Position numbers and translations under genes: made by a program. 50,194 nucleotides of DNA from Candidatus Geocrenenecus dongiae (GTDB lineage Archaea; Thermoproteota; Nitrososphaeria_A; Caldarchaeales; Wolframiiraptoraceae). This document shows, piece after piece, positions 1-50,194 of this stretch (the stretch's first letter is position 1; every line of letters starts with the position of its first letter). The stretch lies in assembly GCA_023267855.1 (NCBI GenBank), contig JALNLN010000012.1, positions 1 to 50,194 of the forward strand, in the 5' to 3' direction. Under the pieces are notes generated by a model, which did no database searches, was not told where the DNA came from, and saw only the letters and a list, made by a program, of their open reading frames with translations.

Positions 1-294
1 CCGATAAGATTATTTGGAATAGATAGGTTGATCCATTACTATGGAGAAAGAATATCTAATCTACTATACATTGTACCAGATGAAGTTAAAAGTAGAGGTG
101 GACTAGTTATGTGGATAACTAAACCTGTTAAACCCTGGTTGATAGAAAGTATTGCTCCATTAGCTGATGTACACTTTAAGATTTTCAGAAAACATGGATG
201 TATATTTATGTATGGTATTAAGCCTAGAACACCGCTCTACGGAACTAAGACTGTAGAAGAAGACCCCATTCCTAGATTGATACCAATAGTATAG
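1..294 (+). CDS. RecA/KaiC-like ATPase, C-terminal fragment
   Basis: The frame is open from base 1, so this is the 3' end of a gene that begins outside the window; the TTG at 28 is internal, not the start. About 97 residues remain. The segment 'RGGLVMWITKP', then 'IAPLADVHFKIF' and a basic stretch ending in 'GIKPRTPLYG', resembles the last strands of RadA/KaiC-type (RAD55-like) P-loop ATPases, where a strand about excluding other activities is followed by a region on the residual conformation. No Walker motif is in the visible part, so the family call is tentative. It reads in the same direction as the RNA-binding gene 75 bases downstream. Confidence 0.45.
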   Translation, partial: PIRLFGIDRLIHYYGERISNLLYIVPDEVKSRGGLVMWITKPVKPWLIESIAPLADVHFKIFRKHGCIFMYGIKPRTPLYGTKTVEEDPIPRLIPIV

Positions 295-368
295 TAGAGA
301 TTGTTTGTTTAAAGAACATACTAGAAGATAACGTATATACAAGACTACTTAACTATTTATTTCTGGAG

Positions 369-788
369 ATGCGTATAGAGAGATTGCTTCTACAAGTTCT
401 CTGCCATGCTACAGAAGATGAAGAAAAAGTTATGAAAGCTGTAGAAAATGTTGTTGGAGATGAGAATATGTTTAAAATGAGTATCTCAAGCCAGCAGCTA
501 AAAGGATACTATAGCGATCCAATAACGATGATAAAACTTGAGTTAGAAGATTCGGAGACCGCTATAAAAATCGTAAAAAATATTCTCGCAAACATTTCTG
601 AATATGAAAGGAAAATACTTATAGATGAAGGATTGGAGAAAGGAAAACATGGAGGAAAATTGTACATACGTTTAGATAAGCAAGCAGCTTATAGAGGTTT
701 CTTAAGACTTTCAGATAAAGACGCTATAAGAATACAAGTAGACATAAGAGGAAACATAGAGAAATTTCTGAAAGAGGTAATAGGATAG
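369..788 (+). CDS. Exosome-associated RNA-binding protein (COG1325/DUF54-like)
   Basis: A 139-residue protein with the small alpha/beta pattern of the archaeal COG1325 family, predicted RNA-binding proteins often listed as exosome-associated. It opens with 'MRIERLLLQVLCHATED' and ends with a conserved 'GGKLYIRLDKQAAYRG' segment and 'RIQVDIRG'. It lies one base before rnp3, and rnp3 overlaps rnp2, so the three genes look like one transcription unit for RNA processing. In many archaea this family sits beside rnp3, which supports the call. The biochemical role is not established from sequence. Confidence 0.75.
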   Translation: MRIERLLLQVLCHATEDEEKVMKAVENVVGDENMFKMSISSQQLKGYYSDPITMIKLELEDSETAIKIVKNILANISEYERKILIDEGLEKGKHGGKLYIRLDKQAAYRGFLRLSDKDAIRIQVDIRGNIEKFLKEVIG

Positions 789-789
789 A

Positions 790-1470
790 ATGGGTAGGAA
801 GTATATAGATTTCTGGGTAGAACTCAGAGAAGAGAATATAATCAAAGAATTAATGTCTAGAGCACTCCAGCTTGGATATAGATCAATAGTAGTATCCTAT
901 AGTGATGAAAGTCTATATGAGAAAGCTAGAGAGATTGGAGAAAGAATAAATCTAGAAATCTATCGAAAAATAATTCTAGAACCTCAGGATAGATCATCCC
1001 TACTCAAAGAACTGAGGAAATGTAGAGGAAGCTACGAAGTAGTCACAGTAATCTGTAGAAATCTAGAGGTAGCTCTGGTAGCAGTAAGAGATGGAAGAAT
1101 AGATTCTATCATAATTCCTCCAGACAAAAATTATAGAATAGATAAGGGCGTAGCATCAACTATCAAGAATGCTGTTGAGATACCGTTTAAATGGATCTTA
1201 GATGAAAAATCTAGAAGAATGTTTTTGAAAACAGTTTCAGAAATAATCTTACATCTATCTCGGAGAACAAACATAATAGTATCATCTTCTGCATCTAAGC
1301 CAATGGAACTGCGTGGACCATACGAGATGTCTTCACTACTACAAATCTACTCAATTGATAAGAAAACAGCTTTAGACGCCGTCTCAGAAATACCTTCCAA
1401 GATCATAGAAGAAAATTTGATCAAGCTCTCTCCAAACTATATTGCGAGAGGTGTAGTGAAGATTGGTTAA
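790..1470 (+). CDS. rnp3: Ribonuclease P protein component 3 (Rpp30)
   Basis: A 226-residue TIM-barrel-like protein of the Rpp30 family, a protein subunit of archaeal RNase P, which removes 5' leaders from pre-tRNA. Visible family features are the N-terminal 'YIDFWVELREEN', the 'RKIILEP' strand, 'VTVICRNLEVALVAVRDGRIDSIIIPP' region around residues 84-115 and the C-terminal 'TNIIVSSSAS...MRGPYE'-like segment, here with 'ELRGPYEMSSLLQIY'. The ATG lies one base after the preceding stop. Its 3' end overlaps rnp2 by 8 bases, the usual archaeal rnp3-rnp2 pairing with translational coupling. Confidence 0.85.
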   Translation: MGRKYIDFWVELREENIIKELMSRALQLGYRSIVVSYSDESLYEKAREIGERINLEIYRKIILEPQDRSSLLKELRKCRGSYEVVTVICRNLEVALVAVRDGRIDSIIIPPDKNYRIDKGVASTIKNAVEIPFKWILDEKSRRMFLKTVSEIILHLSRRTNIIVSSSASKPMELRGPYEMSSLLQIYSIDKKTALDAVSEIPSKIIEENLIKLSPNYIARGVVKIG

Positions 1471-1837
1471 GAAGAGAAAGAAAAGATACTTGCTTATTGA
1501 AGCGAGTACAGATATTCAACTTGAGATTTTAAAAAATATTGTTGAGAAAACTTACGTAAAACTTTTTGGAGAATTTGGGTATGTTGAAGCTGGAATTAGA
1601 ATTGTAAAGAAGCTGGATAAGCGATACATATTGGAATGTTTCTATAAAGATGTACACAAACTTGTTTTCACATTATCATCTATATATCAGATAGAAGGTG
1701 TAGATGTACATTTAAGAGTTCTTGGAGTAAGTGGTACCATAAAATCTCTCTTTAGAAAAATCCACAAAATGAGATCGCTGGAGATAATAGAACCTGGAAT
1801 TGAAAATTCCGATTTAGGAAAAAACGTTGATGTATAA
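1463..1837 (+). CDS. rnp2: Ribonuclease P protein component 2 (Pop5)
   Basis: A 124-residue basic protein of the Pop5/Rpp14 family, the partner of Rnp3-class subunits in RNase P. It begins 'KKRKKRYLLIEAS' and carries 'LFGEFGYVEAGIRIV' and 'GVDVHLRVLGVSGTIKS', both typical of archaeal Pop5. The start is TTG at 1463, preceded by an AGGTG Shine-Dalgarno inside the end of rnp3. Its position directly after rnp3 supports the assignment. Confidence 0.83.
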   Translation: MVKKRKKRYLLIEASTDIQLEILKNIVEKTYVKLFGEFGYVEAGIRIVKKLDKRYILECFYKDVHKLVFTLSSIYQIEGVDVHLRVLGVSGTIKSLFRKIHKMRSLEIIEPGIENSDLGKNVDV

Positions 1838-1843
1838 TCGGAT

Positions 1844-2479
1844 ATGAGTGAGATTAAGATTTCTGAAGCACTGACTGTATGGTCATTCTCAATGATCCTG
1901 CTGACTTCTTCTATTCTCTACAGAGTCGAAGGATACATTCAATCAACAATAATTAATGAACTACTTTTAGCCATACCTCCAACAATACTCTTAATATTCA
2001 AGAAAAATCTAATTAAAGATCTATTGAAATCTTTCAAAACATTCAAGTTTAAAGAATCTATGGTCCTCTGTTTAATTGCTTGGTCTACGTCCCTATTGGT
2101 GACACATTTAGAGTATCAGTTTTACCCACCTCCTGAATGGTATCTTGAGAGAATAACAAAAACAATACCAACCAATATCCAGGAGCTCTCTTTAGCATTG
2201 ATTGTAACATGGGTTTTCGTAGCACCTATAGAAGAAATCTTATTCAGATGGATTCTACTCAAATCCTTCATTAATAAACTTAGAAGATGGACGAGCCTAC
2301 TTTTATCCTCTCTTATCTTTTCTATCTCACATCTAGATCCCTGGAATTTTATCCAACCATTTTTAATTGGCTTAGTAGCAGGCTATGCATTAGTAAGATA
2401 TGGAAGTTTATCTTCTGCGATCACGATACATGGGCTCTATAATTCGCTAACCCACATATTCAATATGTTGACGATCTAA
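1844..2479 (+). CDS. CPBP family intramembrane metalloprotease
   Basis: A 211-residue multi-pass membrane protein of the CPBP (CAAX protease and bacteriocin-processing, Abi) family. The three family motifs are visible: EE at residues 130-131 with R135 (EExxxR), H163 in 'SISHLD', and H196 followed by N200 in 'ITIHGLYN'. These are the residues expected for metal-dependent intramembrane proteolysis. Hydrophobic segments run near residues 12-26, 38-55, 74-88, 115-127, 152-163 and 172-185. The substrate is unknown. The gene follows rnp2 by 6 bases and probably rides on the same transcript; its 3' end overlaps the convergent TatA-like gene by about 33 bases. Confidence 0.82.
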   Translation: MSEIKISEALTVWSFSMILLTSSILYRVEGYIQSTIINELLLAIPPTILLIFKKNLIKDLLKSFKTFKFKESMVLCLIAWSTSLLVTHLEYQFYPPPEWYLERITKTIPTNIQELSLALIVTWVFVAPIEEILFRWILLKSFINKLRRWTSLLLSSLIFSISHLDPWNFIQPFLIGLVAGYALVRYGSLSSAITIHGLYNSLTHIFNMLTI

Positions 2480-2719
2480 ATGATTCTTCATCTTTCTTCT
2501 TATTTCTTCTAAGATCTCACTATAAGTTTTTCCACGAACATCTATACCGAGCTCTCTAGCAAGCCTGAGAACAGGTTCTTCATCTTTTCTACTACCTTTC
2601 TCATTCTTCTTGAATTCTCTGGTAATCTCACCTAGCCCCCGTGCAAAATCTACGATAACCTTTGGATAGAAAAGTATAAGCAATAACAGAATTATGATTA
2701 CTATCTCTATAGTTGTCAG
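2447..2719 (-). CDS. tatA: TatA/TatE-family protein, probable non-AUG start
   Basis: The encoded protein has the TatA layout: one short N-terminal transmembrane helix with an acidic residue before it, then 'FYPKVIVDFARGLG' and the amphipathic 'EITREFKK', matching the FGPxKLPxLARxLG hinge of TatA. The only ATG/GTG/TTG in frame is TTG at 2683, inside the helix, which would delete most of it. Upstream, the frame stays open to a stop near 2731 and offers CTG at 2719, giving T-T-I-E-I-V before the helix. I therefore place the start at CTG. A product from here would be about 90 residues. No tatC is seen in the window. Confidence 0.6.
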   Translation of the reverse strand: MTTIEIVIIILLLLILFYPKVIVDFARGLGEITREFKKNEKGSRKDEEPVLRLARELGIDVRGKTYSEILEEIRRKMKNHLDRQHIEYVG

Positions 2720-2848
2720 CTCCGACTCCTACAATTAATATTATCCAGCACTTATTCTACTTTTCGCATAACCGTACACATTCACCCAGAACAGTTCAAG
2801 ATGGAAAGAGAGCCAGTTAATGATTAAAGTAGTTAAGAGATGTAATAT

Positions 2849-2856
2849 CTTAAATA
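2849..2856 (+). promoter_or_regulatory. TATA-like box of the S13 gene
   Basis: CTTAAATA lies 29-36 nt before the S13 ATG at 2885, the spacing expected for an archaeal promoter with a very short leader. A perfect 6-bp inverted repeat (CTAGTT, 3-nt spacer, AACTAG, 2857-2871) follows directly, over the expected start site. Confidence 0.45.
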
Positions 2857-2884
2857 CTAGTTCTAAACTAGCTTATCTCGGTAG

Positions 2885-3337
2885 ATGTCATCGAAAGAGT
2901 TTAAACACATAGTAAGATTTCTTGGAACGGATCTAGATGGGTCTCTCAAGATACCTTACGCATTAGCGAGAGTGAAGGGTATAGGTGTAATGTTAGGTTA
3001 CGCTATAGCTAGAGCTGCTGGAATAGATACAGAGAAGAGGATAGGCTTCTTAACAGAACATGAAATACAGAAGCTTGAAGAAGTTGCTAAAGATCCTTTA
3101 AAGTATGGTATACCTTCTTGGATGTTGAATAGGAGGAGAGATCCAGTAACTGGTAAGGATTTACATGTTTACGGTTCAGACCTAGTTTACGTTATAAGAG
3201 AAGATATTAGGAGAGAGATGATGATTAAGTCATGGCGTGGAACTAGACATTCATTGGGGTTGAAGGTTAGGGGTCAGAGAACAAGAACGACGGGGAGAGT
3301 TGGAACAGCTGTAGGTGTTTCAAGGAGAAGAGTCTAA
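2885..3337 (+). CDS. rps13: 30S ribosomal protein S13 (uS13)
   Basis: A 150-residue archaeal uS13, a head protein of the small ribosomal subunit that contacts tRNA and the 50S subunit. Recognisable parts are 'LARVKGIGVMLGYAIA' (helix-hairpin-helix), 'WMLNRRRDPVTGKDLH' and the C-terminal 'WRGTRHSLGLKVRGQRT' tail ending in basic 'VGVSRRRV'. Length is normal for archaea. The usual partners S4, S11 and RpoD do not follow; the gene stands alone with its own promoter and converges on metE with a 4-base overlap. Confidence 0.97.
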   Translation: MSSKEFKHIVRFLGTDLDGSLKIPYALARVKGIGVMLGYAIARAAGIDTEKRIGFLTEHEIQKLEEVAKDPLKYGIPSWMLNRRRDPVTGKDLHVYGSDLVYVIREDIRREMMIKSWRGTRHSLGLKVRGQRTRTTGRVGTAVGVSRRRV

Positions 3338-4458
3338 GACATTATCTTTCTAGCTAGCTCAGCTCCTCTAACCAAGTTTTCTTCTTTCCTATAAGCTACC
3401 TCCCAACTTCTAGTTCTTAAACCACAATCATTACATGCAATTATCTTACTAGGATCTCCATGCTTCTTAGCAGCATACAGTAATCTATCTCTAACTAGTT
3501 CAGGCGGCTCAATAAAATCTGTGTGAACATCTATAACGCCTGTAGCTACTTCTATCCAAGGTGTATATTCTCTAAAGTAGTCTAGTATTGCGTATCCTGG
3601 TCTCTTCTCATCATTTACTCCTAGTTCCCTAGTATCTCTATTCGCACATTCTATAGATACTTGATGTATTTTTGCTTCAGCTATGTGGGGGAATAGCTTA
3701 GTATAATCACTATAACATATGTGGAGTGTTATCTTAGCGTTTATCCCTTTCACTGATCTATTCAATGCATCTATCATTATCGGGACTTCCCAAGGCTTAC
3801 TTGTTACGGCTGGCTCATCTATCTGTATTCTCTTCGCACCAGCTTCAACCAAGCTAATTATATTCGGTCTAATTATCTTTTCAGCAATATCTATCGTCAT
3901 ATCTTCCTTCGCTCTTAATCTCGCTTCTACTGGATCGTCTAGATCACTATACTTCTTGATATAGTATTCATCGAAAGACCATTCTGCCAGTGTGTATGCT
4001 CCTGTTAATGGTATCTTAACTTCTCTCCTAGCTTTAGATTTAACGAAGAGAAATTCTTCGAGATGGTATGGTTTAATAAGTTCTGGTCTATCTATGAATG
4101 CTCCCTTTCTATAGAATTCTGCATCCCAAACCTTTACCACTCCATGGAATTTGAAGCCTTTTACGTATCTCAGAGGATGTTCATACATTTCTATACGTTT
4201 CTGTTCACCATCCCAAACAACATCTAGCCCAGCTGATTCAAAGAACCTTATACCGAAGAGAGACGCATAATCATACAGAATCTTAGTATCTTCTTCAGTC
4301 AATTTCTCTTTCTCTAGTATTGAGAGTAGCCTATCTAGATCTTCTACACCCAGCTTCTCACCCCAGGCTTTAGTCTCTTCAATAGTTTTCAGAGTAATCT
4401 TCTTTAAGAATGGGGCTCTTGAAAGACTTCCAACTTCCTGCGTAGGGAATAGCTTCAA
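3334..4458 (-). CDS. metE: Methionine synthase, MetE C-terminal-type catalytic protein
   Basis: A 374-residue protein corresponding to the catalytic C-terminal half of cobalamin-independent methionine synthase, which methylates homocysteine. The zinc ligands are all visible: H246 and C248 in 'LHICYS', E270 in 'VSIECANRD' and C345 in 'CNDCGLRTR'. Typical 'IQIDEPAVTSKPWEVP' and 'GVIDVHTDFIEPPELVRDR' segments are also present. Such short archaeal core-MetE proteins may use a methyl donor other than polyglutamylated methyl-tetrahydrofolate; the donor here cannot be told from sequence. It follows the MetE N-like gene by about 70 bases on the same strand, in the order of the full-length enzyme. Confidence 0.9.
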   Translation of the reverse strand: MKLFPTQEVGSLSRAPFLKKITLKTIEETKAWGEKLGVEDLDRLLSILEKEKLTEEDTKILYDYASLFGIRFFESAGLDVVWDGEQKRIEMYEHPLRYVKGFKFHGVVKVWDAEFYRKGAFIDRPELIKPYHLEEFLFVKSKARREVKIPLTGAYTLAEWSFDEYYIKKYSDLDDPVEARLRAKEDMTIDIAEKIIRPNIISLVEAGAKRIQIDEPAVTSKPWEVPIMIDALNRSVKGINAKITLHICYSDYTKLFPHIAEAKIHQVSIECANRDTRELGVNDEKRPGYAILDYFREYTPWIEVATGVIDVHTDFIEPPELVRDRLLYAAKKHGDPSKIIACNDCGLRTRSWEVAYRKEENLVRGAELARKIMS

Positions 4459-4527
4459 ATCTCACCACCAAATTACTAGAGAAAAATCTATTGAATCCAT
4501 TTATTACTTTTTCACAGATTCTAATCT

Positions 4528-5490
4528 TTAGAAGATTTCCCTCAGAGCATTAACTATTCTCTTTATCAGTATTGTTTTTTCTCTCGCTATCTCAGGTGTT
4601 AGGAATTCTAGATCACAGCTAGGTGTGATGTATAGCAGTCTAGGTTCTTTTTTATTGAGATATTTCTCCACTTTCTTTAAAACAACCTCAACATCTTCGA
4701 TTAGACTATTTCTTCCATCTATAATTCCTAATGCTATTGATTCTATATCGTATTCAGCTAGCTTCATAAGGTTTGTTCTGGTAAGATCGAATCCAAGTAC
4801 ATCTACCTTATATTCTAGAACATGTGGGAGAACGTTAAGACCATCTCCAAAGAAGAAATGTATCATTTTTTCAGCTTTAACATTTTTTAACATCTCTTCT
4901 ACAGCATCTCCAACAAGGTAAAGAGTATCTTCATCAAGTTTACTCCAAACTAGAGAAGGAGCACTAAGCTGTACTTGACCTATACCATACTCTATTTCAA
5001 GCTCCACTAATTCTTCATTAAGTAGCTCAGCGTATCTAAATAATAGTTGATCTAGCTTTAATCCACTTCTATTCTCTGAGAGGGAGATGAAGGTGTATGG
5101 ATCTGGTAGGATGAGTTTCCATTTTCCAGGAGGTATAATTTCTGGATATATATAATCTTTCAGTATGCTGTCTTTAGAAGATATATTTCTAGTTATGATA
5201 GGTTTCTTATAGAACGTATTGTTATCGAACCATCTTGCGAGACCATTTATCTCCACGCCAGAAAGATTCTCAGCTACAGGTCTGAGAAGATCATGCCATT
5301 CAAACATGCCATCAACAATATATTTAAGTCCAGCTGTAGACTGTACCTCAACAATCTCCTTTACTTCATCTAGAATCTTCTTCTTCAGTTCTTCTCTACT
5401 AATCTCTTTCTTAAAGTATTTTCTAAAAGCTTTTATCAATTCTTCACTTCTAGGATATGCTCCCGTGACAAAACCGTTAATCTCCAACAT
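4528..5490 (-). CDS. MetE N-terminal-domain-like protein
   Basis: A 320-residue protein related to the N-terminal barrel of MetE. Matching features are the opening 'GFVTGAYPRSEEL', 'LILPDPYTFISLS', and 'GIIDGRNSLIEDVE' followed by 'YITPSCDLEFLT', the equivalent of the GxxDGRN and SCSL segments of the bacterial N-domain. It lacks the HxC zinc pair (the equivalent spot reads 'IHFFFG'), so it is not itself a normal catalytic half. With the downstream gene it forms a split MetE. It probably binds the methyl donor or stabilises the partner; that is inference. Confidence 0.78.
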   Translation of the reverse strand: MLEINGFVTGAYPRSEELIKAFRKYFKKEISREELKKKILDEVKEIVEVQSTAGLKYIVDGMFEWHDLLRPVAENLSGVEINGLARWFDNNTFYKKPIITRNISSKDSILKDYIYPEIIPPGKWKLILPDPYTFISLSENRSGLKLDQLLFRYAELLNEELVELEIEYGIGQVQLSAPSLVWSKLDEDTLYLVGDAVEEMLKNVKAEKMIHFFFGDGLNVLPHVLEYKVDVLGFDLTRTNLMKLAEYDIESIALGIIDGRNSLIEDVEVVLKKVEKYLNKKEPRLLYITPSCDLEFLTPEIAREKTILIKRIVNALREIF

Positions 5491-5582
5491 CTAGATCAAG
5501 ACATATTGATTATAATGATTAAGATAAACCTTTGCGCTAAGTTTACGTATTATTAAGGATAGAAGGTGTTGGAAGATTCGTG

Positions 5583-7577
5583 TTACCCTGTAGATGTGAC
5601 TTCGATCTTGATTCTAGGTTTCAGCGGGATTAGAATTCCTTCAAGTTCTGCTAGTATCTGTCTATCTGTGAATCCATTCTGTTTCATTACTCTCGCACCT
5701 GATGGGCAGGCAGCTACACATGTTCCACATCCTTGACATAATGCTTTCTCAACTCTAGTTGCATTCTTCTCTGAATCATATATTGTTGCACCGTATGGAC
5801 ATACAGATACACAGATTCTACATCCAGAACATTTCTCTTGTTGAACTTCAGCTATTATTGGCTCAACTTCTAGCGTGCTCTGACTTAATAAAACCATAGC
5901 TTCAGAAGCTGCTGCAGCAGCCTGTGCGACAGACTCAGGTATGTCTTTAGGTCCTTGACATGCCCCTGCAATAAATACACCTCTATTAACAGTTGATACA
6001 GGTGCTAGTTTTGGATGTTTCTCCATGAAGAAGCCGTCTGCAGAAGAACATATTCCAAATTTTCTGACCAGGTCTTTTGCATCACTTCTCGGCACTATCC
6101 CTGTAGCTAGAATAACCATGTCAACTTCTATTGTCTGAACTACTCCAAGTAGAGTATCTTCAAAAGTTACAAGAAGTTTGCCATCCTCTTTTTCATATAT
6201 CTCTGAAACTTTACCTCTAATAAATATGACACCTTCCTCCTGTACTCTTCTATAGAATTCTTCGTAACCTTTCCCTGCTGCTCTAATATCAATATAGAAT
6301 TCATAGATAGTTGAGTCAGGTATTCTCTCTTTAAGGAGATGTGCAAGCTTCATAGCATACATACAACAGATCTTAGAACAGTAGCTGTTGTATCTCTCAT
6401 CACGTGATCCAACACAGTGTACTATAGCTATAGTCTTAGGCACCCTACCATCTCTAAGCACTGGTTTACCTTTCGTTGGACCAGATGCACTTAGAATTCT
6501 CTCAACTTCGAGACCAGTATACACATTCTTGTACCTACCATACCCGTAACTCTTTATAACAGATGGATCGAAGATATCGTATCCTGTTGCAAGTATCACT
6601 ACACCGACCTTGATTACTATCTCTTCAGGTTGTTGTTCAAAGTTTACTGCTTTCGATGGACAGAATCTTTCACACACTCTACAGACACCTTTGGTAAAGA
6701 ATAGACAGTGCTCTCTATCTATAGTATACTTTCTTGGAACTGCTTGTGGAAATGGTATGTATACTGCTTTCCTATAATCTAATCCCAGGTTAAATTCGTC
6801 TGGAACTTTTACTGGACATTTAGTAGCACATATTCCACATCCTATACACTTATTCTCATCTATGTATCTCGGCTTCTTTACGATCTTTACTGTATAGTTT
6901 CCAGGAAAACCTGAAACTTCTTTCACTTCACTGTAAGTTAGTAGTATTATGTTTGGGTTAGATGCGACTTCAACCATCTTTGGTGTAAGTATGCATGATG
7001 CGCAGTCGAGCGTTGGGAATGTTTTTTCAAGTTGTGCCATCCTACCACCTATACTAGGAGACTTTTCTACAAGGTAGACTTTCTTACCAGAATTAGCTAT
7101 CTTGAGAGCTGCTTCTATCCCAGCTATCCCACCACCAATAATTAGAGCAGATTGTTCTATTGGGATTTGTAACTTCTCTAAAGGTTCATGGTATACAACC
7201 CTATTCACCGCAGCTGAAATTAGTAGCTTTGCTTTCTCTGTAGCTTTCTCAACATCATCTGTAACCCACGAACAGTGTTCACGTATATTCACCATCTGCA
7301 TTAAGTATGGGTTTAGACCTGCCGTACTACAAGCTCTTCTAAAAGTCTGCTCATGCATTGTGGGAGAACATGCAGCTACAATAACATTCGTTAAACTATA
7401 TTCTTTGATATCATTCTTTATCAATTCTTGTCCAGGGTCAGAACACATGTATGGATAATCTCTTACGACGACGACATTCTTCAAATTCTTAACATATTCG
7501 CCCACCTTCTTAACATCAACTGTTTGAGCAATATTCAAACCACAATGACATATGTAAACTCCTATCCTAGGATCCAC
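5583..7577 (-). CDS. hdrA: CoB-CoM heterodisulfide reductase-type subunit A (HdrA)
   Basis: A 664-residue flavin and iron-sulfur protein. In order: an N-terminal domain with conserved cysteines (C10, C12, C45, C70), the FAD-binding 'GGGIAG' at 148-153, 'DCASCILTPKM' at 191-201, an inserted ferredoxin domain (C244, C247, C250, C254 and the 'CRVCERFCPSKA' motif), and a C-terminal pair of [4Fe-4S] motifs near 583-596 and 614-627. This is the complete methanogen-type HdrA layout, the site of flavin-based electron bifurcation in Mvh-Hdr. The GTG start at 7577 follows a strong GGAGGTGATC. It is last in the hdrC-hdrB-hdrA operon. With no mcr in view, its physiological disulfide is unknown. Confidence 0.92.
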   Translation of the reverse strand: MDPRIGVYICHCGLNIAQTVDVKKVGEYVKNLKNVVVVRDYPYMCSDPGQELIKNDIKEYSLTNVIVAACSPTMHEQTFRRACSTAGLNPYLMQMVNIREHCSWVTDDVEKATEKAKLLISAAVNRVVYHEPLEKLQIPIEQSALIIGGGIAGIEAALKIANSGKKVYLVEKSPSIGGRMAQLEKTFPTLDCASCILTPKMVEVASNPNIILLTYSEVKEVSGFPGNYTVKIVKKPRYIDENKCIGCGICATKCPVKVPDEFNLGLDYRKAVYIPFPQAVPRKYTIDREHCLFFTKGVCRVCERFCPSKAVNFEQQPEEIVIKVGVVILATGYDIFDPSVIKSYGYGRYKNVYTGLEVERILSASGPTKGKPVLRDGRVPKTIAIVHCVGSRDERYNSYCSKICCMYAMKLAHLLKERIPDSTIYEFYIDIRAAGKGYEEFYRRVQEEGVIFIRGKVSEIYEKEDGKLLVTFEDTLLGVVQTIEVDMVILATGIVPRSDAKDLVRKFGICSSADGFFMEKHPKLAPVSTVNRGVFIAGACQGPKDIPESVAQAAAAASEAMVLLSQSTLEVEPIIAEVQQEKCSGCRICVSVCPYGATIYDSEKNATRVEKALCQGCGTCVAACPSGARVMKQNGFTDRQILAELEGILIPLKPRIKIEVTSTG

Positions 7578-7583
7578 TCAAGA

Positions 7584-8480
7584 TCACCTCCTAGCAGTAA
7601 GAACAATTTTTCTAGAAATTTTCTCAAAATCTTCTCTAGATACACCTAGATCTCTAGACTCTAAGCCGAGTGAGAGACCAAGTATTTGGGTAAAGTAGAG
7701 TATGGGTATATCGTATCTCACATCATACTTCTTCATTAAAATGTTTTTAGCTAGTTCTAGGTTTAGGTGGCATAGCGGACATGCAGTAACAATGCACTGT
7801 GCTCCACGATCTATGTAAGAATTCATAATTTTCTCTATTATTTTGAGAACTTCTTCCTCATTGGTTAGCATAAGTAAACCCCCACAACACTTAGTCTTCA
7901 TAGCTGATTCTATAGTAGCTACACCAGTAGTTGAAAGAATTCTTTCCAGAGAACTCGGAAACTCTGGATCATCGAAGCTAGCGTAAGGCCTAGTTATCTG
8001 ACATCCATAGTACACCCCAACCTTTAAATCTTCAAATTTATTCTTAACGTTCTCTTCTATCTTATCTAAACCAACATCATTTAATATGAAATCAACTACA
8101 TGTTTCACAACTATTCTTGATAAATCTTCTTTTCCAGTATTGTAGACTTCTACAAACTTCTTCTCTAACTCTTTATCTTCTCGAATTTTCTGGAGAGTTT
8201 TCGTTAAAGATATACAACACGCAGGACATGGAACAACTATCTTCTCAACACTTTTCTTCTTTGCAAGCACTAGGTTTCTGCCTGCCAATAGATAAGCTTT
8301 CTTTTCATCAATAACTCTATACAAACTTGATCCACAGCAATTCCAATCCTCTATCTCTGAAACCTTTAATCCAAGATGTTCTAGAATTTTTACAGTAGAT
8401 TCACCATAGTATTTAGCTAAACCATTCTTCGAGCATGAACATCCTGGATAATATCCAATACTATTATTCATACCCATCAC
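7584..8480 (-). CDS. hdrB: Heterodisulfide reductase-type subunit B (HdrB)
   Basis: A 298-residue protein with two complete CCG (cysteine-rich) domains. The first has C14/C16 in 'PGCSCS', the C48-C49 pair in 'DWNCCGSS' and 'CPAC' at 85-88; the second has 'YYGCQITRP', 'KCCGGLL' and 'CPLCHLN'. These bind the noncubane [4Fe-4S] clusters that reduce disulfides in HdrB. Start candidates are GTG 8480, ATG 8477 and ATG 8471; the last fits a MNNSIGYYPGC beginning. The gene lies 6 bases upstream of hdrA and 18 bases downstream of hdrC. Confidence 0.92.
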   Translation of the reverse strand: MMGMNNSIGYYPGCSCSKNGLAKYYGESTVKILEHLGLKVSEIEDWNCCGSSLYRVIDEKKAYLLAGRNLVLAKKKSVEKIVVPCPACCISLTKTLQKIREDKELEKKFVEVYNTGKEDLSRIVVKHVVDFILNDVGLDKIEENVKNKFEDLKVGVYYGCQITRPYASFDDPEFPSSLERILSTTGVATIESAMKTKCCGGLLMLTNEEEVLKIIEKIMNSYIDRGAQCIVTACPLCHLNLELAKNILMKKYDVRYDIPILYFTQILGLSLGLESRDLGVSREDFEKISRKIVLTARR

Positions 8481-8498
8481 TTTTAATCACTTCAACTA

Positions 8499-9017
8499 TT
8501 AAGTCTTCGTCTTAACTACCTGGAAATCGTTTACTTTCTCCACTCTTAATGATAGTAATCCATTTTTCATTAAATTCAACGCAAATGGTATCATCTTAAT
8601 AGCTTTAACTGGATTCGTTTTTAGCGAATAATTTATCATAAGCATAGCTTCAGATATTCTTCCATATTTCTCGATAAACTCAGCGTATGTCTTTATTAGT
8701 TTCAGATATTCTTGTGCATTATTATAACCATTTGAGAGAGCATGTCTTCTGAGAGAGATCATGAATTCGCCTAAATTAATCTTCGCAGGGCATCTTACAG
8801 CACATAAATAACATGTTGAACACAACCATATGGTCTTACTCTTCAAAACTTCATTGTACATACCATTTCTAAGCATATTTACGATCTTTCTAGGAGTATA
8901 ATCCATATAGTGGCTGAGGGGGCATGATGCAGAACAAGTACCACACTGGATACACTTCTTTATAGCTGTATGTATAGATGAATCTTCCAACAAACGTAAA
9001 GTTATAACTTCACTCAA
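8499..9017 (-). CDS. hdrC: Heterodisulfide reductase-type subunit C (HdrC)
   Basis: A 172-residue iron-sulfur protein that passes electrons between HdrA and HdrB. It carries two [4Fe-4S] motifs, 'CIQCGTCSASCP' near residues 21-32 and 'CSTCYLCAVRCP' near 66-77, followed by 'GEFMISLRRHALSNG', all typical of HdrC. No membrane helix is present, so this is the soluble type. The TTG start at 9017 follows GGAGGTG, and it overlaps the preceding small gene by 8 bases, indicating coupled translation. Confidence 0.92.
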   Translation of the reverse strand: MSEVITLRLLEDSSIHTAIKKCIQCGTCSASCPLSHYMDYTPRKIVNMLRNGMYNEVLKSKTIWLCSTCYLCAVRCPAKINLGEFMISLRRHALSNGYNNAQEYLKLIKTYAEFIEKYGRISEAMLMINYSLKTNPVKAIKMIPFALNLMKNGLLSLRVEKVNDFQVVKTKT

Positions 9018-9372
9018 ACACTACACCTCCCTGGATTAACGGCACCCCATTAAGTTTCTTACTCCATTCTAATGCATAGTCCTCTCCCACAACATTTGCA
9101 ACAAAGACTATCAAGCCACTCTCAACTTCTAGAAGTTCTTTTATCGTTTGAGAAAGAAGGGTAGAATACTGAGCATTATAGCTACCTTTATTAAAACTAT
9201 ACTTAAAACTGTTTATCAAAGATCTACAACAAGTAACAGAAGTAATAAACTTCTCCGGAATATGGATATTCCTCTCTCTCAGATCTACTATTAAATCTAC
9301 TAGAAGCCTCCATCTATTTTCAATACTTCCTATCAGTTTTTGTAGAGACATACTATACACACTTTTTTCCAT
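9010..9372 (-). CDS. Uncharacterised small protein leading the hdr operon
   Basis: A 120-residue protein I do not recognise. It is mainly helical in character, has no signal peptide or membrane helix and holds a CC pair at 'SVTCCRSLI' near residues 48-49 but no metal-binding motif. Its end overlaps the start of hdrC by 8 bases, and the hdrC Shine-Dalgarno lies inside it, so it is the first gene of the hdr operon. It may be an accessory or assembly factor of Hdr; this rests only on position. Confidence 0.65.
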   Translation of the reverse strand: MEKSVYSMSLQKLIGSIENRWRLLVDLIVDLRERNIHIPEKFITSVTCCRSLINSFKYSFNKGSYNAQYSTLLSQTIKELLEVESGLIVFVANVVGEDYALEWSKKLNGVPLIQGGVVFE

Positions 9373-9398
9373 CTGTATATTCCAGAAATACTTCTTAT

Positions 9399-9406
9399 CG
9401 ATAAAT
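9399..9406 (-). promoter_or_regulatory. TATA-like box of the hdr operon
   Basis: On the minus strand ATTTATCG lies about 27-34 nt before the ATG at 9372, giving a nearly leaderless transcript. It is the weaker member of a divergent promoter pair with the AbrB-PhoU gene. Confidence 0.35.
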
Positions 9407-9492
9407 GTATGGTTTTTTCAATAAAAAATATATTTATTTTTTCAGAGAATAAAATAAATACCTAGAAAACAATCTTCTTACATGGAAATAAC

Positions 9493-9500
9493 TTTATATA
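9493..9500 (+). promoter_or_regulatory. TATA box of the AbrB-PhoU gene
   Basis: TTTATATA lies 21-28 nt before the GTG at 9521 and 27-34 nt before the ATG at 9527. Transcription would begin at or next to the start codon, so the mRNA is probably leaderless. Confidence 0.55.
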
Positions 9501-9520
9501 ATTGATATATACTTATTTTT

Positions 9521-10624
9521 GTGGAAATGATTGTTAGAAGACTTCAGAAAGTTGGTAGGAATACTTTGTCTGTTACTTTGCCTAGTAAGTGGGTTAAAAA
9601 TATGAACCTCAATAAGGGAGACACAATAGTATTTACTATTGAAGAAGACGGATCTTTAAAGATTAAACCTAGTTCTACTGTAACTAAAGAACAAGAGGCA
9701 AGTGAATGTATTATATATGCAGATCAGTGTAATGAGCCTTCTCTACTTGAAAGATTAATTGTAAGTAGCTATGTCCTTGGTTACAATATTATAAGAATTG
9801 TTTCATCTACTTCTATAAGAGGTAGGAATCTTGAAGTAATAAAGAAGATAGTGAATAAGATGATTGGGACTGCGATAGTTGAAGAATCTCCATTACAGGT
9901 TGTCATACAGTGTATGGTTAATCCTGAATCTTTCCCGATACAAGTACTTGTAAGAAGATTGTATATTATCGTCTCAACTATGTTGAAAGAATTAACGGAG
10001 GCTTTAGGAGACTTGAATGCAGAATTAGCTAGACAGATTATTCTAAGAGAACCTGAAACAGATAAAATGCATTTACTGATACAGAGACTACTTAACACCT
10101 CTCTCTCCATTAGAGAAATAAGACCTATAATGGGTATTGATAATGTTTACGATATATTCCTCTATAAGCTTGTTTCAGAACGTCTTGAAAGAATATCTGA
10201 TTGGATAGAGATAATGGCGAAAAATATCGAGTATCTTGAACCAAATAAGAATTATATCGGGAATGAGGCATTAAGCTATTTAACAGAGATGAGCAATATA
10301 GTGAACGATATCTGTTTTAAAGCTGTAAGTGCAATCTTCACAAAAGATATAGAAGAAGCTAATAAAGCAATTGAACAATATAAAGAAACATTCTACAATA
10401 GATATCCGGACATAATCTATAAACTATTAGAGTATATTAGATGCGGACCATGTGGACCGATGATAGGCGTTATAGTATTTGGTCTAATTAGAATAGCTGA
10501 TATCGCTTCTAGAATAGCTGAAGTTACTGTAGAGAAGATTCTTAGATCTCCAAATAAGTTTATGGAGAAGGTAGCTGGAGAAGTTGAGTTAAAGAAACTT
10601 TACGGAGAAGGTTTGGTAAGCTAG
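9521..10624 (+). CDS. AbrB-domain and PhoU-domain regulator
   Basis: A 367-residue protein with an N-terminal SpoVT/AbrB DNA-binding domain (residues 1-50, '[19 protein letters not shown]' and '[19 protein letters not shown]') followed by helical PhoU-like repeats (about 130-340). This architecture is common in archaea and is usually annotated as phosphate uptake regulator. Either GTG 9521 or ATG 9527 may be used; promoter spacing suits a leaderless mRNA. No phosphate transport genes are in the window. The gene is divergent from the hdr operon and could act on that shared region, but nothing in the sequence proves it. Confidence 0.82.
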
Positions 10625-10633
10625 AATCTCAAA

Positions 10634-12973
10634 CTACTCTTCAATTCTATACCTCCATCCAACTGCAGCTACTTGACCTAAAGATATACCTCCATCATTA
10701 GCTGGATATATAGAAGGTAGGAGAAGTTTTAGATCTGAATTGCCTACAGCTTCTTCAACTCCTTCAACTATATACTCGTTTACTGCTGCACCTCCAGAGA
10801 GTATGAGGTATCTATGTCTTCTTCTCGCGGTCTTTAAAGTTATTAATCCTAAGCCATATCCGATGGCTTTCTGAACCATGTATCCTATCACCGGCTTCTC
10901 TAGATTATTGTTAATCATTAGGTTGAGTGCGTCTAGAATTATCTGTGTTGTATCTACAACATACATATCGTTATGTAGAATAATCTTTGGATATATCTCT
11001 ATGGTTTTATCTTTACTTGGCTTAGAGAATGCTTCTAATCTTATTGCAGGTTCTCCTTCATACGTCATCTCATAACATACTCCAAGCATGACGGAGGCTG
11101 CATCCAGAACTCTACCAGTGCTGGAAGTTTTTGGAGCATCTTCAATACTGTTTAACAGTATCTCGATCTCTAATTCACCTCTCCTGAAACTTTTTGGAAG
11201 TATGTCTAGCTTCTTAAAAATCTCAATTATTTCTCGTGTGTCTAGTTTTGTTGAAAGTATTCCTGCGAGCATTCTTGCAGGATACCTAACTGCTAGATCT
11301 CCGCTAGGCATAGGCTGGGTTTTTAAATGACCAACTCTCTCAAAACCTTCATAACTTGCTCTTAAGACTTCTCCACCCCATACAGTTTTATCTAAACCAT
11401 ATCCAGCTCCATCTACAGCTATTCCAATGAATTCTTCTTTTATCTGGTATTCAGTAGCTACTGAGAGTACATGAGCCCAGTGATGCTGGACCTTATGTAA
11501 TTCTACATTATATGTTGATGACCATTCTTCAGCGATCATCGTTGAAGGATATGTTGGATTCATGTCGGCCGCCATTACCGTTGACTTCAAATCGATCTTA
11601 TAGTTTCTTATCAAGAACATTATGTATCTCTCGAGATCTCTAAAACAGTAGTAGTCGTCTATGTCTCCAATGTATTGTGTTAAAATTACTTTATCATCGA
11701 ATGCGAGTGCTCCAGCATTTTGCAACATTGCTCCGAAGGCTACTACAGGTTTCATCAACTTGAACGGTAATCTACTCCATGTAGGTGCGTATCCTCTACC
11801 TCTCCTTAACAACATCTTCCTTCCACGTGTAAATCTCACAACACTATCATCAACTCTATTCACTATCCTCCTGTTATGGATGAGGAAGTAGTCAACAAAT
11901 TCTGAGAGTTTTTTCTTAGCACATTCTTCATCGATACACATCGGTTCTCCACGAGGGTTCCCGCTCGTCATTATAGCAAACCTATCATCTGTATTCATTA
12001 GTAGTAGGTAGTGTAGAGATGTGTATGGAAGAAATATTCCAAGCTGTTTCAGTCCAGGTGCAACTAAACTTGAAACATTTGCATCTTCTCTTTTGTCTAG
12101 TAGTAGTATTGGTCTCTCTCTGGATTTCAGTACACTTACGGCTTTCTCGTCTATATACACTATTCTAGAGGCTGTAGTAGTATCTAAAACCATTACAGCG
12201 AAAGGTTTTGTTGGTCTATTTTTTAATTTCCTCAATCTCATTATTGGTTCATCATTAGTTGCAGAAAGAGCTATGTGGAATCCACCAACACCTTTAACAG
12301 CTACTATAAACCCTTCATTTATCAATTTTCCTACTTCTACAATTGCATCGTAACCTTCAGTAATGTATTCAAAATCTTTATTGTAAAGTTTTACCACCGG
12401 GCCGCATAGAGGACAACTTATCCCCTGAGCGTGGAATCTCTTCTTATTCTCTGGGTCTAGATATTCTCTTTTACATTCATCACATAGCTGGAATTCTTTC
12501 ATAGATGTCTTTTCTCTATCATACGGTATTTCTTCTATCATAGAGTATCTTGGACCACAATATGCACATGAATGGAATGGGTATAGGTAGAATCTACTAT
12601 ACGGGTTAAGTACTTCTTTTAAACAATCATCGCAAATAGAAATGTCCGGTGGAATTATAGAACTTCTGTAGGAGTGTGGGTCACTCTCAAGTATCTTGAA
12701 GTCAGCGTATCCTACAGGCTCAGTCTCCATAACTGTTACATCTTCTATTTCTGCAACATCAGGCTTCTCCTCAATAATTTTTCTAGTAAATTCTCTTATC
12801 TCTTCATCTACTCCTTCTACATGTATCTCTACAGAACTCCCACCAATATTCTTAACATAACCTCTCAAACCAATCTTAACAGCCAACCTATATATGAAAG
12901 GTCTGAAACCAACACCTTGAACAATCCCTGTAACTATGATCTTCGCAGCTTTCACATAATAGACAACAGACAC
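10634..12973 (-). CDS. hypF: [NiFe] hydrogenase maturation carbamoyltransferase HypF
   Basis: A 779-residue HypF, which makes the carbamoyl group that becomes the cyanide ligands of the NiFe site. Domains in order: acylphosphatase (residues 9-95, 'GIVQGVGFRPF'), two zinc-finger pairs ('CDDC', 'CAYCGP', 'CDEC', 'CPLCGP', about 112-190), a YrdC/Sua5-like domain (about 205-385) and a Kae1/TobZ-like domain with the metal-binding 'HHWAHVLSV' near 505. Length is normal. Start is GTG 12973 or GTG 12955. It is divergent from hypA, and it carries the family signature intact. Confidence 0.96.
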   Translation of the reverse strand: MSVVYYVKAAKIIVTGIVQGVGFRPFIYRLAVKIGLRGYVKNIGGSSVEIHVEGVDEEIREFTRKIIEEKPDVAEIEDVTVMETEPVGYADFKILESDPHSYRSSIIPPDISICDDCLKEVLNPYSRFYLYPFHSCAYCGPRYSMIEEIPYDREKTSMKEFQLCDECKREYLDPENKKRFHAQGISCPLCGPVVKLYNKDFEYITEGYDAIVEVGKLINEGFIVAVKGVGGFHIALSATNDEPIMRLRKLKNRPTKPFAVMVLDTTTASRIVYIDEKAVSVLKSRERPILLLDKREDANVSSLVAPGLKQLGIFLPYTSLHYLLLMNTDDRFAIMTSGNPRGEPMCIDEECAKKKLSEFVDYFLIHNRRIVNRVDDSVVRFTRGRKMLLRRGRGYAPTWSRLPFKLMKPVVAFGAMLQNAGALAFDDKVILTQYIGDIDDYYCFRDLERYIMFLIRNYKIDLKSTVMAADMNPTYPSTMIAEEWSSTYNVELHKVQHHWAHVLSVATEYQIKEEFIGIAVDGAGYGLDKTVWGGEVLRASYEGFERVGHLKTQPMPSGDLAVRYPARMLAGILSTKLDTREIIEIFKKLDILPKSFRRGELEIEILLNSIEDAPKTSSTGRVLDAASVMLGVCYEMTYEGEPAIRLEAFSKPSKDKTIEIYPKIILHNDMYVVDTTQIILDALNLMINNNLEKPVIGYMVQKAIGYGLGLITLKTARRRHRYLILSGGAAVNEYIVEGVEEAVGNSDLKLLLPSIYPANDGGISLGQVAAVGWRYRIEE

Positions 12974-13089
12974 CTCTTTATAGAATCTTTTCCTAAAACA
13001 AAATCATTTAAACGTTTATTGAAATTTTTGTTATCAACTATTTTCTTAATTCTTAAATGCTACTTTAGGTTATTTTTTATGAGTTAGGA

Positions 13090-13533
13090 TTGCATGAGTG
13101 GAGTATAGCTGAAGGTATAGTTGATGTTCTTCTCGAAATGTTTAAGGATAAGAAGTTGAGAGAAGTAGATATTAAGATTGGGGAGCTTAGAGATCTAGAT
13201 CTAGATGTACTGAGATCGGCTCTAAACATACTCTCTGAATCAAGAAGTCTCAAAGGTCTGAAATTCAATCTCCATGTATCTAAAGCTAGATTCAAATGTT
13301 TAAACTGTGGTGAAGAGTGGGGGTTGGAGAAAGCTTTAGAGATGGTTGAAGAAACAATTGGAGCAGAAAGTGTAATTATTGAAGAAAGTGGATCAGAACT
13401 TCCACTACACTTCATACCTAGCCTAATCATAGGTCTCCAGAAATGTCCTTCATGCGGTATGATGGATATAGCCATAGATTCTGGTAGAGAACTTGAGATA
13501 ACCAGAGTGGTGGTGGAAGATGATAGATCCTAG
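13090..13533 (+). CDS. hypA: Hydrogenase nickel incorporation protein HypA
   Basis: A 147-residue HypA that delivers nickel to the hydrogenase large subunit. The TTG start at 13090 gives M-H-E-W; His2 is the essential nickel ligand, which fixes this start. The zinc site is formed by 'CLNC' (about 75-78) and 'CPSC' (about 119-122), separated by the long insertion found in Thermococcus-type HypA. It overlaps the Mrp-type hypB by 14 bases, which matches the known HypA-HypB pairing. Confidence 0.94.
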   Translation: MHEWSIAEGIVDVLLEMFKDKKLREVDIKIGELRDLDLDVLRSALNILSESRSLKGLKFNLHVSKARFKCLNCGEEWGLEKALEMVEETIGAESVIIEESGSELPLHFIPSLIIGLQKCPSCGMMDIAIDSGRELEITRVVVEDDRS

Positions 13534-14278
13534 AATAGAAATGATGAAAGCTAGAACTTCAAGAATAGAGAATATAGTTTTATTTGTTAGTGGTAAAGGC
13601 GGTGTAGGTAAGAGCCTACTTTCTTCAGCCGTATCTTACATACTATCGGAGAGAGGGTATGAAACAGTCTATTTAGATCTAGATTTCCATGGTCCATCTG
13701 GGCAGAATCTATTCCATCTAGATAAGTTAATGGAAGGTGGTAAGAGCGGGTTGAAGACTGCTCTCTCCGGTAAAGTCAAAGTCGCATCTATAGGATACAT
13801 GGTTAAAGATAATCCTCTCCCACTAAGTGGGGTAGATAGAATGGAAGTACTTCTCGACTTCTTCTCAATATTAGATTTCGGTGAACTTGATTTTCTCATA
13901 GTAGATCTACCTCCAGGAATGGGTGAAGAAACAATATTTTTACAGAGAATGTTTAGAGAGAAGTTGTCGGCGGTAGTAGTTACGCTGAATTCTCAGATGA
14001 GTTTAACGACTGTGAAGAGAGTTGTAAACTATCTAAAAGTGCAGAAAATAGGCATCATAGGAGCCGTCGTAAACATGTCTAACCTGTTTGGTAAGTATGA
14101 GCCAGAACAAGTTTCCAGAGAATTGGGGATAGAAGTCATAGGCTCCATAACTTACCATCCAGAAGTAGAACAATACAAAACAATAAAAGATAAACTTGAG
14201 AAAACACCTAGATTCATGTTTGAGATAGAGAGGTTGGTGGAGAAGATGTTGGGAAAACTTTCCAGAAGGCTAACATAA
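13520..14278 (+). CDS. hypB: Mrp/MinD-type ATPase acting as HypB
   Basis: A 252-residue P-loop ATPase of the Mrp/MinD family with the deviant Walker A 'GKGGVGKS' near residues 25-32, 'LDLDFHGPSGQN' and 'FLIVDLPPGMGEE'. It is not the SIMIBI GTPase HypB of bacteria and has no histidine-rich nickel store. In Thermococcus kodakarensis an ATPase of this class pairs with HypA and regulates its nickel affinity. Direct overlap with hypA and position between hypA and hypD make the same role likely here. A general iron-sulfur carrier (ApbC/NBP35-like) role is the alternative, but the CxxC pair of those carriers is absent. Confidence 0.85.
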   Translation: MIDPRIEMMKARTSRIENIVLFVSGKGGVGKSLLSSAVSYILSERGYETVYLDLDFHGPSGQNLFHLDKLMEGGKSGLKTALSGKVKVASIGYMVKDNPLPLSGVDRMEVLLDFFSILDFGELDFLIVDLPPGMGEETIFLQRMFREKLSAVVVTLNSQMSLTTVKRVVNYLKVQKIGIIGAVVNMSNLFGKYEPEQVSRELGIEVIGSITYHPEVEQYKTIKDKLEKTPRFMFEIERLVEKMLGKLSRRLT

Positions 14279-14305
14279 ATATCTAGTATAGATGTTTTAT
14301 TTTTC

Positions 14306-15526
14306 TTGGAGAAGGTAGTGAAGGGATTGGAGAGCATAGATCTAAGGAGGGCGACCAACATACTTTTCAGGAGCAATCGTGAACTAGCTTTAAAGATACT
14401 CAAGATAATCGAGCTAACATGGGCTCAGCTCAAGAAATCTGGATACGAGCATTTAAGAATAATGAATTTCTGTGGTACACATGAATGGACTACTACACGT
14501 TACGGTTTAAGAAGCTTACTCCCAGAAGGTATAGAACTTCTAGCAGGTCCAGGCTGTCCCGTCTGCATCACCCCCTCACACTACGTTGAAGCAGCCATAA
14601 AGCTCTCATTAGAAGGTGTAAGAGTCTACACTTACGGTGACGCATACAAGCTCCCATCTGTAAAAAAGATAAACGGTGTGAAGAGCCTGGATGAAGCAAA
14701 AGCATCTGGAGGAGATGTAGTAGTAGTTTACAGCCTCCTCGACGCTATTAGAGACGTTGTAAAAAATAGAGTAGAATCCACATTCTTAGCGATAGGGTTC
14801 GAGACCACGTATCCAGCATACGCTCTAGCTATACTTAAAGAAGAAACCCCAGAAAATCTTAGTTACATAGTAGCGGGCAGGCTTACCCCTCCTGCCGCCG
14901 AATATGCTGTAGAAAGAGTAGGAGGAGTTGACGGCGTCATCGCTCCAGGACATGTCTCTACCATCACAGGTGGAGAAGTATGGATAAACTTAGCTGAAAA
15001 ATATAGTATACCCACAGTTGTCTCAGGATTCGAGCCTATTGACGTACTCTTATCTATAGCTGAAATTCTCAAACAGAAAAGTAGAGGAGAAGCAAGAGTA
15101 GTAATTGAGTATGCTAGAGCGGTTACTTGGAGTGGTAATGTTAATGCTAAGAAAGCTATAAATGAAGTATTTGAAGTGCATGATGCAGCTTGGAGAGGTA
15201 TCGGGATCATACCGAAAAGTGGCTACAAATTAAGAGAAGAATACAGGAGATTTGATGCTTTTGATAGATATGGGTTTAGAGAACCTACTAGAGATGAATG
15301 GTGCTACGATCTCCTACCTGGATGTAGATGTGGAGAAGTAATCATAGGCAAGATCAAACCCTCAGAATGCTCACTATTCATGAAGAAGTGTACACCAGAC
15401 TCACCATACGGACCATGCATGGTTTCATCTGAAGGAACATGCCGCATACACGCACTCCACACCAACGTTAACAACATAGATGAGATAAGAAAAATAAAAT
15501 GGATAGAAAATAGCAACCATCAATAA
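14306..15526 (+). CDS. hypD: Hydrogenase maturation protein HypD
   Basis: A 406-residue HypD, the iron-sulfur scaffold on which Fe(CN)2CO is built with HypC and HypE. Signatures are 'MNFCGTHEWTTTRYG', 'LLAGPGCPVCITP', 'FLAIGFETTYPA', and the C-terminal cysteine-rich part with 'LPGCRCGEVI', 'CTPDSPYGPCMVSSEGTC'. The TTG at 14306 gives a protein somewhat longer than the usual 350-380 residues, so a later internal start such as GTG 14318 is possible. It lies 27 bases after hypB. Confidence 0.95.
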   Translation: MEKVVKGLESIDLRRATNILFRSNRELALKILKIIELTWAQLKKSGYEHLRIMNFCGTHEWTTTRYGLRSLLPEGIELLAGPGCPVCITPSHYVEAAIKLSLEGVRVYTYGDAYKLPSVKKINGVKSLDEAKASGGDVVVVYSLLDAIRDVVKNRVESTFLAIGFETTYPAYALAILKEETPENLSYIVAGRLTPPAAEYAVERVGGVDGVIAPGHVSTITGGEVWINLAEKYSIPTVVSGFEPIDVLLSIAEILKQKSRGEARVVIEYARAVTWSGNVNAKKAINEVFEVHDAAWRGIGIIPKSGYKLREEYRRFDAFDRYGFREPTRDEWCYDLLPGCRCGEVIIGKIKPSECSLFMKKCTPDSPYGPCMVSSEGTCRIHALHTNVNNIDEIRKIKWIENSNHQ

Positions 15527-15628
15527 GAAACAGAACCGCTGTAGGTGAGAATATTAGGAAGCAGGAGATTCTGTATTAAGTTTACTCTTATTTATATTGA
15601 GGACGTGATATGTAGATGTTGGAGTTGG

Positions 15629-15916
15629 ATGTGCTGGGGGGTTTATGGAAAAGTCTTAGAGGTCTCAGAAAAGTATGTTAAAGTTGATTTTGGTGGAGTG
15701 GTTAGAGAAGTCTTGTCTAGTCTAGATGACATATCTCCAGGAGATTACGTAGTCGTCCACGCAGGACTAATAATCTCTAAACTTAGTAGAGAAGAATTTC
15801 TCGAAAGTTTTAAATACATACGTGAAATTGCTGAGAAACTTGTTGAAGATGGAGAATTATCTAGAGAAGAGCTTGAAGAAATGAATAGAATTATCTCTAA
15901 GTGGCTTGAAGAATGA
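15629..15916 (+). CDS. hypC: Hydrogenase assembly chaperone HypC
   Basis: A 95-residue HypC, which escorts the iron complex from HypD to the large subunit. HypC proteins must begin M-C because Cys2 binds iron. The longer open frame begins at 15545, but the ATG at 15629 gives M-C-W-G-V-Y-G-K-V, so I set the start there. The small beta-barrel sequence 'VKVDFGGVVREV' and 'GDYVVVHAGLIISKLS' fits the family. A TATA-like stretch (TTATTTATATT) lies 30-45 bases before this ATG. The end overlaps the longest hypE frame by 11 bases. Confidence 0.93.
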   Translation: MCWGVYGKVLEVSEKYVKVDFGGVVREVLSSLDDISPGDYVVVHAGLIISKLSREEFLESFKYIREIAEKLVEDGELSREELEEMNRIISKWLEE

Positions 15917-16967
15917 GGTGGTGGAGATCTTGGAGAAGATAACGTTGGCTCACGGTGCTGGCGGTAGAGAGATGAATAATCTATTAGAAGAGTTGATCTT
16001 CAAGAAGCTACCCACATTTATGAAGAAAGTTGAGGGAGGACTAGGAATAGATTTTCCAGATGATGCTGCAGCAATACCTACAAGTGATGGAAAATACATA
16101 GTTGTAACAGTAGACGCATATACTGTTAACCCAATATTCTTCCCAGGAGGAGACATAGGAATACTGGCAGCTTCAGGTACAGTAAACGATGTACTAATGC
16201 TTGGAGGGATACCTATAGCTGCTCTAGACACAGTTATAGTTGAAGAAGGATTCGAGATAGAAACGCTACGCAAAATCTTAGATTCAATGTTTAATACTTT
16301 CTCTAAATGTGGTGTTAAACTTATTGGTGGAGATTTTAAAGTTATGCCTAGAGGTCAACTAGACAAGATACTTATAAGTACTATGGGTATAGGTGTAGCG
16401 GAGAAGCTGATCGTAGATAAGAATCTGAGACCGGGAGATAAGATAATTGTCTCAGGATACATAGCAGAACATGGTGCATCTATATATGCTGCTCAGAGAG
16501 GTTTAACACCAGAATTCTCAGAACTCAGAAGTGATGTAAAACCACTAGTAGATTTAATGATACCTTTAATCGAGAAATATGGTGACTCAATACATTCTGC
16601 AAGCGATCCCACGAGAGGAGGATTGTCCATGACATTAAACCACTGGGCCAAATCTTCAAACACCCTCATAATTATAGAAGAGGAAAAAATACCTATAAGA
16701 GAATCTGTTGCAAGCTATTGTGAAATTCTCGGACTCGACCCGCTTACTCTCGCATCAGAAGGAGTAGCAGTACTAGGAGTAGAAGGAGAGAAAGCCGATG
16801 AAATTCTAGAAGACGTGCATTCTCTAGGATATACTGAAGCCCAGATAATAGGAGAAGTGAGAGAAAAAGAAAGAAAAGAATTAAGTCTCGTAGTAATGAA
16901 GACGAGCATAGGAGGATACAGAATAATAGAACCACCAGTAGGAGAAATAGTCCCAAGAATATGCTAA
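15906..16967 (+). CDS. hypE: Hydrogenase maturation protein HypE
   Basis: A 353-residue PurM/AIR-synthase-like protein that dehydrates its own C-terminal thiocarboxamide to thiocyanate. It shows 'LAHGAGGREMNNLLEE', 'GIDFPDDAAAIP', 'GGDIGILAASGTVNDVLMLG' and 'DPTRGGL', and ends in 'EIVPRIC', the terminal cysteine needed for the reaction. The longest start is TTG 15906; GAGGTG at 15915-15920 better serves TTG 15930, so the true N-terminus may be eight residues shorter. Confidence 0.95.
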   Translation: MKNEVVEILEKITLAHGAGGREMNNLLEELIFKKLPTFMKKVEGGLGIDFPDDAAAIPTSDGKYIVVTVDAYTVNPIFFPGGDIGILAASGTVNDVLMLGGIPIAALDTVIVEEGFEIETLRKILDSMFNTFSKCGVKLIGGDFKVMPRGQLDKILISTMGIGVAEKLIVDKNLRPGDKIIVSGYIAEHGASIYAAQRGLTPEFSELRSDVKPLVDLMIPLIEKYGDSIHSASDPTRGGLSMTLNHWAKSSNTLIIIEEEKIPIRESVASYCEILGLDPLTLASEGVAVLGVEGEKADEILEDVHSLGYTEAQIIGEVREKERKELSLVVMKTSIGGYRIIEPPVGEIVPRIC

Positions 16968-17061
16968 CCCAAGGAATACACATTCAATATCTTTAAATTG
17001 AGAAAAATTAAAGAGAAGGAACACTTTTAAGTAAATGTATATATAACGGTGTCTAGATTAA

Positions 17062-17071
17062 AGTATATACT
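17062..17071. promoter_or_regulatory. Palindrome upstream of the qmo-mvh operon
   Basis: AGTATATACT is a perfect 10-bp palindrome about 20 bases upstream of the probable TATA box of the operon. Two related GTATATAT-like stretches flank it at 17037 and 17072. The position suits an upstream regulator site, but AT-rich palindromes arise easily by chance. Confidence 0.25.
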
Positions 17072-17089
17072 GTATATATGGTAAAAAGT

Positions 17090-17097
17090 CCTAAATA
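17090..17097 (+). promoter_or_regulatory. TATA-like box of the qmo-mvh operon
   Basis: CCTAAATA lies 28-35 nt before the ATG at 17125, the only sizable intergenic gap (about 160 bases) upstream of the seven-gene operon. No Shine-Dalgarno precedes that ATG, so a near-leaderless mRNA is likely. Confidence 0.4.
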
Positions 17098-17124
17098 CCC
17101 CCTATCTCTTTACTTTCTTAGAAT

Positions 17125-18294
17125 ATGAAGAGCGAGGTGATTCTTAAGCAGCCGGAAGTATCCCACAAGGTTTTAAGGGTATCTCCAGAATTACCATCAA
17201 AGTTAATTGAGCTAGGTGCGACTAAGTTTTATAGATGTTTTAATTGTGGAAATTGTACAGCTATCTGCCCTCTTACTGAAGGTAAAGTTTCCTATCCTAG
17301 GAAGCTTATTCGGTATAGTCTTCTAGGTTTAGAAGATAGGATATTGTCTAGTGCTGAGCCCTGGTTATGTTACTACTGTGGTGAATGTAGCGATTATTGT
17401 CCTAGAGATGCTGAGCCTGGAAGTTTTATGATGGCTCTTAGAAGATACCTCACAACGAAATATGATTGGACTGGCTTATCGAGATTACTCTACTTCTCTA
17501 AGAAAGTAGAAGTAATAGCTATAATGATCCTCGCAGCGATAGTGGGGTTGCTAATATACTTCTTACATGGCCCCATAGTGTTGGATAGAGTTGAGCTAGA
17601 AACTTTTGCACCAATACACATAGTTGATACAGCTGGATTAGCAGTCTTCTTTATACTTGCTACATTACTCATAACAAACATTTATAGAATGTATCGGTAT
17701 GTTATGAGGGATGATCAAGGTAGGAGAATAAAGATTCCTCTAAAATTCCTGATAACGGATTTCATAAAAACAGTTCCACTACACTTCTTCACACAAATGA
17801 AGTTTAGACTCTGTAAGGTATGGAACTGGATAAACCATTTGATTATTGTCTACGGTTATGCAGCAGCATTCATACTCTTCGTCCCACTACTTAGATTTAC
17901 TCAAACAAATGAACCATTTCTACTTGTCAATCCTCTAAGCATTTTAGGCATACTTTCTACGATAGCATTAATTTACGGTGCTTCTGTAGCTATCCATGGA
18001 AGAGTTAAGAAGTCTCAGCCCATGTGGAGGTATTCCCATTCAACAGACTGGATGTTCATACTCTTACTATTAGTTACGGTTGTTACAGGTATTCTAGTCG
18101 GGATCTTCAGACTCATAGGATTGCCGCTAGCGACATACATAACATACTCGATACATTTAATGATCGTCGCGCCCTTCCTTATACTCGAAGTACCCTTCGC
18201 CAAGTGGTCCCACTTAGCTTATAGACCATTTGCAATATATTTCGCAGGTCTGAAAGAAAGATTTCTAGCTTCTCGGGGTGTGATGTATGTCTAA
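17125..18294 (+). CDS. qmoC: HdrC-cytochrome b fusion, QmoC-like membrane subunit
   Basis: A 389-residue fusion. Residues 1-130 are HdrC-like with two [4Fe-4S] motifs: C38-C41-C44-C48 in 'CFNCGNCTAICP' and C82-C85-C88-C92 in 'CYYCGECSDYCP'. Residues about 130-370 hold six predicted membrane helices with several histidines on helix faces ('FLHGP', 'PIHIVD', 'INHLII', 'SIHLMI') suited to bind b hemes, as in QmoC/HdrE. QmoC in sulfate reducers passes electrons between a membrane quinone and QmoAB. Here it opens an operon with hydrogenase genes and overlaps the next gene by 8 bases. The carrier (quinone or other) is unknown. Confidence 0.85.
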   Translation: MKSEVILKQPEVSHKVLRVSPELPSKLIELGATKFYRCFNCGNCTAICPLTEGKVSYPRKLIRYSLLGLEDRILSSAEPWLCYYCGECSDYCPRDAEPGSFMMALRRYLTTKYDWTGLSRLLYFSKKVEVIAIMILAAIVGLLIYFLHGPIVLDRVELETFAPIHIVDTAGLAVFFILATLLITNIYRMYRYVMRDDQGRRIKIPLKFLITDFIKTVPLHFFTQMKFRLCKVWNWINHLIIVYGYAAAFILFVPLLRFTQTNEPFLLVNPLSILGILSTIALIYGASVAIHGRVKKSQPMWRYSHSTDWMFILLLLVTVVTGILVGIFRLIGLPLATYITYSIHLMIVAPFLILEVPFAKWSHLAYRPFAIYFAGLKERFLASRGVMYV

Positions 18295-19570
18295 ACCTGT
18301 ACTGGTTATCGGTGGAGGGATTGCTGGTATTCAAGCTGCATTAGATCTTGCAGATCAAGGAATACAGGTGTATCTAGTAGAAAAGTCTCCTAGTATAGGT
18401 GGTAGGATGGCGCAGCTAGACAAAACATTCCCAACACTCGACTGTGCATCATGCATACTTACACCAAAGATGGTTTCAGTTGCAAGACACAATAACATTA
18501 AACTCTTAACATACTCAGAGGTAATAGAGGTAAGTGGAAGAGCTGGAGACTTCAATGTTAAGATTTTGAAGAAGCCTAGATATGTTGAGGAAGAGAATTG
18601 TATTGGTTGTGGAGAATGTGTCGCCAAGTGTCCATCAAGAGTTCCAGATGAATTTAATCTCAAGATGAGTAATAGGAAGGCAATATACTTCCCCTTCCCA
18701 CAAGCTGTACCATTAAAAGCAACGATCGATAAAGAACACTGCCTATTCTTTACTAAAGGTGTGTGTAGAGTGTGTGAAAGATTCTGTCCAACAAAAGCAA
18801 TAAACTTTGAACAACAACCTAAGACCATAGAACTCAATGTAGCGGCCATAATAATCGCTACTGGATACGACCTCATAGACCCATCGCTAGCACCACTCTA
18901 CGGATACGGAAAGTATCAAAACGTTTACACATCTCTAGAATTTGAGAGGCTCGTATCTTCTACAGGCCCCACTAATGGAGAGATTATTAGAAGATCTGAT
19001 GGAAAACATCCAAAGAGCATAGCTTTCATACAATGTGTATGTTCGAGAGATGTGAAGATTAATCCAAACTGTTCAGCATTCTGTTGTATGGCTTCTGTGA
19101 AAGAAGCGATACTAGCAAAAGAACATCTTGGAGATGTTGATTGTACGATATTCTATATGGATCTAAGAGCGTTCGGGAAAGGCTACCAGGAATTCTATAA
19201 AAGAGCTATGGAAGAATTTAATATAAAATTTATTAAAGCTAAGCCTGCGAAGATAGAAGAGAAACCTGAAACAAAGAACCTCTTAATAACATATGAAGAA
19301 CAGGTCACAGGTGTTAAGAGAGTTCTCGAAGTTGATATGGTTGTGCTAGCAGTTGGCGTCAAGCCAGTCTATCCAGAAGCAATCTCCTTAGAGAAGAATG
19401 AAGACGGCTGGGTTAAGTTGAGGAATCCTTACCTAGACCCGGTATCAACATCTATTGAAGGCGTATATATTATAGGGGTCGCTGCCGGAGCCAAAGATAT
19501 ACCTGATTCTGTTACCCAAGCTGGCGCAGCTGCTGTAAAAGCATCTATACTCGCGTGGGGTGGTGGATGA
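18287..19570 (+). CDS. qmoA: HdrA-type flavoprotein, QmoA-like
   Basis: A 427-residue protein made of only the central part of HdrA: FAD-binding 'GGGIAG' at 9-14, 'DCASCILTPKM' at 52-62 and the inserted ferredoxin domain (C105, C108, C111, C115 and 'CRVCERFCPTKA'). The N-terminal cluster domain and the C-terminal ferredoxin domain of HdrA are both missing, which is the QmoA layout. Over this core it is very similar to the HdrA encoded at 5.6-7.6 kb, including 'EHCLFFTKGVCRVCERFCP'. It overlaps both neighbours, so the three Qmo-like proteins are translated together and probably form one complex. Confidence 0.85.
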   Translation: MSKPVLVIGGGIAGIQAALDLADQGIQVYLVEKSPSIGGRMAQLDKTFPTLDCASCILTPKMVSVARHNNIKLLTYSEVIEVSGRAGDFNVKILKKPRYVEEENCIGCGECVAKCPSRVPDEFNLKMSNRKAIYFPFPQAVPLKATIDKEHCLFFTKGVCRVCERFCPTKAINFEQQPKTIELNVAAIIIATGYDLIDPSLAPLYGYGKYQNVYTSLEFERLVSSTGPTNGEIIRRSDGKHPKSIAFIQCVCSRDVKINPNCSAFCCMASVKEAILAKEHLGDVDCTIFYMDLRAFGKGYQEFYKRAMEEFNIKFIKAKPAKIEEKPETKNLLITYEEQVTGVKRVLEVDMVVLAVGVKPVYPEAISLEKNEDGWVKLRNPYLDPVSTSIEGVYIIGVAAGAKDIPDSVTQAGAAAVKASILAWGGG

Positions 19571-21510
19571 TGGAACAACCTAGAATAGGTGTATACATAT
19601 GTCATTGCGGTGTGAATATTGCAGGTACAGTAAACGTTAGAGAAGTTGTAGAGTACGCAAAGAATCTGCCGAATGTTGTTGAAGCTAAAGATTATGTATT
19701 CATGTGTTCTGCTCCTGGACAAGAAATTATAAGAGAAGATATAAAGAAATGTCAGTTGAATAGAGTTGTCGTAGCTGCATGTTCTCCCACTATGCATGAA
19801 CATACTTTTAGAACTGTGTTAGCTGAAGCTGGTCTCAACCCGTATTTATTGGAGATGGCGAATATACGTGAACACTGTTCCTGGGTTCATACAGATAAAG
19901 TTGCTGCAACTGAGAAAGCTAAGAAACTCGTAGAAATAGCTGTAGCTAAAGCCTCAACACTAGAACCTCTTGAAGAAATAGAGTTTAAGGTTAATGAGAA
20001 TCTTCTGATAGTCGGTGGTGGTGTTGCTGGAATGACAGCAGCACTAGATTCTGCAAGAAGAGGGTTTAGAGTATATCTCGTTGAGAAGAAGCCAATTCTC
20101 GGAGGAAATACTGCGAGACTTGGAAGATTAGCAGGTACTGATATGAGGGGTGTGGATGTAGCTGGAAGCATGATAGAATATGTTAAACGTAACGGCATGA
20201 TAACAACACTTACAAATACTGAGCTAGTAAGTGTAGATGGGTCTGTAGGAAACTTCAAGGTAACATTACTGAAGAAGCCTACATACGTTAATGAAAAATG
20301 TACGAAATGTGGAGAATGCGTAAAGGTGTGTCCAGTTGAAGTGCCGAATGAATATGAGTTTGGATTGACTAAGAGGAAAGCAATATACCTACCATCTCCA
20401 GCCTCCTATGCATCCACATACGTGATAGATGGAGAGAATTGTACGAAGTGTGGAGAATGCGTAAAAATCTGTCCAGTAAATGCTATAAACTTAGAAGAGG
20501 AGAGTGAGAGAATAGAAATATATGTAGGAGCAGTAATTGCTGCATGTGGTTACGATCCATACGAACCTTCAGTAGGAGAATATGGTTACGGTCTATCTAA
20601 CAAGGTCATAACATTATTTCAGCTGAATAGACTTCTAGATCCAGAAGGACCTACAAATGGAGAATTGAAGATTGATGGATTCGTTCCTAGAAGCATAGCT
20701 TTCATAATGTGTGTAGGCTCACTCAACACTACTCCCAACTCCTACCCATACTGTTCTAGAATGTGTTGTTCATCAACACTGAAAGATATACTTTTACTTA
20801 AGGAGAAATATCCTAACATAGATGTATACGTAATCTATAAAGATATGAGGACATATGGTAGAGATGAGCAACTATACCTAACAGCATGTGAGAAGTTTGT
20901 AAAATTTGCAAGATTTAGAGAAGCCCCAAAGGTATCAGTTACGGGAGAAAGTCTAGAGGTCACCTTCTTTGAAGAAACTCTCGGCGAAGAAATCTCGATT
21001 CCAGTTGATCTCGTAGTCTTAGCAGTAGGAATGAAACCACCTAAAGACGTAGAAAAAATTAGAACAATACTTAAGGTTGGATGTGGTCCAGAAGGCTTCC
21101 TCAAAGAAGCACATCTAAAACTTAGACCCGTAGAAGCAGTAACAGATGGTGTATATCTTGCCGGAGCAGTAACGGGTCCAAAGAATGTAGTAGAATCTAT
21201 CACATCTGGATCTGCAGCAGCTTCTAAAGCCGTAGGTCTACTTTGTAGAGAAAAAGTTAGAATCGAGCCTACAATAGCAAGTATAAGAGAAGAGCTTTGT
21301 AGTGGTTGTGGTATATGTGTAAGCGTATGCCCATATGGTGCTATAATAATACAGATCAAAGAAAATACAAGGTCTGCTAAGGTAGAGCCAGCTCTATGTA
21401 AAGGTTGTGGGGTATGTGCAGCTTCATGCCCCTCTGGAGCCGCCCAACAACTAAAATACAAGGACATACAACTTAAAGCTCAGATACTGGCCGCTACATA
21501 TAAGAGATAG
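19567..21510 (+). CDS. qmoB: HdrA-type iron-sulfur flavoprotein, QmoB-like
   Basis: About 647 residues from ATG 19567 (or ATG 19570; the frame extends to GTG 19555). It keeps the N-terminal HdrA domain ('GVYICHCGVNIAG', 'MCSAPGQE', 'AACSPTMHEHTFR', 'IREHCSWV'), FAD-binding 'VGGGVAGM', an inserted ferredoxin domain and the C-terminal [4Fe-4S] pair ('CSGCGICVSVCP', 'CKGCGVCAASCP'). It lacks the CASC motif: that position reads 'GTDMRGVDV'. The inserted domain has two near-identical 'CTKCGECVK' motifs. QmoB of sulfate reducers is HdrA fused to MvhD; here MvhD is the next separate gene, so QmoB plus MvhD equals that fusion. Confidence 0.83.
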   Translation: MMEQPRIGVYICHCGVNIAGTVNVREVVEYAKNLPNVVEAKDYVFMCSAPGQEIIREDIKKCQLNRVVVAACSPTMHEHTFRTVLAEAGLNPYLLEMANIREHCSWVHTDKVAATEKAKKLVEIAVAKASTLEPLEEIEFKVNENLLIVGGGVAGMTAALDSARRGFRVYLVEKKPILGGNTARLGRLAGTDMRGVDVAGSMIEYVKRNGMITTLTNTELVSVDGSVGNFKVTLLKKPTYVNEKCTKCGECVKVCPVEVPNEYEFGLTKRKAIYLPSPASYASTYVIDGENCTKCGECVKICPVNAINLEEESERIEIYVGAVIAACGYDPYEPSVGEYGYGLSNKVITLFQLNRLLDPEGPTNGELKIDGFVPRSIAFIMCVGSLNTTPNSYPYCSRMCCSSTLKDILLLKEKYPNIDVYVIYKDMRTYGRDEQLYLTACEKFVKFARFREAPKVSVTGESLEVTFFEETLGEEISIPVDLVVLAVGMKPPKDVEKIRTILKVGCGPEGFLKEAHLKLRPVEAVTDGVYLAGAVTGPKNVVESITSGSAAASKAVGLLCREKVRIEPTIASIREELCSGCGICVSVCPYGAIIIQIKENTRSAKVEPALCKGCGVCAASCPSGAAQQLKYKDIQLKAQILAATYKR

Positions 21511-21520
21511 AGGTGGTGGG

Positions 21521-21940
21521 ATTACGGCTAATGGATTTGAACCAAGAATAATAGTATTTGCTTGTAATTGGTGTTCTTATGCAGCATTAGATCTCGCTGG
21601 TACAAGTAGGATGAAGTATCCTCCAAACTTCTTAGTAATTAAAGTAATGTGTTCTGGTAGAGTTGATCCCCAATTCATTTTAGAAGCATTTAGGAGAGGG
21701 GCGGACGGCGTCATGGTTGCTGGATGCCATCCAGGAGACTGCCACTACATTGAAGGAAACTATAAAACTCTTAGAAGAATGACGCTCCTAAAAAGAATGC
21801 TCAGAGAATTTGGTATCGAAGAAGAAAGGTTTAGACTTGAATGGATATCTGCTTCTGAAGCTGAAAAGTTTGTTAGAGTTGCAAATGAAATGTATGAAAA
21901 AATTAAGGCTCTCGGCCCATTAAGAATAGAAGAGGTGTAG
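21521..21940 (+). CDS. mvhD: F420-non-reducing hydrogenase iron-sulfur subunit MvhD, AUU start
   Basis: MvhD carries a [2Fe-2S] cluster and links MvhAG to HdrA. The first in-frame ATG (21611) would drop the conserved N-terminus. Upstream, the same frame encodes 'GFEPRIIVFACNWCSYAALDLAGTSRMKYPP', with the essential CNWC motif, and contains no ATG, GTG or TTG. A GAGGTG Shine-Dalgarno at 21510-21515 stands 5 bases before ATT at 21521, so I place the start there (139 residues). Other family cysteines are in 'MCSGRVDP' and 'AGCHPGDCHYIEGN'. The gene follows qmoB by 10 bases and precedes mvhG by a few bases. Confidence 0.85.
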   Translation: MTANGFEPRIIVFACNWCSYAALDLAGTSRMKYPPNFLVIKVMCSGRVDPQFILEAFRRGADGVMVAGCHPGDCHYIEGNYKTLRRMTLLKRMLREFGIEEERFRLEWISASEAEKFVRVANEMYEKIKALGPLRIEEV

Positions 21941-21944
21941 GGTG

Positions 21945-22919
21945 ATGGAGAAGCCTAAGATGGCTCTCTACTGGTGTGCTAGTTGTGGTGGATGTGAAGA
22001 AGCAGTAGTAGATCTTGCTGAAAAAATACTAGACGTTATAAATCTCGTAGATATAGTTTTCTGGCCTGTAGCGGTAGATTTTAAAATAGATGATGTAGAG
22101 AAACTTCCAGATGGATCTATAGTCGCCAGCCTAATAAATGGTGGAGTTAGGTTAAGTGAACATGAACATGTAGTAAAACTACTTAGAAGAAAATCTAAGA
22201 TAGTTGTAGCATACGGTGCATGTTCTTCTTGGGGAGGAATTCCAGGACTGGCAAATCTATACGATAAAGAAGAGATCTTAAAATATGTTTATGGTGATGC
22301 TCCTTCCGTTGACAATCCTGGAGGGGTACGACCTAGAGAGAAACATGTTGAAGAAGTTGAGTTGGAGTTACCGTCATTTCTCCCCCGCCTCCTACCTCTA
22401 GATGTCGTAATCGATGTAGACTACTATATACCTGGATGCCCACCTACACCTGAAGTAACGTGGAAAGCTTTAGAAATACTGTTATCAGGGAATCTTCCAC
22501 CTAAAGGCTCGGTGCTAGGCGCATCAGACAGAGCATTATGCTATGAATGCCCACTAAACAATACCAAGCCTGATAAGATACTTCTAAAAGATATCAAGAG
22601 ACCTCATCAAGTAATAGTTGATCCCGAGAAGTGTTTACTAACACAGGAGCTTATCTGTCTCGGCCCAGTAACACGTGGAGGATGTGGTGCACTTTGTATT
22701 AAAGCAGCTATGCCCTGTACTGGATGTTTCGGTTCTCTCGACGAGGTCATAGATTATGGTGGGAAAGCAGTCTCCTACTTCGCAAGCATACTAGACTACT
22801 ATACAGAAGAAGATGTTGAGAGAATATTAGACAGGCTGCCAGACCCGATGGGCGTCTTCTATAGATACACGCTACCAGCTTCAAGACTTAGAGGGAAGAT
22901 AAAAACAACTATGAGGTGA
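21945..22919 (+). CDS. mvhG: F420-non-reducing [NiFe] hydrogenase small subunit MvhG
   Basis: About 324 residues. It holds the proximal-cluster cysteines ('WCASCGGCEE', 'GACSSWGGIPG', 'IPGCPPTPE') and C-terminal cluster cysteines ('CYECPLNN', 'CLGPVTRGGCGALC', 'CTGCFG') typical of group 3c cytosolic hydrogenases. There is no Tat signal, so the enzyme faces the cytoplasm. ATG 21945 is 7 bases after GAGGTG; GTG 21942 is also possible. The large subunit gene follows after 6 bases. Confidence 0.95.
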   Translation: MEKPKMALYWCASCGGCEEAVVDLAEKILDVINLVDIVFWPVAVDFKIDDVEKLPDGSIVASLINGGVRLSEHEHVVKLLRRKSKIVVAYGACSSWGGIPGLANLYDKEEILKYVYGDAPSVDNPGGVRPREKHVEEVELELPSFLPRLLPLDVVIDVDYYIPGCPPTPEVTWKALEILLSGNLPPKGSVLGASDRALCYECPLNNTKPDKILLKDIKRPHQVIVDPEKCLLTQELICLGPVTRGGCGALCIKAAMPCTGCFGSLDEVIDYGGKAVSYFASILDYYTEEDVERILDRLPDPMGVFYRYTLPASRLRGKIKTTMR

Positions 22920-22925
22920 ATTGAT

Positions 22926-24386
22926 ATGAGAGAAGTAATCATAAACCCTATAACGAGATTAGAGGGACATGGAAAAATAGTAGTAGTTTTAGATGATGCA
23001 GGGAACTGTATTAAAGCGTACTTACAGGTACCTGAACTTAGAGGGTTTGAGAAATTCGCTGTAGGTAGACATGCTGAAGATATGCCTCAGATAACTCCTC
23101 GAATCTGTGGAGTTTGTCCCATGGCCCACCATATGGCCTCTACAAAAACACTAGACGATTTGTACAAAGTTGATCCACCTGAACCAGCTAAGAAGATTAG
23201 AGAAATGGTTTACAACATATTTATGCTCGAAGACCATGCACTCCACTTCTATATACTCGCAGGTCCAGACTTCATAGTAGGACCGAAAGCACCTAAAACT
23301 GAGAGGAACGTAATAGGTGTTATAAAGAAGGTTGGAAATGAAGTAGCATTAAAGATAATAGGTATGAGGAAGAAGCTTAGAAAACTTAATGAAACTATAG
23401 CTGGAAAAGTTATACATCCTGTCTTCGGTCTACCTGGAGGCATCTCTAGACCTTTGAGTAAAGAGGTTGTAGAAGAAGCTAGGAAGATTTCAGACGAAGC
23501 TATAGAGTTCGCAGAATTCACGTACAAGATCTTCAAAGACATAGTACTTAAGAATGAGGAATACGTGAACCTGATTACTAGTGAAGCATACACTCATAGA
23601 ACATACTACATGGGGCTTGTAGATGATAAGAATAGAGTAAACTTCTATGATGGAAAAATACGTGTAGTCTCTCCGAGAGGTCTAGAGTATGCTAAGTTCG
23701 ATGTCCACCAATACCTAGACTACATAGCTGAACACGTAGAACCTTGGACATACATCAAGTTCCCATACCTGAAGAAGGTTGGATGGAGAGGATTCATAGA
23801 CGGTGAAGATAGTGGTATCATGAGTGTTGCTCCACTAGCTAGATTAAATGCCGCTGAAGGCATGGCTACACCTAGAGCTCAGGAAGCATACGAAGAAATG
23901 TACAGCATGCTTGGAGGGAAACCTGTACACCATACACTTGCAAACCATTGGGCCAGAGTTATAGAGATTATATATGCTGCAGAGAGATTTAGAGAACTTG
24001 CATATGATCCAGATATAGAGAGTAGAGATGTTAGAAAGATTCCAACAGCCATACCTGACGTAGGTGTAGGTGTCGTAGAAGCACCTAGAGGGACACTGAT
24101 CCACCATTATGAAACAGATGAACGTGGAGTGATAAAGAAAGCAAATCTTCTAGTAGCAACTCAACATAACGCTGCCCGTATAGCTCTCTCAGTAGACAAG
24201 GCTGCTAGAAGCTTAATTAAAGGTGGGGTTATAGATGAAGGCTTACTTAATATGGTTGAGATGGCTTTCAGAGCCTACGATCCATGCCATGCATGTGGGA
24301 CCCACACATTACCAGGAAATCTCCCAATAAAGATCTACATCTACAATACAGAAGGTCAGCTAATAAAAACAATTGAAAGATTCTAA
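22926..24386 (+). CDS. mvhA: F420-non-reducing [NiFe] hydrogenase large subunit MvhA
   Basis: A 486-residue catalytic subunit. Nickel ligands are C61 and C64 in 'RICGVCPMAHHMA' and C454 and C457 in 'DPCHACGTH'. After H460 there is a 26-residue tail, which the maturation protease must remove after nickel insertion; the gene for such a protease follows at once. The sequence pattern matches group 3c (MvhA/VhuA) hydrogenases. The start lies 7 bases after a GAGGTG. Confidence 0.96.
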   Translation: MREVIINPITRLEGHGKIVVVLDDAGNCIKAYLQVPELRGFEKFAVGRHAEDMPQITPRICGVCPMAHHMASTKTLDDLYKVDPPEPAKKIREMVYNIFMLEDHALHFYILAGPDFIVGPKAPKTERNVIGVIKKVGNEVALKIIGMRKKLRKLNETIAGKVIHPVFGLPGGISRPLSKEVVEEARKISDEAIEFAEFTYKIFKDIVLKNEEYVNLITSEAYTHRTYYMGLVDDKNRVNFYDGKIRVVSPRGLEYAKFDVHQYLDYIAEHVEPWTYIKFPYLKKVGWRGFIDGEDSGIMSVAPLARLNAAEGMATPRAQEAYEEMYSMLGGKPVHHTLANHWARVIEIIYAAERFRELAYDPDIESRDVRKIPTAIPDVGVGVVEAPRGTLIHHYETDERGVIKKANLLVATQHNAARIALSVDKAARSLIKGGVIDEGLLNMVEMAFRAYDPCHACGTHTLPGNLPIKIYIYNTEGQLIKTIERF

Positions 24387-24872
24387 ATGCTTTCAGATAG
24401 AACTTCTAAACCCCCTCTCATAATCTTTATCGGTAACCCGATCTTTAAAGATGATAAGATAGCGTTGATAGTAGGAGAGAAGATTAGAGAAGATTTAGAA
24501 AGAGATGGCGTAGATGTTGAGATTATCAGTGAGGTAGGTTTACAATTAATAGATCTTCTTGAAGATAGAGATACAGTGATAGTAGTAGATAGTTTCGAAA
24601 TGGAGGGTAGAGACATAGGAGAGATAAGTGTAATGGACATTTTCAGCTTGGAGAAAACAGTGGTTAGAAGCCCCCACTACATCGGTCTTCCAGAAACACT
24701 AGATATAATGAAAGAACTGAACGTCAATATTCCTAGAAAACTCTACGTAATCGGGATCAACGTAATCGATGCACATACATTTTCAGAAGAAATCTCAGAA
24801 GAACTTAAAACAAAGCTAGACGAGATCATCTCAAAAACTAGGGAGAAGATAAAAGAATTATTGTGTAGTTAG
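24387..24872 (+). CDS. Hydrogenase maturation endopeptidase (HyaD/HycI family)
   Basis: A 161-residue M52-family protease that trims the MvhA C-terminus. It has the opening 'IFIGNPIFKDDKIALIVGEKI' pattern, with an acidic nickel-sensing residue in the DD, then 'VIVVDSFEM' and 'SPHYIGLPETLDIMKEL' with the third metal ligand histidine. The ATG begins on the base after the mvhA stop, so it is part of the same operon. Confidence 0.88.
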   Translation: MLSDRTSKPPLIIFIGNPIFKDDKIALIVGEKIREDLERDGVDVEIISEVGLQLIDLLEDRDTVIVVDSFEMEGRDIGEISVMDIFSLEKTVVRSPHYIGLPETLDIMKELNVNIPRKLYVIGINVIDAHTFSEEISEELKTKLDEIISKTREKIKELLCS

Positions 24873-24884
24873 CTAGAATGTATG

Positions 24885-25256
24885 TTAAGCTTTCTCGATA
24901 ACTGTAAAAGGTTTAGATAATTCTACTTCTTCTTGCTTGTGGATTCTTGTGAGTATCTTTGGTACCGTGATTACTAGACCCCATGTTGTGAAAACAGCTA
25001 TAGACATAAGTCCACCTGTAAATATCATTTCATTAAGCATTACCGGTATCTGAGATGGAGAAGTCATAGCTGTTAAGAAAGGTGGCCATGGAACAACCTC
25101 TCCATGCCATACATGTTCAATAGCAAGCAGTATTACTCCACCCCATAGAAGAGAATTCAGAATACCTAACTTTAATTTCTCAGCTATCTTTTTTGAAGTT
25201 CTCCAGATAGCTGTAGTTATTACAGCTATGATGAAAGGTGTTATAAAACACGCCAT
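24885..25256 (-). CDS. Small three-helix membrane protein, paralog of its divergent neighbour
   Basis: A 123-residue protein with about three predicted membrane helices (residues 4-18, 33-50 and 77-98). I do not recognise a named family. Helix 2 contains 'SLLWGGVILLAIEHVWHGE', with an acid-histidine pair that recurs in the divergent neighbour ('SLLFWGASIMIFIDHLIGY'). The two share a TA-hydrophobic-W motif in helix 1 as well. A GGGGTGA Shine-Dalgarno precedes the ATG. It sits between the hydrogenase protease and nikR, so a part in nickel supply or in the membrane end of the hydrogenase is plausible, but unproven. Confidence 0.7.
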   Translation of the reverse strand: MACFITPFIIAVITTAIWRTSKKIAEKLKLGILNSLLWGGVILLAIEHVWHGEVVPWPPFLTAMTSPSQIPVMLNEMIFTGGLMSIAVFTTWGLVITVPKILTRIHKQEEVELSKPFTVIEKA

Positions 25257-25270
25257 TACTTTTCACCCCG

Positions 25271-25299
25271 GTAACACTAAGAATAAATATTGGTGTTAC
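25271..25299. promoter_or_regulatory. Inverted repeat bracketing a bidirectional TATA element; candidate NikR operator
   Basis: GTAACAC at 25271-25277 and its exact inverse GTGTTAC at 25293-25299 are separated by 15 bases, 22 bp centre to centre. Between them AATAAATA/TATTTATT stands about 31 nt from both divergent start codons, so one TATA-like element can serve both genes. A repressor on the repeat would close both promoters. nikR is the next gene. GTGTTAC/GTAACAC half-sites are known to me from NikR sites of Geobacter-type bacteria, though arranged in the opposite orientation. Confidence 0.5.
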
Positions 25300-25317
25300 T
25301 AATAAACTTTTCTAGAA

Positions 25318-25611
25318 ATGTGGCTCATAATAATCCTCTTTGCATCAGTTTTTTCAACAGCGCTTTGGTATTCTAAAGCTGAAGATGATAAATACATGCT
25401 GAAACTTCTAAGTCTACTATTTTGGGGAGCTTCAATAATGATCTTCATAGATCATCTAATTGGATATGCTGTAGAGGGAGAAGAATTTATAGACTTATCG
25501 GCTGAATCAATCATACTTGGAATTGTATTGTTAGTCTCCTTACTGATAATCTGGGAGATAATCTTACTAGTAAAAGATCCTAAGAAAGTAGTTTGGAGGA
25601 AATGTAGCTAA
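25318..25611 (+). CDS. Small three-helix membrane protein, paralog of its divergent neighbour
   Basis: A 97-residue protein with three predicted membrane helices (about 2-17, 30-48 and 64-85). The first two helices align with the divergent 123-residue protein: 'STALW' against 'TTAIW', and a W-G followed by I-D-H against W-G and I-E-H. The family is unknown to me. It is expressed toward nikR, which begins 60 bases after its stop. A shared operator suggests joint control with the neighbour. Confidence 0.7.
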   Translation: MWLIIILFASVFSTALWYSKAEDDKYMLKLLSLLFWGASIMIFIDHLIGYAVEGEEFIDLSAESIILGIVLLVSLLIIWEIILLVKDPKKVVWRKCS

Positions 25612-25671
25612 CACCCCAGGCAACCACTATAAGTGAAGATTTACTAATAGAGATTACAATAGTTACTATGT

Positions 25672-26091
25672 ATGAAGAAGATTAGGAGAACAGTGAAGAC
25701 TGGTGTATCTTTCCCTAGAGAGCTTCTTGAAGATTTTGATAAAATTTTGAGAGAACTAGGTATAGGTTCTAGATCTCAAGGATTGCAGGAAGCTATTAGA
25801 ACATTCATCTCTGTTAATTCTTGGAAACTTGAAGAAGGTGAAGAACTTGTTGGAGTTATTCTCATACATTATTCCCATGAAGTTAAAGGTCTAGAAGAAG
25901 AATTAACAGATATACAACATGGACACCTTCATCTAATTCTATCCACACTCCACATACACTTAACTAGAGAAGATTGTCTCCAGATAATAACTGTACGTGG
26001 ACGCTTACCAGAAATAAGAGAATTAACAGAAGAAATTAGAAGTAAAGTTAAGTTGAAGCAACTACTACCAGTACTTATACCAGTACACTGA
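25672..26091 (+). CDS. nikR: Nickel-responsive regulator NikR
   Basis: A 139-residue ribbon-helix-helix repressor. The N-terminal 'RRTVKTGVSFPRELLEDFD' is the DNA-binding arm and helix. The C-terminal ACT-like domain has the four high-affinity nickel ligands H83, H94, H96 and C102 in 'IQHGHLHLILSTLHIHL' and 'REDC'. It likely represses nickel uptake or nickel-enzyme genes when nickel is plentiful. It lies next to the hydrogenase operon and 370 bases from a candidate operator between the two small membrane genes. Confidence 0.94.
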   Translation: MKKIRRTVKTGVSFPRELLEDFDKILRELGIGSRSQGLQEAIRTFISVNSWKLEEGEELVGVILIHYSHEVKGLEEELTDIQHGHLHLILSTLHIHLTREDCLQIITVRGRLPEIRELTEEIRSKVKLKQLLPVLIPVH

Positions 26092-26107
26092 TCCTGATGT
26101 TTGATCT

Positions 26108-26782
26108 CTAGATTTCGAAGACTTCTCCAGGCTTCAATATCACAACCTTAATTCTACCAACCTTAACTCTCCTTAATTCACGTTTAAATTGTTCTGGCTC
26201 TTGTCTTATCAGATCCCATGTATTGTAATGCATAGGTATAACAATCTTAGGTTTGATAAGCGATGTTGCTATAGCTGCTTCTCTCGGCCCCATAGTGTAA
26301 AAGCCTCCTATCGGTAGTAGCGCTATGGTTGGTTTGTAGAGTTTTCCTATAAGCTTCATATCACTAAATAAGCTTGTGTCTCCAGTATGGTAGATGTTTG
26401 TCTCTCCATCTGAAACTATTACTCCGCTAGGATTAGAAGACATAGAATGGAATGCAGGTGTAAGTGTGATCAAGAGATTATCTATCCTAGCTGTTCCACC
26501 AATATTCATTCCAATACATTCTGGCGCACCTGCTTCTCTAGCCTTATTCGCAGTCTCAAAAACTGCAACTATCTTTGAATTAAACTTCTTAGCTATCTCT
26601 ACAGAATCTCCAAAATGGTCTGGATGATCATGTGTAACCACAATAACATCTACTTTCTCTAGCTCATCTATACTCTTCACTGGGGAAAGCGGATTTCCTG
26701 TGATGAATGGATCTATTAGAACGGTTTTACCAGCAAAATCTATTCTAAATGATGCATGACCAAGCCACTGAACTTTAACCAT
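26108..26782 (-). CDS. UPF0173-type metal-dependent hydrolase
   Basis: A 224-residue metallo-beta-lactamase-fold protein. The metal-binding 'THDHPDHFGD' near residues 50-59, 'HTGDTSLFSD', and 'IPMHYNTWDLI' are visible, and the start 'VQWLGHASFRID' is typical of UPF0173 (YtkL) hydrolases. The natural substrate is unknown. It converges on nikR, leaving 16 bases between stops. Confidence 0.88.
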   Translation of the reverse strand: MVKVQWLGHASFRIDFAGKTVLIDPFITGNPLSPVKSIDELEKVDVIVVTHDHPDHFGDSVEIAKKFNSKIVAVFETANKAREAGAPECIGMNIGGTARIDNLLITLTPAFHSMSSNPSGVIVSDGETNIYHTGDTSLFSDMKLIGKLYKPTIALLPIGGFYTMGPREAAIATSLIKPKIVIPMHYNTWDLIRQEPEQFKRELRRVKVGRIKVVILKPGEVFEI

Positions 26783-26824
26783 AAATAAACAAAATATTGA
26801 AGCTGGATTTAAACTTCTTCATGA

Positions 26825-26849
26825 GAAAAATTTCTAAGAAAAATTTCTA
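26825..26849. repeat. Direct repeat in the gap before the TIP49 gene
   Basis: GAAAAATTTCTA occurs twice in a row, at 26825-26836 and 26838-26849, a 13-bp period. It lies between two divergent genes. It could be a tandem regulatory site, or simply low-complexity AT-rich sequence. Confidence 0.4.
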
Positions 26850-26897
26850 GAAGTTATAGTTTTATCTTGGTTATCACATTTTACTAAATGGGTATCT

Positions 26898-28265
26898 ATG
26901 CCTCTCGAAGATATTACTGAGGTAGCAGCTAGAAGGATTACTAGAGTTGGCGCGCACTCCCACATAAAAGGTCTCGGTCTAGATGGACTTAAAGCAAAAT
27001 TCATAGCAGATGGATTAGTAGGACAAATAGAAGCACGTGAAGCAGCTGGAATAATTGTAAGAATGATTAAAGAAGGTAAGATGGCCGGTAGAGCTGTTTT
27101 ATTTGCTGGTCCACCTGGAACTGGGAAGACAGCTATAGCTTACGCAATAGCTAAAGAACTCGGTAAAGATGTCCCATTCGTAGCTATAAGTGGTTCAGAG
27201 ATATATTCTTCAGAGATGAAGAAAACTGAGGTCTTGATGCAAGCTATGAGGAAAGCTATAGGTGTTAGGTTGAAGGAAAAGAGACATGTATATGAAGGAG
27301 AAGTTGTACAACTTGAGATAAAAACTAGGAAACATCCATACAATCCTTACCAAGAAATACCAGACCATGTAGTAATAGGTCTAGCAACTAAAGACGATAG
27401 GAGAGTTTTCAGAGCAGGTCAGACAATAGCAGTCCACTTAATACAGCAGGGTGTAACAATAGGTGACATAATAATGATAGATGCTGAAACCGGTAAAGTT
27501 ACGAAGATAGGGAGATCTGAAGAAGCTGCAGAGAAATACGAAATAGCTACATGGGATGAGAAGCCTATACCTAGACCAAGTGGACCAGTAGAAAAAGATA
27601 AGGAATTCATCTATGTTCTCACACTCCATGATCTAGACCAGATATCTGCACAGCAACGTGGAGGTGGATTGTTTAGCCTACTCTTCGGCGGACCATCATC
27701 AAGAGAGATAGACTCAGAAATTAGAAGAGATGTAGATGAAATGGTGAAGAAGAGGCTTGAAGAAGGAACAGCAGAGATAATTCCAGGAGTATTATTCATA
27801 GATGAAGTACATTTACTAGATGTAGAAGCATTCTCATTTCTTAATGCTGCAATGGAAAGTGAGCTAGCACCAATAATGATATTCGCAACTAATAGAGGTA
27901 TAACAAAAGTCAGAGGAACAGATATAGAATCCCCGCACGGCATCCCTCTAGACCTCCTAGATAGACTGCTCATAATCAGTACAAGACCATATACTAGAGA
28001 AGAGGTTAAGAAGATAATTGAGATAAGAGCCGCTGAAGAACGTGTAAAACTATCTCAAGAAGCATTAGAGAAACTTACAGAAATAGGTATAGAATCAACT
28101 TTAAGATACGCTGTTCAACTTCTCAGCCCAAGCATGGAGATAGCGAAATCAAGGAACAGAGATGTAATACAACCAGAAGATGTAGAAGAAGCTAAAAAAC
28201 TATTCTCAGATATAAAGAGAAGTGTAGAAGAACTAAGAAGATACGAAGAACTCATGTTAAGATAA
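26898..28265 (+). CDS. TIP49/RuvB-like AAA+ ATPase
   Basis: A 455-residue AAA+ ATPase of the TIP49 (RuvBL/TBP-interacting protein) family, known in eukaryotes as chromatin-remodelling and snoRNP assembly helicases. Walker A is 'GPPGTGKTA' near residues 72-80, Walker B is 'FIDEVHLLD' near 300-308, and between them lies the OB-like insertion typical of the family. 'RGITKVRGTD' and 'HGIPLDLLDRLLII' provide the sensor and arginine-finger regions. Its role in archaea is not settled. Transcribed alone. Confidence 0.95.
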   Translation: MPLEDITEVAARRITRVGAHSHIKGLGLDGLKAKFIADGLVGQIEAREAAGIIVRMIKEGKMAGRAVLFAGPPGTGKTAIAYAIAKELGKDVPFVAISGSEIYSSEMKKTEVLMQAMRKAIGVRLKEKRHVYEGEVVQLEIKTRKHPYNPYQEIPDHVVIGLATKDDRRVFRAGQTIAVHLIQQGVTIGDIIMIDAETGKVTKIGRSEEAAEKYEIATWDEKPIPRPSGPVEKDKEFIYVLTLHDLDQISAQQRGGGLFSLLFGGPSSREIDSEIRRDVDEMVKKRLEEGTAEIIPGVLFIDEVHLLDVEAFSFLNAAMESELAPIMIFATNRGITKVRGTDIESPHGIPLDLLDRLLIISTRPYTREEVKKIIEIRAAEERVKLSQEALEKLTEIGIESTLRYAVQLLSPSMEIAKSRNRDVIQPEDVEEAKKLFSDIKRSVEELRRYEELMLR

Positions 28266-28376
28266 AAAGCAAATCTCAAAATCTTATTTTTTGATAACCA
28301 CGCATATAGGTATGGTATCTAAGATTATGAAGATAGGTAAAGTTGAAGTGAGAGTTTTTACTAAATATTCTTAGTC

Positions 28377-29033
28377 ATGAAGCTTATCGCTGGTATAGAT
28401 GAAGCTGGTAGAGGCTCAGTAATAGGACCTATGGTTATTGCTGGAACAGTCTTTAAAGAAGAAGATATAGAAAAGCTCGTAGAAATAAATGTACGGGATT
28501 CAAAAGAGTTAAAACCACATTCAAGAAAGATGCTCCTAGAGAAAATCTTAGAACTAGCTTGCTCCTGGAAACTTGTACTAGTCTCTGCTAAAGAAATAGA
28601 TTCTGAAACTAGGCGGAGTGGAGGAGAAGGAATAACAAATCTAGAAGCAAAAATCTTTGCAGAGATACTTAATAACCTAAAGCCCGACATAGCATACATA
28701 GATCTACCATCAATTAACGTAGAGAAGTTTAGAGAAAAATTAACCATGAATCTAACACACAGCTGCGTGCTTATACTTGAACATGAAGCAGATAAAAAGT
28801 ATCCTGTAACAGCTGCTGCATCCATAATCGCTAAAGTTCATAGAGATGAAGAAGTAAGAAAACTAAGAGAAAAGTTTGGAGATTTCGGATCAGGCTATCC
28901 TCACGATCCAAGAACGAGAGAATTTTTAAAAAAGATTTTTAAAACAAATTCTGAAGCTAGAGAGCATGTTAGATGGAGTTGGAGGACTATTAACAATCTA
29001 GCTCAGAGTAGACTTGAAGATCATGAGGTGTAA
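28377..29033 (+). CDS. rnhB: Ribonuclease HII
   Basis: A 218-residue RNase HII that cleaves RNA in RNA-DNA hybrids. The catalytic acids are in 'GIDEAGRGSVIGPMVIAG' (D and E), in 'YIDLPSIN' and in 'EHEADKKYPVTAAASIIAKV'. 'VRDSKELKPHSR' is the family substrate-binding region. Length is normal. The THEP1-like gene follows, its Shine-Dalgarno lying over this gene's stop. Confidence 0.95.
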   Translation: MKLIAGIDEAGRGSVIGPMVIAGTVFKEEDIEKLVEINVRDSKELKPHSRKMLLEKILELACSWKLVLVSAKEIDSETRRSGGEGITNLEAKIFAEILNNLKPDIAYIDLPSINVEKFREKLTMNLTHSCVLILEHEADKKYPVTAAASIIAKVHRDEEVRKLREKFGDFGSGYPHDPRTREFLKKIFKTNSEAREHVRWSWRTINNLAQSRLEDHEV

Positions 29034-29037
29034 ATGT

Positions 29038-29592
29038 TTGGATTTCATATATGCTTTAACAGGCCCACCTGGATGTGGAAAAACGACAGCTATACTCAAG
29101 ATCGTAAAATACCTTTCAGAAAGAAACGTAGTTATCGATGGAATGTATACAGAAGAGATTAGAATTTCTGGTAAGCGGGTGGGTTTCAAGGTTACTAGAA
29201 TATCTAGTGGAGAATATGGAGTAATGGCTCATGTAGAGTTTAAAGAAAAAACAAGAGTTGGAAAGTATGGTGTTAAAATAAATGTGCTTGAAGAAATAGG
29301 AGTTAAAGCTATAATCGAGGGATTAGAGAAAGCAGAAGTCATAGTTGTAGATGAAGTCGGCCCCATGGAGCTCTACAGTAATAAATTCGTAGTAAGCGTT
29401 GAAAAACTCTTACAATCCAGTAAGCCATCTATACTTACAGTCCACTTCCAAGCTAGGCATCCTCTAGTTAACTCTGTGAAAAAGCTGGCTGGAAGAAAAT
29501 TATTCATCTTAACACAAGAGAATAGAGATAAAATCCCAATACAGATCTCAGAAGAAATACTATCACATTTAAAAAGATCTAAGAATAACTAA
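29038..29592 (+). CDS. THEP1-type nucleoside-triphosphatase
   Basis: About 184 residues with Walker A 'LTGPPGCGKTT', 'EIRISGKRVGFKV' and Walker B 'VIVVDEVGPMEL', the pattern of archaeal THEP1 NTPases (which hydrolyse ATP, GTP and other NTPs). The frame runs back to TTG 29014 and ATG 29023, but GAGGTG at 29026-29031 points to TTG 29038, giving the usual short N-terminus before the P-loop. Its cellular task is not known. Confidence 0.9.
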   Translation: MDFIYALTGPPGCGKTTAILKIVKYLSERNVVIDGMYTEEIRISGKRVGFKVTRISSGEYGVMAHVEFKEKTRVGKYGVKINVLEEIGVKAIIEGLEKAEVIVVDEVGPMELYSNKFVVSVEKLLQSSKPSILTVHFQARHPLVNSVKKLAGRKLFILTQENRDKIPIQISEEILSHLKRSKNN

Positions 29593-29641
29593 ACAGGTAT
29601 CTAGAAATACTGCTGATGCATTTCTATAGTTCCCATTTCCT

Positions 29642-30496
29642 CTAATTTCTACTGAGTACGTGTCCAATTATATAGCATGCATAAACTGCGGTGAGACCAT
29701 GATCTAAGAGAGGGTTGACTTCAACTACATCGATACCGATGATTTTATGTTTAAGAATATTTAATATGTTTATTATCTGTTTGTATGTTGTTCCAGTTAA
29801 AGTGGGGTTAGAGACACCTATAGCGCCAAGTACATCTACATCTACACTTACGTACACACTACCTACATTCTCCACAAAGTCTCTCATCTTTTCTACAGCG
29901 TTTCTAGGATTATCTAGAATTTCTTCAGAACTTATCATTAAATCAATTTTATCTTTCCCATATTCTAGTTCTTCTTTAGTGAAATCTCTATAACCAATAG
30001 TCGCCACAACTCCCTTCTTCTTTTCTAGATATCTTCTAAGCCATGTAGCATGATTTATTCTTGAATCTAGATACTCGTCCAGCAGATCGAGATGTGAATC
30101 AAAGATTACTATTGCGGGTTTTGTAAATTTTGATAAAGCTTCGAGAGATGAAAGTGTTAATGTATGTTCTCCACCAAGTATTATCGGCTTCTTACCATCA
30201 GAAAAAATTTTCTCAACAATCCGTTTAACCCTCTTCAACATAACACTAACTTTAAGTGTCTGTAAAACATCACCCATGTCAGCGATTTTAAGAGAATTCT
30301 CATTCAATTCAGGTATAGAGATTTGCTCAGAAAAGATCCTGATCGCTAGCGGCCCAAATCTACATCCAGGAATAAAACTTACAGTTGAATCAAATGGTAC
30401 ACCGAAGACAACGTACTCCGAATCTTCATAATTATCTCCAGCCCCAAAGAAAGTTGGCACCCGTTTAAGATAGAGTTCAAGAAAATCTCTAGACAT
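29642..30496 (-). CDS. Ureohydrolase (agmatinase/arginase family)
   Basis: About 284 residues from ATG 30496 (frame open to 30559; ATG 30505 also possible). The manganese-binding motifs are 'GGEHTLTLS', 'FDSHLD' and 'SVDVDVLGA'. Agmatinase, making putrescine, is the commonest role in archaea, but arginase or another guanidino substrate cannot be excluded. A TTTAAA box 25-30 nt before ATG 30496 implies a near-leaderless mRNA and a divergent promoter shared with the membrane glycosyltransferase-like gene. Confidence 0.85.
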   Translation of the reverse strand: MSRDFLELYLKRVPTFFGAGDNYEDSEYVVFGVPFDSTVSFIPGCRFGPLAIRIFSEQISIPELNENSLKIADMGDVLQTLKVSVMLKRVKRIVEKIFSDGKKPIILGGEHTLTLSSLEALSKFTKPAIVIFDSHLDLLDEYLDSRINHATWLRRYLEKKKGVVATIGYRDFTKEELEYGKDKIDLMISSEEILDNPRNAVEKMRDFVENVGSVYVSVDVDVLGAIGVSNPTLTGTTYKQIINILNILKHKIIGIDVVEVNPLLDHGLTAVYACYIIGHVLSRN

Positions 30497-30562
30497 ACAA
30501 AACATCACGTATATAGGAGATTTAAAGTTATATCTGGAGAAGATTAGATATAAGATCAAGAA

Positions 30563-32824
30563 TTGACGAGCTCGAAGAAACTACTGATAGTATCTACGGT
30601 AGCATTATCCTGTAGACTATTGTTATCGTCATTCTTCGGTCATCCCTGGGACATGTATGTCTGGATCAAATCTGGAGAAATAGCTTTAAGAAATATCAAC
30701 ATATACACTCTAGAGAATCCAGCAGATTATCCATGGGGTTTCTATGCTTATCCACCTGCATGGTTATATTGGTTGATTATCTCAGCGCTTGTAAACATGT
30801 TTTCAGAAAATATCTATCTCACGATCTTTATTACGAAATTACCGATCATATTATCTGATATATCTGTAGGTATTCTATTGTATAGGATTGCTTTAAAGTT
30901 GGGTTTCCATGAACGTACAGCTCTACTGGTATGCATGTTGTGGCTATTCAACCCGACCGTGTTCTTCATTTCATCTATATGGGGTATGTTCGATTCTATG
31001 GCTACTCTATTCATGCTTCTCGGTTTACTCAATATTATAGATGGACGATATGGAAGAGCTGGTTTCTACATAGGGGCTGGAGCATCTATTAAAATCCTTC
31101 CAGCACTACTAATCCCACCAACAATAATCTTCCTAATAAAAGACAAGAAATGCAACATTAGAGAGATTATTAAGAACCTCGTACTGATACCTGCAGTAGT
31201 TTTCTCAGTAATTTCTCTTCCATTTCTCGGGACTCCTATCCAGTACCTTAAACATATTCTACAACATACAGAAAGTATTGGGTCTTTCACTTACTGGGTT
31301 GCATTATCTACTATCATAAATATATCGATATTCTGGCCAATCCCAATGATAATATACTCAGTAGCATTACTAATCCTTTACCATAAATTTAAAGGTGGTT
31401 TTACAGAATACGTAAAGATTACCGCTGGATCCATTCTCTTATTCCTCGCAACTTCTCCTAAGGTAAACATACAACATACACTCATATTCATACCACTTAT
31501 CCTACTTCTTAAAAATTTCTGGGAGGATCGAAGATTTTCAAGTTACTTCGTATCTTTTATCTTGGTTAGTATCTGCTGGATTATCTCGTCGATATTTGTT
31601 CTTAAAGGTTATAGTATTGATTGGATTGGCAGGATATACGCTCCTGAGACACACGAGTACGGTTTGTGGGAAGTGTTGTTAGTAGTATCTGCTGTTGCAG
31701 GTGGAGTATTAATATTCAGATTGAGTTTCGAAGCTTTAGGGTTAGGTAAAACTGTAGATAAATTAATCAATAAGATGTGGGGCGTACTAGCAATAATAAT
31801 ATCTTTCATAATGATCTTCACTTTACAGCCTACACCTGTAGGTATAGGTCTCCCGAAGCTAGAGATAAGAATAGCTATTCCTGAGAGTGTAGACTCAGCA
31901 TTTATACCGAGAAGCACGGTTAGTATTGAAAGTTTCCTAAAACATTATGATGTAAACTATGTAGTACTTGCATGGTCTCCTGACTTCATAAATTGTTATG
32001 ATATGATTGATGAAGATAGAGATATTTCACAATACGCTAGATTTAGAATGGGTTCAAACAAGTGGGCAATCAAAGATGTGAAATGGTTAATTGAAGAACT
32101 GCATTCACGTAATATCAATGTCTTGCTTGGAGTCTACCTAAATGTTGAAGATATTAAACCCCACTACGGTATACAGGGATACTCAGTAGATTGGATAAAG
32201 AAACATCCAGAAGTTATTGGATTTGATAAAGTACTTCTCTTCAACAATACTCTAAGAATAAATAACACTTACTATATCAATTACTCAGAATATTTTTCGA
32301 AGAAGTTAGCGAAGATTGTGTATGAGATGAATTTTGATGGAGTATATTTAATGAATTGGGGTAGCTGGAGAATAAGAAATATAGACTACATAATACCACT
32401 CCTCCAAGATTTAAGAAAAGAAATCGATAAAGAGATATTTATTGAAAGTCTTCCAGTAACGAATGATGTGGAACACGTATTAACATTACTTTCCCTAGCA
32501 GACTACGTTGTCTTAAAAACCGCTCCATGGGTATACACAGTATACTATGTTAGAACGGACAACGTTACATTAACAGACTATAAGAACTATATAACCACAC
32601 TTCTAGATAGTTTGGATAAAAATGATAAGAAGAGATTATTATTTAGCTTACATGTTCTAGATTTCGTAGATGGATGGATCACCCCTGCATCGCAACTTAA
32701 CGTTGAAGCTGAAGAATTATACAGCTCCGGCTTAAGAACAGGGTACGCCATATACTATACCAGCAGATATGTTCCATACAAAATCTCTTTCATACAATCT
32801 TTCATACAAGAAGATGTAGAGTGA
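30563..32824 (+). CDS. GT-C membrane glycosyltransferase-like protein fused to an extracytoplasmic barrel-like domain
   Basis: A 753-residue protein. Residues 1 to about 425 hold about ten membrane helices and an early acidic loop 'GHPWDMYVW', with 'WGMFDSMATL' later, in the style of GT-C polyprenyl-sugar-dependent mannosyltransferases (PIG-M/DUF2029-like). After a last helix (about 405-425) comes a 330-residue soluble domain outside the membrane with glycosidase-barrel-like strands: 'VVLAWSPDF', 'NVLLGVYLN', 'FDGVYLMNWGSW', 'IFIESLP', 'VVLKTAPW' and 'LLFSLHV'. It may build or trim surface glycans. Start TTG 30563 lies 30 nt after a TTATAT box. Confidence 0.65.
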   Translation: MTSSKKLLIVSTVALSCRLLLSSFFGHPWDMYVWIKSGEIALRNINIYTLENPADYPWGFYAYPPAWLYWLIISALVNMFSENIYLTIFITKLPIILSDISVGILLYRIALKLGFHERTALLVCMLWLFNPTVFFISSIWGMFDSMATLFMLLGLLNIIDGRYGRAGFYIGAGASIKILPALLIPPTIIFLIKDKKCNIREIIKNLVLIPAVVFSVISLPFLGTPIQYLKHILQHTESIGSFTYWVALSTIINISIFWPIPMIIYSVALLILYHKFKGGFTEYVKITAGSILLFLATSPKVNIQHTLIFIPLILLLKNFWEDRRFSSYFVSFILVSICWIISSIFVLKGYSIDWIGRIYAPETHEYGLWEVLLVVSAVAGGVLIFRLSFEALGLGKTVDKLINKMWGVLAIIISFIMIFTLQPTPVGIGLPKLEIRIAIPESVDSAFIPRSTVSIESFLKHYDVNYVVLAWSPDFINCYDMIDEDRDISQYARFRMGSNKWAIKDVKWLIEELHSRNINVLLGVYLNVEDIKPHYGIQGYSVDWIKKHPEVIGFDKVLLFNNTLRINNTYYINYSEYFSKKLAKIVYEMNFDGVYLMNWGSWRIRNIDYIIPLLQDLRKEIDKEIFIESLPVTNDVEHVLTLLSLADYVVLKTAPWVYTVYYVRTDNVTLTDYKNYITTLLDSLDKNDKKRLLFSLHVLDFVDGWITPASQLNVEAEELYSSGLRTGYAIYYTSRYVPYKISFIQSFIQEDVE

Positions 32825-33025
32825 GAGAGAAGCTCGGTACACTATCTACATTCAGACTTCCAACATAAGACTGACAAACAACATTATTCTCTCAACCCAC
32901 GATATCTAAAACTTCTTCGATCACTACCTTCCATCTACTGGTTCTTATAAAGGTTCTTAATTATCAACATCTTAGAGTTCACTAAAAAAGTTCATAGAAC
33001 ACTTTCCAGAAGAAGAAATAAATGT

Positions 33026-33493
33026 TTATTCTCCTTCAGGTATTCTTCTCCACGTAGATATCTGTGGGTAGGCTTTCCCATCTCTCGAGATACGTGCAGA
33101 TCCTAAATAGAGTCCATTAAGTCTACCTACAATGTAAAGGCTGAGATAATTTCTAGGTAGCTGAATTGGAGCACCCTTCATCCACCGAAGGGCTGATTCT
33201 TCATCTAAATCTACCACGTTCTTGGTTATCTGATCATTTAGGAGTTGGCTTCCTTCAATAGTTAAAAAGACCTCGTTTCTACTCTTCCTGAACTTAGCGA
33301 TATACAATCCTATTTGTAGGATTTTTCTAAGCTTCATTGCTACTTCTATTGTTTCATGTGTTGTTGCTCTAATTCTATCTTCACCTGTTTTGATTAGTAT
33401 ATATTCTCTGAATGCTTTCTCAACTCCATGTTGTTCTCTGAGAATATTTTCAAAGAATTTTCTCTCTGAATCTGACATGATCTCCATGTTCAC
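33026..33493 (-). CDS. PUA-like RNA-binding protein coupled to the m5C methyltransferase
   Basis: A 155-residue protein beginning 'MEIMSDSERKFFENIL' and ending in a PUA-like beta-fold with 'LPRNYLSLYIVGRLNGLYLG' and 'RRIPEGE'. It resembles the small C-terminal RNA-binding extension of NOL1/NOP2/Sun-type methyltransferases, here as a separate gene. It overlaps the methyltransferase by 4 bases (ATGA), which strongly suggests that the two proteins work together on rRNA or tRNA. Confidence 0.6.
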   Translation of the reverse strand: MNMEIMSDSERKFFENILREQHGVEKAFREYILIKTGEDRIRATTHETIEVAMKLRKILQIGLYIAKFRKSRNEVFLTIEGSQLLNDQITKNVVDLDEESALRWMKGAPIQLPRNYLSLYIVGRLNGLYLGSARISRDGKAYPQISTWRRIPEGE

Positions 33494-34431
33494 ACCTTTT
33501 TCACGATCTTCGCTATATAGAATCCTTCAGCATTATTATGATACGGATATATCCTAACAGTATTCTTGATTTCTTCTCTCATCTTTAATCCATCATAATC
33601 TATAATACCTTCTCGATATCTTAAACCATCTAGATAAATCTTTTCTACAACCGCATCCTCTCTACTCTCAATTAAGTTATTTACAACCATCTCATTTTCT
33701 TCAACAGTCAGAGTGCATGTTGAGTATACGAGAACACCTCCTGGTTTAAGAACATCAAAAGCAGCTTTCAGCAATTGATTTTGCAATCTTGATAATCTTT
33801 TTGCATGTTTTAAAGTCCAATTCTTACCAACACTCCAATCTTTACTAATTATTCCAAGTGAACTACATGGTGCATCTACAAGAACTTTATCAAAGAATTC
33901 TCCAACCATTTTCGGGAATGCTCTCCCATCAAGTGTTGTTACGACCACATTCAATACACCGAACTTCTGGAGATTTGATGAAAGTGCTTTACACCTCTCA
34001 ATAGATGGGTCATTCGCTACTAGTACTCCTCTACCCTCCATTAGCTGAGCTATCTGAGTACTCTTACTTCCAGGTGCTGCACACATATCTAAAACAATTT
34101 CTCCTGGTTTTGGATCTAAAACTTCTACAGGAGCCATAGAGACTGGACCCTGAATATAGATCAATCCAAGCATATGTTCTAAGCTTACCCCAATTTCATA
34201 GTTTTCCTCTAAAATGTATCCATACCTAGTCCATGGAATCTTCTTAAAACGTATATTTTTATTTCTGAGTCTCTCTAGAATATGTTTTTCTGGAAGTTTT
34301 AGTGTATTGACTCTAAAGCTTTCTGGAAGTGGTTGGCTCCATACATCTACTAGCTGATCTATATCTATATCGGGTAGTTTTACTAGGTATTCTCTTAGCT
34401 CATCGCTTAAATAAACCTTCTGTTGATTCAT
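33490..34431 (-). CDS. NOL1/NOP2/Sun-family RNA (cytosine-5) methyltransferase
   Basis: A 313-residue SAM-dependent methyltransferase. Motif I is 'VLDMCAAPGSKSTQIAQLM', and the two catalytic cysteines appear in 'DAPCSSLG' and 'STCTLTVEENE'. 'SFRVNTLK' at the N-terminus is the family RNA-contact region. Whether the target is tRNA or rRNA cannot be told. It is followed directly by the PUA-like gene. Confidence 0.92.
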   Translation of the reverse strand: MNQQKVYLSDELREYLVKLPDIDIDQLVDVWSQPLPESFRVNTLKLPEKHILERLRNKNIRFKKIPWTRYGYILEENYEIGVSLEHMLGLIYIQGPVSMAPVEVLDPKPGEIVLDMCAAPGSKSTQIAQLMEGRGVLVANDPSIERCKALSSNLQKFGVLNVVVTTLDGRAFPKMVGEFFDKVLVDAPCSSLGIISKDWSVGKNWTLKHAKRLSRLQNQLLKAAFDVLKPGGVLVYSTCTLTVEENEMVVNNLIESREDAVVEKIYLDGLRYREGIIDYDGLKMREEIKNTVRIYPYHNNAEGFYIAKIVKKV

Positions 34432-34497
34432 CCCAAGTTTGTTACTGTAAGCCCATGTACTAAAGATTTATAGATATGTTAAAATATAATGTAGAAT

Positions 34498-34968
34498 ATG
34501 AGCCAGTACTGGATTTTCATAGTTAAAGATCATCAACATTTAGGTAGAATTATCCCTGCGAGAGAAGTTTTAATAAATAGAGTGAAGAATAAGTTTTGGT
34601 CTTTAAATTCTCGTGCAAGATATGTTAGAAAGCTTGGACAAGGAGATCACGTAGTTTTCTATGTAGCTAGCAAGATTGAGAGAGGGTTCATGGGGAGAGG
34701 CATATTAGCGGGAGAACCACATCCAATTACAGATGAACAGAGATTCCATATTATAGGCATGCCTTCAGAAGCCTTCGATTATACAGTTGAATTTTCGGAA
34801 GCAGAAATATGGGGTAAACCAATAAGTATCGAAGAGGTTAAAGATAAAATGCCGTACCTTAAAGGTAGAGTTAAGATAATTTTTAGAGGAAGTATAATCA
34901 GGATATCTGAAGAAGATTACAATACACTCATAGAAGCTAGGAAATTGAAAGAATTAGAGAAAACGTAG
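34498..34968 (+). CDS. EVE-domain protein (PUA-like fold)
   Basis: A 156-residue single-domain EVE protein: 'YWIFIVKDHQHLG', 'GDHVVFYVASK', 'GFMGRGILAGEPH' and 'LKGRVKIIFRGSIIRI' match the family. EVE and YTH domains read modified bases in DNA or RNA. It is divergent from the m5C methyltransferase operon; a link to modified cytosine is tempting but not shown by the sequence. Confidence 0.85.
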   Translation: MSQYWIFIVKDHQHLGRIIPAREVLINRVKNKFWSLNSRARYVRKLGQGDHVVFYVASKIERGFMGRGILAGEPHPITDEQRFHIIGMPSEAFDYTVEFSEAEIWGKPISIEEVKDKMPYLKGRVKIIFRGSIIRISEEDYNTLIEARKLKELEKT

Positions 34969-34990
34969 AACACAAATCTAAGATCTTTAA

Positions 34991-35797
34991 TTAAACTTCT
35001 GGAGGAATATGTTTTATAGTTAGAAGAGAAGGCGGTGTTTTCCTCTTATGATTAGTTGAGTGAAATCTTCTACAAACCCATAATGCTATATCTATAGGTA
35101 GACCTGCTTTCTCTGATGCTTCACGTATGCTTAATCCTTTATCGAAAATATAGTACAGTAGTGGATCTAGAGCACTGTAGTCTACGGGTATCTCGTCTAA
35201 TGCTTTATGGTTTGGATAGAGTAGTGGAGCGGATGGCTTAGAGTAGATATGTTCTGGGAGGCCTAGATAGGCTCCAAGTCTACGCAGCTGGGTTTTATAA
35301 AGATGGGCTACTGGAAGAAAATCTACACCTCCATCGCCGTACTTTGTATAGTAGCCTATAAGTATCTCACTTTTATCACCAGTTCCAGCTACAAGCCCAT
35401 CCAACATATTAGCATAGAAATACAGTATACACATTCTAATCCTAGCTCTCAGGTTTCCATAAACCATTCTATATCTAGGATCTTCCAAATCTCTTCTTAA
35501 GACTTTAGCATAACTATCTACGATGGAGTCTATCGGGATAATTTCGTAGTTTATCTTAAAATTCTCTGCGAGTAGTATAGCGTCATCTACATCTCTACTT
35601 GGTGTAAATGATGTAGGCATGATTAATCCATATATTTTTTCTGGAGGAAGAGCTTTAACAAGTAATGTAACAACTACACTACTATCTACACCTCCACTTA
35701 AACCAATAACTACAACTCTATCTCCGACGATATTCCTAATAAAAGAAACAACTTCCCTCACAGTCTCCTCAAAATCAATCTTCAAAACATCACTCAT
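34991..35797 (-). CDS. nadE: NH3-dependent NAD+ synthetase
   Basis: A 268-residue amidating enzyme that turns nicotinate adenine dinucleotide into NAD. The PP-loop 'GLSGGVDSSVV' lies near residues 33-43; 'GTGDKSEILIGYYTKYGDGG' and 'KPSAPLLY' are typical. There is no glutaminase domain, so ammonia is the nitrogen source. It converges on the EVE gene with 22 bases between stops. Confidence 0.95.
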   Translation of the reverse strand: MSDVLKIDFEETVREVVSFIRNIVGDRVVVIGLSGGVDSSVVVTLLVKALPPEKIYGLIMPTSFTPSRDVDDAILLAENFKINYEIIPIDSIVDSYAKVLRRDLEDPRYRMVYGNLRARIRMCILYFYANMLDGLVAGTGDKSEILIGYYTKYGDGGVDFLPVAHLYKTQLRRLGAYLGLPEHIYSKPSAPLLYPNHKALDEIPVDYSALDPLLYYIFDKGLSIREASEKAGLPIDIALWVCRRFHSTNHKRKTPPSLLTIKHIPPEV

Positions 35798-35878
35798 AAT
35801 ACTCTGCCTAAAGAACAGTGAAGATCAGAAATATAAGTACATTAACTGAAATTGAATACTGCATTTATGTAAAATTCA

Positions 35879-35886
35879 TTTATAAA
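35879..35886 (+). promoter_or_regulatory. TATA box of tRNA-Arg
   Basis: TTTATAAA lies about 38-45 nt before the tRNA, which places transcription start some 15 nt upstream of the mature 5' end. It is preceded by a purine-rich BRE-like AAAATTC. Confidence 0.5.
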
Positions 35887-35923
35887 AGCTTAAGATAATT
35901 AACATTAAGAGAAAACGTGGAAT

Positions 35924-36011
35924 GGGCCCGTAGCTCAGCATGGATAGAGCGTCGGCCTTCGGTAAAAATGGAGAAAGCCGAAGGTCGGGGGTTCAAGTCC
36001 CCCCGGGCCCG
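35924..36011 (+). tRNA. tRNA-Arg(UCG) with a 13-nt intron
   Basis: The 7-bp acceptor GGGCCCG/CGGGCCC, D stem GCTC/GAGC, anticodon stem TCGGC/GCCGA, 5-nt variable loop AGGTC and T arm GGGGG-TTCAAGT-CCCCC all pair. The anticodon loop is 20 nt instead of 7. Removing TAAAAATGGAGAA leaves C-T-T-C-G-G-A with anticodon TCG, i.e. an intron at the canonical 37/38 site. No CCA is encoded. Confidence 0.93.
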
Positions 36012-36182
36012 TAGCAAAGTATTCAAAAAGAACGTGGAGAGATAGAACAATTGTATATTGTTGAAATTATAATACGTATCGGAGTATTCTTAAGTTATGG
36101 TGTTTCTCGAAATAATTTCTGGTATGATTTTTAGTATTTTCGAAATGTAATGTTTATCTACTGACATCTTCACTATAATAAA

Positions 36183-36929
36183 GTGAATATGGTTGTTAGA
36201 AATCTAGAAGAAAAATCTATTTTTTTACCGAATAATAGTTTAAGTTTGATTGCTGTAGATTTACTTAAAGTTTTGAAGTCTAGTTATAATTATAGGAAAC
36301 TTTCTAATATTACTGGTATCCCGGTTTCTACTCTTACTAGATACTTAACGGGGAAAACTATGCCTAGAGGTGTTAAAGCCCGTAAACTCATCAAAAACTT
36401 GATAATGAATCTCAATATATCTTCTCTACTATCCCATTTTACTGATGGTGATGGAAGCCTAGATCTCTACGAAGTCATGTTTAACCCAAATATGATAAAG
36501 ATAATTGCTGCACATGTTTTAAACGAATTTGCAGGTATGAGAATTACTTCTCTACTAGCTTTAGATAATCTCAGCATTCCTCTAACTACCTATCTCTCTG
36601 CAATTACTATGAGACCCTTCAGCATAGTCTCAAGAGAGCCGCTACCAATAAAGAATAGCGATATGTATACATTAATCTTAGAAGATTCAAAAGGTGTTTG
36701 GCCATTATGTTACTGGCTCTACTTTAAGAATGTTAAGAAGAGAGAAAGCATACTCATTATTTCATCTAAAACACCTGAAGCTAGGCTCTTTAATAAGCTG
36801 GCACAGATAATCGAGAAGAAGAATTCAGAGATTGTTGGTTTTTTCTCTGTTGTAGGTTCTCTTGAAGAATTTTCAAGATTAAATTTAAAGAGTAATTGCA
36901 GGAAGTATTATATAATTTCTGAAGATTAA
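36183..36929 (+). CDS. HTH regulator with phosphoribosyltransferase-like domain
   Basis: A 248-residue protein. Residues about 25-70 form a helix-turn-helix ('YRKLSNITGIPVSTLTRYL' with 'TGKTMPRGVKARKL'), and the rest looks like a PRTase fold of the type found in archaeal GfcR/PyrE-like regulators ('AGMRITSLLALDNLSIPLTTYLS', 'ILIISSKTPE'). The PRPP-binding loop is not clearly intact, so it may sense a ligand rather than catalyse. Start is GTG 36183 or ATG 36189. It converges with tfs, with a 4-base overlap. Confidence 0.68.
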   Translation: MNMVVRNLEEKSIFLPNNSLSLIAVDLLKVLKSSYNYRKLSNITGIPVSTLTRYLTGKTMPRGVKARKLIKNLIMNLNISSLLSHFTDGDGSLDLYEVMFNPNMIKIIAAHVLNEFAGMRITSLLALDNLSIPLTTYLSAITMRPFSIVSREPLPIKNSDMYTLILEDSKGVWPLCYWLYFKNVKKRESILIISSKTPEARLFNKLAQIIEKKNSEIVGFFSVVGSLEEFSRLNLKSNCRKYYIISED

Positions 36930-37264
36930 CCGTATTCTCTCCATGTATGATTACACTTAGTACATCTAAAGAATATTGTCATGGGTTCATCGGCAGCTCT
37001 TGTCTGTACAGACCACCAATATGCTTCACGATTACCACATTTAGGACATACAACATCTGTTGTCGTTGGAAGGATCTTCTCTTCTTCAGTAGTTTCTATC
37101 ATTACTACTTCTGGTTTAAATTTCTTTCTAAGAGCAATATCTGTCGTAACTATTACTTCTTCTTCTAACTTCTTCTCATAGCCACATTTCGAGCACACTA
37201 AAACTACGTTACTAGACTTCTTCTTCATTAACATTACTTTACCGCATTTAGGACAGAACTCCAT
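36926..37264 (-). CDS. tfs: Transcription factor S (TFS)
   Basis: About 112 residues from ATG 37264, giving M-E-F-C-P-K-C-G; the frame opens at TTG 37273. It has two zinc ribbons: 'CPKCGKVML...CSKCGY' and 'CPKCGNREAYWW...CTKCNHTW'. The 'RAADEPMTIFFRC' loop keeps the D-E pair that drives transcript cleavage by RNA polymerase, so this is the active TFS type, not an inhibitor. It follows rpoL by 60 bases. Confidence 0.92.
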   Translation of the reverse strand: MEFCPKCGKVMLMKKKSSNVVLVCSKCGYEKKLEEEVIVTTDIALRKKFKPEVVMIETTEEEKILPTTTDVVCPKCGNREAYWWSVQTRAADEPMTIFFRCTKCNHTWREYG

Positions 37265-37271
37265 GACTGCC

Positions 37272-37318
37272 AACCGTCAGATAGTATCTAATCTTACTGG
37301 TTAATTAATTTGACGGTT
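37272..37318. repeat. Inverted repeat in the tfs upstream gap
   Basis: AACCGTCA (37272-37279) and TGACGGTT (37311-37318) are exact inverses separated by 31 bases. They fill the gap between rpoL and tfs and could be an operator pair for tfs, or a chance repeat. Confidence 0.3.
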
Positions 37319-37324
37319 AATAAG

Positions 37325-37600
37325 TTAAATCTGATAAACTTTCTCTAACAATACATTTGATATGTTTAATAGTTCGTTTAAAGCTTTCTGTAATGCTTCT
37401 CTTGCAGTTATCTTAGCTGGATTTGTTTTTACTCTGAGTATGAGTTTCATAGTTAATGGATGTTCGATCATATATCCTGCATATTCTACTCCTTCAATGT
37501 TTTGAAGGATTTCTGCAAGAGAATCTAGTATAGCTGGGTCTTCTTTAAGTACTTCTATTTCTATGAATTCATCTCTTAAAACGGTTATCTTTAACTCCAT
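37325..37600 (-). CDS. rpoL: DNA-directed RNA polymerase subunit L (Rpb11-like)
   Basis: A 91-residue RpoL, which pairs with RpoD in polymerase assembly. Family features are 'YAGYMIEHPLTMKLILRVKTN' in two parts and the amphipathic C-terminal 'AREALQKALNELLNI' helix. It overlaps csl4 by 10 bases and is thus in one operon with csl4 and dph2. Confidence 0.9.
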   Translation of the reverse strand: MELKITVLRDEFIEIEVLKEDPAILDSLAEILQNIEGVEYAGYMIEHPLTMKLILRVKTNPAKITAREALQKALNELLNISNVLLEKVYQI

Positions 37601-38184
37601 TTACCTCCACCTATCATGTTACCTATCTTCGCTAAATTACCATAGATTGGAACAATTTTACGTTTCTCTTTATTTCCACATACTGTACATACAAGTGTCT
37701 TCTCTGTTCTCTTCAAGAAATTACCACAACTGTTACAGATAGAGTATATGGCTCCCAGCCTAGGCTTCCATATGCTTACTCCTATGACTCCTGCAAAAAC
37801 TGTTACGACTTCAGCTAGTACGAGATCTCCTACTCCAACAAACTTGTTCATCTCTTGTTTAATTTTAGGATTCGGGAGAATTATAGCTACTCTCTTATAC
37901 TTTATTGGTCGTCCATTTACAGCAAGAATTTCAGATACAGCTATCTTTTCCTGTACATCTTTCACTTCTACCAAGACTTCATCTCCAACTCTTATCTCTT
38001 CAATAGTTTTTAATGAGTGAACTTTTACTATTCTCTGAGAAAAATCATACCTGACTATCCCTATCTTCATAGAAACTATTACACCATCTTTAAGCTGTTT
38101 TACATTTACTCCTGGTAGGAATTCTTCTATCATGCATAGTGGTTGTCCGGGAACTACGAGAGACCCATTCTCAGCAAATACCAT
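37591..38184 (-). CDS. csl4: Exosome cap subunit Csl4
   Basis: A 197-residue RNA-binding cap protein of the archaeal exosome. The N-terminal 'VVPGQPLCMIEEFLPG' domain, an S1 domain (about 65-140, 'GDLVLAEVVTVFAGVIGVSI') and a C-terminal zinc ribbon 'CNSCGNFL...CTVCGN' follow the standard order. It lies 12 bases after dph2 and overlaps rpoL. Confidence 0.9.
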   Translation of the reverse strand: MVFAENGSLVVPGQPLCMIEEFLPGVNVKQLKDGVIVSMKIGIVRYDFSQRIVKVHSLKTIEEIRVGDEVLVEVKDVQEKIAVSEILAVNGRPIKYKRVAIILPNPKIKQEMNKFVGVGDLVLAEVVTVFAGVIGVSIWKPRLGAIYSICNSCGNFLKRTEKTLVCTVCGNKEKRKIVPIYGNLAKIGNMIGGGKWS

Positions 38185-38196
38185 TCTTCCAAACCT

Positions 38197-39207
38197 CTAT
38201 ACCAGCAGATATCTAGGAGAGTAGATTATATCCTCCCATTTTACTTTTCCCACCGCAATTAATGTTTCTGAAGGTAGTAGTAGAGGGACTTTAAATCTTA
38301 TCTGATCTTCTATAGAGAGTCTTGGGCAAGCAGTATTAACGTATCCTTCATAAGGCATATTGCTTAAACATTCTTCAGTTAGATCGTCTATCGTTACAAG
38401 ATGTGCTTCTTTTCCATGTTCTTTCAAGATGTTCTTTATCATCTTAGCTAAACCTATTTTTCTCTGCCCAATCTTCGTGCCAACGATAACACCAAGCTTC
38501 TTAAGATTCTTGAATACTTCTATCCAAGCATATCTACGCTTAAGTATCTCTCTTACCTCGATGCCTGTTTCTCTAATTCTATTTAACTCTGGGTCGAAGA
38601 CATAGACAGGTTTATCTACAGTCATAGCGGCACCAATTCCATGAAACATGCTTCCAACTACAAGTATATTGTCAACTTTATCTATAATTCTCCATATTGA
38701 AGTATAATCACATCCAGTTATCTGTCCTCTATACCTTGTCTTAGCCCCCCCACTACCAGTAATCGGTGTTAAACCTATCTTCTTAAATTCTTCTATGAGT
38801 ATGTTGAGATAATCGAGATACTGAATTGTTGCAGCTAGCCCTATCCTCTTTCCTCTATCTATAAGTTTAGCCAATCTCTCTACTATATCTTCCATAGGTA
38901 TTCCATCTGAAAATCTACATTCTAGATGAAATACCGGTACCTCATATGTCTGTAACATTGCTGAGTGACCCATATGTATGAGTCCGTCTAGACCAAGTTT
39001 TAATACTTCGTTTACTGCGAGATCACATCCGCCCCAGGTATTAGATGTCGAGACAACCATCTCTACATTCATCTCTTCTAGATATTTCGATATTTCCGGT
39101 ATTAGGGAACGTAGCCCGAATGGTGCTTGTACTAAAACCTTTCTAATATTGTTCTTTGCAATCCATCTTCTAAGTTCTTCTAGCTCTAGCTTGTACATCT
39201 CCCCCAC
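38197..39207 (-). CDS. dph2: Diphthamide synthesis protein Dph2
   Basis: A 336-residue noncanonical radical SAM enzyme that transfers an aminocarboxypropyl group to a histidine of elongation factor 2. The three cluster cysteines are C61 ('WGGCDLAVNE'), C166 ('ITGCDYTS') and C294 ('NTACPRLSIED'), spaced as in Pyrococcus Dph2. The GTG at 39207 or ATG at 39198 may be the start. First gene of the dph2-csl4-rpoL-tfs group, a common archaeal arrangement. Confidence 0.93.
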   Translation of the reverse strand: MGEMYKLELEELRRWIAKNNIRKVLVQAPFGLRSLIPEISKYLEEMNVEMVVSTSNTWGGCDLAVNEVLKLGLDGLIHMGHSAMLQTYEVPVFHLECRFSDGIPMEDIVERLAKLIDRGKRIGLAATIQYLDYLNILIEEFKKIGLTPITGSGGAKTRYRGQITGCDYTSIWRIIDKVDNILVVGSMFHGIGAAMTVDKPVYVFDPELNRIRETGIEVREILKRRYAWIEVFKNLKKLGVIVGTKIGQRKIGLAKMIKNILKEHGKEAHLVTIDDLTEECLSNMPYEGYVNTACPRLSIEDQIRFKVPLLLPSETLIAVGKVKWEDIIYSPRYLLV

Positions 39208-39292
39208 ATGTCTTCATAAAAACTTACTTAAAAAGTAGATCATCTTACAACTTAAGAATAAGTTCCAATATATCTTTAGGCTAGAGTTGCCA

Positions 39293-39946
39293 ATGGAAAA
39301 ATTCGTAGAACGTGATATTTTATTTAAAAATTTTTTTGAGAAAATCCAGTTAGCAATTTCTAGAACTGTTGTATTGAAGAGCACTCTTGATTTATCTAAA
39401 ATAAAAAATGTTGTTGCTGTTGACTCAGCGTACAAGAACGACGAGCTCATGGTTACAGGCGCTATCGTCTGGAGTTTAGAGAAGAGGGAAGTGTTGTGGA
39501 GAAGCTATATAGAATGTAAGCCTACTTACCCGTATACTCCAGGTTTACTGTATTTGAGAGAAGGACCAGCGATATTGAAGATACTGGAAGACATTAATCT
39601 AGAATGGGATCTGCTTTTAGTTGATGGTCATGGAGTACTTCATCCTAGAAGAGCTGGATTAGCTACTGTAGTAGGATTCATATTAGATGTTCCGACGATA
39701 GGTGTAGCTAAACGTCTTCTGGTTGGTGAAGAAGCTGGAGGAGAGGGTTTTGGTTATGTTCTCGTAGATGGTGAAGTACTTGGATACTGGTTCAGAGATG
39801 GTGGGAAATTTTACGTCAGCCCTGGATACGGTTTAAGCATAGAAGACGTCTTAAACTTTATGAGATTTATGGAGAATCGTTATCCTGAACCATTAAAGAT
39901 TGTTGATAGATATGTTCGCAGCATTATGCAGTGTCATCGTTCCTAG
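39293..39946 (+). CDS. nfi: Endonuclease V
   Basis: About 217 residues. Endonuclease V nicks DNA or RNA next to inosine. Motifs are 'VAVDSAYKND' (catalytic D), 'YTPGLLYLREGPAIL' and 'LLVDGHGVLHPRRAGLATVVGF', followed by 'GVAKRLL'. The frame opens at TTG 39287; ATG 39293 is the more likely start. It converges with the CdvB-like gene with a 4-base overlap. Confidence 0.93.
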   Translation: MEKFVERDILFKNFFEKIQLAISRTVVLKSTLDLSKIKNVVAVDSAYKNDELMVTGAIVWSLEKREVLWRSYIECKPTYPYTPGLLYLREGPAILKILEDINLEWDLLLVDGHGVLHPRRAGLATVVGFILDVPTIGVAKRLLVGEEAGGEGFGYVLVDGEVLGYWFRDGGKFYVSPGYGLSIEDVLNFMRFMENRYPEPLKIVDRYVRSIMQCHRS

Positions 39947-40527
39947 ACTTCAATCTTACTTAACTTTGATTTAGCTCTTTCAGCAGCTATTGTACTAGCT
40001 TCCGTCAGTATCTTTTCTGCTTCTTCACTTAACGATGGTTCTAGAATTGATGATTCGTAAAATGTTCCAAGCTGTATTGAGACTTCATCAAAAGTATCTA
40101 TTACTCCTGAAATGTTTTCTGAAAGTTCTGGAGCTATCCCTTTAACATCTCTACCAACCTCTAGTAAGACTTCTTTTAAGGGTGCGAGCACGTTCGATAG
40201 TTCATCTAGATCTTTAGCTGTTTGTAGTCTATGTATAACACCTTCTAGAGAAAGCTCACTATGAATTGCTTTCCTCAACATTTTCCTCAGTTCTGCTAGC
40301 TCATTTGCATAAACAACTGCTCTATCTCTATCTCTTTCTAATTGGGCTTTTACAATTGCTTCAAAGAGTTCTCTATTTCTAGCTTCAAGCATCTTTACTC
40401 TATTTTCAAGTCTAGCTCTAATAACTTCAAGTTTCCCTATAGATTCATCAATCTTTTTTGATAAAGGTTGTACAACCTCTACCTTCTCCTTCCTCTTCTT
40501 AAAGAACCACATCTTACTAAACTGCAT
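39943..40527 (-). CDS. ESCRT-III/Snf7-family protein (CdvB-like)
   Basis: A 194-residue protein, basic at the N-terminus ('FFKKRKEK') and helical throughout: 'KLEVIRARLENRVKMLEAR', 'ERDRDRAVVYANELAELRKM', 'HSELSLEGVIHRLQTAKDLDEL' are ESCRT-III core helices as in archaeal CdvB. It is short and lacks a C-terminal winged helix, so it resembles the CdvB1/B2 paralogs used in late cell division or vesicle budding. cdvA and cdvC are not in the window. Confidence 0.8.
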   Translation of the reverse strand: MQFSKMWFFKKRKEKVEVVQPLSKKIDESIGKLEVIRARLENRVKMLEARNRELFEAIVKAQLERDRDRAVVYANELAELRKMLRKAIHSELSLEGVIHRLQTAKDLDELSNVLAPLKEVLLEVGRDVKGIAPELSENISGVIDTFDEVSIQLGTFYESSILEPSLSEEAEKILTEASTIAAERAKSKLSKIEV

Positions 40528-40666
40528 AAATACCTATAGAATAAATCTTACCTCCATCTAGACTAAACGTTATTCCTAGAGAAATCTCCTAAAAACTACG
40601 TAAAGAATCCCACTGCTCACTATACAAATCTCTTCAGCTAGTGTTTCACTACTAGAAAGTAAAAAC

Positions 40667-40675
40667 TATATTTAA
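40667..40675 (+). promoter_or_regulatory. TATA box of carS
   Basis: CTATATTTA region about 25-33 nt before the TTG at 40700; near-leaderless mRNA expected. Confidence 0.45.
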
Positions 40676-40699
40676 GATTCTAGATATTCTTTTGAGAAG

Positions 40700-41233
40700 T
40701 TGTCTGGATTCTACGAGAATCTGCTTAAAGTTATGGTCTATGTTCTTCCTTCATATGTTGCAAACGCTACTCCAGTTGTTGCTGTTAAGATTATTGGTAG
40801 GTCTACACCTATAGATAGAGGACTACATGCTTGGGATGGTAGAAGATTATTTGGAGATGGAAAAACAGTAGAAGGATTATTGTCAGGAATATTTGCTGGA
40901 ACGATAATAGGGATCTTGATATACTATCTAGCACCACTTAACGTATTTCGTGGACTATCTGAACCTCTTCTACTCAGTGTGGGAGCCATGGGTGGAGACA
41001 TATTTGGGTCATTTGTAAAAAGGAGGCTTGGTATGGAAAGAGGAAAACCTCTACCTATTCTAGATCAACTAGGATTCCTAATATTCTCTCTCCTATTCTC
41101 TATTTCTATTTACGGAGTACCTGAATGGCTTAGCATAGATGTTTTCCTCATACTCTTACTAATAACATTCATTCTACACATAACCACTAACATGTTTGCA
41201 TATCTAATTAAATTGAAAGATAAGCCATACTGA
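40700..41233 (+). CDS. carS: CDP-archaeol synthase
   Basis: A 177-residue membrane enzyme that activates unsaturated archaetidic acid with CTP in archaeal lipid synthesis. 'LPSYVANATPVVAVKIIG', 'PIDRGLHAWDGRRLFGDGKTVEG' and 'GAMGGDIFGSFVKRRLGMERGKPLPILDQ' are the diagnostic cytoplasmic segments between about five helices. Start is TTG 40700. Confidence 0.93.
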   Translation: MSGFYENLLKVMVYVLPSYVANATPVVAVKIIGRSTPIDRGLHAWDGRRLFGDGKTVEGLLSGIFAGTIIGILIYYLAPLNVFRGLSEPLLLSVGAMGGDIFGSFVKRRLGMERGKPLPILDQLGFLIFSLLFSISIYGVPEWLSIDVFLILLLITFILHITTNMFAYLIKLKDKPY

Positions 41234-41236
41234 GTT

Positions 41237-41491
41237 TTAGCCTGAAGCTACAGGTCTAAGGAAGAATAAGAACATGAGAAGCATCATCAATACGCCATAT
41301 ATGATGAAGAACAAATATCTACTACGTTTCTCCCTTCTTCTATAGTCTTCAAATACTTGTTTACATTTTTCTGAACAGAATTCTTCATCTGGAGGTATAG
41401 CTCTAGCACATATTTTACAATGTCTATGATCAACTATCTTTGGACGCTCAATTTTCCTATAGCTCAAGACAAAATATTTCTGTACAACCAC
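41237..41491 (-). CDS. Zinc-ribbon protein with a C-terminal membrane anchor (DUF2116-like)
   Basis: An 84-residue protein with a cysteine zinc site ('HCKICARAIPPDEEFCSEKC', about residues 24-43) and one C-terminal helix ('FFIIYGVLMMLLMFLFFL'). This resembles small archaeal tail-anchored zinc-ribbon proteins of the DUF2116 type. Function unknown. It converges with carS, 3 bases apart. Confidence 0.75.
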   Translation of the reverse strand: MVVQKYFVLSYRKIERPKIVDHRHCKICARAIPPDEEFCSEKCKQVFEDYRRREKRSRYLFFIIYGVLMMLLMFLFFLRPVASG

Positions 41492-41532
41492 CTTATATCT
41501 ATTAACCTACCCTCTACATCTAGGTTTAGCTA

Positions 41533-42978
41533 TTATTGTATGGAGAAACATTTACTGAAGAGTTTCTTATTCTTTTCTAAAGTATTTTCACACCACTCTA
41601 TCAATGCTTCAACTCTCCTAGAATCTATTTCTATCATCTTTTCAACTATTTCAGGGTTTGGAGAACCGAGCGTTCTATAAGATTCTACGATAGATCCTGG
41701 ATCCATCCAGTTCTTAAACTCTCTGTAATCTAGCTCACTCAATCCATACTTCTCTACAATACTCCTAAACTTTTCTTCATCAAGAGATCCTTCATCTAAA
41801 TATTTAGAAATTTCACTACATAATTGATATGCTTTCCTATAAGTTACCTTGAAGTTTTTTACAAGCTTGTTTGCTATCTCTGTTAATAATATTGAACCCC
41901 CACATAGTTCCAAAGCTCTAGAAGTGTTTACTTGTATATTTTGGATTAGTCTTGTAAGTATTTTTGCAGTCTTCTTTATCTCTCTAAATGCGCTCCACAG
42001 TTTTGGGGTGGATTGTTGATAATCTAGATTGTAGCCGCTAGGTTGACGGGAAAGTATTCCGACGATTTTAACTAGCTCTCCTAGAACTTCGTGTATCTTT
42101 GTTCTAGCTATCTCAGCTACGACGGGATTTCTCTTGTGAGGCATAATGCTACTGGTAGATACATATCCATCCGGAAGAATAATTAGATTAAATTCTTGAG
42201 ATGAGTAGATAACTAGCTCTTCTGCTAGACACGAATATGTAAGCCCAGAGTTTAAGAGATAGGAGATTAAAGTAATTATGAAATCTCTAGATGTAGTTGC
42301 ATCTAGAGAATTCTCAATAACATCTTCAAAACCGAGTAATTGTGCTTCTCTAAGCCTATCTATTTCTGTAGATGATCCTACAGCTGCCCCAGCTCCTAGA
42401 GGTGAAAGATTTACTCTAGAATATATGTTAGGCAAGCTAGAAACATTTCTAAGTATCTTACTTGCGTAAGAATGTAGTATGAATCCCAGTGTTGCAGGCG
42501 CAGCTCTCTGGAGATGAGTATACACGGGGAATAATGTTCTCACATGTTCTCCAGCTTTTCTTAAGAGTTCTTGTGCAAGTATTAGTTCAGAATGCATTGT
42601 TTCTAATAAGTATTCTCTAGCTCTTATCCTGATAGCTGTAGCAACAGCATCATTCCTACTCTTACCGTAAGATAACATTCCTGCAACTTCTTCAGAAAAC
42701 TCAGATAGAGCTTTCTCGATATAGGCATGTATATCTTCAATTCTCGGATCAAGGTCTCTCGGAGGATTCTCAGAAATATTTTTCAAAATTTCTAAAGCTT
42801 TTTCAAGAGAGTTTTTCTTTACTAGATCTTTCTCGTAAAGTATTCTTAGATGTACAGCATTAACCCAGACGACAGCATTAAGTATTTCATAATCAAAATT
42901 TATGGAGGAGATGTATTCCGCAGTATCTAGATCTAGTTCTTTCTCAATCTTAGCGCTCTTAAATACTTCCATCTTCAA
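41533..42978 (-). CDS. argH: Argininosuccinate lyase
   Basis: A 481-residue fumarase/aspartase-superfamily enzyme that splits argininosuccinate into arginine and fumarate. The signature 'SSIMPHKRNPVVAEIAR' with the catalytic serine loop is present, as are 'GKSRNDAVATAIRI' and 'YTHLQRAAPATLG'. Length is normal. It lies 56 bases after argG on the same strand, the last two steps of arginine synthesis. Confidence 0.96.
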   Translation of the reverse strand: MKMEVFKSAKIEKELDLDTAEYISSINFDYEILNAVVWVNAVHLRILYEKDLVKKNSLEKALEILKNISENPPRDLDPRIEDIHAYIEKALSEFSEEVAGMLSYGKSRNDAVATAIRIRAREYLLETMHSELILAQELLRKAGEHVRTLFPVYTHLQRAAPATLGFILHSYASKILRNVSSLPNIYSRVNLSPLGAGAAVGSSTEIDRLREAQLLGFEDVIENSLDATTSRDFIITLISYLLNSGLTYSCLAEELVIYSSQEFNLIILPDGYVSTSSIMPHKRNPVVAEIARTKIHEVLGELVKIVGILSRQPSGYNLDYQQSTPKLWSAFREIKKTAKILTRLIQNIQVNTSRALELCGGSILLTEIANKLVKNFKVTYRKAYQLCSEISKYLDEGSLDEEKFRSIVEKYGLSELDYREFKNWMDPGSIVESYRTLGSPNPEIVEKMIEIDSRRVEALIEWCENTLEKNKKLFSKCFSIQ

Positions 42979-43034
42979 TCCACCATGATCTCAGAGTATT
43001 CGGTGTTTATAATGATTCAGCTTAATTTTGAATA

Positions 43035-44225
43035 CTATCTCCTGCTTCCTCTCCTCATATACCATAAGTGGGTCTCCAATCCCCATAACTTCGAGAAGTA
43101 TTCTCCAGCTCTCTGATCAAATAAGCTCTTAGAAGTATAGGTTATAAATTCTTCATGGTAGAGTGGTTTCTCAGCTCTTCTCCCAACAATTCTAGCAGAC
43201 CCCTTATACAGTTTAACTCTAACTTCTCCTGAAACTTCTTTCTGTGTTTCATCTATAAACGCATTTAATGCATTCATTAATGGATCAACCCATAAACCAG
43301 AGTAAACCATATTCGCCCATTTTTCTTCTATAATTTTTTTGAATTCTAGCGTTCTTCTACCTAACACCATCTTCTCCAGATCTATGTGTGCATTTATCAA
43401 GATCAGTGCTGCTGGAGCTTCATATACTTCTCTTGACTTTAATCCTACTACTCTATCTTCTATGTGGTCTATGTACCCGTAACCATGCATCCCCCCAATC
43501 TTATTTAACTCCATTACCAATTCTTCAAGAGGCATTTTTACTCCATCTAATGCTACTGGAACACCTTTCTCAAATCTTATGACTATTTCTTTAGGAGTTT
43601 CCGGAGTTTCCTCGAGTGGTTTTAGGTATTTGAATGCTTCCCAGGGAGGCTCAATCCATGGATCTTCGAGTTCGCCTGCTTCTATACTTCTACCCCAAAG
43701 ATTTTCATCTATGCTAAATCTACTTTTCTTTGGATTTATTGGTAGACCATGTTTTAGAGCATACTCTATTTCCTGGTCTCTACTCATGTTCCACTCTCTT
43801 ACTGGTGCAATTATCTTTAAGTTTGGTGCAAGTGCGGAGAACGTTATATCGAATCTTAGTTGATCATTACCTTTACCTGTACATCCATGTGCTACTGTAT
43901 CACAACCTTCTCTAAGAGCTATCTTTACTACTTCTTCTGCAATCAGCGGTCTACTTAATGCTGATGAAAGTGGGTAAGCTCCTTCATACAAACCGTTAGC
44001 TTTAATACATCTAGACACATATTCTTCTGCAAACTTCTTCTTTGCATCTACAAAATAGTGTTCTAATGCTCCACTTTTTAAAGACCTCTCCTGGATTTCT
44101 TCAAAATTTTCTTCTTGCCCTACGTCTACAGTAATAGTTATAACTTCAGCATTATACTTTTCTTTTAACCATTTTATTGAAACTGTTGTATCTAGTCCAC
44201 CTGAATAAGCTAACGCTACTTTCAT
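43035..44225 (-). CDS. argG: Argininosuccinate synthase
   Basis: A 396-residue PP-loop ligase joining citrulline and aspartate. The ATP loop 'LAYSGGLDTTVSI' is at residues 4-16; 'AHGCTGKGNDQLRFD' and 'GMHGYGYIDHIEDR' are family motifs. Length is normal. First gene of the argG-argH pair. Confidence 0.97.
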   Translation of the reverse strand: MKVALAYSGGLDTTVSIKWLKEKYNAEVITITVDVGQEENFEEIQERSLKSGALEHYFVDAKKKFAEEYVSRCIKANGLYEGAYPLSSALSRPLIAEEVVKIALREGCDTVAHGCTGKGNDQLRFDITFSALAPNLKIIAPVREWNMSRDQEIEYALKHGLPINPKKSRFSIDENLWGRSIEAGELEDPWIEPPWEAFKYLKPLEETPETPKEIVIRFEKGVPVALDGVKMPLEELVMELNKIGGMHGYGYIDHIEDRVVGLKSREVYEAPAALILINAHIDLEKMVLGRRTLEFKKIIEEKWANMVYSGLWVDPLMNALNAFIDETQKEVSGEVRVKLYKGSARIVGRRAEKPLYHEEFITYTSKSLFDQRAGEYFSKLWGLETHLWYMRRGSRR

Positions 44226-44330
44226 GGTTTAATCAAGGTTAAAAGCAGGATAAAAAAATTACTTAAATATACCTTATGAAAATTAAAGATTTTTAGGCAT
44301 CTATATAAATTTGAATACAAAATCATAATG

Positions 44331-45914
44331 TTACTCAGATATAATGTACTTCTCTTCTACTTCTTTCATTATCTTTTCATGGGTTTCTCGTAATGTTTTT
44401 TCATCTATCCCAATTTGTGCAAGTAGTTTTGAAATATCTGGAATCTTCTTTCCAGTAAGTTCAGCTGAACATTTCACAATTATCGGTAAATACTTAGCAT
44501 AAACATTCAACCTCTTTATAGTCATCTTCTTCTTCTCAATCTTTGAAAGATATAGTTTGAGTTGACGTGCAGCTTCTCTTATAGCGATTACAAGTTCTCT
44601 CTCTATTTCAGGTCTATCTGCAACAGCTTCTTTACCTACACTTTTGTAAGGTATCTTAGGTGAACATATATGTGTTACCAAAGCTATTGGCGCAATCTTC
44701 GGAACTTTATAGTATGACCAGTCAATCTTTTCTGTAACTACTTTCCATACAACGTCTGCACGTTCATCATACAGTAGCGGTATCTTGTTTGCAAATCTGT
44801 ATAGGTGCACTCCTTCTATTGGAGGTATTTGTCCACCGTATGCTAATCCAACTTCTACGACGAAGGGGTAACCAGAATATGATGATGGTGGTCGTTGAAC
44901 TACGTAGATAAAATCAGGTTTCAGCATATTCTGTATACCTATTCTGAGTAATTCTTCCCCGATGGGGCTTACACTAGATGGGTCTGGTGCTCTAAACTTA
45001 CCATAATTCTTCATACTCTCAACTAGATTCGTTATCTCTTCATGAGTAAGTTTCTTCGGATCTTTATCAATAGGTAGATTCGCAATCTCTAAGATCTCTC
45101 TAGCTGTCTTCTCTCCAACTCTCTGAAAATTTGAAACCAAGAATGAGAGTAACGTTTTTTCTTTAGAATTGGCTATAAGTCTATTCATTAATTCTACATC
45201 TACACCTACTGGATGTGGCCTTGTTTCTTTAGGTGGTTCTGGAACAATATCTGTCGCCCTCGGGAAAAAGTACATTCTACCCTTAACGTCTATAAAGAGT
45301 ATTGATGCATGAGGATTCGAGATCGCTGTCTGTTTGAAATATTCTATAATCTTAGCTTTACTTCCAGTGTAATCTGCTTCTAGATAAAATTCTATTATCG
45401 TTCCTCTCCATTTCCTCTCATTCTTGTATACTTCATGTTTCAGAACCCTAGGCTCATTCTTCATTATATCAATCATTAAGACAAACTTATGTATCTCTTT
45501 ACCACCTTTACTCGAGATCACGGTTGCAGGTCTATTAGTTGTTATTTGACCATACAGTAATGCCATCGTCCCTCCTAATCCGAAAGTTCCTCTATTCTGC
45601 TTATATCCATACTTGCTCCCAAATAAGACTGTTGCAAAAGCTCTAGGAATATAGTTGGGATCAACACCTATACCATTATCTTCAACTCTAAGTTTGTATA
45701 TTGATGTACCTTCACCTTCTACTTCACTTTCCGCAGTAAGTTCAACTATGATATTTGGAAGTATTCTCCCTATTTCTGCTGCATCTAGAGAGTTCTCTAC
45801 AAGTTCTCTTACACTTGTATAGAGAGATCTAGATGGATTACTGAATCCAGCTATATCTCTATTTCTGTAGAAGAAGTCTGCTGGAGATATCTGCTCAAAC
45901 TTTACTTCAACCAT
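44331..45914 (-). CDS. top6B: DNA topoisomerase VI subunit B
   Basis: A 527-residue GHKL ATPase that drives strand passage with Top6A. ATP motifs: 'VENSLDAAEIG' (N box), 'DNGIGVDPNYIP' (G1) and 'RGTFGLGGTMALLYGQ' (G2), then a helix-two-turn-helix and transducer domain. Length is normal. top6A is normally adjacent in many archaea but is not found on either side here. Confidence 0.96.
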   Translation of the reverse strand: MVEVKFEQISPADFFYRNRDIAGFSNPSRSLYTSVRELVENSLDAAEIGRILPNIIVELTAESEVEGEGTSIYKLRVEDNGIGVDPNYIPRAFATVLFGSKYGYKQNRGTFGLGGTMALLYGQITTNRPATVISSKGGKEIHKFVLMIDIMKNEPRVLKHEVYKNERKWRGTIIEFYLEADYTGSKAKIIEYFKQTAISNPHASILFIDVKGRMYFFPRATDIVPEPPKETRPHPVGVDVELMNRLIANSKEKTLLSFLVSNFQRVGEKTAREILEIANLPIDKDPKKLTHEEITNLVESMKNYGKFRAPDPSSVSPIGEELLRIGIQNMLKPDFIYVVQRPPSSYSGYPFVVEVGLAYGGQIPPIEGVHLYRFANKIPLLYDERADVVWKVVTEKIDWSYYKVPKIAPIALVTHICSPKIPYKSVGKEAVADRPEIERELVIAIREAARQLKLYLSKIEKKKMTIKRLNVYAKYLPIIVKCSAELTGKKIPDISKLLAQIGIDEKTLRETHEKIMKEVEEKYIISE

Positions 45915-45943
45915 ATTCCATCAACTCACAAGCATCTCTGAAC

Positions 45944-45962
45944 ACTATTCTTCTAGAATAGT
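45944..45962. repeat. Inverted repeat upstream of top6B
   Basis: ACTATTCT and AGAATAGT (8 bp each, 3-nt spacer) lie 30-48 bases before the top6B start, where a TATA box or operator is expected. The gap of about 260 bases to 46173 otherwise shows only AT-rich promoter-like sequence (for example TTTTATACAT near 46080) and no further gene. Confidence 0.35.
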
Positions 45963-46173
45963 AATTCAACTACTATATCATCTTATCTACTACAAGGCTA
46001 TTAATAAGTAGCTCCAAAATATAAAAGATAAAAATAAAATTTCAAGGAATTTGGTCATTAAACAACCTTAAAACTACAAATTTTATACATAATTTTTTGC
46101 ATAAATCTTAGCTCAATGATGTAGAGTTATGTAGGAAAGGTTTAATTTTTCATGGATATTTTAGTAATGTGGA

Positions 46174-47625
46174 ATGGTTCTCGAAGTGGATGTGATTAAT
46201 CTTGCTAGGAAGTTTCTCGGTAGCCAGTTCATCAGGATTGTTTTGAAGAACATTATTCGGGAAGACCTTGAAGGGTACCGTTCTGAACTTGATCATGTTT
46301 TAACATTGATGGCTGGAGAAGAATACTTAAGAAGCATCTCTCTTAAATGTATGGTTAACTACTTACTCTTCTATAGATTCATAAAATTTGCAACGAGGGT
46401 TTTGAGAATTGATTGGGATGAATTCGTAGAAGCTATTAAAGATCCATGTATTAGGAGGGGGATGGAAGTGGTGTTCAGGAGCTTGATAATTTACGGCGTA
46501 ACTGTCCCCCAGAAGTTATGTGCTCCTTTCTTGATAGTTTGGAATTTCACGAATATGTGTAACTTAAGATGTAAACATTGCTATCAAAATGCTTCTAAAC
46601 CTCTTCCATCTGAATTAACGTTAAGCGAGAAGCTGGACGTCATTGATCAATTAGATAGAGCTGGCGTACCATTGATAGCTTTGAGTGGAGGTGAACCAAC
46701 GATACATCCAGACTTCTTAAAGATTGTTAAGGAAGGTGCTAGAAGAGGCATATATATGGCTGTTGCAACAAATGGGATAAAATTTTCGGATGAAGACTTC
46801 GCTGAGAAAGCTCTTAAAGCAGGTTTAAGATATGTTGAAGTTAGCTTAGATTCTGTTAATTCTGAGATCCATGATGAGATTAGAGGTATGAAGGGGGCGT
46901 GGGAGAGAACAGTTAAAGGTATAACCAATTTAGTGAAGAAGAATGCTTCAGTTGGAATAGCCATGACCGTAACTAAACTTAATTTTAAGGAGGTGGAAGA
47001 AATGGTTAAACTTGGAGAAGAATTAAATGTAAAGAGAGTCGTATTCTTCAATTTTATTCCAACTGGTAGGGGAAAAGAAATAACGGAGTTAGATCTATCT
47101 CCTAGAGAGAGAGAAGAATTTTTACAAAAGGTTTACGAGCTATCATGTAAGAGTAGGATTCAAGTAGCTTCAACTTCTCCACAGCTTGCTAGAGTTTCAT
47201 GGCAGATGAGCAGTGGCATGCAGTGTATACCAACCCATTTCACTCCTCCTAAAAGCCAGTCTCTGAAAGCCTTAGCAGAATTTATAGGTGGATGTGGAGC
47301 TGGAAGAATATATGCGGCCATACAACCGGATGGAAAAATATCTCCATGCGTCTTTCTACCAATAATAATTGGAGATTTAAGAAAAGAAAACTTCCAGGAA
47401 ATATGGAATAATAGTATTGTTCTGAGAAAGTTGAGGAATAGAGATTTGTTGGAGAAACCTTGTGGAGAATGTCCGTACAGATATGTTTGTGGAGGATGTA
47501 GAGCTAGAGCCTATGGATATTTTGGAAACTATCTTGCTCCAGATCCAGGATGTTTGAGAGGACAGATGATTCTAGGTGAAGTTGTGGCAACCACCATGAA
47601 ATCATTCTCACTACATAACTGCTAG
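46174..47625 (+). CDS. Radical SAM/SPASM-domain protein
   Basis: A 483-residue enzyme. Residues 1-115 are a helical domain I cannot name. The radical SAM cluster motif is C129, C133, C136 in 'NMCNLRCKHCYQNA', followed by 'ALSGGEPTIHP'. The C-terminal third is a SPASM domain with many cysteines ('GGCGAGR', 'SPCVFLP', 'CGECPYRYVCGGCRARA', 'DPGCL'), expected to bind one or two extra [4Fe-4S] clusters. Such enzymes modify peptides or build cofactors (heme d1, tungstopterin, PQQ-like). No peptide precursor is evident next to it, so the substrate is unknown. Confidence 0.85.
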   Translation: MVLEVDVINLARKFLGSQFIRIVLKNIIREDLEGYRSELDHVLTLMAGEEYLRSISLKCMVNYLLFYRFIKFATRVLRIDWDEFVEAIKDPCIRRGMEVVFRSLIIYGVTVPQKLCAPFLIVWNFTNMCNLRCKHCYQNASKPLPSELTLSEKLDVIDQLDRAGVPLIALSGGEPTIHPDFLKIVKEGARRGIYMAVATNGIKFSDEDFAEKALKAGLRYVEVSLDSVNSEIHDEIRGMKGAWERTVKGITNLVKKNASVGIAMTVTKLNFKEVEEMVKLGEELNVKRVVFFNFIPTGRGKEITELDLSPREREEFLQKVYELSCKSRIQVASTSPQLARVSWQMSSGMQCIPTHFTPPKSQSLKALAEFIGGCGAGRIYAAIQPDGKISPCVFLPIIIGDLRKENFQEIWNNSIVLRKLRNRDLLEKPCGECPYRYVCGGCRARAYGYFGNYLAPDPGCLRGQMILGEVVATTMKSFSLHNC

Positions 47626-47639
47626 AAGATTTAAAGAAT

Positions 47640-48200
47640 TCACTTCTTTTTTCTCAGATAAGTATCATTATCATATTTACAATGTTCTGTATCGTATTTT
47701 TCTAGTTCATCTAACGCTCCCTCTTTCGCAAGCATCATTATAAGCTCATCATACGTTGCATCTATTATCTTTACACATATATCTGGAAATGATAAATCTA
47801 TCGGTATTCTATGCTTCCAAAAATATGCATTCTTAACGTTTAACCTTGTAAATACGCCGATAAGCGATGTAGTGAGATTAAAATTCGGGATGTTTAGGAT
47901 ATATTCAACAAAACAGTTTCTATACGCTTTCTCATAAACATCTCCGTAGAAGGTGTTGAAGAAGAGGTAGAGAGGATAATCTTTTCTATATGTCTCCCAT
48001 GTAGTGAATTGTGTGTAGAGTGGTATCCAACCATCATCTCTTAGATACATGTCTTCGTAAGAGATAGGTCTCTTCCATAAGCTAACCATATACCCACGTT
48101 CTTCAAGTGTCGGTATTATATATCCTCTAATAATCCCCTGTCTCATCAATTCTATCCTTTCTCTATCTGTAATTGACATGGTGGCCACATCTCTCAACAC
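47640..48200 (-). CDS. Uncharacterised protein
   Basis: A 186-residue soluble protein of no family I recognise, rich in tyrosine and other aromatics ('GYIIPTLEERGYMVSLWKRP', 'YPLYLFFNTFYGDVYEKAY') with no membrane helix and no metal-binding motif. It converges on the radical SAM gene, 14 bases between stops. ATG starts are possible at 48200 and 48179. The well-kept frame and codon use like its neighbours support a real gene. Confidence 0.6.
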   Translation of the reverse strand: MLRDVATMSITDRERIELMRQGIIRGYIIPTLEERGYMVSLWKRPISYEDMYLRDDGWIPLYTQFTTWETYRKDYPLYLFFNTFYGDVYEKAYRNCFVEYILNIPNFNLTTSLIGVFTRLNVKNAYFWKHRIPIDLSFPDICVKIIDATYDELIMMLAKEGALDELEKYDTEHCKYDNDTYLRKKK

Positions 48201-48302
48201 GATATCAAGATTCCGAATGTAGAAAGATAAGATTAGATTTTAAAGTTTTGCTTTAAAATCTCAAGTAGTTTAAAACAGCTGGATCTCTTTATCAATAGAA
48301 CT

Positions 48303-48719
48303 TTAGTTTTCAGTCTTCTGAAAGGTTTTCCACAATTTGTAGGAAGGTAGTATTGAAGTTAATCCTACTAAATGAGCTATCGTACAGTAGATACATATAG
48401 ATCTCACTAAGGCAACCTCAATCCAGACCAATATTATAACTGATGGCACACTTACCAATGAATAAGAAAGCAGTATGTTGAGTATTCTTCTCTGATACAA
48501 GCTGAGAATTGTAAGGAGGAGTAATCCTGTAAACCAGATTAATCCAAGTAATGAGAGGGAAACTCCGAAGATTTTTGAGTAAGGACTGTGTAAGACCACT
48601 TCACATCCACTAAATCCTACTGGACATACTCCAACTCCACCTAAATATTCAAGATAACTTGAAGTTGCAATACCTATGATAGATAGGCATAGCAGGATGG
48701 CCGTCCAGATTATCTTCAC
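48303..48719 (-). CDS. Vitamin K epoxide reductase (VKOR) family protein
   Basis: A 138-residue four-helix membrane protein that reoxidises an extracytoplasmic thiol oxidase using a quinone. The loop cysteines are C32 and C39 ('VCPVGFSGC') and the active pair is C109-C112 ('CIYC'). It lies 5 bases after the thioredoxin-like gene, the typical DsbA-VKOR partnership for making disulfides outside the cell. Its presence also indicates a membrane quinone in this organism. Confidence 0.92.
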   Translation of the reverse strand: MKIIWTAILLCLSIIGIATSSYLEYLGGVGVCPVGFSGCEVVLHSPYSKIFGVSLSLLGLIWFTGLLLLTILSLYQRRILNILLSYSLVSVPSVIILVWIEVALVRSICIYCTIAHLVGLTSILPSYKLWKTFQKTEN

Positions 48720-48724
48720 TCACC

Positions 48725-49384
48725 TCATAGTATGTTAAGAATAGCGTTTTCTAAGACAGTTTTAGGTTTCTCTCCTTCAAACATGTATAGAATGTTGTGT
48801 GATCTATCTAGTATGAAGAATGCTGGTACACCTCTAACACCATAAGCATTAAACACGCTTAGATCCTTGTCTATCAACACTATCGCTTTCACATCATGTT
48901 CTTCCATCAATTCTACAAGCTTATCTTCTTGTGGTGTTGAAACTAAGATGAAGACAACTCGATCACCATACTTCTTACTCAATTCTTCTACAACCGGCAT
49001 CATATTAATACAGTGGGGACATGTAGGGCTAAAGAATTCTAAGAAAACAGGCTTACCTGCTATATCAGATAGACTTACAGATTTATCAGAGTTATAAATC
49101 GGTAATGTGAATTCTGATGCCTTCTTATACGTAGTTTTTCCCGATGTAACTGTTGGGGTTGTAACTGTAGGAGTCTGTACACTCCCTCCAGAAAGAGGAA
49201 GAATCATGAAAACAAATGATACTACAGCTATTATTATAACCAGTGCTAGAATTATCCTGGGAGAATAATATCTGCCAGGATGATCATTTTTCAAATGCAT
49301 CTTTAACCCTTCCCCACTCCTAAAAGACTTACCACAAAACCTGCACCTGAAATCTTCTTTCTTCTTCTCAAACTTTCTAGACAT
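48725..49384 (-). CDS. Membrane-anchored thioredoxin-like protein with an N-terminal C2H2 zinc finger
   Basis: A 219-residue protein. Residues 14-35 form a C2H2 finger (C14, C17, H30, H35) on the cytoplasmic side, residues 43-63 are a membrane helix, 66-84 a Thr/Pro/Val-rich linker and 90-219 an extracytoplasmic thioredoxin/TlpA-like domain with 'CPHC' at 122-125 and the cis-proline 'GVRGVPAFFIL'. It is probably the disulfide carrier served by the downstream VKOR. The zinc finger on such a protein is unusual. Confidence 0.88.
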   Translation of the reverse strand: MSRKFEKKKEDFRCRFCGKSFRSGEGLKMHLKNDHPGRYYSPRIILALVIIIAVVSFVFMILPLSGGSVQTPTVTTPTVTSGKTTYKKASEFTLPIYNSDKSVSLSDIAGKPVFLEFFSPTCPHCINMMPVVEELSKKYGDRVVFILVSTPQEDKLVELMEEHDVKAIVLIDKDLSVFNAYGVRGVPAFFILDRSHNILYMFEGEKPKTVLENAILNIL

Positions 49385-49550
49385 CTACTATCTACTTTAA
49401 ATAATGAAGATAGTGCTTCATAAAACTTTACATGAGAATTCTATAAAAATGCTTAGTTATTTTAGAGATAATGCAACTAGCGGTATACTGTGAAAACTTA
49501 TTAGGTTCTAGAATGAAGGAATAACAGAATTCAGAGGTGCTGGTAAGATC

Positions 49551-49967
49551 TTGTCTTTAATTCCTCGAGGTAAATTGATTGGAATGCAGGTATATAATCC
49601 AGATGGAACTTTTGTTGGAACAGTACAGGACATCGCTCTACCATTAGGTGGAGGAGAAATGGGCATAATGATAATAACCAAAGCACAAACAACAGAAACA
49701 ATTCCCTGGAGTAAGATACAAGCTGTAGGAGATATAATACTACTGAAAGAAAAGATTGAGATTAAACTTCCCGAATCTACAACTCCAGTAATTCCACAAC
49801 CGATTACTCCTTCAGTAAGAGAAGAGAAGAAAGGAAGAGGAATAGGAGCAATAACAAGCATATTTAAGAGAGAAGAGAAAACTATATGTCCAACATGTGG
49901 TAAACCTCTTACATACATAGAACAATACAAAAGATGGTACTGCTACAACTGTAGCAAATACGTCTAA
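49551..49967 (+). CDS. PRC-barrel protein with C-terminal zinc ribbon
   Basis: A 138-residue protein: an N-terminal PRC-barrel ('GKLIGMQVYNPDGTFVGTVQDI', 'IPWSKIQAVGDIILL' in about residues 7-66), a Pro/Thr-rich linker and a zinc ribbon 'CPTCGKPLTYIEQYKRWYCYNC'. PRC-barrels occur in RimM and in archaeal cell-division proteins such as CdvA; stand-alone forms are common in archaea with unknown tasks. TTG is the start. Confidence 0.78.
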   Translation: MSLIPRGKLIGMQVYNPDGTFVGTVQDIALPLGGGEMGIMIITKAQTTETIPWSKIQAVGDIILLKEKIEIKLPESTTPVIPQPITPSVREEKKGRGIGAITSIFKREEKTICPTCGKPLTYIEQYKRWYCYNCSKYV

Positions 49968-50082
49968 CCAAATAAAACATCATTAAACAAATAAGGAAAA
50001 ACAACCCTCCACCAGAACCCATCCAATAATATCAAACATCTCTAAAGAAACTAAAAATAGAAATAAACAAAAACTCTAACAA

Positions 50083-50103
50083 CTTTCATTCATTAAATGA
50101 AAG
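50083..50103 (-). terminator. Hairpin downstream of tRNA-Ser
   Basis: On the minus strand CTTTCATT pairs with AATGAAAG across a 5-nt loop, starting 5 bases after the tRNA 3' end and followed by T-rich sequence. It could act in termination or 3' processing of the tRNA transcript. Confidence 0.4.
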
Positions 50104-50107
50104 AGTA

Positions 50108-50192
50108 CGCGGCGGGCGGGATTTGAACCCGCGCGGCCCAATGGGCCAGTGGCTTAGCAGGCCACCCCCCTGCCGGGCTAGGGTACCGCCGC
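50108..50192 (-). tRNA. tRNA-Ser(GCU)
   Basis: Acceptor GCGGCGG/CCGCCGC, anticodon arm GTGGC-CTGCTAA-GCCAC with anticodon GCT, a long variable arm (GGCCCATTGGGCC hairpin) typical of class II serine tRNA, and T arm GCGGG-TTCAAAT-CCCGC. It is intron-free, 85 nt and has no encoded CCA. Its promoter lies beyond the window edge. Confidence 0.95.
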
Positions 50193-50194
50193 AT

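Follow-up and report, generated by a model that had tools for sequence, protein, structure and literature searches.

The window analysed here, a stretch of 50,194 nucleotides from Candidatus Geocrenenecus dongiae (contig JALNLN010000012.1), contains two small divergent genes separated by a gap of 61 nt. Gene A (24885-25256, minus strand) codes for 123 amino acids and gene B (25318-25611, plus strand) for 97, and both products are predicted three-helix membrane proteins. They are paralogous (BLASTP E=1e-6), as a sequence-only reading of this DNA had proposed. Neither A nor B matched a Pfam or NCBIfam family, and comparison with PDB sequences gave no match of note. The AlphaFold models of both proteins had three helices (mean pLDDT 83 each) and a Foldseek search of these models against the PDB returned nothing below E=2.5. 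Likewise, neither sequence nor fold matched the known nickel transporter families NikABCDE, NikMNQO and NiCoT. The conserved features of A include a MACF N-terminus, H48, E53, a PxPPFLT motif and E76, with Cys3, His48, Glu53 and Glu76 being invariant, while B has an invariant Asp45-His46 (D45-H46). Almost all homologues of A, from archaea and bacteria alike, have MACF at the very N-terminus, and removal of the methionine would leave an Ala-Cys N-terminus, a possible metal ligand. The A/B pair was also observed in anaerobic bacteria without NikR (loci L067, L072, and L073), and the A protein of Eubacterium and Lachnospiraceae had 201-208 amino acids, which is long enough for an A-B fusion. No consistent partner gene was found in the bacterial A/B neighbourhoods.

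Located 60 nt downstream of B, nikR (25672-26091, plus strand) codes for 139 amino acids with an RHH domain and a NikR_C domain (PF08753, 5.5e-21, 75 bits) carrying the nickel-ligand pattern H..HIH....C, so the gene named by the earlier reading as neighbour of the pair is indeed there. This protein matched NikR chains of the PDB down to E=1.1e-22, and its histidine and cysteine ligands were retained in alignments with 2bj1, 2wvd, and 1q5v. B and nikR are possibly co-transcribed, and nikR may have its own promoter within 25612-25671. Upstream in the window, we found hypF, hypA, hypB, hypD, hypC, and hypE (named from their sequences) as well as genes for a NiFe hydrogenase of the Vhu/Hdr type and the protease that matures it, which makes this setting a nickel-enzyme island.

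The A-B gap contains a pair of heptamers, GTAACAC at 25271-25277 on the side of A (GTGTTAC when read on the minus strand) and GTGTTAC at 25293-25299 on the side of B, separated by an A/T-rich spacer of 15 nt (25278-25292). The inverted repeat GTAACAC-N15-GTGTTAC is therefore present as claimed, with a distance of 22 bp between the half-site centres, and both heptamers are kept in relatives, the A-proximal one at the same position. The repeat is centred at 25285, 29 nt from the ATG of A (25256) and 33 nt from that of B (25318), so the equal distance of about 31 nt attributed to it holds only approximately. Dinucleotide shuffling of the 61-nt gap produced a perfect 7-bp inverted repeat with a loop of 3-30 nt in 13% of cases, and 52 of the 821 61-mers of the window contained one, for which reason the repeat taken alone is weak evidence. 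A scan of the 1.439-Mb genome for the exact pattern, based on pattern matching only, retrieved GTAACAC-N15-GTGTTAC a single time (0.006 expected), and the exact N15 and N14 GTRWYAC patterns revealed no second perfect site in this genome. The genome-wide scan suggested by the earlier reading thus found the exact element once, and related genera have it at nickel-type operons. The shuffle result would suit a reading in which the repeat arose by chance in an A/T-rich gap and its conservation reflects overlapping divergent core promoters, and the region does contain two such promoters.

The first of these includes AATAAATA (25282-25289), a candidate TATA box located inside the spacer, with its centre approximately 32 nt before the ATG of B. 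An equivalent T/A-rich element was found in all five genomes of the window genus, in which the likely TATA of B lies inside the spacer; the promoter function of AATAAATA and a near-leaderless B transcript are candidate predictions. The second includes GTTTATTA (25300-25307, minus strand, with TTTATTA at 25300-25306), a candidate TATA box of A that abuts the B-proximal half-site and is kept in homologous promoters. Nearly all of these have a TTTATWW-like element 0-4 nt from the outer half-site. A TATA box common to A and B had been proposed; AATAAATA does lie within the repeat, but it is probably not shared, as A has its own conserved TATA and a Shine-Dalgarno sequence. We rejected a shared element for A since its own TATA persists in three genomes with a GC-rich spacer (G012, G005, and G016). 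Because A has this TATA at 25300-25307, AATAAATA probably serves B only. The Shine-Dalgarno-like GGGGTGA of A (25263-25269, minus strand) implies a leader, with a putative start about 21 nt before the ATG, beneath the A-proximal half-site; many relatives have GGAGG or GGTGA in this position. The order along the A strand is TATA (usually 0-4 nt before the first half-site), half-site 1, N14-16, half-site 2, Shine-Dalgarno, and ATG. The usual archaeal distance from TATA to transcription start is approximately 26 nt, which would place the start of A on half-site 2, so that a bound NikR would cover the entry region of the polymerase.

Comparison of the gap in relatives with the same gene order, the check on which the earlier reading had staked its proposal, revealed that the repeat is conserved. 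Paired half-sites preceded A/B in 42 of 44 loci of NikR-bearing archaea, compared with one of nine archaeal loci without NikR, a paired site being defined as two GTRWYAC heptamers or GTGCAC hexamers at 20-22 bp. The shuffle values (p<=0.006 each) and the Fisher test for site against NikR presence in archaeal loci (p=4e-7) overstate independence, as the loci are phylogenetically related. The two exceptions among the 44 were a Thermoplasmata locus (L064) with GTAGCAC-N13-GTGCTAC when inspected by eye, and a weak case in G213. The best negative control is provided by seven genomes of the same order that lack NikR and retain A (G022, G025, G030, G032, G034, G037, and G038), none of which had the site. 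It was also absent from Micrarchaeota L066 and from A-bearing bacteria whose genomes lack NikR. One genome, G244 (L165), had a perfect site at A/B and no detected NikR; this MAG is 95% complete, and NikR is present in G254 and G288 of the same genus.

The GTRWYAC pair, spaced by 21-22 bp and at the same promoter position, was found in three genera of the same family (g1, g2, and g4), in another family of the order, and in several families elsewhere in the phylum, as well as in one Methanomethyliaceae and one Thermoplasmata genome. The gene nikR adjoins A/B in three separate lineages, namely the window genus, in which it lies downstream of B, family f10 (L183-L185), and Thermoplasmata L065. In the latter two, nikR is divergent from A/B and the sole site occupies the gap between them. 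Where nikR is located elsewhere in the genome, the site remains with A/B. Overlapping core promoters would leave much of this unexplained, as the heptamers are kept across several archaeal families and phyla where the spacer and flanks vary, including loci where A and B form one operon, are absent from NikR-less relatives retaining A, and recur before unrelated nickel-type genes. The chance reading is already contradicted by the co-occurrence with NikR and we find it scarcely credible. What takes the putative operator beyond chance is its conservation, not the repeat alone.

The symmetry of the repeat fared differently from its conservation. Most relatives have direct repeats of the type GTGTTAC-N14-GTGTTAC with fixed spacing. 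It is not the inverted symmetry that is conserved, and we rejected it as an essential feature since direct repeats are commoner. At half-site 2, the A-proximal position, 29 sequences divided into GTGTTAC (20), GTATTAC (7), and GTAATAC (2). Half-site 1, read along the A strand, was GTGTTAC in most genomes and GTAACA(A/C) in the window genus. Each of the 29 listed A promoters of the GTRWYAC class had a centre spacing of 21 or 22 bp. On the sequences compared, the inverted repeat of the window is a local flip of the commoner direct repeat. GTGTTAC and GTAACAC have their GT...AC ends in common, and the reading of a near-palindromic half-site by a two-fold symmetric RHH dimer would account for an orientation that drifts at constant spacing.

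The same element was also found at other genes. In the genera g2 and g5, GTGTTAC-N15-GTGTTAC or a close variant stands at the start of an operon coding for ZnuA (PF01297), an ABC ATPase, an ABC-3 permease (PF00950), and FmdE (PF02663), with nikR included in most cases. At five loci (L116, L117, L118, L114, and L115, from G005, G016, G018, G008, and G011), nikR was the last gene of such a ZnuA/ABC-3-type and FmdE operon, and we regard this arrangement as a candidate nickel version of the zinc/manganese importer family. In G023 and G026, the element separates nikR from a divergent operon for a small membrane protein and FmdE, and G017 has it before a Peripla_BP_2 gene as well as a small membrane-protein gene. 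Among the NikR-bearing genomes scanned, 21 of 27 pattern matches were at such nickel-type genes or A/B, compared with none of the five matches in NikR-less genomes. Near-identical GTAATAC-N15-GTATTAC inverted repeats were also observed before vapBC-like pairs (L087, L093, and L097) in G001, G012, and the NikR-less G032. These look-alikes indicate that other regulators can use such sites, and a different dimeric regulator, such as an RHH or AbrB-type protein not linked to the locus, might then bind the A/B element and co-occur with NikR by happenstance. This is improbable, as the A/B element tracks the presence of NikR, occupies the gap that separates nikR from A/B in two lineages unrelated to each other, starts nikR-containing operons, and varies in sequence together with the recognition strand of NikR.

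The last point comes from families f6, f40, and f25 (L221-L227), where GTGCAC pairs spaced by 20-22 bp (N14-16) occupy the A/B promoter position. A scan for GTGCAC-N16-GTGCAC retrieved seven sites from the nine GTGCAC genomes, five of which had at least one, whereas nine genomes of the GTGTTAC type had none. In NikR and RHH proteins generally, the half-site is read by the beta strand. Of the NikRs extracted, only those of eight GTGCAC genomes out of nine had a tyrosine at the third contact position of this strand, serine or threonine being found in most of the others. The eight Tyr-type NikRs formed one clade (support 97/95). The remaining genome, G260, has GTGCAC with a Ser-type NikR. On the tree, the correlation of GTGCAC with Tyr came down to two changes, G260 being a separate exception; the link between residue and operator is thus not strict. 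In G156 (L226, G156:C1:653650), a GTGCAC pair was seen in the gap that separates an FmdE-like gene from an apparent gene for cation efflux (CDF) on the opposite strand, both families being assigned by eye, which makes joint control of uptake-type and efflux genes possible.

The NikR of Geobacter uraniireducens, reportedly studied by Benanti and Chivers in 2010, is said to use inward GTGTTAC-type half-sites with nikMN as targets; it resembles the window in these half-sites and differs in being bacterial, in orientation, and in its targets. The E. coli NikR operator at nikABCDE is GTATGA-N16-TCATAC (PMC7055735). Its 22-bp centre spacing is the same as in the window, as had been pointed out, and the E. 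coli RHH tetramer binds two half-sites; it differs in having another half-site sequence, a fixed inward inverted repeat, and the NikABCDE promoter. A close likeness was found in delta-proteobacteria, whose predicted NikR sites include both GTGTTAC-[N13/14]-GTAACAC and the reversed GTAACAC-[N13]-GTGTTAC (Rodionov et al., 2004, PMC545781). The outward form was predicted for nikMLKQO of Desulfotalea psychrophila and, similarly, GTgACAC-N13-GTGTaAC for nikK of D. vulgaris (PMC545781). The half-sites of the window match this described consensus GTGTTAC/GTAACAC, and the belief that they were known in the other orientation only did not hold, since the half-site and its outward orientation are already on record as predictions (PMC545781). 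The delta-proteobacterial sites share the heptamer, the spacing of about two helical turns, the outward orientation, and, given the probable role of A/B, nickel-uptake targets with the window, but have N13/14 instead of the N15 of the window genus and the N14 of most relatives. The archaeal set differs from them in its mixed inverted and direct orientations, its divergent archaeal promoters, and its uncharacterised targets A and B.

With its conservation, its co-occurrence with NikR, the adjacency of nikR in independent lineages, and its reuse at nickel-type operons, the putative NikR-type operator proposed for both divergent genes gains considerable support. We consider it very probable that 25271-25299 is a NikR operator at which nickel-loaded NikR represses A, B, and probably the B-nikR transcript. 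When nickel is sufficient, a Ni-loaded NikR tetramer would bind with one RHH dimer per heptamer, the two being separated by two helical turns. As the operator would lie between the TATA and the start of A and straddle the TATA of B, bound NikR would block both divergent promoters, and the block would extend to the B-nikR transcript as autoregulation. Under nickel scarcity, A and B would be made, probably as an accessory membrane pair for nickel uptake or handling that serves the adjoining NiFe hydrogenase genes. The comparisons show the element itself, its conservation, its link to NikR presence, and its reuse at other nickel-type operons; from them we infer that NikR binds and represses here, where transcription starts, and that A/B take part in nickel uptake or handling.

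The direction of control could also be another one, with NikR acting as an activator at the same operator or repressing A/B as a nickel-sparing function. NikR of Desulfovibrio desulfuricans was predicted to repress a nickel-independent hydrogenase (PMC545781), and it would fit such a role that A/B have homologues in bacteria without NikR and resemble no known transporter. We find this unlikely, though less so than the involvement of another regulator, as most promoters have the site downstream of the A TATA and over the likely start, which is a repressor position, and the other genes bearing the element are mainly importer-type ABC systems. Metal handling by A/B is favoured by the invariant residues of A, the invariant Asp45-His46 of B, and the regulation in common with importer-type genes, none of which is proof.

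Taken together, we tentatively suggest, at somewhat less than even confidence, that A/B represent an unrecognised paired three-helix family for nickel uptake or delivery under NikR control in several archaeal lineages, with a near-palindromic half-site that is free in orientation and fixed in spacing, and with a GTGTTAC or GTGCAC specificity that changes in step with Ser/Thr or Tyr. As far as the literature was searched, A/B are new as a target family in archaea, and so are their wide conservation, half-sites that are free in orientation, and the GTGCAC variant that goes with Tyr. A 2009 survey listed only three nickel/cobalt transporter families in archaea (PMC2667541), and archaeal NikR operators seem hardly mapped. 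The operator and recognition-residue variants described here provide a natural series for testing how NikR reads DNA. Through their regulator, both the widespread unannotated A/B pair and the ZnuA-type ABC-FmdE operon would be assigned to the nickel homeostasis of thermophilic archaea that have hydrogenases.
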